A stretch of 31,831 bases of DNA from a virus, in IMG/VR virus record IMGVR_UViG_3300023501_000029, positions 1 through 31,831 of that record; one strand, 5' to 3'. Shown here piece by piece: positions 1 to 31,831 of the stretch; positions within the stretch are counted from its first letter, which is position 1; the number at the start of each line of letters is the position of its first letter. Under the pieces are notes generated by a model. That model had not been told where the DNA came from and searched no databases. It worked only from the letters and a program-made list of their open reading frames with translations. Both the position numbers and the translations under genes were made by a program.

Positions 1-1
1 C

Positions 2-760
2 TCAAGTGTAGCTCAAGAGCATGATCTTACGCTTTCAACTATTACTACAGGTCAACCTACAGTAGGTTCCTCAAGTGTAGCTCAAGAGCATGATCTTACG
101 CTTTCAACTATTACTACAGGCCAACCTACAATAGGTTCTTCAAGTGTAGCTCAAGAGCATGATCTTACGCTTTCAGCTATTACTACAGGCCAACCTACAA
201 TAGGTTCTTCAAGTGTAGCTCAAGAGCATGATCTTACGCTTTCAGCTATTACTACAGGCCAACCTGCAGTAGGTTCCTCAAGTGTAACTCAAGAACATGA
301 TCTTACGCTTTCATCTATTACAACTGGCGCTCCTATTGTCCTTAGCATTACGATGTCAGAGCGTGAAACCCTTAATGCTGACCCTATTTCCACTGGAACC
401 CCCTCGGTTGGTTCATCAAGCCTTGATCAAGATCACGACCTGTCGATTGATGGTATAACCACTGGTCAGCCTGTTTTAGGATCAGAGGTTTTAGTTCAGA
501 TACACAACCTGACAGCCAACAACATCAACACAGAGCCAGCTACTGTACAAGTATCAAGCATCGGTCAGAATCACGTTATTTCCATTGATGGTATAACCAC
601 TGGTCAACCTTCTGTCCCATCTATATCAGCGTTTGAAGATGAAACTTTAGTTGGCGATAATATAACCACTGGTCAGCCCTCTGTTTCCACTACAGTCATG
701 GTTGAGACACACATCTTTGCTGGCGTAGGGATTACAACTGGCGTCCCTGTTGTTGGTCAA
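2..760 (+). repeat. Coding tandem repeat, 11 units of 69 bp
   Basis: Eleven head-to-tail 69-bp units encode the 23-residue repeats. The first four or five units (2 to about 330) are almost identical at DNA level, differing at a few positions, while units from 347 on keep the period and key residues but have diverged strongly. The period is an exact multiple of three, so unit gain or loss keeps the frame. There are no spacers, so this is not a CRISPR array. Confidence 0.9.
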
Positions 761-883
761 TCTGCAATTAACGGGTCTGAAAGGCGAGTGGTATCAGTTA
801 CAGCTAATTCAGATAACATTGCTACATTATCTAAAGCAGAAAACACCGCTAAGTTTAACAATAGTCAAAATAGGGCAGCGTAA
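2..883 (+). CDS. 23-residue-repeat phage structural-region protein (5' partial)
   Basis: The reading frame is open from the left edge to the stop at 881-883, so the gene begins upstream; the ATG at 353 is internal to the repeat array and is not the start. The visible part is eleven consecutive 23-residue units (69 bp each, starting at 2, 71, 140 and so on to 692) followed by a short polar tail. The unit consensus is roughly ITTGQPxVGSSSVxQxHDLTLS. Similar TTGxPxVG repeat proteins occur in many phages, but no function is known to me. It lies immediately upstream of a BppU-like gene (TAATG overlap) and near the head protease, so a virion or head-assembly role is inferred from position only. Confidence 0.8.
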   Translation, partial: SSVAQEHDLTLSTITTGQPTVGSSSVAQEHDLTLSTITTGQPTIGSSSVAQEHDLTLSAITTGQPTIGSSSVAQEHDLTLSAITTGQPAVGSSSVTQEHDLTLSSITTGAPIVLSITMSERETLNADPISTGTPSVGSSSLDQDHDLSIDGITTGQPVLGSEVLVQIHNLTANNINTEPATVQVSSIGQNHVISIDGITTGQPSVPSISAFEDETLVGDNITTGQPSVSTTVMVETHIFAGVGITTGVPVVGQSAINGSERRVVSVTANSDNIATLSKAENTAKFNNSQNRAA

Positions 884-1203
884 TGGCATTTATAATTAAA
901 CAGAATGACACATCCCCCTCCCTTGAGGCAACACTGTCAGATGCTAATCTTGTCCCTGTGGACATTACCGCTGCTACTGTGATGCTTCATATGAAGGCTA
1001 TTGGAGGAGTTGTAGTTCTTGATCAACAGATGACAATCACTAATTCCACTGGTGGTGTTGTTCAATATGATTGGCAGACGGGTGATACCTCTGACGTTGG
1101 TACATACTACGTTGAGTTTGAGGTTACATACTCAGATAGCAGCATCGAAACCTTCCCCAATACTGGTAACTTACCTTTGGTCATTACAAGAGAGTTAAAC
1201 TAA
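883..1203 (+). CDS. BppU-like N-terminal domain protein
   Basis: This 106-aa protein begins AFIIKQNDTSPSLEATLSD, continues with VDITAATVMLHMK, and ends with the pattern DVGTYYVEFEVTYSDSSIETFPNTG. This is the small beta-sandwich seen at the N-terminus of baseplate upper protein (BppU-type) families and as stand-alone proteins in siphophage head regions. It is TAATG-coupled to the repeat protein and shares one base with the protease gene downstream, so it is translated as part of the head operon. It is likely a virion structural component; the exact position in the particle is unknown. Confidence 0.6.
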   Translation: MAFIIKQNDTSPSLEATLSDANLVPVDITAATVMLHMKAIGGVVVLDQQMTITNSTGGVVQYDWQTGDTSDVGTYYVEFEVTYSDSSIETFPNTGNLPLVITRELN

Positions 1204-1601
1204 TGGGAACTTTGTTAAAGAATATAGAAGGTAAAATCCTTAAGGCTGACGATGAACAACGTATGGTCTATGGGTGGGCTTCTGTAGTTACAGAAAATGG
1301 TGAAGCTGTAGTAGATCGTCAAGGTGACGTAATCGAAGTCGGCACACTTGTTAAAGCTGTTAATGAATTTATGGAGCATGTGCGGGTCGGCAAGGCTATG
1401 CACGTTGGAGATCAAGTGGGTGTCGTTGTACATTCCCTTCCTATCACTAAAGAAATTGGTGATGCTCTTGGTATCCAGTCTGATCGTGAAGGGTGGGTTG
1501 TCGCTTACAAAGTATTCGATGATGATGTCTGGGCTATGGTCAAATCTGGTGAACTCGCTGCGTTCTCTATAGGTGGACGTGCTATTAAGGAGGAAATCTA
1601 A
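1203..1601 (+). CDS. Prohead serine protease, XkdF-like (split form)
   Basis: This 132-aa protein matches the protease core of XkdF-like prohead proteases: an N-terminal YGWASVV strand, VVDRQGDVI, a His in KAMHVGDQVG (about residue 74) and a Ser in AAFSIGGRA (about residue 123) as the likely catalytic pair. These enzymes cleave scaffold and capsid subunits during prohead maturation. Related proteins usually continue with a segment containing LSLVDRPAN; here the frame stops at 1599-1601, and that segment is encoded immediately afterwards in the +1 frame by the next gene. The neighbours (scaffold-like, cement, major capsid) fit. The role is fairly sure; whether the split is natural is open. Confidence 0.75.
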   Translation: MGTLLKNIEGKILKADDEQRMVYGWASVVTENGEAVVDRQGDVIEVGTLVKAVNEFMEHVRVGKAMHVGDQVGVVVHSLPITKEIGDALGIQSDREGWVVAYKVFDDDVWAMVKSGELAAFSIGGRAIKEEI

Positions 1602-1602
1602 C

Positions 1603-2466
1603 TTGCCTAATCTCCTGAAAAACTTGCACCTTGAAGAACTTTCCCTTGTGGATCGTCCTGCCAATGCTCAGGCAATGGTTAGCCTCTTCAAGCGTGACAA
1701 TTCCAATGAGGAAATTACTAAAATGAGTGAAGAAATGGAAGCCAAAGTTAAGGCGTACATGGAAGACAAAGGCTGTGGTCGTGGTGAAGCTATGAAAGCT
1801 CTTAACTACGACATGGGCATGGAAAAGGCTGATGAAGCTGTGGAAGAGGTTGCTGAGAAAGCTGCCCCTGAAGTTGAAGCTGTAGAAGCCCCTGAAGTTG
1901 ACGTTGAGGCCCTTAAAGCTGACGTTGAACGTCTTTCTGAGGAAAACCAACATCTCCGCAAAGGTCTTATCGACAATGGGTACGTTATTCGTGCTGATTC
2001 GATTGAGAAGAAGGCGGAAGAGGAAATGATGGACATCAGCGGTGAGATGGTTGCTAAAAGCGACATCCCAGCCCCAGTCCTGAAAGCACTTGAGGCTGCT
2101 GAAGTAGCCAAGCGCGAACATGAACTAGAGAAAGCTGACCTTGCGTTGACTAAGAGTGCAGATGAAGTTCTGCCACACTTTGAAGCTGGTGCAGCTAAGA
2201 CACTTCTGAAGTCATTCTCAGAAGATGAAGCAATTATGGTGATGTTGAAGGCCGCTGATGCAGCTTTTGCAGCTTCCATGCAAGAATTTGGTAAGTCCGA
2301 TGTAGATGGCGAGTTCGCTACCTCTGCCGATAAACTGGATGCTCTCGTAAAGTCCTACATGGACGATAACCAACTGAAAAAGAGTGAGTTCGCCAAGGCT
2401 TATGCTGCTGTAGCTAAGACCGATGAAGGCAGGGCACTCATCAATAAATCCTATAAAGGGGAATAA
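1603..2466 (+). CDS. XkdF C-terminal segment plus scaffold-like protein
   Basis: The likely start is the TTG at 1603, nine bases after a strong TAAGGAGG (1586-1593) that sits inside the end of the protease gene; this gives 287 aa. The N-terminus carries EELSLVDRPANAQA, normally found within XkdF-type proteins. The rest is highly charged and rich in Ala, Glu and Lys, with a predicted coiled coil (about residues 85-125) and a helical C-terminus, as expected for a capsid scaffold. A second in-frame ATG at 1723, nine bases after GAGGAA, could start a shorter scaffold-only product of about 247 aa. It lies directly before the cement and major capsid genes. Scaffold function is inferred from composition and position. 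Confidence 0.65.
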   Translation: MPNLLKNLHLEELSLVDRPANAQAMVSLFKRDNSNEEITKMSEEMEAKVKAYMEDKGCGRGEAMKALNYDMGMEKADEAVEEVAEKAAPEVEAVEAPEVDVEALKADVERLSEENQHLRKGLIDNGYVIRADSIEKKAEEEMMDISGEMVAKSDIPAPVLKALEAAEVAKREHELEKADLALTKSADEVLPHFEAGAAKTLLKSFSEDEAIMVMLKAADAAFAASMQEFGKSDVDGEFATSADKLDALVKSYMDDNQLKKSEFAKAYAAVAKTDEGRALINKSYKGE

Positions 2467-2468
2467 TC

Positions 2469-2840
2469 ATGGCTGTTATGCAATCACGCGACAACCGCAC
2501 TTTTATCGCTGGGGAAGACCTTTCCGCAGCACAATTCAAATTCGTAACTCTTGAAGCAGATGGTCAAGTTGACCTTGCTGACTCTGCTGGTGAAAACGCT
2601 ATGGGCGTATGTCTTGCTGGCTCTACCGCTGGTAACGCTGTAACCGTATGTGTTTCTGGCTCCGTAATGGTAACTGCTGGTGGAACTATTACCTCTGGTG
2701 ATGCTTTGCAAACAGATGCCGCTGGTGACGCACTTCTCGCTGCAACTGGTGATGTAATACTTGGATACGCCCGTGAATCTGGTGTAGACGGTCAAGTCAT
2801 CGAAATGGAAATGATCCAAGGTGGCAACGTAGCAGCCTAA
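2469..2840 (+). CDS. Capsid cement / head decoration protein (DUF2190-like)
   Basis: This 123-aa protein is rich in small residues and beta structure, with a pattern typical of DUF2190 capsid cement proteins: an N-terminal FIAGEDLSAAQFKFVTL, a central AVTVCVSGSVMVTAGGTITSGDALQ and a late GDVILGYARESG. Such proteins bind the outside of the expanded capsid and stabilise it. It is placed two bases after the scaffold-like gene and 24 bp before the major capsid gene, the usual position. Family assignment is good; direct evidence of decoration is not visible in the sequence. Confidence 0.7.
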   Translation: MAVMQSRDNRTFIAGEDLSAAQFKFVTLEADGQVDLADSAGENAMGVCLAGSTAGNAVTVCVSGSVMVTAGGTITSGDALQTDAAGDALLAATGDVILGYARESGVDGQVIEMEMIQGGNVAA

Positions 2841-2864
2841 CCCAGCATTTAAAGGAATAACATA

Positions 2865-3866
2865 ATGCCTCTATTAACTCCCTCACAAGTACATATCGAC
2901 CAGCCGTTGTCTAACTTGACGCTGGCATTTGTACAAGACCAAGCTAGTTTTGTAGCTGACAAAGTGTTCCCTACTGTAGGTGTTGCACGTCAGTCTGACA
3001 AATACTACATCTATGACCGTGCGAACATGAATCGCTCAGGTGATGTTAAGAAACTAGCTCCACGTACCGAAGTAAATCGTATTGGTATGGCAATCTCCAA
3101 CTCCTCATACTATGCAGACGTTTATGGTCTTGGCATGGACTTCGATGAGCAAACTCTTGCTAACGAAGATGCAATGTTGGAAATTCGCTCTGCTGGCGCA
3201 CAGACATTGACAACTCGCTTGTTGATCCATCGTGAAAAGCAGTTTGCTGACACGTTCTTCCAATCTGGTGTCTGGACAACAGATGCTGCTGGTGCAGCTA
3301 ATGGTGTTGGTACTCCAGTCTACTGGAACGACTACACTAACTCAACACCAATCTCAGACGTTACTGTTGGTGCTCGTACTATGCAGTTGACTTCTGGCGG
3401 CTTCAAACCAAACACAATGGTTGTTGGTAAAGAAGTTCGTGACATCTTGGTTAACCACCCAGATATCCTTGCACGTTTGAATGGTGGTTCTACCATCAAC
3501 AACCCTGCATTGATAACAGACGGTAAACTGGCAGAAATCTTTGGCGTAGAGAACTTCTTCGTCATGGAAGCTGTAGAGAACACTGCTGCTGAAGGTCTGG
3601 CAGAATCTTCTGCCTTTATCGGTGGTAAAAACGCTCTGTTGGTACACGCACCCCGTGGCGCTGGTCTAATGACCCCTGCTGCTGGTTTGACATTCGCATG
3701 GAACTCAATTCCCGGCGTAAACAACCTCGGTATTACTGTTGAATCATACTCTGACGATGCTCTTAAGCGTCAACAGGTTGCAGAACATATCCAAGTTAAA
3801 ATGTCCTATGACATGAAAGTCACAGGCGCTGACTTAGGTTACTTCTTCTCAGCAATCGTACAGTAA
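2865..3866 (+). CDS. Major capsid protein (HK97 fold expected)
   Basis: This 333-aa protein resembles a family of phage major capsid proteins: the N-terminus contains ASFVADKVFPTVGVARQSDKY, followed by a long region with RTEVNRIGMAISNSSYYADVYGLGMDFDEQ and TRLLIHREKQFADTFF (the spine-helix area). The C-terminal half includes GGFKPNTMVVGKEVRDILVNHPD, typical of the A-domain region of this group. It assembles the icosahedral shell. Its place after protease, scaffold and cement genes, and just before a hairpin and the connector genes, supports the call. An RBS-like AAAGGAATAAC precedes the ATG. Confidence 0.85.
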   Translation: MPLLTPSQVHIDQPLSNLTLAFVQDQASFVADKVFPTVGVARQSDKYYIYDRANMNRSGDVKKLAPRTEVNRIGMAISNSSYYADVYGLGMDFDEQTLANEDAMLEIRSAGAQTLTTRLLIHREKQFADTFFQSGVWTTDAAGAANGVGTPVYWNDYTNSTPISDVTVGARTMQLTSGGFKPNTMVVGKEVRDILVNHPDILARLNGGSTINNPALITDGKLAEIFGVENFFVMEAVENTAAEGLAESSAFIGGKNALLVHAPRGAGLMTPAAGLTFAWNSIPGVNNLGITVESYSDDALKRQQVAEHIQVKMSYDMKVTGADLGYFFSAIVQ

Positions 3867-3888
3867 GTCTAGCTTACTACACTAACGG

Positions 3889-3916
3889 GAAACCCTGAGC
3901 TTAGGCTTGGGGTTTC
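3889..3916 (+). terminator. Hairpin after major capsid gene
   Basis: A 12-bp stem (3889-3900 paired with 3905-3916, including two G-T pairs) closes a TTAG loop 22 bp after the capsid stop codon. No T-tract follows, so it may be a weak or rho-assisted terminator, or an mRNA-stabilising or processing hairpin that raises capsid expression over the downstream connector genes. A smaller hairpin overlaps the stop codon itself (about 3862-3878). Confidence 0.55.
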
Positions 3917-3964
3917 ACCCAACTATAATAGAACATAACAGTATTCATATAATGGAGAGTCCCT

Positions 3965-4390
3965 ATGCACCCCACATACTTGGGTTGGCAGGTCGATTGG
4001 CCTGTCTTTATTAAAATACCTCTTTCTGCCAATGGCAAGAATTGGAAACGTGGAGATCATTTTAACTGGTTAGAACGAAGCCTAGAGCAAGATAAAGTAG
4101 CTTCGCTGTACGTCTCTGGTTATTTGTATCACAATGTAGAATTAGAAGTTCAGACTAAAGTTGGAGATCGACTGTCTGAACTAGCTGGCAAGGAACTAGA
4201 AAGCCTAGTGAACCTGCTAAACGTAGAGGTTAAGAGTAGAACCTCTAGTAGTTCAGAGTTTGAAGCTAAGAAGTGTAAGAAGTCTAGGGTTGACGACAAA
4301 CAACGTGGCCTTATCAGACGCTTCCTTAATGCTAATCGCTGGATTACGGAAGACTTCTACGACATACGAGATAAGGTTCTCGCAGAGTAA
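3965..4390 (+). CDS. Hypothetical protein in head-tail connector region
   Basis: I do not recognise this 141-aa protein. It is basic towards the C-terminus, with a Ser-rich linker around residues 90-100 followed by KKCKKSR and a final helical segment RGLIRRFLNANRWITEDFYDIRDKVL. The N-terminal half contains several aromatic residues (YLGWQVDWPVFIKIPLS). It lies between the major capsid protein and the gp6-like connector, where a head-completion, fibre-anchoring or regulatory protein could be expected. GGAG at about 3953 is a plausible ribosome binding site. Confidence 0.6.
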   Translation: MHPTYLGWQVDWPVFIKIPLSANGKNWKRGDHFNWLERSLEQDKVASLYVSGYLYHNVELEVQTKVGDRLSELAGKELESLVNLLNVEVKSRTSSSSEFEAKKCKKSRVDDKQRGLIRRFLNANRWITEDFYDIRDKVLAE

Positions 4391-4410
4391 TAACAACGGA
4401 GACGACTTAC

Positions 4411-4866
4411 ATGGCATGGTCTTACGATCCTACAGACTTAGACACCACCACGGCCTCAGGTCGTCTCAACACAGTACGTCTGTTAGTTGGAGATACCGAT
4501 ACGGTTGACCAACAGGTTCAGAACGAAGAGATTACTTTTGCACTGGGTGAGAACGGTAATAACGTATATTACTCTGGAGCTTGGGTTGCTCGTGTCATTG
4601 CCTCTAAATACTCCCGACAGGTAACGACACAAATAAGTGGTGCCTTGAGTGCTGACTACTCAGACCTAGCCAAGCAGTACAAGACACTAGCAGATAACCT
4701 AGAGTACCAAGGTAAGACCGCAGGTGCTTCGGTGGGTGTCCTAGCCGGAGGTATCACGAAGAGTACCGTTGAGGCTGTACGGGCTAATACTAACCGTATC
4801 GAAGGCTCCTTCCGCAGAGATAGATTTAAGAACCCACCAAGCTACCAAACACCTGAATACGAATAA
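4411..4866 (+). CDS. Head-tail adaptor, gp6-like
   Basis: This 151-aa mainly helical protein has the features of HK97 gp6 / SPP1 gp15-type adaptors: a start with short acidic and Thr-rich stretches, RLLVGDTD, VQNEEITFAL, then AARVIASKYS-like helix sequence (AWVARVIASKYSRQVT) and YSDLAKQYKTLADNLEYQG. Adaptors bind the portal ring and begin the connector. It is the first of four genes in the standard connector order (adaptor, stopper, gp10-like, terminator). The tail of the protein is basic and Pro-rich. Confidence 0.65.
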   Translation: MAWSYDPTDLDTTTASGRLNTVRLLVGDTDTVDQQVQNEEITFALGENGNNVYYSGAWVARVIASKYSRQVTTQISGALSADYSDLAKQYKTLADNLEYQGKTAGASVGVLAGGITKSTVEAVRANTNRIEGSFRRDRFKNPPSYQTPEYE

Positions 4867-4876
4867 GGAGTAAGAT

Positions 4877-5236
4877 ATGTCATTTCGCTCCTTTGATATG
4901 CTTAATCTTATTAGAGACTTTGGGGAAACCCTAACTCTGCGTAAGGTTACAACGGCTGGAGATTATAACCCAGCTACAGGTGCCATAGATAACTCAGCTA
5001 CAACCGACTACAGTATCACAGCTTACCTCTATAATTATAATGCAGGGGTTATAGCTGGAAACGATGAGGTTGTTCGTGGAACTCGTAAGTGCGTTATATC
5101 AGCTTTAGGTTTAGCTGCTGTCCCTGACTTTGATGACCTGATTGTAGGCAGTGGTGACACAGTTAAGATCAAGTCAGTTATGTCGTTATTTTCCGCTGGT
5201 ACTGCCGTAGGCTATATCTGTGACGTAGGGGAGTAG
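4877..5236 (+). CDS. Head-closure / stopper protein
   Basis: This is a 119-aa beta-rich protein. The pattern IRDFGETLTLRKVTTAGDYNPATGAI, followed later by DDLIVGSGDTVKIKSV, matches phage head-closure (stopper, SPP1 gp16-type) proteins that plug the connector after DNA packaging. It is between the adaptor gene and the gp10-like gene. An AAGGAG ten bases before the ATG supports the start. Similarity is by pattern and position, so the functional call is moderately sure. Confidence 0.6.
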   Translation: MSFRSFDMLNLIRDFGETLTLRKVTTAGDYNPATGAIDNSATTDYSITAYLYNYNAGVIAGNDEVVRGTRKCVISALGLAAVPDFDDLIVGSGDTVKIKSVMSLFSAGTAVGYICDVGE

Positions 5237-5240
5237 AAAC

Positions 5241-5660
5241 ATGAAGGCACAAAATCAGTTTGTCAAAGTTAACGCTTCGTTCTACAAGAAGATGGAACAC
5301 CTAGAGGACATTGTTGAGGATGCAGTCAAAGAGGAATTGATCTCTATAGCTCAAAGTGCCGTTAGTTTCTCCCCTGTTGATACTGGTGCATATGTAACAT
5401 CCTTCTCTTTTACTACTGGAGCGGGTCGTCCAAGGGGTAAATCTTCTGACAATAAGCCTAAGAAGCAGAACCCACAACAGAAGATGCAAGAGGGCTTTCA
5501 GAACCTCCTCACAGACATCAACAAAATTGACCTAAAGAGTACGGCAAGCGTCCAACTCAGGAATGGCTCACCTCACGCCTCTGATGTAGAGAACGGTGGG
5601 CCAACTTGGAGAAGGGCTGGGTATAAAGTTTTTGCACAGGTAAGGAATATCTATGGCTAG
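5241..5660 (+). CDS. HK97 gp10-like neck / tail-completion protein
   Basis: This 139-aa protein has an N-terminal helix (ASFYKKMEHLEDIVEDAVKEEL) followed by the family hallmark SPVDTGAYVTSF, then a basic Gln/Lys-rich linker (about residues 65-85) and a short C-terminal domain. HK97 gp10-like proteins join head and tail. The stop codon overlaps the start of the tail terminator gene by eight bases, a common translational coupling within the connector block. Confidence 0.7.
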   Translation: MKAQNQFVKVNASFYKKMEHLEDIVEDAVKEELISIAQSAVSFSPVDTGAYVTSFSFTTGAGRPRGKSSDNKPKKQNPQQKMQEGFQNLLTDINKIDLKSTASVQLRNGSPHASDVENGGPTWRRAGYKVFAQVRNIYG

Positions 5661-6075
5661 TATTCACAACGATATTCGGGCTGCACTTGAGAGCAAGCTA
5701 TCGACAACATCAGGTCTCCCTTCCATAGCCTATGAGAACGTAGCCTTTGAGCCTACAACAGGCACTAGCTTCATTAAGGTGCAATACCTCCCGACAGTTA
5801 ACAAACCCGCTGTAAGGGGCTTAAACCCACAGTTGAGATACCAAGGTGTCTTTTCCGTCACAGTCTTCGCCCCCGAAGGTCAAGGCCCAGCTACCGCAGA
5901 CGACTATACTAACAAAGTGATAGACGCCTTCGCAGCAACTACTGATATCTCATTTACGAATGGTGATACAGAAACAATCATAGTGTCTATTGACTACGCT
6001 GAACGTCAGCAAGGGATGATAGATAGTCCTTGGTACTTTGTTCCGATCAACATCGGATGGTACATTTATGCTTAG
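5653..6075 (+). CDS. Tail terminator protein (DUF4128-like)
   Basis: This 140-aa protein has the features of siphophage tail terminators: an N-terminal helix (IRAALESKLSTTSGLPSIAYENVAFEP), IKVQYLPTVNKP, RYQGVFSVTVFAPEGQG and a final beta strand. Tail terminators cap the tail tube and set the end of polymerisation. The gene overlaps the gp10-like gene upstream, and its last codons overlap the start of the HNH gene, which separates it from the tail tube gene that normally follows directly. Confidence 0.7.
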   Translation: MASIHNDIRAALESKLSTTSGLPSIAYENVAFEPTTGTSFIKVQYLPTVNKPAVRGLNPQLRYQGVFSVTVFAPEGQGPATADDYTNKVIDAFAATTDISFTNGDTETIIVSIDYAERQQGMIDSPWYFVPINIGWYIYA

Positions 6076-6568
6076 GGTATGTAAAACCTGCGGGGTAGAA
6101 AAGCCACTTGATAGTTTTACTAAGAACTCTAGGTGTAATTATGGGGTCACGCATAAATGCTTAAATTGTTCCGCAGATTATCACTCAGATTACTATCGCA
6201 ACAACACTGAGCAACGAGCAAAAACTCAAAAGAAGTCTGTTGCTAAACGAAGAGCTGGTGGTAGAGACGTTAATAAACCCTCTAGGGAATACAATAAGAG
6301 AAACCCAGAGTACAAGAGATTTTATGCGTCACAAAGAAAAGCCCATGTAAAAAGAGCCACCCCCTCTTGGCTAACCGACTCTCAAAAGGCTCACATCAAA
6401 AGAACTTATAAGTTGGCGCAGACAATAAGAGATGCGACAGGTTTAGATTATCATGTAGATCACATCATACCCCTACGCGGGGAGAACGTCTGTGGACTGC
6501 ATGTACCAGAGAACTTACGGGTTTTACGGGCTGACCTCAACTTATCTAAATCCAACATTTATAAATAA
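6068..6568 (+). CDS. Free-standing HNH endonuclease
   Basis: Starting at the ATG at 6068 this is 166 aa. The N-terminus has two CxxC pairs (CKTCG and CLNC), a likely zinc-binding finger, followed by a basic linker rich in Lys and Arg. The C-terminus carries an HNH core: YHVDHIIPLRG, then GLHVPENLRVL and NLSKSN. HNH enzymes of this type nick or cut DNA and often act as homing endonucleases. It is wedged between tail terminator and tail tube genes, overlapping the former by eight bases, and has no structural role. No intron or intein boundary is visible around it. Confidence 0.85.
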   Translation: MLRVCKTCGVEKPLDSFTKNSRCNYGVTHKCLNCSADYHSDYYRNNTEQRAKTQKKSVAKRRAGGRDVNKPSREYNKRNPEYKRFYASQRKAHVKRATPSWLTDSQKAHIKRTYKLAQTIRDATGLDYHVDHIIPLRGENVCGLHVPENLRVLRADLNLSKSNIYK

Positions 6569-6589
6569 CTTTCCACAGGAGAATATAAC

Positions 6590-7501
6590 ATGGCCTTTGC
6601 ACAAGGATCACGTTCCAGTCTATCATTTATAACCGAAGCAACTTTCGGTACAACACCCGCTGGAAGTTTTGCTAACCTTCCCTTCAGCACCCACTCTTTA
6701 AACCTAACCAAAGACGTTCTTGCTGGAACTGACATTCAAGCTGACCGTATGGGTAGAGTTAACCGCCAAGGTAACCGTCAGGTAGGGGGAGACATTGTAG
6801 TTGACCTTCGTGATGGAGACTTTGATGTACTGCTTGAATCAGCTATGCTTAACACTTGGGCCACTAACGTGCTTAAGGTTGGGGTAACACCAAAGTTTAT
6901 CTCAGTGGAAGATTACGCTGCTGACATAGATCAAGCTCGTTTGTTTACAGGCTTGTCAGTTTCCACTATGGGTATATCCCTTGCTCCTAACCAGATGGTA
7001 ACAACTACCTTTGGTATGGTTGGTAAGGACATGACCATAGGTGCCACAGAGAAGACACAGACTGCTGCCTCTGGCGCTGCACCATTTGATGCTTACTCAG
7101 GTGACATTTCCATCGGTAACGTAGGTGCAGGTTCTGCGGTAGCTATCGTAACTGCACTAGACTTCACCTTGAACAACTCATATGCACCTACCTTCGTCAT
7201 TGGCGATGATAGCGCACCCTCACTTGAGTATGGTCGTGCAGACGTTGAAGGCACCCTGACAGCTTACTTCGAGGATGCTTCTCTCATCAACCGTTTCCTC
7301 AATGAAACTGAGACTGAGATTGAAGTATCTGTAGACGACCCTACAGGTGCTAACTCCTATACGTTTCAGTTCCCACGAGTAAAAATTAACTCTGCTGACG
7401 TTGGTGTCGATGGTCCAACGAGCCGTATGATCTCTATGTCATTCGTAGCCCTATACGACACGACAGAAGAAACTAACCTTAAGATTACACGCCCATCGTG
7501 A
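6590..7501 (+). CDS. Major tail tube protein
   Basis: This 303-aa protein has an N-terminal pattern common to siphophage tube proteins (SRSSLSFITEATFGTTPAG, then LPFSTHSLNLTKDVLAGTDIQADR and RQVGGDIVVDL), and is dominated by beta-prone sequence throughout. It would polymerise into the hollow tail tube. The AGGAGAATATAAC ribosome binding site is strong, and a stable terminator hairpin follows the stop codon, both fitting a highly expressed structural gene. The length (303 aa) suggests an added C-terminal domain compared with minimal tube proteins of about 200 aa. Confidence 0.75.
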   Translation: MAFAQGSRSSLSFITEATFGTTPAGSFANLPFSTHSLNLTKDVLAGTDIQADRMGRVNRQGNRQVGGDIVVDLRDGDFDVLLESAMLNTWATNVLKVGVTPKFISVEDYAADIDQARLFTGLSVSTMGISLAPNQMVTTTFGMVGKDMTIGATEKTQTAASGAAPFDAYSGDISIGNVGAGSAVAIVTALDFTLNNSYAPTFVIGDDSAPSLEYGRADVEGTLTAYFEDASLINRFLNETETEIEVSVDDPTGANSYTFQFPRVKINSADVGVDGPTSRMISMSFVALYDTTEETNLKITRPS

Positions 7502-7509
7502 TAACGTAA

Positions 7510-7525
7510 TACCTTAGCTAAGGTA
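7510..7525. other. Perfect 16-bp palindrome after tail tube gene
   Basis: TACCTTAGCTAAGGTA reads the same on both strands and directly precedes the terminator hairpin. It could be a dimeric protein binding site, a small cruciform or mRNA hairpin that adds to termination. I saw no second copy in the window. Confidence 0.5.
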
Positions 7526-7559
7526 GTGGAGGCCCCTGAGTCGGGTCAGGGGTCTCCAC
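7526..7559 (+). terminator. Strong hairpin after tail tube gene
   Basis: A 14-bp stem (7526-7539 with 7546-7559, one G-T pair) closes a six-base loop, starting 25 bp after the tube stop codon. Only a short GTTAAT follows, so it is a GC-rich hairpin without a good T-tract. It probably reduces read-through from the abundant tube mRNA into the chaperone and tape-measure genes, which are needed at lower levels. Confidence 0.65.
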
Positions 7560-7601
7560 GTTAATCAACCCGACATAACCTCCCCGAAAAGGAACTCCGA
7601 C

Positions 7602-8000
7602 ATGGACTTAAAAGACCTGACCCCTAATTTAGATGACGTTGTTGTTGAGATCAAGCATCCGACAACAGGAGATGTACTAAAGAATGATGATGACACGAAT
7701 ATGACAATTACTATTCTTGCGCCCCATTCTAAAGAGTACAAGAAGTTCCAACACGAACAGATCAGCAAGCGCCTGAAGAAGGCTCAGAAGAGCAAGTCTC
7801 AGGATGTTGACTACTCAGATATTGAAGAAGCTACGCTGGAGGTTCTAGCCAAGACAACTAAGGCTTGGGACATTACATATGGCGGGGAGAAGCCTAAGCT
7901 CACTGTCGCTAAAGCTAGAGAGCTCTACGAAGAGGTCTTCTGGATTAGGAACCAGATTGAGGAGGTAGTAACTGACTCTCTGGATTTTATGAAGGTCTGA
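7602..8000 (+). CDS. Tail assembly chaperone, short form (gpG-like)
   Basis: This 132-aa charged helical protein sits directly before the tape measure gene, where siphophages encode the gpG-like chaperone. It has an N-terminal beta part (DDVVVEIKHPTTGDVL), a Lys-rich helix (SKRLKKAQKSKSQ) and TTKAWDITYGGEKPKLTV. It would coat the tape measure during tail assembly and is absent from finished virions. The stop at 7998-8000 lies 25 bases after the frame used by the extension becomes open, so a fraction of ribosomes probably shift -1 to make a longer product. Confidence 0.7.
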   Translation: MDLKDLTPNLDDVVVEIKHPTTGDVLKNDDDTNMTITILAPHSKEYKKFQHEQISKRLKKAQKSKSQDVDYSDIEEATLEVLAKTTKAWDITYGGEKPKLTVAKARELYEEVFWIRNQIEEVVTDSLDFMKV

Positions 8001-8341
8001 TCTGTGAGCTTGTTGAGTGGTCTAATCACCAGTTTAAACTCAACAGGCCAGATCAGAACGGCACTACAGAACGAGAACATCTTGAACAAGTAGAGAGGCA
8101 GACTGGACGTAGAGTAGAAGCATTGGAACCCCCGACACCCTTTCCTGCGCTTATATCTCATGTCTGGTCTGCCTTTATTGCTTTAAGCTCTAGTAGAGGG
8201 TCAGGCTTTAGTGGCCCAGCACCAATAACCTTTGAGCAGATTAAAGCGTGGAAAGAACTTACGGAAGCATCTATTGAGCCTTGGGAGATTGAGGCTATCA
8301 AGAGAGTAGACCTAGAATATTTAAGGGTGGCAAATGGCTGA
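7976..8341 (+). CDS. Tail assembly chaperone -1 frameshift extension (gpGT-like)
   Basis: The frame at -1 relative to the short chaperone is open from 7976 to the stop at 8339-8341 and has no good start of its own near its beginning (only a TTG at 8123). It encodes sequence typical of chaperone C-terminal parts: LICELVEWSNHQFKLNRP, FPALISHVWSAFIALS, GFSGPAPITFEQIKAW and EPWEIEAIKRVD. The likely product is a fusion, about join(7602..7988, 7988..8341), made by slippage in the GATTTTATG stretch (7983-7991). That site is not a canonical slippery heptamer. The extension overlaps the tape measure start by eight bases. Confidence 0.7.
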   Translation, partial: LSGFYEGLICELVEWSNHQFKLNRPDQNGTTEREHLEQVERQTGRRVEALEPPTPFPALISHVWSAFIALSSSRGSGFSGPAPITFEQIKAWKELTEASIEPWEIEAIKRVDLEYLRVANG

Positions 8342-10790
8342 TATTAAGATCATAGTAGATTCCTCTGAAGTTGCCACCGCAACAAATAGGGTTGATCAGT
8401 TAGGCAATTCTGGCAAAGTAGCTAAGAAAGGCATTGATAAAGCTACAAGAGGTATGAACCAGTTCGGAGCTGTTGCTAAAAACGGCGGCAAGAAGATGAA
8501 TACCTTTAACATGCAGCTACAGCAAGGTGGCTACCAACTTCAGGATTTCGTGGTTCAGCTTCAAAGTGGTACGAGTTTCTTTACAGCATTTGGTCAACAG
8601 GGTTCTCAGTTTGCCGGGGTCTTTGGCCCCAAAGGCGCTGTCATTGGTGCTGTTATTGCTATCGGCTCCGCTGTAGGGGGGCTTTTAGTAAATTCTTTGA
8701 TGGGTGCATCTAAAGAGGTAGGTAACCTAACTGACGCTCTAACTAAATACAAGAGTCTGTCAGATAAAATTGCAGACTCAGATGGTTTGTCTAAAGAGTT
8801 TGGAAAATTAGTTGTAGAAGCAAGGTTAATAATAGAGGCACTTAAAGCTATAGAAGGCATTAGCATAAAGAAACAACTCGCTGAACTTGGTGGCATAGGA
8901 AAGGTTCTTGAGACCACCAGTAAGCAAATGACGATGGGTGGCTTCCTGAACCTCGTCCCCACTTTCCAAGAGATTACACACCTTTCAGCCAAGACGCTTA
9001 CTTCTGCACAGGATTTTCTTGGGTTGACTGAAGGCACAGTTGCAGAAATGGCAGTTTACGCTGGTGAGTATGCAAGGGCATTAATGGCTGTTCAATCGGC
9101 AGGTACACTTGAGGCTCAGGCTGAAGCCGCTGGCAAACTTAGTAAGTTCCTAAAAGAGCATGTAGAACTTCATGGAGAAGATACAAAGAACCTAGAGCAA
9201 ATAACTGAGTTACAAGAAGTTCTAATGAGCTTAATGGCAACAACGGCGGCAGAAACTAGAAATACCTCGGATTCCATGAAGCTGGTTTATGAATACTCTG
9301 AAAAAGATGAAGCCAAAAAAGATAAAATACTTAAGGCTGTACAGGCTATAAAGAAGAACTTAAATGACAGCCTTATAATAGAAACTAGAAGAATTGAGGT
9401 GGCTCAGGCTGGAGTCAATCTGGATGAGGTTAAAGCTAAACACGCAAGAGAAGACTACGAGCTAAAAAAGAAGAGCGAAGGCATATTAGGCAAAAACCTT
9501 AAGGAGGCTATGGCAGCTTATGACTTAGCGCAGAAAGTAATAAAGTCTGAAGCTGATAGGGCCGCTGCCAATAAGCAAAGAGGGGCAGAGGAAAAGAAGT
9601 TAGCAGTTGAGAACGCAGCCTACGAAAAGAAAGCTAAAGGGGATCAAATAGCAGCGATTAAAGCTGCTAAAGAAGCTAACGATTCTGCTGAAGAGCAAAT
9701 AAGGCTACAGAATCAAACCATAGCTTTAAAGCAGATAGAAGTAAAGTTTGGAAAAGAGACAGGTTACTACGTTAGGCAGACTGCAAGATTTGAGCGGGAG
9801 AACTTAGCACTTAAACTTGAGCAAGCTGGTGTAGATGAAGTTCACATAAAGTCTTTACTTGAAGGCAATATGGTTATCGAAGAAGCTAACAGGCTGCTTA
9901 GAGAGCAAGGTGAGATTACTTACAGAATAATGGAGAACAGTGCAGCAGCAACAGCTATGCGTAAGTACGCTGGGCGTAGCACTGTTGGAACCCCACCAAA
10001 AGATCCTACAGGAACTACAACACCGTTTGGTAAGTCTCAAGCAGAGATAGACGCAGAAACTATAGCATCCTTCCAAAAGCAACTTGACTTAGAAGATGCA
10101 CTCTTTGGAAAGACCGAAGCTAGGCAAAAGGTTCTTCAAGCACTTGGGGTAGACCTTGCAGCTAAAGCACCTAAAGATGCCGCCCGAATGGAAGCTCAGA
10201 TCACCAAGACCAATGAGCTAATTGCTGTTGAGCAAAGACGACAGGCGTTAGTAGATTCAATAACTGGCTCAATAGAAGATGGCTTTATGGCTATGTCTGA
10301 CGGTACTAAGTCCGTAAGTGACGCCTTCAGGAATATGGCTGCTGAGATTGTCAGAGAACTCTACAAGGTTTACGTCATGCAAGTGGCTATTAAAGCACTT
10401 AAGTTGGCTATGGGTATTCCTTTCGCTGACGGTGGTGTCATTAGTGGTGGATCTGAAGTTAAAGCCTACGCTGATGGTGGTATAGTCGGTGGACCTACGA
10501 CATTCCCTATGGCTGGCGGTAAGACTGGTCTCATGGGAGAAGCTGGCCCTGAAGCTATCATGCCACTTAAGAGAGGTGCTAACGGTAAGCTAGGTGTCCA
10601 AGCTGAAGGTGGCAGTGGTGACATATACGTTACCAACAACTACAGTATCTCAGCAAATACATCTGAGGATACTAAGCGCCTTGTTACTCAGACCATTCAA
10701 CAGGCTCAACCAGCTTTAACTCAAGCTGCTAAAGCATCAATAATGAATGATCGTCGTCGTGGTGGTCAAATGAAGTCAGTCTTCGGTTAA
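8334..10790 (+). CDS. Tail tape measure protein
   Basis: This is the second-longest protein in the window (818 aa) and lies directly after the chaperone pair. The N-terminal part has a Gly/Ala-rich hydrophobic stretch (about residues 101-124) of the kind that may enter the membrane during DNA ejection. The middle (about 330-560) is rich in Lys, Glu, Ala and Gln and should be coiled coil. The C-terminus has the common tape-measure pattern FADGGVISGG, then GLMGEAGPEAIMPLKRG and VTNNYSISA. It sets tail length; at roughly 1.5 angstroms per residue, a tail near 120 nm would be expected. Confidence 0.85.
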   Translation: MADIKIIVDSSEVATATNRVDQLGNSGKVAKKGIDKATRGMNQFGAVAKNGGKKMNTFNMQLQQGGYQLQDFVVQLQSGTSFFTAFGQQGSQFAGVFGPKGAVIGAVIAIGSAVGGLLVNSLMGASKEVGNLTDALTKYKSLSDKIADSDGLSKEFGKLVVEARLIIEALKAIEGISIKKQLAELGGIGKVLETTSKQMTMGGFLNLVPTFQEITHLSAKTLTSAQDFLGLTEGTVAEMAVYAGEYARALMAVQSAGTLEAQAEAAGKLSKFLKEHVELHGEDTKNLEQITELQEVLMSLMATTAAETRNTSDSMKLVYEYSEKDEAKKDKILKAVQAIKKNLNDSLIIETRRIEVAQAGVNLDEVKAKHAREDYELKKKSEGILGKNLKEAMAAYDLAQKVIKSEADRAAANKQRGAEEKKLAVENAAYEKKAKGDQIAAIKAAKEANDSAEEQIRLQNQTIALKQIEVKFGKETGYYVRQTARFERENLALKLEQAGVDEVHIKSLLEGNMVIEEANRLLREQGEITYRIMENSAAATAMRKYAGRSTVGTPPKDPTGTTTPFGKSQAEIDAETIASFQKQLDLEDALFGKTEARQKVLQALGVDLAAKAPKDAARMEAQITKTNELIAVEQRRQALVDSITGSIEDGFMAMSDGTKSVSDAFRNMAAEIVRELYKVYVMQVAIKALKLAMGIPFADGGVISGGSEVKAYADGGIVGGPTTFPMAGGKTGLMGEAGPEAIMPLKRGANGKLGVQAEGGSGDIYVTNNYSISANTSEDTKRLVTQTIQQAQPALTQAAKASIMNDRRRGGQMKSVFG

Positions 10791-10801
10791 AGGAATAATC
10801 A

Positions 10802-11389
10802 ATGGCAATCACCTATCCACTAGCGACACCAACATCTATCGGGATTGAGAGCATTGAGCTTAGGGCTGTTAATGCTGTAGCTGTCTCTCAGTCTCCTTTT
10901 ACATATAAGCAGCAGACTATCTCACATGGTGGGCAGAAGTGGGAAGCATCAGTTAGTATTCCCTCGGTACATCGTGATAAGGCTGCACAGTGGAAAGCTA
11001 TGCTAGTTGGACTTAAGGGTCAAACTGGTACGTTCCTCTTAGGTGATCCTGACTATGCTACACCACAGGGTACTGTTAGTTCGTGTGTACTTACGGGTAC
11101 TGCTGGTTCTGACTCAGCTACTGTCGTTATGACTGGCACACTACTAGCGGGTGACTACATTCAGCTTGGGTCAGGTTCATCAGCTAAACTACATCAGGTA
11201 CTCTTAGATCAAAGTGGTGATGGTAGCCTAGAGTTATGGCCTTCACTTAGGTCTGACTACACAAGCTCTACTGTAACCTTTAATTCCCCTAAGGGTGTCT
11301 TCAGGCTCTCAACTAATGTGACCTCATGGTCGATAAACAATGCGTCAACATATGGCATCTCGTTTGAAGCTGTCGAAGCTGTGATATAA
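10802..11389 (+). CDS. Distal minor tail protein
   Basis: This 195-aa protein lies directly after the tape measure, where the distal tail protein is expected. The segment WEASVSIPSVHRDKAAQWKAMLVGLKGQTGTFLLGDPDY is a recognisable pattern of marine siphophage minor tail proteins. The C-terminal part is beta-rich (VFRLSTNVTSWSINN). It probably forms part of the ring linking tube to tip. An AAGGAATAATCA precedes the ATG. Confidence 0.6.
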   Translation: MAITYPLATPTSIGIESIELRAVNAVAVSQSPFTYKQQTISHGGQKWEASVSIPSVHRDKAAQWKAMLVGLKGQTGTFLLGDPDYATPQGTVSSCVLTGTAGSDSATVVMTGTLLAGDYIQLGSGSSAKLHQVLLDQSGDGSLELWPSLRSDYTSSTVTFNSPKGVFRLSTNVTSWSINNASTYGISFEAVEAVI

Positions 11390-11398
11390 GGAAGTACA

Positions 11399-11959
11399 AT
11401 GTCAAGAGTCCTGACACCTCAAACAATAACCGACATTTCTGCTGATACAGTCTACCCGTTCTTTGCCGTTGAGCTATTGTTTGATGGGCTTAACGTATTA
11501 CGCATGTGGACTGGGCAAGGAACTTTAACTTTGCCTGATGGAACTGAGTGGGTAGGTTTGGGTAATCTACTTAATATATCCTCCGTTGAAGAAACCTCAG
11601 AGATGGCTGTTAAAGGAGCAAGTATTACTCTAAGTGGTGTGCCATCTAATACGTTGTCTTTAGCACTCAATCAACAATACCAAGGCCGTGTGTGTAACAT
11701 ATACTTTGGAACTGGGGTTACGACATCCTTAAATCAAATATTCTCGGGTTACATGGATCAGATGAATATTGAAGAGGGTGCTGAGACATCTACCATTGAG
11801 CTTATGGTGGAGAACAAACTGATTGACTTGGAGAGGGCTAGAGTTGCTAGGTTCACCTCTGGTTATCAGAAGTCAGTTTACCCCGGTGACCTTGGGCTAG
11901 ACTTCATTGAAGACCTACAAGATAAGAAAATACCGTGGGGTAGAGCCTCTAATGGTTGA
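11399..11959 (+). CDS. Minor tail / hub-like protein
   Basis: This 186-aa beta-rich protein has a C-terminal motif familiar from tail-hub proteins next to J-type proteins: RARVARFTSGYQKSVYPGDLGLDFIEDLQDKKIPWGR, where YPGD..L.FI..LQDK.I.WG is the conserved part. The N-terminus (FFAVELLFDGLNVLRMWTGQGTLTL) is also typical. It most likely sits at the tail tip between distal protein and J. Its 3' end overlaps the GNAT gene start by eight bases, placing an enzyme gene between it and J. Confidence 0.6.
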   Translation: MSRVLTPQTITDISADTVYPFFAVELLFDGLNVLRMWTGQGTLTLPDGTEWVGLGNLLNISSVEETSEMAVKGASITLSGVPSNTLSLALNQQYQGRVCNIYFGTGVTTSLNQIFSGYMDQMNIEEGAETSTIELMVENKLIDLERARVARFTSGYQKSVYPGDLGLDFIEDLQDKKIPWGRASNG

Positions 11960-12395
11960 TTATAGACAAGAGTTCTTAAGTCAATCTGAAGATGAAGTAA
12001 CACCACTAGCTATATTAGAGTGGGAAGAATCTGGACACCCAACACAGGAACTCCACATAGATTGGGACTCATACAACAGACTAGAGGATGCGGGACAACT
12101 TAAGTTCTTTACCGCTAGAAAAGATGAACTGTTGATTGGGTACTTTGTAGTTATTGTTGTGTCACCTTTGACAACTAAACATGAACTGATGGGTGTCTAC
12201 GATGCAGTATATGTCCACAAGGACTACAGAAAGTCTACAGTTGGTAAACGGCTATTTAAATTTGTAGAAACCTGCATGAAAGAAGATGGCATATATAGAG
12301 TGCTGGCGTCTTCATCTGCAAAAAGCCCCATAGGAAACTTTCTTACTCGCATGGGATACCATGAGGTAGAAACTAAGTACGAGAAGGTATTATAA
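11952..12395 (+). CDS. GNAT-family N-acetyltransferase
   Basis: The ATG at 11952 (147 aa) is preferred over an upstream one at 11907, which would run deeper into the hub gene. The protein has GNAT hallmarks: LLIGYFVVIVV (strand), a VYDAVYVHKDYRKSTVGKRLFKFVE segment that fits motif A and its acetyl-CoA-binding loop (Q/RxxGxG/A, here RKSTVGKR), and SSAKSPIGNFLTRMGYHEVETKYEKVL at the end. These enzymes transfer acetyl groups to amines, and the substrate is unknown. It sits inside the tail-tip gene block, directly before J (stop to start spacing one base). Its role could be virion protein modification or host-directed. Confidence 0.75.
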   Translation: MVDYRQEFLSQSEDEVTPLAILEWEESGHPTQELHIDWDSYNRLEDAGQLKFFTARKDELLIGYFVVIVVSPLTTKHELMGVYDAVYVHKDYRKSTVGKRLFKFVETCMKEDGIYRVLASSSAKSPIGNFLTRMGYHEVETKYEKVL

Positions 12396-12396
12396 T

Positions 12397-14916
12397 ATGG
12401 TTGTCTTTACTGCTATTGGTGCAGGTATTATTGCCTCATCGTTTGGGGTTGCAATAGGTCTTACTGTTGCCTCAAGTGCCTTTCTTGTAGGTCTTGTAAC
12501 TACTGTAGTCCTTGGTGCAGCCATGAGAGCACTGATGCCTAAGCCTTCCTTTGGTGGTTCTAACCGTGGCTATCAAACTACAGCTATTGGCACAGCACTA
12601 GACCACCAGATCATCTATGGTAAGATGCGTGTTGGTGGCGCTCGTATATACGATGAAGCTACAGGTACAAACAATAAGTATCTACACCGTATTATTGCTG
12701 TCGCTGGACATGAGATACAAGACTTTGATGAAATCTATATTAACGATGAGATTGTCACACTAGATGGTAGTGGTAACGTAACCTCCCCAAGTAAGTACAA
12801 TGGTAAGATTCGCATCTTACTACACCTTGGTGCCTCAGATCAGGCAGCAGACACCTTCCTAGTAAGTGAATCTGCACATTGGACAACACAACACAGGCTA
12901 CGTGGCATTGCTTATATGTACATACGCCTACAGTTTGATGCTGATGCTTTTCCTAACGGTATTCCTGAGATAACCAATGTCATTAGCGGTAAGAAGGTCT
13001 ATGACCCTCGTACATCCACTACAGCATGGTCAGATAACCCAGCTTTATGCTTGAGGGACTACCTTACATCTTCTTATGGCATAGCTGAAGAGACTGCTAA
13101 CATAGACGACACCCTAGTTATTGCTGCTGCTAACGTATGTGACCAGACTGACACAGATGCAGGTACAACACGTTATACTTGTAATGGGTCGTTTACTACA
13201 GCCTCTACTCCTTACGACATGATTAACTCTATACTTACCTCTATGGATGGTAGCTTGTGGTATGCTCAGGGTAGCTGGAGAATGAAACCAGCCTATTGGA
13301 CTGCACCTGTATTAGACCTTGACGAAGATGACCTTCGCTCTGGTATCAGCGTATCTACACGTCACTCTCGTAGGAATAACTTTAACACCGTTAAGGGTAC
13401 ATTCCGTGGTGAAGAGAGTAACTGGCAGACGACAGATTACCCAGAGGTAAATAGTGCAGCGTCTATTGCAGCGGATAACGGACAAGTCTCTGTAGCTGAT
13501 GTTGATCTACCATTTACAGATAACTCTATCGAAGCTAGACGTATCGCCAGAATTTCGCTGGAGAGTAACAGGCAACAGCTTACCATCAACGCAGCCTTTG
13601 GTCTTAAGACTTTGCAGTTGCAGGTTGGTGATAACATCAGGTTAACTAACACTAGGTTTGGTTGGACTAACAAAGAATTTCAAGTTATAGCTTGGAGTTT
13701 TGGTCTTACTGATGGCCTTGACTTACAGATCAACATGACCTTGAGAGAAACTGCTGAATCTGTATACGATGAAGTTGATGATGGTGTCGTTTACGAAAGA
13801 GATAACACAACACTCCTATCACCATTTGATGTTCCCTCAGTAGGTTTAGGGGCTACAACAAGAACTCAGGTTATTCGTGAGAAGCTGACTAACATCATCA
13901 CCCTCAATGTAACCTCTGGTGCGCCAGAGAGGGTCGACTACGTTGAAGCTGAGTTCAGGCTATCAACCAACACTGACTGGATTACTCTAGGTACAGGGCA
14001 GCTTGGTGATTTTGAGGCTATTGACCTAGAAGACGGTGACTATGACTTTAGAGCTAGGGCAATTAATACCTTTGGAATCAAGGGTGCTTGGTCTAATCTT
14101 GATGATATTAACGCTTCAGGTTTGCTTGCACCTCCCTCAGATGTCACAGGTTTTGTTGCTGAAGTAAATGGCTCTGTTATTACGCTCGACTGGAACCCAA
14201 CCCCTGACTTAGACCTTTCGTTTTATCGCATCAGATACTCACCTGATCTTTTAGATGCAACTTGGGCTAACGCAATAACTTATGTGGACAAGGTTCCAAG
14301 GCCAGCGTCTAGTGTATCTGTTCCCGCTAGGTCTGGAACTTACCTTGTTAGAGCTTATGATAAATCTGGTATTAGTTCTGAAAACTACACATCAGTAGTT
14401 GTCCCTGTAGCTAATATTGAGCCACTAACTAACAGCTTGACCCTAACAGACAGTACAGCGTTCACTGGGACTAAGACGAACACTGCTGTCGTTGGCGCTA
14501 AACTTCGCCTCAGTAGCTACTCATCGGCTCCATTGGAGGGTGAGTATCTTTTTAGCAACTATATTCAGACGACAGATAGTTCTGTCAAAAGGTGTCGTGT
14601 GTATGTAAGTGGCACTACAGAAAGACATGATAACTCTGCTGGGTTATTTGATGATGCCCCCGGCCTGTTCAATGATGCCCCCGGCCTGTTCGATGACTTG
14701 GGTGGTGATGCTCAGTTTGCTGACACAGATGTAATAACATACGTGTCTTTTACGCAAGATAACCCCGCTAGTTCCCCTACTTGGTCAGATTACACCCCGA
14801 TTAAAATTGCAGATATTAGTGCTAGAGCATTTAGGTTCAAAATAAAGCTGACCTCTACCTCTAACGATGTAACCCCGTCTATTTCTGCGCTAACTGCTTA
14901 TGTGGAGTATAACTAA
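12397..14916 (+). CDS. Tip attachment protein, J-like (host specificity)
   Basis: This 839-aa protein begins with a hydrophobic segment (about residues 1-45) followed by RALMPKP, the usual start of J-like central tail proteins in this phage group. The next domain has ALDHQIIYGKMRVGGARIY and AVAGHEIQDFDEIYINDE, then NPALCLRDYLTSSYGI, RYTCNGSFTT and ESNRQQLTINAAFGLKTLQLQVGD, all part of the J hub fold. A fibronectin-III-like region follows (about 490-670). The C-terminal part has a short tandem repeat around residue 750 and ends in a beta domain. It binds the host receptor or carries the fibre. Confidence 0.85.
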   Translation: MVVFTAIGAGIIASSFGVAIGLTVASSAFLVGLVTTVVLGAAMRALMPKPSFGGSNRGYQTTAIGTALDHQIIYGKMRVGGARIYDEATGTNNKYLHRIIAVAGHEIQDFDEIYINDEIVTLDGSGNVTSPSKYNGKIRILLHLGASDQAADTFLVSESAHWTTQHRLRGIAYMYIRLQFDADAFPNGIPEITNVISGKKVYDPRTSTTAWSDNPALCLRDYLTSSYGIAEETANIDDTLVIAAANVCDQTDTDAGTTRYTCNGSFTTASTPYDMINSILTSMDGSLWYAQGSWRMKPAYWTAPVLDLDEDDLRSGISVSTRHSRRNNFNTVKGTFRGEESNWQTTDYPEVNSAASIAADNGQVSVADVDLPFTDNSIEARRIARISLESNRQQLTINAAFGLKTLQLQVGDNIRLTNTRFGWTNKEFQVIAWSFGLTDGLDLQINMTLRETAESVYDEVDDGVVYERDNTTLLSPFDVPSVGLGATTRTQVIREKLTNIITLNVTSGAPERVDYVEAEFRLSTNTDWITLGTGQLGDFEAIDLEDGDYDFRARAINTFGIKGAWSNLDDINASGLLAPPSDVTGFVAEVNGSVITLDWNPTPDLDLSFYRIRYSPDLLDATWANAITYVDKVPRPASSVSVPARSGTYLVRAYDKSGISSENYTSVVVPVANIEPLTNSLTLTDSTAFTGTKTNTAVVGAKLRLSSYSSAPLEGEYLFSNYIQTTDSSVKRCRVYVSGTTERHDNSAGLFDDAPGLFNDAPGLFDDLGGDAQFADTDVITYVSFTQDNPASSPTWSDYTPIKIADISARAFRFKIKLTSTSNDVTPSISALTAYVEYN
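14644..14706 (+). repeat. 21-bp in-frame tandem repeat in J-like gene
   Basis: Three consecutive 21-bp units encode LFDDAPG, LFNDAPG and LFDDLGG. The first two units are nearly identical over their last 14 bases (ATGATGCCCCCGGC) and richer in GC than the surrounding sequence. The repeat keeps frame and may act as an acidic flexible or calcium-binding loop. Confidence 0.8.
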
Positions 14917-15540
14917 ATGTCTCAAAATGATCTGGTGATCTCAAACCAAACTTTTCCCCTGACCCGTTCGGATATTAACAGTGCGTTACAAGCACTGGGA
15001 AGCACTAACAGTGGGACTACTGAACCTGCTACAACTTATGCTAATATGTTTTGGTATGATACAACAACTCAAATCTTAAAGATCAGGTCTGAGGCTGACG
15101 ATGCTTGGTCTAGTATAGGGTATGTAGATCAGTCTTCTAACGAATTTAAGATACTAGATGATACGATTGTAGCTACAACTGCTGGTGTTACAGCAGGGTT
15201 ACTTGGGGATCAAGCGACAGCCACTTGGGAGACTGGCACAGGGACTACTGAGAGCCTTGTTTCGCCAGCTAAGGTTAAAGCCTCTATTCTAGCCAACGCG
15301 CCAGCGCAGTCCACCGCCCTTGGTGCTGTTGGGACTTATGCTTTCTTGAGGAACACCGGGGTAAACGTAGTGGAAGGTAGCTCTTATTCGGGATTTTTAT
15401 ACGGCGGTGTAACTCGCTCTGGTGGTAACAACATTTCGCCTACAACAGGTGCGACTGCCTCCGGAACTTGGAGAGCAATGGGTAACACCAACGGCGGCTT
15501 CTCTAATGATAAATTTACTGTATTCGTAAGGATTTCTTAA
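14917..15540 (+). CDS. Tail fibre-like protein
   Basis: This 207-aa protein starts one base after the J stop. The N-terminal pattern NDLVISNQTFPLTRSDINSALQAL, then TEPATTYANMFWYDTTTQILKIRSEADDAWSSIG, is common at the start of fibre and collar proteins in marine phages. The C-terminus (SGGNNISPTTGATASGTWRAMG, FVRIS) resembles the tip domains of tail fibres. It probably attaches to the tail tip and helps host recognition. The following gene looks like its assembly partner. Confidence 0.6.
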   Translation: MSQNDLVISNQTFPLTRSDINSALQALGSTNSGTTEPATTYANMFWYDTTTQILKIRSEADDAWSSIGYVDQSSNEFKILDDTIVATTAGVTAGLLGDQATATWETGTGTTESLVSPAKVKASILANAPAQSTALGAVGTYAFLRNTGVNVVEGSSYSGFLYGGVTRSGGNNISPTTGATASGTWRAMGNTNGGFSNDKFTVFVRIS

Positions 15541-15541
15541 A

Positions 15542-15955
15542 ATGATTATAACAATTACAGAAGTGCGTAACGCACAATCAATGAATGCTGCCAACACTAG
15601 CATCGACGTTGAGATTAACCATCCAGACTACGGATGGATACCCTACCTGCTGACTGACTATGACACAGACACAACCATCGACAACGATGAAGTCATGGCT
15701 CTAATTGGTACAGACTTCGCAGCCTATGTTGCGCCTACACAGGCTGAGTTGGACACAAAAGCGGCGGCGCAAGTTCGTGCAGATCGTGACCAACTGTTAC
15801 TTGAAGTCGATGCTGTTGTAAGTAATCCCCTTCGCTGGGCTGACATGGCGGCAGATAAGCAGGTCGAATGGGTTGACTATAGGGTTATGCTCCTTGATAT
15901 AACCGAGCAATCGGGTTTTCCCTATGATGTAACTTGGCCTACTACACCAGAATAA
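15542..15955 (+). CDS. Tail fibre assembly-like protein
   Basis: The 137-aa protein has an N-terminal beta segment (SIDVEINHPDYGWIPYLLT) and a C-terminal helical part, VRADRDQLLLEVD, then WVDYRVMLLDITEQSGFPYDVTWP. The RDxLL, YRxxLLDI and GFP pattern is that of fibre-assembly or DUF4376-type chaperone proteins encoded next to phage fibres. It starts one base after the fibre-like gene. The family match is by motif only. Confidence 0.55.
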   Translation: MIITITEVRNAQSMNAANTSIDVEINHPDYGWIPYLLTDYDTDTTIDNDEVMALIGTDFAAYVAPTQAELDTKAAAQVRADRDQLLLEVDAVVSNPLRWADMAADKQVEWVDYRVMLLDITEQSGFPYDVTWPTTPE

Positions 15956-15965
15956 GGAATAACTA

Positions 15966-16391
15966 ATGTCATACAAACTAGGAACACGTAGCCTACAGAG
16001 GCTCTCAGGTGTAAACCCTGACATGGTACAAGTTATGAAACGTGCCATTGAGATTAGCTCAAGGGACTTCACGATCATCGAAGGTATTCGATCTGAGGTT
16101 CGTCAACGTGAGTTGTTCAAATCTGGTAAGTCACAAACGATGAAGTCACGACACCTAACAGGGGATGCTATAGACTTAGTACCTTACCCTGTGTCGTGGG
16201 AATGGGAAGACTTTTATCCCGTAGCTGATGCAGTTATACAAGCGTGTAAGGATGAAGACATAGCCTTGCGCTGGGGTGGTAACTGGAGGGTAAAAGACCT
16301 ACGTGAATGGGAAGGAACATCAGAAGAACTTGTAGCAGCTTACGATGGTAAGTTCTACGATCTACCACACTTTGAAATACCAAGGAAATGA
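15966..16391 (+). CDS. Endolysin, M15 L-alanyl-D-glutamate peptidase-like
   Basis: This 141-aa protein has the M15 zinc-peptidase signature: SRHLTGDAIDL with zinc ligands His63 and Asp70, and a third His at about residue 135 in LPHFEIP. GIRSEVRQRELFKSGKSQT upstream is also typical of M15 phage endolysins, as is the WGGNW element. These enzymes cut the peptide stems of peptidoglycan. No signal peptide is visible, so release through a holin is needed; candidate holins follow. The stop overlaps the next start region (AAATGATT). Confidence 0.85.
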   Translation: MSYKLGTRSLQRLSGVNPDMVQVMKRAIEISSRDFTIIEGIRSEVRQRELFKSGKSQTMKSRHLTGDAIDLVPYPVSWEWEDFYPVADAVIQACKDEDIALRWGGNWRVKDLREWEGTSEELVAAYDGKFYDLPHFEIPRK

Positions 16392-16393
16392 TT

Positions 16394-16657
16394 ATGGAAG
16401 ATACTCCGTGGCACCTAAATAAATCAATCCCTCTAACCTTTATACTAGCCATATTGGCTCAGACCATTGCTCTTGTGTGGTTTGTATCCTCACTAAACAG
16501 TTCGATTGACAATAACACTAGAGACCTAATGCGCCACGAAGCACGTATCAATACCTTGGAATTGGTAGTACAACAACAAGCTGTAACTATGGGTCGTATT
16601 GATGAGAATATAAAGTCCATACGTGTTATGATGGAGCGTAGCTGGGGTGTTGAGTAG
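16394..16657 (+). CDS. Small membrane protein, possible spanin or holin component
   Basis: The start at 16394 fits the AAGGAA at 16382-16387 better than the ATG at 16388, giving 87 aa. One transmembrane segment is visible (about residues 14-33, PLTFILAILAQTIALVWFVSS), followed by a polar coiled-coil-like tail (RHEARINTLELVVQQQAVTMGRIDENIKSI). An N-in membrane anchor with a periplasmic coiled coil resembles inner-membrane spanins or XhlA-like proteins. It is directly after the endolysin gene and overlaps the small gene downstream by one base. Function is inferred from topology and place. Confidence 0.6.
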   Translation: MEDTPWHLNKSIPLTFILAILAQTIALVWFVSSLNSSIDNNTRDLMRHEARINTLELVVQQQAVTMGRIDENIKSIRVMMERSWGVE

Positions 16658-16833
16658 TGCTATGCGTACTAGCCTTAGTTTCCTTTAATCACGCTTGGAC
16701 TAATGATGGTAATCGGTTGTTTCAATACTGCTACTACGATTGTGGACTTACTAAGAACGGTGGTTGGTATGACAAAGTTTATAAAGTTAGCTACAACTAT
16801 GTTTGTCCTAAGGGGTACTTAGATAATGATTGA
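16657..16833 (+). CDS. Small Cys-rich protein, possibly secreted (GTG start)
   Basis: A 58-aa frame begins with GTG at 16657, sharing a base with the upstream stop codon (TAGTG), and ends at 16831-16833, overlapping the next start. The only in-frame codons upstream lead straight to a stop at 16651-16653. The N-terminus is hydrophobic (LCVLALVSFNHAW) and may be a short signal peptide; the remainder has Cys residues (YCYYDCG, VCPKG) and many Tyr. Its position in the lysis block suggests a periplasmic or spanin-type role. Coupled start and stop and the filled gap make it likely real. Confidence 0.55.
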   Translation: MLCVLALVSFNHAWTNDGNRLFQYCYYDCGLTKNGGWYDKVYKVSYNYVCPKGYLDND

Positions 16834-17293
16834 TCCGATTACAGCTATTTCAGTCGCGGCAAGTGCTGTAAGCAACATAAAGTCCTTAATGCTTGCAGGT
16901 CGTGATGCTTCAAGTGCCTTATCTAAGTTTGCGGGGGCTGTGTCAGACGTGAATTATGCGGCAGACAAGGCCAAGAATCCCGGAATATTTGCAACCCTCA
17001 CTGGCTCGGCTGAACAACAAGCGATTGACGCTTTCTCAGCACACAAGAGAATGCAGGCTCTTCGGAAAGAGGTTGAAATACTTGTGCAGTTTACCTACGG
17101 GATGGACGGTCTACAGGAATACAAAGACACGCTTCGTCAAGTGCGCGCCCAAAGAAGGAAGACTACCTATAGAAAGGCGGAACTGAAGCAGGCCCTGATC
17201 ACTTGGTTTTTTGGTGGGGTAATAGTCCTAGCTGGAATCGCTGGGTTAGGCGTAGTTCTTTATATAATAGGTCAACAACAGGGGAAATGGTAA
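16826..17293 (+). CDS. Conserved membrane-anchored phage protein
   Basis: This 155-aa protein has an amphipathic, Ala/Ser-rich N-terminal half (ITAISVAASAVSNIKSLMLAGRDASSALSKFAGAV), a charged middle with basic VRAQRRKTTYRKAELKQ and a clear C-terminal transmembrane segment (about 127-149, FFGGVIVLAGIAGLGVVLYIIG). Similar proteins occur in marine phages near lysis or tail genes without a defined function. It overlaps the small genes on both sides. A lysis or virion-associated membrane role is possible. Confidence 0.6.
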   Translation: MIDPITAISVAASAVSNIKSLMLAGRDASSALSKFAGAVSDVNYAADKAKNPGIFATLTGSAEQQAIDAFSAHKRMQALRKEVEILVQFTYGMDGLQEYKDTLRQVRAQRRKTTYRKAELKQALITWFFGGVIVLAGIAGLGVVLYIIGQQQGKW

Positions 17294-17532
17294 TGACAAT
17301 ACTTGATGACTGGAAAGTCTTACCAAGGTTAATGATGCTGGCAGTCACTATACTGACGTATCAAGCTGTACATTGGTTTATGTCGCTACCTGACCCCAGC
17401 GTAGCCCAAAGTGGTCTTGTATCGGTATGTATGGGCGCTCTTACGGGGTGCTTTGGCATATGGATGGGCAAGGAGTCTAAGGCTACGGTAACCCCCACTA
17501 GGGTCATACACGAGGAGAAATACAGCAAATGA
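17293..17532 (+). CDS. Small two-TM membrane protein, holin candidate
   Basis: The likely start is the ATG at 17293, which overlaps the upstream stop (TAATG); ATG 17287 is an alternative. The 79-aa protein has two hydrophobic stretches (about residues 11-29, PRLMMLAVTILTYQAVHWF, and about 41-58, SGLVSVCMGALTGCFGIWM) and a charged C-terminal tail. Two transmembrane helices in a short protein next to an endolysin fit a class II-type holin. It overlaps the next gene by four bases (ATGA). Confidence 0.6.
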   Translation: MTILDDWKVLPRLMMLAVTILTYQAVHWFMSLPDPSVAQSGLVSVCMGALTGCFGIWMGKESKATVTPTRVIHEEKYSK

Positions 17533-17879
17533 TAGGTCAGATCATAAGTTCTATCGGTGGACTAGCTGCTAGTATAATCGACAGTAAGACACAGCTTAAA
17601 CTAACAGAAGCTGAGATAAAGAAGAAGCAGCTTACTGGTGAGCTTGACTGGGACATAGCAGCCATACAAGCTACACAGAATAGCTGGAAGGACGAATGGA
17701 TAACTCTACTCTTCAGTATTCCCCTGATACTAGCCTTCTGTGGTGATTGGGGTAATCAAATAGTACAAGCTGGGTTTACCTCACTTCAGTCCATGCCAAC
17801 GTGGTATCAATATTCCCTCGGAGGGATAGTGAGTGCCAGCATAGGGATGAGGTCAGTCTCTAAATTCTTCGGTAAGTAA
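17529..17879 (+). CDS. Membrane protein, probable holin-family
   Basis: This 116-aa protein has an amphipathic N-terminus (MIGQIISSIGGLAASIIDSK), a charged helix (LKLTEAEIKKKQ), then NSWKDEWITLLFSIPLILAFCGDWG and MPTWYQYSLGGIVSASIGMRS, giving two membrane segments. The SWKDEW, then SIPL, then WYQYxLGGIVxASxGxR pattern is typical of 3TM-holin-like phage proteins. It is the last gene of the rightward cluster, just before the bidirectional terminator. Which of this and the previous gene is the true holin cannot be decided here. Confidence 0.6.
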   Translation: MIGQIISSIGGLAASIIDSKTQLKLTEAEIKKKQLTGELDWDIAAIQATQNSWKDEWITLLFSIPLILAFCGDWGNQIVQAGFTSLQSMPTWYQYSLGGIVSASIGMRSVSKFFGK

Positions 17880-17897
17880 GCACTACAACAAGACACA

Positions 17898-17939
17898 AAA
17901 AAGCCGTAGGTATCCTTGAGTGGACGCCTACGGCTTTTT
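17898..17939. terminator. Bidirectional rho-independent terminator
   Basis: A perfect 13-bp stem (17898-17910 with 17927-17939) contains the GC-rich core GCCGTAGG/CCTACGGC. It is flanked by A5 on the left and T5 on the right, so it gives a U-tract in either direction. It lies between the ends of the two convergent gene clusters, 18 bp after the last rightward stop and directly at the end of the leftward 47-aa gene. It should end both transcripts. Confidence 0.9.
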
Positions 17940-18083
17940 CTATTTTATACTCTTTTTTTCCATCGTGAGGGCTAACCCCTCGTATAGTATCTCTATGTCA
18001 CCCTTAACCTTCCCCAGTGTGTACGTCACCCAAGATGATATCAGGATATTGCACAAGAGTAACCCTTCAAACAGTGTCATCAT
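17940..18083 (-). CDS. Small hypothetical protein, last gene of leftward cluster
   Basis: This 47-aa frame starts at an ATG overlapping the PhoH stop (ATGA), with AAGGAGGG four bases upstream inside the phoH gene, one of the best ribosome binding sites in the window. The protein has a hydrophobic N-terminal half (LFEGLLLCNILISSWVTYTLG), possibly a membrane anchor, and a short Lys-rich end (TMEKKSIK). It is the last gene before the bidirectional terminator. I recognise no family; translation is strongly supported by the coupling and RBS. Confidence 0.65.
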   Translation of the reverse strand: MMTLFEGLLLCNILISSWVTYTLGKVKGDIEILYEGLALTMEKKSIK

Positions 18084-18784
18084 ATGCCCTCCTTCATAAA
18101 TGTCTTAACCCACATTGCTGTGATGTCAGATCTGATGATGTCGTCAACACCAAACTCAATAATTGGAACTGGCAGCATATACTTCTTAGCCAAGTGAATA
18201 ATCTTTGATAGACCATCAGCTTCTTTAAGATCTGACTGCTGCACATCCCCATTAAGCACGATAGTAGTTCCCTCTCCTACCCTAGTCAGGATCATCTTTA
18301 ACTCATGGGTAGTTATGTTCTGTGTTTCATCTACAATTATGAAGGCATTATCGAAGCTACGCCCACGCATAAGAGCCAAAGGAGCCATTTCAATGTTGCC
18401 ATTCTTGATCCCCGTTTCCACTGTACCTTTCCCAAGGTGTTTCTCCAATACATCTAATACAGGTAATGCCCAAGGCATAGTCTTCTCAGTTAAATCACCC
18501 TTCAAGAAACCTAAGTCTCTGCCTACAGGTACGTGGGGCCTTGTTATAACGATCTTATCAATCTGCTTTGTCGTGTACAGATCAGCAGCATACGTTGCTG
18601 TAACATATGTCTTACCAGTTCCAGCAGGGCCAAGGATAAAGACCTGACGACTACTTTGTAAGGCTTCAATAAGATCCCCTTGCTTAGTTGTCTTAGCGAT
18701 AAGTCCAGATGTAGCCTTCTTCTCAGCACCCTTGTAGGTAGTCTTGCGTCTAGTACGACTAGGCTTCTCAGGGAAGTCTTCCAT
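18080..18784 (-). CDS. phoH: PhoH-like P-loop ATPase
   Basis: This 234-aa protein has a Walker A motif GPAGTGKT (residues 52-59), a Walker B-like FIIVDETQNITTHELKMILTRVG and VLNGDVQQSD, all typical of the PhoH domain. The N-terminus is short and basic, without the extra domains of bacterial PhoH2 proteins. PhoH is frequent in marine phages; its role is uncertain (RNA-related ATPase or phosphate stress link). Glutaredoxin precedes it with a TAATG overlap, and the 47-aa gene follows with ATGA. Confidence 0.9.
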   Translation of the reverse strand: MEDFPEKPSRTRRKTTYKGAEKKATSGLIAKTTKQGDLIEALQSSRQVFILGPAGTGKTYVTATYAADLYTTKQIDKIVITRPHVPVGRDLGFLKGDLTEKTMPWALPVLDVLEKHLGKGTVETGIKNGNIEMAPLALMRGRSFDNAFIIVDETQNITTHELKMILTRVGEGTTIVLNGDVQQSDLKEADGLSKIIHLAKKYMLPVPIIEFGVDDIIRSDITAMWVKTFMKEGI

Positions 18785-19020
18785 TAACGGTCTTCCCCCT
18801 CTAGTAACTTTTGAAGCTGTGTACAGCCGCCAATCAGAACACCTGAAGGGTCAAATATCTGAGGGACGGTAGGGTTGCTTGTCTTCTTTAGTAAGGTTAA
18901 TATCCACCTAGAACTTGGGGAGTGTACGTTGTATTCTACATAAGGCAGTCCCTTACTCTTTAGTATGGCCTTAGCTACATCACAAAAGCTGCATTGGTCA
19001 CGGGTTATTATGGTGTACAT
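18784..19020 (-). CDS. Glutaredoxin-like thiol oxidoreductase
   Basis: This 78-aa protein is a compact glutaredoxin/NrdH fold: the N-terminal strand MYTIITRDQ is followed by the redox motif CSFC (residues 11-14), then VPQIFDPSGVLIGGCTQL, where TVPQIF is the cis-Pro element and GGCTQL the glutathione-type C-terminal signature. It is directly downstream of the class II ribonucleotide reductase gene in the same operon, so it probably supplies electrons to it. TTAGGAG precedes the start. Confidence 0.85.
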   Translation of the reverse strand: MYTIITRDQCSFCDVAKAILKSKGLPYVEYNVHSPSSRWILTLLKKTSNPTVPQIFDPSGVLIGGCTQLQKLLEGEDR

Positions 19021-19073
19021 TATATCTCCTAAGGTTATTTAAGCAGTTTAAACACATGCTAAGGTGTTAAGGG

Positions 19074-20981
19074 CTACACTAGGTCTACAATCTCACAGCT
19101 ATCCCCAGAACAAGCTAACGTCTGACTTCCTGCCGTATTATCTTCCTGTTCGTAATCTGCAAGCTCCTCCCAGTTTAGGCTTGATGGCATAAGTGACTTG
19201 AGCGTGTTGTAGTCCGACTTACCACACTCCTGATATGGTGCCTGTTGATACGTATGTTCGTTGTACGGTAGGAACGACACACCTGACATCTCATCAAAGT
19301 GCTTGTACACGAAAGCACCCACTTCAAACCACTCATCAGACCTCACGTTAATTGTCACGGAGGGCTTATGCTCACACCAATTCCTCTGGTAGGCTAACCA
19401 CATCTCTAGCTGCTCTATGGCAGTCATATCAGCGGTCACTACTGCCTTGTCTGGAGCCTTCTGTGGGAAACTAAACACCACTGTAGTATTAGGCTTCATA
19501 ACACAAGGTTGGTTTGGTATGCCACGATCCTTTAGGAAGTTCGTCAGCGGGTCTTTAATATCTCCACGCACCGTGCGAATGTAATAAGGGCTGTGACGAG
19601 CGTGTATACCACTGCTAGAATCAACAAGTTGGGAGACAGTGCCACTAGGTTTGACACAAGTGATAGCAGTAGCAACAGGGATACTGAGCAACTCAGCCCA
19701 TTCAGCATTAGTATTGATAGCGACATTTTTAAGATGCTCCAATGTTTTAGCTAACCCATCGTTCTTGATGGTCATTAGCGGATTGTCCATAATACCCGTG
19801 AGGCTAACCCCCAACAAGCGTTCTTCTTCTGTATTGTCCTTCCACTCTTTAGAAAGATATGGAAAGTGAGTGTAGGTACTTTGGATAGTACCCAAGATGG
19901 TAGCAAGTTTTACCTTACGTTCTAAGTCTTCGATAGTATCGGTAGCACGGATAACGCACTCTGTTAGGTTGCAGAACTGGGAATCACGTAAAATTATTTC
20001 GCTGCAAGGATTCGTGCCAAAGTCTTGATCTGCATTACGGCGTCCGTTCTTTGCTGCCTGTACCTTAGCTGCCTGACGGTTAAAGATACCCCGTTCACCA
20101 CTACCACTTTCCACTAGGGCTTGCCACTCACGCATGAATGAGATGCTGTCTGGCTTCTCAGTGTAGCTTACAGAGTTGTTAGCCAAAGCCCGTTGTGGAT
20201 CGTTGTCCCACCATGCACCTGACTTAGCGTGACGCATACGATCATCTGACAGGTTACTCAGAGAGATCATGGCTGACCTACGAACACCACCAACCACTAC
20301 CACCTCACCAATCTTACACATGATGTCGTGACACTCAATAGACGACAGCTTACGACCTGTAGCTACCTTGAACGTGTGGATCACAAAGTTAAACAAGTCG
20401 ATAAGGGGTGCAGGGCCTGATGCTCTACCACCGAATGTCTTGAGCCTAGCACCAGCAGGACGAACCTTAGACACATCCCATCGGGGAACCTCCCCACTGT
20501 ACAAAAGTGCAATCAACTGACGTAGTGACTTAGCCCAACCCTCCTTACTGTCTTTAACAACGATTGTTGTCTCACTGCTAAACATCTGGTCTGGAACCTC
20601 TGGCAGCTTATTGACGTACTGTCGTTCAACTGAGAACCCTACACCTGTGCCACACAACAAGATAAACATAGCTTGGTCAAAGCTCTTGATATTCTTAACT
20701 GCAAGGTAACTGCAGTTGTACATAGCAGTATTGTCACGGAGGGCTGCTGGGCCTGCTGTCATAAGAGAGCGCATAGATGGCATTACGTCCAGAGATAGGA
20801 TAGCCTCTTCGATCTGCTTAATGTAACTGTTTTCACCAGCCACAGGCTTGACGATATTATCCATGTATCTACTGACAGTCTCTTGCCAAGTCTCACGGCG
20901 TCCCTCTTTATCAAGCCAACGTGCGTACCGTGACTTGTGGATGAACGACTGGTAGTCTGTTGGTAGGTGGTTACTGCTCAT
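19074..20981 (-). CDS. nrdJ: Adenosylcobalamin-dependent (class II) ribonucleotide reductase
   Basis: This 635-aa protein reduces ribonucleotides to deoxyribonucleotides using coenzyme B12. Visible residues: the first redox Cys in MYNCSYL (Cys90), GTGVGFSVE, the NPCSEI finger loop with the radical Cys326 and Glu328, the partner Cys337 in FCNLTE, and a C-terminal CSGDSC pair (Cys624, Cys629) spaced CX4C as in the monomeric triphosphate reductase of Lactobacillus. It lacks a separate beta subunit, and none is encoded nearby. It sits between mazG and glutaredoxin and overlaps mazG by four bases (ATGA). At 635 aa it is somewhat shorter than the roughly 740-aa Lactobacillus enzyme. Confidence 0.9.
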   Translation of the reverse strand: MSSNHLPTDYQSFIHKSRYARWLDKEGRRETWQETVSRYMDNIVKPVAGENSYIKQIEEAILSLDVMPSMRSLMTAGPAALRDNTAMYNCSYLAVKNIKSFDQAMFILLCGTGVGFSVERQYVNKLPEVPDQMFSSETTIVVKDSKEGWAKSLRQLIALLYSGEVPRWDVSKVRPAGARLKTFGGRASGPAPLIDLFNFVIHTFKVATGRKLSSIECHDIMCKIGEVVVVGGVRRSAMISLSNLSDDRMRHAKSGAWWDNDPQRALANNSVSYTEKPDSISFMREWQALVESGSGERGIFNRQAAKVQAAKNGRRNADQDFGTNPCSEIILRDSQFCNLTECVIRATDTIEDLERKVKLATILGTIQSTYTHFPYLSKEWKDNTEEERLLGVSLTGIMDNPLMTIKNDGLAKTLEHLKNVAINTNAEWAELLSIPVATAITCVKPSGTVSQLVDSSSGIHARHSPYYIRTVRGDIKDPLTNFLKDRGIPNQPCVMKPNTTVVFSFPQKAPDKAVVTADMTAIEQLEMWLAYQRNWCEHKPSVTINVRSDEWFEVGAFVYKHFDEMSGVSFLPYNEHTYQQAPYQECGKSDYNTLKSLMPSSLNWEELADYEQEDNTAGSQTLACSGDSCEIVDLV

Positions 20982-21334
20982 CGGTTATCCCCTGATCCAC
21001 TAATCACACCCCGTTTGGCACGATCATTTAGTTTGTCCATGTTAACTTCCATTACCTCTGGTAAGTTACTGTAGAAGTAGTTAGCCAAAGCTGTCGTGTA
21101 GAACAGGACGTCACCCAACTCCTTGACGATATCTTTCTGGCTAACCTCCGTGTTGTCACGGAGGTACTTCTTTACCTTCTCAGCTACCTCTCCAGCCTCT
21201 CCTACAAGACCTAAGGTATTTTCCACTAGACGGACTTTATCTTCCGCAGTGACCTTACCCTCAACCCAATAAGAATACTCCATTGGTGTCACGTTTACGA
21301 TGCTAAAGGCATCAATGTCCTCTTGAGTAATCAT
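20978..21334 (-). CDS. mazG: MazG-like nucleotide pyrophosphohydrolase
   Basis: The start at 21334 is chosen because it overlaps the methyltransferase stop (ATGA) and follows GGGAG; a longer frame would begin within that gene. The 118-aa protein has the MazG motifs LVGEAGEVAEKVKKYLRD (EExxE-like) and DIVKELGDVLFYTTALANY (the ExxD motif), binding metal and hydrolysing nucleoside triphosphates. In phages it may lower ppGpp or clean up non-canonical nucleotides. It is coupled to the ribonucleotide reductase downstream. Confidence 0.85.
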   Translation of the reverse strand: MITQEDIDAFSIVNVTPMEYSYWVEGKVTAEDKVRLVENTLGLVGEAGEVAEKVKKYLRDNTEVSQKDIVKELGDVLFYTTALANYFYSNLPEVMEVNMDKLNDRAKRGVISGSGDNR

Positions 21335-21876
21335 GCTGTTCTCCCGCAAAATTCTGTTGTTGAATGTGGCTCTTTCATTATGTCGAATAGATACCACGCA
21401 CAGTTATCTTTTCCCACGCTCTTACTACCCTCTATCCACTTGACCCTGCCTACACTAACAACCTTCTGACAGTACGACATAAGAATAGCTGACTGCTTAG
21501 TGTGCATCCAATCTGCATCAAACAGTAACCAAGTTGGACATATCTGCATCCATATCTCTATCATGGGGTGTAATATCTTTCTGTCCCAAGGTGGGTTTGT
21601 TATACAGAAATCTATCGCCCCATACTCACCAAAGCTAATGTCAAGAGCATCATGCTTGTATACAAAAGGATGTCTTGGTTCAATATCACAAGCATATAAA
21701 CACTCCCCATGACCATCAGATAACTTACTGATATGTTCTATTAGTCTCCCGTCTCCCGCACAAGGTTCTGCATAATCAAATGCGTAAGGTAAGTGCGGCA
21801 TCAGGGGTTCTACAGCTTCTATCGGTGTTGGGTAGTAGTCCCTTGGTACTCTTTCGAAGTCACTACGCTTGCCCAT
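21331..21876 (-). CDS. Adenine-N6 DNA methyltransferase-like protein
   Basis: This 181-aa protein has the class I methyltransferase AdoMet motif AEPCAGDGRLIEH (about residues 36-48) and the catalytic NPPW (94-97), typical of N6-adenine or exocyclic-amine methyltransferases. The N-terminus (DYYPTPIEAVEPLMPHLP) fits phage-type MTases in which YPTP precedes motif I. No target-recognition domain or partner restriction enzyme is seen. It may protect phage DNA or modify RNA or protein. It overlaps the metallophosphoesterase gene by 14 bases. Confidence 0.75.
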   Translation of the reverse strand: MGKRSDFERVPRDYYPTPIEAVEPLMPHLPYAFDYAEPCAGDGRLIEHISKLSDGHGECLYACDIEPRHPFVYKHDALDISFGEYGAIDFCITNPPWDRKILHPMIEIWMQICPTWLLFDADWMHTKQSAILMSYCQKVVSVGRVKWIEGSKSVGKDNCAWYLFDIMKEPHSTTEFCGRTA

Positions 21877-22642
21877 ACATTCCCTTCAGTCGGTTAATAG
21901 AAATAAACTCTGGATCGTACATCCCGTCCTCCACTTCTCGTTTAACAACTATGCCAGACCACCACTCTTTGTTGGCTTGACCTGCCCAGCTTTCCGCTGC
22001 ACCTTTGTAGCACCCCGCGACAAGACCAATAACTCCTCTAGGGTGAGAAGAGTCCTTAAACTTAAGGTCACGTTTATGGCTATGACCACAAGTGCTACTA
22101 TGATGGCGGTGAGCCAGTAACCCATTAGCATGATGCATACCAGACATAGCAGACCCAAAGTTACCACTACTAAAGTAATGAGCATACGAGACCCCATCGT
22201 AATCAGCAACCGATGGAGCGGAGTGTTCGTACTCGTGGTATTCGTCGAACCATCGGTCTGTCTGGAGATGCCCGAAAGATATGCCATACTTTGATCCTTC
22301 GAGGCGAGGATCGTGTTTAAGAGCTTTTTTAATTCTATTTTCATGGTTACCCTCAAATCCTATGTAAGCTGGACGCTTACGCTTGTGGTGTCTGAACTTC
22401 CACCTGATACGTTCTTGTGCATCATTGTAATGCTCAATATCTTGCTCATAACTCTGACTTACGATTGCCTCTGGGTAACGAGTGTCAAATGTATTTAAAG
22501 ACCGCATATCAGCGCCATCACCCAAATCTACAACATAGTCAGGTTTAAGATCGTACAAGAACTCCCCCAACCAGTTGAAACGCTCATTTCCCACTGAAGG
22601 GTCTACGTGAGCGCAACTATAAACCACTACTGTTTTACCCAT
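21863..22642 (-). CDS. Calcineurin-like metallophosphoesterase
   Basis: This 259-aa protein shows the motif order of metallophosphoesterases: VVYSCAHVD (DxH position, here CAH), VVDLGDGADM (GD), FEGNHENR (GNHE), a His-rich HYF/MHHANG region and TCGHSHKRD (GHxH). The usual first Asp is Cys in this copy. It likely hydrolyses a phosphomonoester or diester; the natural substrate is unknown. It is preceded by GGAGG seven bases before the start and is translationally coupled to the small gene upstream and the methyltransferase downstream. Confidence 0.75.
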   Translation of the reverse strand: MGKTVVVYSCAHVDPSVGNERFNWLGEFLYDLKPDYVVDLGDGADMRSLNTFDTRYPEAIVSQSYEQDIEHYNDAQERIRWKFRHHKRKRPAYIGFEGNHENRIKKALKHDPRLEGSKYGISFGHLQTDRWFDEYHEYEHSAPSVADYDGVSYAHYFSSGNFGSAMSGMHHANGLLAHRHHSSTCGHSHKRDLKFKDSSHPRGVIGLVAGCYKGAAESWAGQANKEWWSGIVVKREVEDGMYDPEFISINRLKGMYGQA

Positions 22643-22757
22643 CTGCTGCCTCCAACTCTAGTTCACTGATAGTTGCCCACAAATGAAACTCCACCTCTTT
22701 AAGCTGCTCTTTACTGAGCTTCTTTAATTTAGTTAACAAACTATTTACTTCAACCAT
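22635..22757 (-). CDS. Small hypothetical protein
   Basis: A 40-aa frame starts at 22757, overlapping the endonuclease I gene by 13 bases, and stops at 22635-22637, overlapping the metallophosphoesterase start by eight bases. It fills what would otherwise be a 100-bp gap. The protein is a charged helix (TKLKKLSKEQLKEVEFHLWATISELELEAA). AAAAGGA lies about 12 bases upstream, a little far. Its position suggests it is real but the evidence is only coupling and spacing. Confidence 0.45.
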   Translation of the reverse strand: MVEVNSLLTKLKKLSKEQLKEVEFHLWATISELELEAADG

Positions 22758-23140
22758 TCGTCGGGTATCCTTTTATCTGCGTAGATGAACCCATGCTTAT
22801 TGCACCACTCACCATATGTTGACTTAGCACCTTTACTTAACTTACCCCTAGAGTTACTAAAGACAAATCTTATGTCTAAGTTAGGGTGTTGCTCCCTGAC
22901 CTTCAAGTGCTTCTTACGATCATCGCTAACAAACCTCCCCTTGGACTCAACTATAATACCATTAGGTAATATAAAGTCTGGGGTGTAAGTCTTATTCTCA
23001 AGTAAAGTCCACTTAATCTTTAACGTCTCATACTTAAAACTTACACCCCGTTCCTTTAAGTCAACGGAGATATCATCCTCAAGCCCCGATCTGTAGCCAT
23101 TCCTTATTGCGTGTTGCCTACGCTCACTGGTGGTTGCCAC
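22745..23140 (-). CDS. Endonuclease I, Holliday-junction resolvase (T7 gp3-like)
   Basis: This 131-aa protein is close in size and motif to T7 endonuclease I: SGLEDDISVDLKERG (Glu21), YTPDFILPNGIIVESKG with Asp55, Glu65 and Lys67, the same spacing as the catalytic residues of T7 gp3. It cuts branched DNA, resolving junctions before packaging and degrading host DNA. It overlaps the exonuclease gene by 37 bases in another frame and is next to it in order, as in T7-like replication modules. Confidence 0.9.
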   Translation of the reverse strand: MATTSERRQHAIRNGYRSGLEDDISVDLKERGVSFKYETLKIKWTLLENKTYTPDFILPNGIIVESKGRFVSDDRKKHLKVREQHPNLDIRFVFSNSRGKLSKGAKSTYGEWCNKHGFIYADKRIPDEWLK

Positions 23141-23823
23141 AGTTCCTCCTCTTCTCTTCGTAGCCAGAGTAACCTAGCGTTTTCAATGATGCGCTCTGTA
23201 TCACCGTCATATGCTTTCACACAGGCTTCCCATAAGCTACCCTCTGTGTCACACACTGCTAAAATCTTCTTTGCTTTTACAGGGCCAATGCCACTCAGCC
23301 CCTTAATGTTATCAGCAGCGTCACCCGTAAGTATTTGAGTGTAGAAGAACTTAGTCCCCGACCACTCATCTACCTTTGTCCACTCACCCTTATTGAAGTT
23401 AAAGTGCCAACAAGGTATTTGCAGCATGTCCTTATCAATAGATGCAACCACACAGTCATAGTTTAACTCCGCAGCAGCCTTAGAGATAAGGTCATCAGCT
23501 TCCTCGTTGACACTTATTATAGCCCTATACCTATCAACCATGCGATCTCTTGTTACGCCGAGGTACTTAGGTTTTTCTGCTGACTTCCTATTTCCCTTGT
23601 AGGGGTAGGACTTAGCAACATCAAACCTAAAGTTTGTCTTTCCAGTTAGGTATGTCTGATATTCAAACTTAGACGGGAAGGGAAGTTCAATAGTCTCATC
23701 TAGTATGTAATTCATAAGACTATCTACCTTATCCTCCGCATCTTTTGGTAAGTCACCTTGGGTAGCAAAGGCTGCACGGTAAGCTATGATATCACCGTCT
23801 ATAAGAACTTTGCCCCTGCCCAT
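23104..23823 (-). CDS. 5'-3' exonuclease (FEN-like, T7 gp6 type)
   Basis: The ATG at 23823 (overlapping the upstream stop as TGATG) is preferred, giving 239 aa. The protein contains LIDGDIIAYRAAF (first metal ligands), EEADDLIS, VVASIDKDMLQIP (conserved SxDKD) and TGDAADNIKGLSGIGPVKAKKIL (helix-hairpin-helix with GDxxDN). These are the hallmarks of the structure-specific 5' nuclease family. It removes RNA primers and degrades host DNA, and works with polymerase, ssDNA-binding protein and endonuclease I from the same leftward unit. Confidence 0.85.
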   Translation of the reverse strand: MGRGKVLIDGDIIAYRAAFATQGDLPKDAEDKVDSLMNYILDETIELPFPSKFEYQTYLTGKTNFRFDVAKSYPYKGNRKSAEKPKYLGVTRDRMVDRYRAIISVNEEADDLISKAAAELNYDCVVASIDKDMLQIPCWHFNFNKGEWTKVDEWSGTKFFYTQILTGDAADNIKGLSGIGPVKAKKILAVCDTEGSLWEACVKAYDGDTERIIENARLLWLRREEEELWQPPVSVGNTQ

Positions 23824-24023
23824 CAAAAGTCCCCAAAGACCATTTTACCATCATCCTTCTCGAAGGCAACATCTTCTACATAGGTAAACCCCCCAGCCCT
23901 AGCAGCATCAGCATACGCCTTACCTAGAGCATATAGGTCGTCAACCTCATATCGAACCAATGTTGTGCTTCCCTCGAAACCGTCCTCTTCACTGTCATGC
24001 TCAAAAGTAATAGTTAGTTTCAT
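23823..24023 (-). CDS. Small acidic hypothetical protein
   Basis: This 66-aa acidic protein (FEHDSEEDGFEGSTTLVRYEVDDL, then a short helix LYALGKAYADAARAGG) sits between the ssDNA-binding protein (ATGA overlap at its start) and the exonuclease (TGATG overlap at its end). Similar small proteins are seen in marine T7-like replication modules. No function is known. Confidence 0.6.
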   Translation of the reverse strand: MKLTITFEHDSEEDGFEGSTTLVRYEVDDLYALGKAYADAARAGGFTYVEDVAFEKDDGKMVFGDF

Positions 24024-24607
24024 GCGGCATCCACCTTAAACATACTCAACCCTTCCACTGTTGCACTTTCCTCGTAGGCAATATGGTTTGTAATAGCCAA
24101 ATTATTCAACCTGCGAGAAACCCCCTTGTAAACCTCAAACTCAACATAGGATCGTGTACCGTGACCTAGTTGTCCATCATCTTCGTAGCTCCACAGTCGT
24201 TTGTTCTCTTCGCCCTCCGTTAAGTCAACAACACCGGGGAAACCACCAAAGTCTACCTCTTTAAACTCCCCGGTCTTATAGTCTTTGTACTCTCGTACGT
24301 CCTTTACTTTACGCTTCAACTGGATGTACTGCCCAATACCAAACTCAGAGTTGCCCACTTTGATTGTGTCAACCTGTTGTCCTGTATTAGGGTTTGTCGC
24401 CATACGCTCATAACCAGTTTCCAAGAGTTGTGTAATCTGACCCTCTGAGGTAAAGTAAACATTCACTGCTGTTTGACCCCCACTCTTAGATAATTCACGC
24501 AACCACTTCTGATTGGATTCTGGATCACCGTAGTCTGCATTTTCCTTGAATACATTTGCGTACTCAAGAACCATTTCCATTACATAAGTTTTTGTATTTG
24601 TGGCCAT
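24020..24607 (-). CDS. Probable single-stranded DNA-binding protein
   Basis: The start at 24607 follows AAAAGGAAG at a suitable distance; an upstream ATG at 24652 would place the N-terminus over the promoter. The 195-aa protein has a predominantly beta composition with an acidic middle (EVDFGGFPGVVDLTEGEENKRLW) and SKSGGQTAVNVYFTSEGQ, in a position where marine T7-like modules encode a gp2.5-like ssDNA-binding protein. The usual strongly acidic C-terminal tail is not seen, so the assignment rests on position and fold-like pattern. It is the first gene of a leftward unit behind promoter A. Confidence 0.55.
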   Translation of the reverse strand: MATNTKTYVMEMVLEYANVFKENADYGDPESNQKWLRELSKSGGQTAVNVYFTSEGQITQLLETGYERMATNPNTGQQVDTIKVGNSEFGIGQYIQLKRKVKDVREYKDYKTGEFKEVDFGGFPGVVDLTEGEENKRLWSYEDDGQLGHGTRSYVEFEVYKGVSRRLNNLAITNHIAYEESATVEGLSMFKVDAA

Positions 24608-24641
24608 GTCGGGTACTTCCTTTTCACTGTTTCCGTATAAT

Positions 24642-24671
24642 ACTATATACACTTATTTGCGTTTTTCGCAA
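24642..24671 (-). promoter_or_regulatory. Promoter-like element A, upstream of ssDNA-binding gene
   Basis: On the - strand TTGCGA (24666-24671), an 18-base spacer and TATAGT (24642-24647) form a promoter-like element about 35 bp before the ssDNA-binding start. The spacer end AATAAGTGTA and the TATAGTA box match element B almost exactly. TTGCG also forms a small inverted repeat with CGCAA. It is the only space between the DNA polymerase and ssDNA-binding genes. Confidence 0.75.
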
Positions 24672-24695
24672 GCAGTCGTAGGCATTTATTTTAGT

Positions 24696-26540
24696 CTAGT
24701 GAATATCTGCGTAAGTATTGCCAAACTGTACATCTGTTCCTAGTGGTACGTTTAGATTTATCTCACGGTTCACGTTGTTGATCCCCATAGACATGATGTT
24801 TTCTGTTTTATCTTCGTCCCCCTCTTTGGTTATAACGATAATCTCATCGTGGAATTGACCGATAGTCTGTAAGCCCATGCCGCGACATTCCTTAACCCAA
24901 GTGTCAAAGCAGAACACCCCGGTGCCCTGATTGAGTGTACTGAAGCGGTCCTTCTCACTGCGTAGACTGTACCAAAAACCAGACACAGGGTTCTTTAGCC
25001 ACATACTTCCAAACAGTTCTCTTGTCCGTAGTGTGCTTGCTACCCTCTCAATGGCCCAGTTACGTGACCAGAAGGCTTCTAGCAGGGCCTTAGCTTCCTT
25101 TTGCTTCATACCTGTCTCACGGGACAGCTTGGCTGCTCCTACACCATAAGTGGCACTGTAGTTAACTACCTTGTAATTCTTACGGAGGGCCTTAAGTGAA
25201 CGCTCCCCAGAATTGTGCTTGTCGATGTCGTCTTGAGTAATGACACCAGCGTGTAGGGCCAAGTCTAAGTGGGGATCAAACCCCTCACGGCTCATCTCCT
25301 CCACGTATTCAGGGTCTAGTGGTTTCATATAGTGTCGTTTGGTTGTGTCTTCCAAGGATGTCATGTCAGCACCAGCTAACACATAACCTTCTGGACACGT
25401 CAGACACCCACGGATTACATCACCATATGGCTTGTCTACTCCCGGTAGATTTACCAGTGGTCGATAGTGCTTAAACCTAAACGTATTGGTTAGACCTGCA
25501 ACACCAGCCTGCAGCCAACCATTCTTATGACACTCTAGGAAAGATTTAAGTATGCCAGCCCTATGAGTAAGAACAGTGAGACCGTCAAGAAGATCCACAG
25601 CAGGGTCAACCTTTCCAAGGCTTCGGACACTTTGACATAGATCGCTGTTCTTTCGTACTTGTTCAATTTGTCTTTCATCACCAGTCACCTTATCCCTTAC
25701 GAATTTATATGTACGTGGCTTCCAACCCAGAGAATACAACCACTCTTTAACCTGATCTTTAGAGTTAGGGTTACCACGTTCTTCACCTGTCTTAACCTTA
25801 AATTGTGTTGTCGTCACAGACTGCTTGTACTCCTTACACAGGGACACCCACTTCTCCCCGTGTGATGATAGCTCTCCGTCTTTCTTGTGCATGACCTTTG
25901 GCTTTGCTGCCATACGCTCAAGGGTACGCTTAGGCATAGCGTCTGCCAGTTGCTCAACCTTCTCCTCTTTCAGTTGTATGATCTCATCGTAGGCTGCTTG
26001 AGCTTTAGGTACATCCAATTTCCATTGTAGGGCCTCTTGCTCTTTAGCACAATCTAGCTTGAATGATAGATAATCAATCAAACGATCCTTCTCAACTGGG
26101 TCTTGGTACAGCTTATTTAACTTAAGACCTAAGTCACGCCATAGACGGTTGTTGATCTTAACGTCCTCATCGCACCTGTGAGCGTATTCCTCTGGTGTTA
26201 GGCTGTCCCAGTCTGTAATCTTAGGCTTAGGTACTCCATAGTCCTCTCCGTAGCCCTCAAGCCCATGCTTCAAGCGGTCATGGTGTAGATACCAAGATAA
26301 AGCTAAGGTGTCTATCAAACGAGCCTTTACCTCTATGCCCAGTACCTTTTCTATCGCAGGTATGTCAAAGCGTATGATGTTGTGGCCTACCAGAGTTTCT
26401 GTGTTGAGCAACACATAGCGCATCTCGTCATAGTCATGCGTGTGCTTTACTTCACCCATATCATTAGACCAAGACATGACATGAATTTTGGTCAACACAT
26501 CTAATAGACCATCTGTTTCAATGTCGAATACTGTTGTCAT
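24696..26540 (-). CDS. Family A DNA polymerase (T7 gp5-like)
   Basis: The start at 26540 follows AGGAA; an upstream in-frame ATG is less likely. The 614-aa protein has a 3'-5' exonuclease domain (VFDIETDGL with Asp6/Glu8, GHNIIRFDIPAIE, later HRCDEDVKIN) and a polymerase domain with motif A ADMTSLED, motif B RKNYKVVNYSATYGVG and motif C GQFHDEIIV. The motif B residue equivalent to E. coli 762 is Tyr, as in T7. The motif A ExR Arg is replaced by Thr (EDT). It is shorter than T7 gp5 (704 aa). It replicates the phage genome with the nearby primase-helicase. Confidence 0.9.
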   Translation of the reverse strand: MTTVFDIETDGLLDVLTKIHVMSWSNDMGEVKHTHDYDEMRYVLLNTETLVGHNIIRFDIPAIEKVLGIEVKARLIDTLALSWYLHHDRLKHGLEGYGEDYGVPKPKITDWDSLTPEEYAHRCDEDVKINNRLWRDLGLKLNKLYQDPVEKDRLIDYLSFKLDCAKEQEALQWKLDVPKAQAAYDEIIQLKEEKVEQLADAMPKRTLERMAAKPKVMHKKDGELSSHGEKWVSLCKEYKQSVTTTQFKVKTGEERGNPNSKDQVKEWLYSLGWKPRTYKFVRDKVTGDERQIEQVRKNSDLCQSVRSLGKVDPAVDLLDGLTVLTHRAGILKSFLECHKNGWLQAGVAGLTNTFRFKHYRPLVNLPGVDKPYGDVIRGCLTCPEGYVLAGADMTSLEDTTKRHYMKPLDPEYVEEMSREGFDPHLDLALHAGVITQDDIDKHNSGERSLKALRKNYKVVNYSATYGVGAAKLSRETGMKQKEAKALLEAFWSRNWAIERVASTLRTRELFGSMWLKNPVSGFWYSLRSEKDRFSTLNQGTGVFCFDTWVKECRGMGLQTIGQFHDEIIVITKEGDEDKTENIMSMGINNVNREINLNVPLGTDVQFGNTYADIH

Positions 26541-26545
26541 TATTC

Positions 26546-26809
26546 CTACTTCTCCTCCCAAACTGTTGTTGTTTTGCTAACAGGTTCTACTTTTACCATG
26601 TAACTACCCTGTGCCATTTTTCCTTCTACGTCAAAGCCAATCCACCCAACCTTATAAAATTCTCTATCTTCTATGCAGAAAACTATACTGTGTAGGTGTT
26701 GGTCCCCTTCATAGTCGATTTCATCCAACTGCTCGGAATGTATCGCTATAAATCTGGGGTCATCATCAAACCCAATGCTTACGTAATCATACTCATCGTA
26801 ATTTTCCAT
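26546..26809 (-). CDS. Small acidic hypothetical protein
   Basis: This 87-aa acidic protein (IGFDDDPRFIAIHSEQLDEIDYEGDQ) has mixed alpha-beta composition. It lies between the primase-helicase (two-base gap) and the DNA polymerase, where other T7-like modules carry small unknown genes. No motif is recognised. Confidence 0.55.
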   Translation of the reverse strand: MENYDEYDYVSIGFDDDPRFIAIHSEQLDEIDYEGDQHLHSIVFCIEDREFYKVGWIGFDVEGKMAQGSYMVKVEPVSKTTTVWEEK

Positions 26810-26811
26810 AC

Positions 26812-28386
26812 CTATACTTCCCTTAATGTAAACGTATCTAAGTTAAATCGCATTGTACCAGCAGCGCCCTCTTCGGAGCATGGTCGGTTCTTCTCAACGC
26901 GAAGGTATGTTGTATTTCGTTCCTCTACAGTGTCTGCATCCTTCTCTCGTGATAAGTTAATGATAACAGAGGCCCTTTGACCTAGCATCTTACAATACTT
27001 AGGGTCACCATTGTCATTAGTGTGGGCAATAGTAACGATACCTACGTTTAGTTCTGCTGCCAGCTTAGATAAACGGATGGCTAGATCAGCAAGCATTGCC
27101 TCTTTGCCCTCATCAGATGAACCTACAACTACATCTTGGATAGGCTCAAAGAATACGAACTTACAGCCGCAGGCTTGACTAAAGTATCTGATCTGGTCGC
27201 ATAGCTCCTCTGCACCTTGTCCATCACCCATGAAGAATTGATAGTAAAGTTCACCCTTGGTTAGCGTATGGATAGCAGCAATAACCTTATCATTAGCTCC
27301 CTTATCCTCAATCAAATCCCTGCGTGTAAGGTTGTCATTACACTCGTATGACACAAGACCTAACAGAGACCTTAGCTTTGTTTCTTCTACGTGCATTGCT
27401 GCAATAGGGATGCCACGTTTAATCATGTTATATTCTAAGTATCGCATGACCTCAGTTTTACCTATCCCAGTAGGGGCCTTAATCAACGTGTAGTGGGCTT
27501 GCATCAGACCCAATATCTTATCATCTAATGCTTGGATACCCGTAGGTACATACTCATGTTCTGGTGCATCACGATACAGTGACAAGAAGTCGTCAGTTGT
27601 ATTCATTACATTCTCAGGAGTGTACTTACGTGCAGCCCACCAAGCCTGCTTAAACTCTGCTCCCTTGCCAGCCTGCAAGAACTCATTGGCATCCTTGTAT
27701 GGGTGATGGTTTACCCGGTAGACCTTATTAGGAAACAGCTTAGACACACGATCAGCTAGGGCATTACCTGCATCATCATCATCTACAGATAGGATAATCT
27801 TATCGAAGCTGCTTAACCACTCAGCACAGTTCTCCCAGAGCTTCTTAGATGGCGAAGCAGAGGGTAGAGACACAACAGGGTTAGTGTAGCTTCCCTTAAG
27901 TATTTGTGCCACTGAGAGAGCGTCTAGTTCCCCCTCAGTGATCGTTACCATCTTGGAACTACCAGCAGTAAACAGGTTCATGCCAAACAGTTCATCACCC
28001 TTGAAGTTAGACTTAGCGTAGAACCCTTTTTTATCTAGGGTACGAACTTTAATTCCCCCGCTGGGGTACATATACTCCTGACGATCACCATAGGTTAGTA
28101 CGCCATAGTCCTCCATCGTCTTGCTGTTGATGCTACGCATGTTGGTGTAAGACCCTGAGCCTACATCTTCGATCAGCTTAGGGGTAAAGTTAATTGCTGA
28201 CATATTGTATTCCTTATTTCCACTGACGGGGTACTTTTCACTGGACCAATCAAACTGCTCTCTTCTTGATGGGTATCCGCTGTCACAAGACTTGCAGTGT
28301 CCTGTGTGTTTCTCATCGTTCCAGCAAAATGCGTCAGAAGAGCCACAAGAAGGGAATGGGCAGGGTAGTCTTCCATGTTCAGACAT
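26812..28386 (-). CDS. DNA primase-helicase (T7 gp4-like)
   Basis: The start at 28386 follows AAGGAG eight bases upstream; the longer frame to 28521 lacks support. The 524-aa protein has an N-terminal zinc-ribbon (CPFPSCG, then CWN and CKSC), a TOPRIM region (VTITEGELDALS and ILSVDDDDAG) and a C-terminal hexameric helicase domain with Walker A APTGIGKT, FVFFEPIQD and IAHTNDNGD. It unwinds DNA and makes primers at the fork. An internal ATG at 28203, preceded by AAGGAA, could produce a shorter form without the zinc ribbon, like T7 gp4B. Confidence 0.9.
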   Translation of the reverse strand: MSEHGRLPCPFPSCGSSDAFCWNDEKHTGHCKSCDSGYPSRREQFDWSSEKYPVSGNKEYNMSAINFTPKLIEDVGSGSYTNMRSINSKTMEDYGVLTYGDRQEYMYPSGGIKVRTLDKKGFYAKSNFKGDELFGMNLFTAGSSKMVTITEGELDALSVAQILKGSYTNPVVSLPSASPSKKLWENCAEWLSSFDKIILSVDDDDAGNALADRVSKLFPNKVYRVNHHPYKDANEFLQAGKGAEFKQAWWAARKYTPENVMNTTDDFLSLYRDAPEHEYVPTGIQALDDKILGLMQAHYTLIKAPTGIGKTEVMRYLEYNMIKRGIPIAAMHVEETKLRSLLGLVSYECNDNLTRRDLIEDKGANDKVIAAIHTLTKGELYYQFFMGDGQGAEELCDQIRYFSQACGCKFVFFEPIQDVVVGSSDEGKEAMLADLAIRLSKLAAELNVGIVTIAHTNDNGDPKYCKMLGQRASVIINLSREKDADTVEERNTTYLRVEKNRPCSEEGAAGTMRFNLDTFTLREV

Positions 28387-28402
28387 GTGGCTCTCCTTTG
28401 AT

Positions 28403-28807
28403 TTACTGGTTACCAAATAATTTTTGGTTGGCGTAGTCTTGTAAGTTATCCATGCGGTATACTTGACCACGACCACGGTTTCGACAACCAGAGATGTGCA
28501 CCATAAAGTATTTTGGATCATTATCTAGCATCCAGTCAACTGTCCTCTGACAATCATCTGGGCCGTAGTGGTATTCCCAAGACCCAAAAGATTCTTTTTT
28601 ATCGGACTTCTCTACCCTTGCTTGAGAGTTGATGTTACCATCCACCCGATTTTCACCCTTATCTAAAAGTTCTGCACAAGCCATTACGTTTTCTTCCCTT
28701 ATGAAGGGATAGGGGTTAGCCAGCTTACGATTTGCAGTTTTATTGAGGCCCCTGATTGCGTTAACAGCATAGCCAAAAAGGTCGATGTTTGGTTCTTGAT
28801 TTTTCAT
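28403..28807 (-). CDS. Hypothetical protein between ParB-like and primase-helicase
   Basis: I do not recognise this 134-aa protein. The N-terminal half is helical (DLFGYAVNAIRGLNKTANRKLANP); the second part contains SFGSWEYHYGPDDCQRTVDWMLDNDPKYFMVHISGCRNRGRGQVYRMD, with a few His and Cys residues that might bind metal. It is co-oriented with the replication genes and 11 bp after the ParB-like gene, preceded by TGAGG. A DNA- or RNA-related role is only a guess from context. Confidence 0.55.
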   Translation of the reverse strand: MKNQEPNIDLFGYAVNAIRGLNKTANRKLANPYPFIREENVMACAELLDKGENRVDGNINSQARVEKSDKKESFGSWEYHYGPDDCQRTVDWMLDNDPKYFMVHISGCRNRGRGQVYRMDNLQDYANQKLFGNQ

Positions 28808-28818
28808 AGTGTTTTTCC

Positions 28819-29730
28819 TCAGTTCATTTTTGATGTGTCAGGTTTAACTACAAGCAAACTTTGTATCTCAGACATATGTTCACCAATAGCATTATACAGT
28901 GCGATAAGACCCGCTGCGTTGTAAGATTGAGAATGTTTACCATCCCCATTTTCAAGTATGTGCATGATAGACCTTGCCATACCCTTGTCACCTTCTTGTA
29001 AGTGTAAGTCTCTGGCTGTAGAAACCAAAGCACCTGCTGCAACATTACTATCCCAATTAGATCCCCCAATACGCATAAGCTCATCTAGGTTTACTGCCTT
29101 TGGCTTTGGTGCATTGGTCTTCTTAGGTAACCCTTTACGTTTTCTCCTCTCTTTATCTGCTGCATTAAGTGTCATGTTACCCTTACTAACTTCATCCGCT
29201 AGGTCAGGTGCATCACGTTTGATTGCCTTTGCTGTCTTTACGGCAGTTGTACCTACGTTAAGATGATCCGCAGAATCTTTGGTGGACTTATCAAAGGACG
29301 AATTCGTCTCTTGATCCGACTTTCTGTCCCCTCCGTGCCTAATAGTAGCTAAAGCAGCCGCAGTCATAGCCCTTTGACCAGTGGTCAGATGCCTACGCAT
29401 AAGATTAGCTGCAACAACACGATCCAGAACTACATTGAACGGCATATCATCTGGTAGATTCTCATAATCAGGCTTAACACCAGCCTTCAAACATGCCTTG
29501 TGCCTATGTCGACCATCTACGATCCAGCCTTGCCACATTAGTATTGGCTCAAACAATCCATACTGCTTAATACTACCAACAAGGCCATCAAACTCCTGCG
29601 TATTTTCAAACGAGACAAACACTGTTGATAGTTCGTGATATTCAGGCTCCTTATCAACATCTGTGAGTTTTGGTTGACGACCACTGGTATCTACACCTAA
29701 CCACTTTCCAGTGTCCTCTAAAACTTCCAT
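28819..29730 (-). CDS. ParB/Srx-domain DNA-binding-like protein
   Basis: This 303-aa protein has a ParB-like nucleotide-binding core: FDGLVGSIKQYGLFEPILMWQGWIVDGRHRHKAC, including the DGRHR motif, then VAANLMRRHLTTGQRAMTAAALA. A basic central region follows (IRHGGDRKSDQE, then TTAVKTAKAIKRDAPDLADEVSKGNMTLNAADKERRKRKG), which resembles the helix-turn-helix of ParB-family proteins. No partner ParA is seen. It is the first gene after promoter B, so it may regulate replication or host functions. ParB-domain proteins of phages include nucleases and transcription regulators; which applies here is unknown. Confidence 0.7.
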   Translation of the reverse strand: MEVLEDTGKWLGVDTSGRQPKLTDVDKEPEYHELSTVFVSFENTQEFDGLVGSIKQYGLFEPILMWQGWIVDGRHRHKACLKAGVKPDYENLPDDMPFNVVLDRVVAANLMRRHLTTGQRAMTAAALATIRHGGDRKSDQETNSSFDKSTKDSADHLNVGTTAVKTAKAIKRDAPDLADEVSKGNMTLNAADKERRKRKGLPKKTNAPKPKAVNLDELMRIGGSNWDSNVAAGALVSTARDLHLQEGDKGMARSIMHILENGDGKHSQSYNAAGLIALYNAIGEHMSEIQSLLVVKPDTSKMN

Positions 29731-29815
29731 ACTTAAGTATCCTTTCTATTATTATTCCTGCTAGGTTGATCTGTTAGTAAATACTTTAGTAACACTTTCC
29801 TAAAGGGTACATCTT

Positions 29816-29845
29816 ACTATACACACTTATTAGAAAAACCCGCAA
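29816..29845 (-). promoter_or_regulatory. Promoter-like element B, upstream of ParB-like gene
   Basis: On the - strand TTGCGG (29840-29845), an 18-base spacer and TATAGT (29816-29821) lie in the 126-bp gap between the sigma-like gene and the ParB-like gene, about 85 bp before the start. The spacer end AATAAGTGTG and TATAGTA match element A, with the same spacing. The rest of this gap holds only the RBS AAAGGAT and no other feature I can name. Confidence 0.75.
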
Positions 29846-29856
29846 GTCACGAATTG

Positions 29857-30414
29857 TTACAGCTTAGACATTTTAAGAAGTGCTGCCGTTTCTATTAATG
29901 AGATAGATTGACGACTAACACCATAAAAATAAGCTACATCATCCTGAGTCATATCATCAAAGTAACGCATTTGTATCACCTCCTTTTCCCTATGATTTAA
30001 CTTTGCCATGCCTTTGCCAAGGTAATCTTTATGCTCATACCTTTCCGTACAGTCCTGAACAGCTACCATAAAGTCCCCATTAAACTCTACAGCAGAAGAA
30101 GACAAAGCATCGAACAGAGCCTTCTTTCCCCTATCGCTGTACGTTTGATTATTCCAGTCTTTACCCATTGCTAGTTGAGTAGCCATGTCAGAAGCTGGAA
30201 CCGTAACAGCCTTGTTCTTTATGTTGATGTATCCGTGCATAGCCTTGTTCGCCCTCCTGTACAGGCTTGCAGGATATTCATCTGGATTAACCGCTAACCT
30301 TTCATATATTGCCAACATACCCTCTGATATTAAGTCGTCTCTCATGTCAACACGGTTGTACTTGTAGGCCAACCTTACGCACATCTTCTTGATCTCAAGC
30401 CCAGTTAAGCTCAT
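29857..30414 (-). CDS. Sigma-70-like RNA polymerase sigma factor
   Basis: This 185-aa protein has a region 2-like segment near the N-terminus (MCVRLAYKYNRVDMRDDLISEGMLAIYERL) and a region 4-like helix-turn-helix at the C-terminus (LNHREKEVIQMRYFDDMTQDDVAYFYGVSRQSISLIETAALLKM), the order of small alternative sigma factors without a long region 3. It would bind host RNA polymerase core and redirect it. The gene is the last of the right-hand early block; promoter B begins 12 bp after its stop. It overlaps a 47-aa gene upstream by 20 bases. Confidence 0.8.
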   Translation of the reverse strand: MSLTGLEIKKMCVRLAYKYNRVDMRDDLISEGMLAIYERLAVNPDEYPASLYRRANKAMHGYINIKNKAVTVPASDMATQLAMGKDWNNQTYSDRGKKALFDALSSSAVEFNGDFMVAVQDCTERYEHKDYLGKGMAKLNHREKEVIQMRYFDDMTQDDVAYFYGVSRQSISLIETAALLKMSKL

Positions 30415-30538
30415 ATTCTATCTCCAAATCATTTAACTCTCGTTGCCTTGTGCGTATCAGGTAGATTGCTTCCTCTAACGGTACGTCAGGTGATTTCTCC
30501 AGTGCCTTGATTAGTTTCTGTAGCTCTTCTTTATTCAT
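30395..30538 (-). CDS. Small hypothetical protein, sigma-coupled
   Basis: A 47-aa frame starts at 30538, overlapping the DUF3310 stop (ATGA) with AAAGGAT upstream, and ends inside the sigma gene. The protein is a charged helix ([42 protein letters not shown]). It fills the gap between two genes and is translationally coupled to both. It could be a small regulator or sigma partner, but nothing shows this. Confidence 0.55.
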   Translation of the reverse strand: MNKEELQKLIKALEKSPDVPLEEAIYLIRTRQRELNDLEIEYELNWA

Positions 30539-30861
30539 AACTTATCCTTTCCCTCAAGTTGATTTATACGCATCTGTGCATACCGTATGACCTTTTCTAG
30601 GTCTGTTATCTCACTTTGAACTTCACTCATTCCCTCGTAGGGCTTGTAACCTGCACGACTGGCATACTTGATAATGTTACCACGCCAGAACTCAAACCCG
30701 TTCATCATAATGTATGTGATAGGTTCTATTTTCCATCGGGCGTAGTGTTGTGGTTCGTTCACAATATCTTCTGCGTGATCTCTCATTGGTTTTCTCCACT
30801 TGTTAACTTGATCTCTAAACACAGATCGTTTTCGCTCTTCTTCACTCATGCGTCTAATCAT
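30535..30861 (-). CDS. DUF3310 (SaV-like) protein
   Basis: This 108-aa protein has the DUF3310 pattern: [39 protein letters not shown], then [16 protein letters not shown]. Such proteins are common in phage early regions and are sometimes annotated as nucleotide-kinase-associated, with no established activity. It is in a row of small early-type genes. An internal ATG five codons in is an alternative start. Confidence 0.8.
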
Positions 30862-31078
30862 TCTTTTTGCACCCTGATTTTATAACAGTCTCATACTTAA
30901 AGAACAACTGCTCAAACTTCCACTGGTACACCTGCTGCATACCCATCAAAGCATTCATCAGTTCATCATGTGTAGGCTCACGTTCACCGTCACCTATCTG
31001 TTTGAACACTGTCTCAATGTCACTACAGACTGACCAACAGTCCATTATGTGCGGTTCTATGTCACGTAGTTTAGCCAT
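30854..31078 (-). CDS. Small hypothetical protein
   Basis: The start at 31078 follows GAGGAG seven bases upstream and overlaps the upstream stop region. The 74-aa protein is helical ([30 protein letters not shown], then [27 protein letters not shown]). No family recognised. It is one of several short genes in this early-type block. Confidence 0.6.
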
Positions 31079-31262
31079 TACACAACTCCTCATAATCTTT
31101 ATTCCAATCCACTTCAGTGAAAAAGACCTCATACATAACCACAGGGTCAGTCAGACCCCTCTTGTACAGCTTGTTACAGGCCATCACAGCCTCCATGCGG
31201 TCTTTATAGTAGCCGTAATGCCCATTGTAGTCTGTAACTTGATACCTTACCTCTTTACTCAT
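31071..31262 (-). CDS. Small hypothetical protein
   Basis: The start at 31262 follows GAAGGAG; the longer frame would begin in the upstream gene. The 63-aa protein ([33 protein letters not shown], ending in a Glu-rich tail) has a beta-alpha pattern. No function known. It overlaps both neighbours by eight bases. Confidence 0.6.
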
Positions 31263-31503
31263 CTTCGTTCTCCTTCTCCTCAAACCCATAGAAGTTCATC
31301 ACACGGGTAATTGCTATTACATCACCTGATAAGTCCGCATAGTCTTGCTTCTGCCACTCTGACAACTTCTCCATGTTCTCCAGACGTGCAATCTCTTCAA
31401 GATACATGTCCCGTGTACCCTTGAGACGTACCTTAACGACAGCATCTGCAAAGTCATACATCGTGTCGCTACCTTCAAGCTCTTTGTAGATTTCACTCAG
31501 CAT
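31255..31503 (-). CDS. Small hypothetical protein
   Basis: This 82-aa acidic, helical protein (MLSEIYKELEGSDTMYDFADAVVKVRLKGTRDMYLEEIARLENMEKL) ends in [17 protein letters not shown] precedes the start. No family recognised. Confidence 0.55.
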   Translation of the reverse strand: MLSEIYKELEGSDTMYDFADAVVKVRLKGTRDMYLEEIARLENMEKLSEWQKQDYADLSGDVIAITRVMNFYGFEEKENEDE

Positions 31504-31694
31504 CTTTTAGTTTCCCCTTTAATGTAATCCTCACAAGCCCATGAGTAGTCACTCATAGCGATAGGTGCATTGTCTGGATCGTGGTCCCACCAAAGGCGAG
31601 AGCCTTCACGTTCAGCCTCACCGAAGTGGCGGGTGCAGGCTGTGTTGGTGCAGTCTGACGCACAGAAGGTTTTATCTTTATAGCATAGTGCCAT
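31497..31694 (-). CDS. Small Cys-rich hypothetical protein
   Basis: This 65-aa protein has six Cys residues (CYKDKTFCASDCTNTACTRHF, later WACEDY and a C-terminal KRC), which may bind zinc. Proteins like it are frequent in marine phage early regions without known function. AAGGAG lies nine bases before the ATG. It overlaps the next gene by seven bases. Confidence 0.6.
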   Translation of the reverse strand: MALCYKDKTFCASDCTNTACTRHFGEAEREGSRLWWDHDPDNAPIAMSDYSWACEDYIKGETKRC

Positions 31695-31716
31695 TGGTTA
31701 TTCTCCTTTAGCCATG

Positions 31717-31830
31717 TTAGTCATTCTGTTTATCCTCTGCAATCTTATTGAGCATATCAAAAGCCTCACCTACACTGATTTCTGCTACAGCACACATCAA
31801 CACTAGCCTGATACCATCTTCTACAAACAT
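31717..31830 (-). CDS. Small hypothetical protein at right edge
   Basis: A 37-aa frame from an ATG at 31830 to a stop at 31717-31719 reads MFVEDGIRLVLMCAVAEISV and ends in EDKQND. The window ends one base upstream, so the true start may lie outside and the gene may be longer. It has the same strand and spacing as the other small early-type genes. Confidence 0.4.
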   Translation of the reverse strand: MFVEDGIRLVLMCAVAEISVGEAFDMLNKIAEDKQND

Positions 31831-31831
31831 C

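Follow-up and report, generated by a model that had tools for sequence, protein, structure and literature searches.

Two near-identical promoter-like elements on the minus strand, one of them beside a gene for a sigma-like protein, raise the question of whether this phage brings its own promoter-specificity factor and which genes such a factor would control. Our analysis of the window (the whole 31,831-nt stretch of viral DNA) and of its relatives suggests that the 185-aa protein is very probably a sigma factor of the sigma70 family, encoded by the phage, through which host RNA polymerase is redirected and whose specificity is rapidly diversifying and co-evolving with its promoters. An exact pattern search of the whole window for TTGCG-N9-AATAAGTGT-N-TATAGTA returned exactly two copies, at 24641-24671 (-) and 29815-29845 (-); no further match appeared in the window with up to three mismatches permitted, and 100 dinucleotide shuffles of the window contained none. 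The sequence-only reading that first pointed out the two elements was thus right about their coordinates and their 18-base spacer. The unit common to both, hereafter site A and site B, consists of CTTGCG(A/G), about 9 free nucleotides, ATAAGTGT(A/G) and then TATAGTA, with columns numbered from the first C of CTTGCG (Table 1). A scan of the whole collection for AATAAGTGTNTATAGTA hit 36 contigs, mostly unrelated, and says little beyond same-species contigs because the exact letters are lineage-specific.

Table 1. Proposed promoter sites, sigma-like gene and neighbouring genes in the window.
Feature	Coordinates	Strand	Basis or remark
Site A, CTTGCGG-GTTTTTCTA-ATAAGTGTG-TATAGT	29816..29846	-	Exact match; homologous sites downstream of sigma stop
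-35 hexamer of site A, TTGCGG	29840..29845	-	Within co-varying block, columns 1-7
Pre-10 block of site A, ATAAGTGTG	29822..29830	-	Co-varying block, columns 17-25
Site B, CTTGCGA-AAAACGCAA-ATAAGTGTA-TATAGT	24642..24672	-	Exact match; homologous sites downstream of polymerase stop
-35 hexamer of site B, TTGCGA	24666..24671	-	Within co-varying block
Pre-10 block of site B, ATAAGTGTA	24648..24656	-	Co-varying block
Sigma70-family protein of 185 aa (N-terminal part resembling region 2, then a variable linker and the region 4 HTH)	29857..30414	-	Pfam
Recognition helix of region 4, codons 167-173 (SRQSISL), proposed reader of -35 block TTGCG	29896..29916	-	Association
Codons 74-92, right after region 2, proposed reader of pre-10 block (AATAAGTGT in the window phage)	30139..30195	-	Association
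ParB-like protein, first of proposed site A unit	28819..29730	-	PHROG ParB-like partition, E 5.5e-6
Primase/helicase	26812..28521	-	PHROG 239, E 1e-95
DNA polymerase A, last of proposed site A unit	24696..26561	-	Pfam DNA_pol_A; PHROG 17, E 9e-106
195-aa protein (210-aa ORF restarted at ATG 24607), first gene past site B	24020..24607	-	Sequence reading

The protein described earlier as sigma-like and encoded directly upstream of one copy does lie beside site A, and it matches Sigma70_r4 in Pfam (E 3e-13). Region 4 is found in 30/30 homologues and Sigma70_r2 in 19/30 (E<=0.1, best 6.7e-5), and the DL..EG stretch of region 2 is conserved among homologues; the window protein alone gives a Pfam match to region 4 and none to region 2, which is seen via the relatives. 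The family profile matches SigB (8x6g) over residues 10-185, the alignment spanning SigB residues 41-252. Each of the 50 PDB matches listed for the AF2 model (pLDDT 78.7) is an entry for a sigma factor or for RNAP with sigma; the best has E 1.3e-5, TM is about 0.34 and the orientation of the domains is uncertain. The best of these listed matches are SigB and SigA, with the ECF factors SigL and AlgU lower; Sigma70_ECF gives a weak Pfam match in 7/30 homologues, and the length of the protein fits the ECF (group 4) range of about 20-25 kDa, its linker being poorly modelled. With region 4, region 2, the fold and promoters at sigma spacing, the 185-aa protein has features expected of a sigma70-family member.

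Homologous sigma genes of 180-195 aa occur in about 70 related phage contigs, and comparison of these contigs reveals that the positions of the sites are conserved. Site A lies directly 3' of the sigma gene (102 loci, 52 distinct), and site B, 4-5 kb from the sigma gene, follows the DNA polymerase stop codon in almost every one of 80 loci. Two blocks are common to A and B within any one genome, namely the -35 heptamer and some 9 bases immediately 5' of the -10. These change in concert between genomes, whereas the mid-spacer and the downstream DNA do not. Identity between A and B (n=31 throughout) reaches 94% within genomes versus 52% in shuffled genomes for the -35 block (z 9.8) and 92% versus 58% for the pre-10 block (z 10.1), compared with 49 versus 41 for the mid-spacer and 29 versus 26 for the downstream DNA. 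The TATA stands 18 nt past the -35 hexamer in a fixed register. The -35 itself keeps to no fixed TTGACA-like form, with GAATAA, GCATAA, GTATAA, GTCTAA and GTTACA among its types; many A sites carry TATAAG or TATTAG instead of TATAxT, and a few A/B pairs (L115, L291, L092) differ by 1-2 bases in the -35. Loss of the element from sigma-carrying relatives, which would have spoken against the sequence-only reading, did not occur: the architecture and the match are conserved, while the letters are not.

These data bear on two other explanations. A sigma-like DNA-binding regulator, an activator or repressor that acts on the same bipartite site beside the host sigma70 holoenzyme and is not a true sigma, would fit the evidence of site reading equally well, the window protein itself is recognised only in region 4, and TATAGT is an acceptable sigma70 -10. 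We nevertheless regard such a regulator as improbable, given blocks at sigma spacing with TATA directly past the second one, region 2 and its DL..EG stretch in the homologues, listed fold matches that are sigma factors, and -35 sequences such as GAATAA and GCATAA that are not expected to serve host sigma70. It is more doubtful still, and indeed highly improbable, that the sites are ordinary host sigma70 promoters, made alike by a recent duplication or by a host-type operator common to them. Although the window elements are fair sigma70 matches (TTGCGA-18-TATAGT), in relatives the positions stay while the letters of the -35 and pre-10 blocks change jointly at A, B and a third site, C, and the motifs track phage sigma residues, not polymerase relatedness. 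A and B are not derived from duplication, because their mid-spacers are unrelated within a genome, and host sigma70 with a shared operator, the main alternative considered at the outset, fits poorly because the -35 varies with the phage protein.

The coupling to the sigma is also independent of polymerase phylogeny. The site B motif correlates with sigma distance when polymerase is controlled (partial Mantel r 0.69, p 0.0002) and not with polymerase distance when sigma is controlled (r 0.01); the site B mid-spacer follows the polymerase instead (r 0.47). The contigs L072 and L066, for example, have polymerases that are 98% identical and sigma proteins that are 51% identical, and both their A and B motifs are switched. 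L071, the only discordant contig, has a sigma and a site A of the GAATAA type but a site B of the GTATAA type. The contig is short, its similarity changes from L072 to L066 within the last 300 nt, and it is likely a recombinant or chimeric contig.

Analyzing the association between sigma columns and motif letters, we noted two modules. The -35 block tracks sigma residues 168-172, the four columns most associated with its hexamer being 169, 168, 172 and 170, and the pre-10 block tracks residues 74-92, led by columns 92, 84, 76, 90, 81, 87, 91 and 75; D76 is unique to the sigma of the window phage within the set. Residue 169 is common to 97% of divergent pairs with the same motif versus 16% of similar pairs with different motifs. 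The same residues recur with the same bases in sigma proteins less than 40% identical, and repeated pairings in divergent backgrounds include NKM with GTTACA, NQS/HQS with GCATAA, SRQ with TTGC, SKQA/TKQA with TTGAC and QQ with TTGT/TGTG. Each motif is represented by only 4-6 phylogenetically independent pairs; nearly all pairings are concordant and 0 discordant. A count of 168-169 helix changes and a figure of 33/35 for NKM were discarded, as they came from crude string matching that also caught LNKMS or the wrong segment. VPASNTARG goes with TGAGGTTCC and IPKSWTARD with AAAAGTCCC, each combined with either -35, and, judged by these natural swaps, the -35 and pre-10 modules are separable. The assignment of residues 74-92 as the pre-10 reader is statistical, because the AF2 linker (about residues 65-118) has low confidence. 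The proposal of a dedicated factor, probably the adjacent sigma, is now strongly supported by the kept position, the joint change of A and B and the tracking of the sigma helix.

Site C, a further copy of the motif, precedes the terminase genes on the other strand, outside the window, and is present in the species of the window phage as well as in 12 further contigs, the cultured phage CRP-6 among them. In 10 distinct contigs, scoring the DNA upstream of TerS with the A motif of the same genome gives 16-20/20, and unrelated motifs score at most 15. CRP-6 (MK613348) has exactly three sites of its own motif (4093+, 8032+ and 42211-), whose -10 boxes fall at about 4118-4123 (+), 8057-8062 (+) and 42186-42181 (-), and all three pairings of them rank among the top pairs in a de novo pair search. 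Its provisional classification as a sigma carrier without site A was rejected, site A having been found with its -35 overlapping the sigma stop codon. In G001, where site A is off the contig, no extra copies occur beyond B and C, the next-best matches (15-16/20) being no better than a reversed-motif control. Neither site C nor the two-module code had featured in the sequence-only reading.

The A, B and C sites stand at the heads of transcription units in the sense direction. This argues against the sites being targets of another phage DNA-binding function (a replication origin, packaging or a homing endonuclease) coupled to the sigma by linkage only, an explanation that we consider extremely improbable. 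Variable genes, some of them endonuclease-like, do occur near the sites in relatives, but B is 4-5 kb from the sigma gene, C lies several kb away on the other side, the polymerase beside B has a different history, and the associated residues cluster in the recognition helix and the post-region-2 segment. The earlier statement that the elements occupy the two largest gaps holds broadly, for 126 bp at site A (29731-29856) and 88 bp at site B (~24608-24695), the latter provided that, on our sequence reading, the 210-aa ORF restarts at ATG 24607; its mechanical GTG start (24652) would overlap the site B element. One other apparent gap is occupied by a small ORF (22635-22757) and another by an ORF of about 44 codons that, again by sequence reading, extends into the sigma start. 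The identification of the 210-aa protein as ssDNA-binding found no backing, with 0 matches in Pfam and 0 in PHROG. The ParB-like label rests on PHROG matches of E 5e-6 and weaker, and the gene is present in few relatives (a match in only 15 loci).

In the mechanism that we favour, the 185-aa sigma would associate with host core RNA polymerase and guide it to the three phage promoters, region 4 reading the -35 block via residues 168-172 and the segment right after region 2 (residues 74-92) reading about 9 bases directly 5' of a -10 of TATAxT form. Promoter A would transcribe the primase/polymerase genes (ParB-like, primase-helicase and DNA polymerase), B the polymerase-distal and nucleotide-metabolism genes, from the 210-aa gene through exonuclease, RNR and PhoH, and C the late operon of terminase and structural genes. 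We infer a temporal order in which the sigma is made early from a host-type promoter, followed by A, B and C. Every phage lineage would have its own specificity, changed by mutation and allele exchange, and protein and promoters may diversify together, as no more than about three sites have to change with the protein. A broader view, which we put forward tentatively and hold to be slightly less than an even call, is that these marine phages keep diversifying, mutually orthogonal transcription programmes, in which a two-module sigma and about three sites co-change under an amino-acid-to-base code. Change would then occur by point changes and sigma-allele exchange, and the promoters of one phage would be ignored by the sigma of a co-infecting relative.

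It has long been asked how a transcription factor and its sites can shift specificity while the regulon stays intact, and natural series of sigma intermediates are scarce. Dozens of alleles with matching promoters, convergence that recurs and natural module swaps all seem to be available in this one phage group. The lock-and-key co-change of sigma and start signals across dozens of its members may be a natural record of promoter-specificity evolution. The matching can be tested directly, in vitro and in cultured CRP-6, the reading predicts three transcription units for an abundant marine phage group, and the group could supply small orthogonal sigma/promoter pairs.

We found no report of the A/B/C regulon in the literature, and the main text of the paper describing CRP-6 makes no mention of sigma or promoter. 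CRP-6 gp14 and TC6_041 of the Zobellviridae both match phrog_1740. In Zobellviridae (TC6_041, CW02 gp21), the sigma gene is likewise part of the replication block but, unlike here, stands between primase and polymerase. De novo pair searches gave no convincing promoter set in Pseudomonas phage TC6 and yielded a lead, no more, in CW02.

With T7-type single-subunit RNA polymerases, the promoters of one phage have a common specificity that differs from lineage to lineage along with the enzyme. The phages studied here behave likewise, their promoters changing specificity with the sigma, although the enzyme class differs, and the window proteins searched included no polymerase of the T7 type. In ECF sigma factors, an extended -10 is read by the segment just C-terminal of sigma2 (PMC5333181), and the window protein resembles them in its size of about 185 aa, its build of two domains and the place of the segment proposed to read bases upstream of the -10; it resembles SigB/SigA at least as much. 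Phage extended -10 elements have been described as going with an absent -35 (PMC5333181), whereas here the -35 and pre-10 blocks are both present and both co-vary. The phiEco32 sigma gp36 serves middle and late promoters through a single element, tAATGTAtA, without region 4 homology or -35 reading (PMC8948821); by description, our system differs in having region 4 and a -35 block. Phage 7-11 encodes a podovirus sigma, SaPh711_gp47, that uses host core RNA polymerase at late promoters, and its promoter positions are similar to those of phiEco32 while the specificity differs (PMC8948821), just as positions are kept and specificity is shifted among the phages studied here. The 7-11 data comprise eight promoters of one phage and a coarse contrast with phiEco32 only (PMC8948821); compared by description, each genome here has about three sites, and the alleles, in which protein and promoters co-change, number in the dozens. 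Phage sigma regulons are thus already known from phiEco32 and 7-11, and what is new is the allelic series and the apparent code.

The sequence-only reading had described two near-identical promoter elements in this 31,831-base phage fragment; both are present exactly as it gave them, and chance is excluded. They lie in a leftward cluster that starts with a Sigma70_r4 protein and continues through a ParB-like protein, a 134 aa protein, a primase/helicase, an 87 aa protein, DNA polymerase A, a 195-210 aa protein, an exonuclease, a B12-type ribonucleotide reductase and PhoH. The cultured Roseobacter phage CRP-6 is a relative by its replication proteins (DNA polymerases 69% identical). A small ORF of ~44 codons reads into the sigma start, many relatives have similar ORFs, and it is possibly co-expressed with sigma. 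A tandem repeat of about 69-bp units, within which the window begins, has more copies in the related contig G001 and probably caused the assembly break.

Positions of the features discussed
Feature	Sequence	Position	Strand
Sigma70_r4 protein (sigma)	window	29857-30414	-
Site A (post-sigma)	window	29816-29846	-
Site B (post-polymerase)	window	24642-24672	-
Site C	G001 (L133 15453-15422)	35453-35422	-
Small ORF	window	about 30415-30550	-
Tandem repeat	window	1-328	
Tandem repeat	G001	26693-27119	
Discordant end	L071	about 4200-4507	
De novo site	CW02 (L296)	7087	+
De novo site	CW02 (L296)	34033	-
De novo site	CW02 (L296)	46118	-

Relatives gathered by a polymerase search gave 80 loci, nearly all with a post-polymerase site (B) that ends in TATAGTATAnTAC or a near variant. 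Where sigma was found and the contig is long enough, its gene precedes the primase; in most loci with sigma, the stop (TAACAATTCGTGA) is followed exactly 25 nt later by the TATA box of the post-sigma site (A). The site letters differ widely between genomes, but A and B of one genome agree in two blocks. Comparing 31 non-identical genomes with 20,000 shuffles, we found A-B identities of 94% within genomes versus 52% shuffled in columns 2-7 (-35), and 92% versus 58% in columns 17-25, just 5' of the -10. Examples of motifs that A and B share within a genome are GTATAA...GGGTCAC (L066), GTTACA...GTATCCC (L058), TTGT...TTAGACAC (L115) and TTGCG...ATAAGTGT (window). The mid-spacer (49 versus 41) and the downstream bases (29 versus 26) hardly match; gene conversion would have brought the mid-spacer along. 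From these alignments, the two-block agreement reads as the trace of one bipartite reader with a specificity particular to each lineage.

The blocks of site B follow sigma distance when polymerase is controlled (partial Mantel r 0.69, p 0.0002) and show no association with polymerase when sigma is controlled (r 0.01, p 0.41), while the mid-spacer tracks polymerase instead (r 0.47). Site B adjoins the polymerase gene, yet its blocks go with sigma, which is not just relatedness. For example, the polymerases of L072 and L066 are 98% identical, whereas their sigmas are 51% identical and A and B are wholly switched. Mapped onto the polymerase tree, each tested motif offers 4-6 independent pairs, which agree in direction but are too few alone for significance. 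L071, the sole contig with discordant sigma/A and B, changes from L072-like to L066-like in its last 300 nt; this probably reflects either a chimeric assembly or a recombination so recent that the promoter is still mismatched.

Each sigma column was scored across 67 non-identical sigma/A pairs, contrasting same motif and low identity with different motif and high identity. The columns ranking highest for the -35 (169, 168, 172, 170) fall in the region 4 recognition helix, and those ranking highest for the pre-10 block (92, 84, 76, 90, 81, 87) lie just after region 2, in agreement with the segment just C-terminal of sigma2 inferred to read the extended -10 in some ECF and phage sigmas (PMC5333181). 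The residue-motif pairings repeat in divergent proteins: NKM with GTTACA, NQK/HQK with GTCTAA, NQT with GAATAA, NQS/HQS with GCATAA, SRQ with TTGC, QQ with TTGT or TGTG, and SKQA/TKQA with TTGAC, a pairing seen in proteins as distant as those of CRP-6 and L248. The modules also separate naturally: VPASNTARG pairs with TGAGGTTCC under both GTATAA (QKS) and TTGTGG (QQG), and IPKSWTARD with AAAAGTCCC under both GTCTAG and TTGAC.

All 30 aligned homologues match Sigma70_r4 and 19 match Sigma70_r2. Their profile can be aligned along SigB (8x6g), and the alignment takes in the DL..EG stretch, which in known sigmas is part of core-binding region 2.2. The matches listed for the predicted structure are sigma factors. 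We infer that the protein binds core and drives transcription.

A near-copy of the element with 1 mismatch, CTTGCGCAAATCAAAAATAAGTGTATATAATA (site C), occurs in G001, a 39.7-kb contig in which 27,020 bases are identical to the window. It lies on the structural-gene strand, some 310 nt ahead of the small terminase gene, and is proposed to be a late promoter. At this position, each of 10 distinct contigs that span sigma, A and the start of terminase scores 16-20/20 with the A motif of its own genome and at most 15/20 with unrelated motifs; L217 carries A plus a second matching site. The complete CRP-6 genome holds its motif, GTTGACT-N10-C(A/G)GACGTCATA, at exactly three sites (post-sigma, post-polymerase and ahead of the small terminase), which a search without prior motif recovers among the top pairs. 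The element thus appears to head replication, post-polymerase and late units. Near the expected site C position, L186 and L191 have TTGACA-N17/18-TATATTAT elements that look like strong promoters of the host type and are candidate early promoters.

The sigma gene would be expressed early, presumably from host-type promoters, and its product would then capture host core polymerase and open A, B and C. Because A is downstream of the sigma gene, sigma apparently does not control its own gene. As only about three sites must keep pace with the protein, specificity could drift or be exchanged fast; more speculatively, avoidance of cross-reading by co-infecting relatives may drive diversification.

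Our search of open-licence papers, weak evidence of absence, found neither this regulon nor such an allelic series reported, and the main text of the CRP-6 description mentions neither sigma nor promoters. In the Salinivibrio phage CW02, a de novo pair search gave three alike sites (start TGTAGA, end ACTATAT), two of them in or at gaps ahead of replication and capsid genes; this is possibly the same arrangement served by another sigma, gp21. Phage sigma regulons are already known from phiEco32 gp36 and 7-11 gp47, whose promoters differ but whose positions are similar (PMC8948821).
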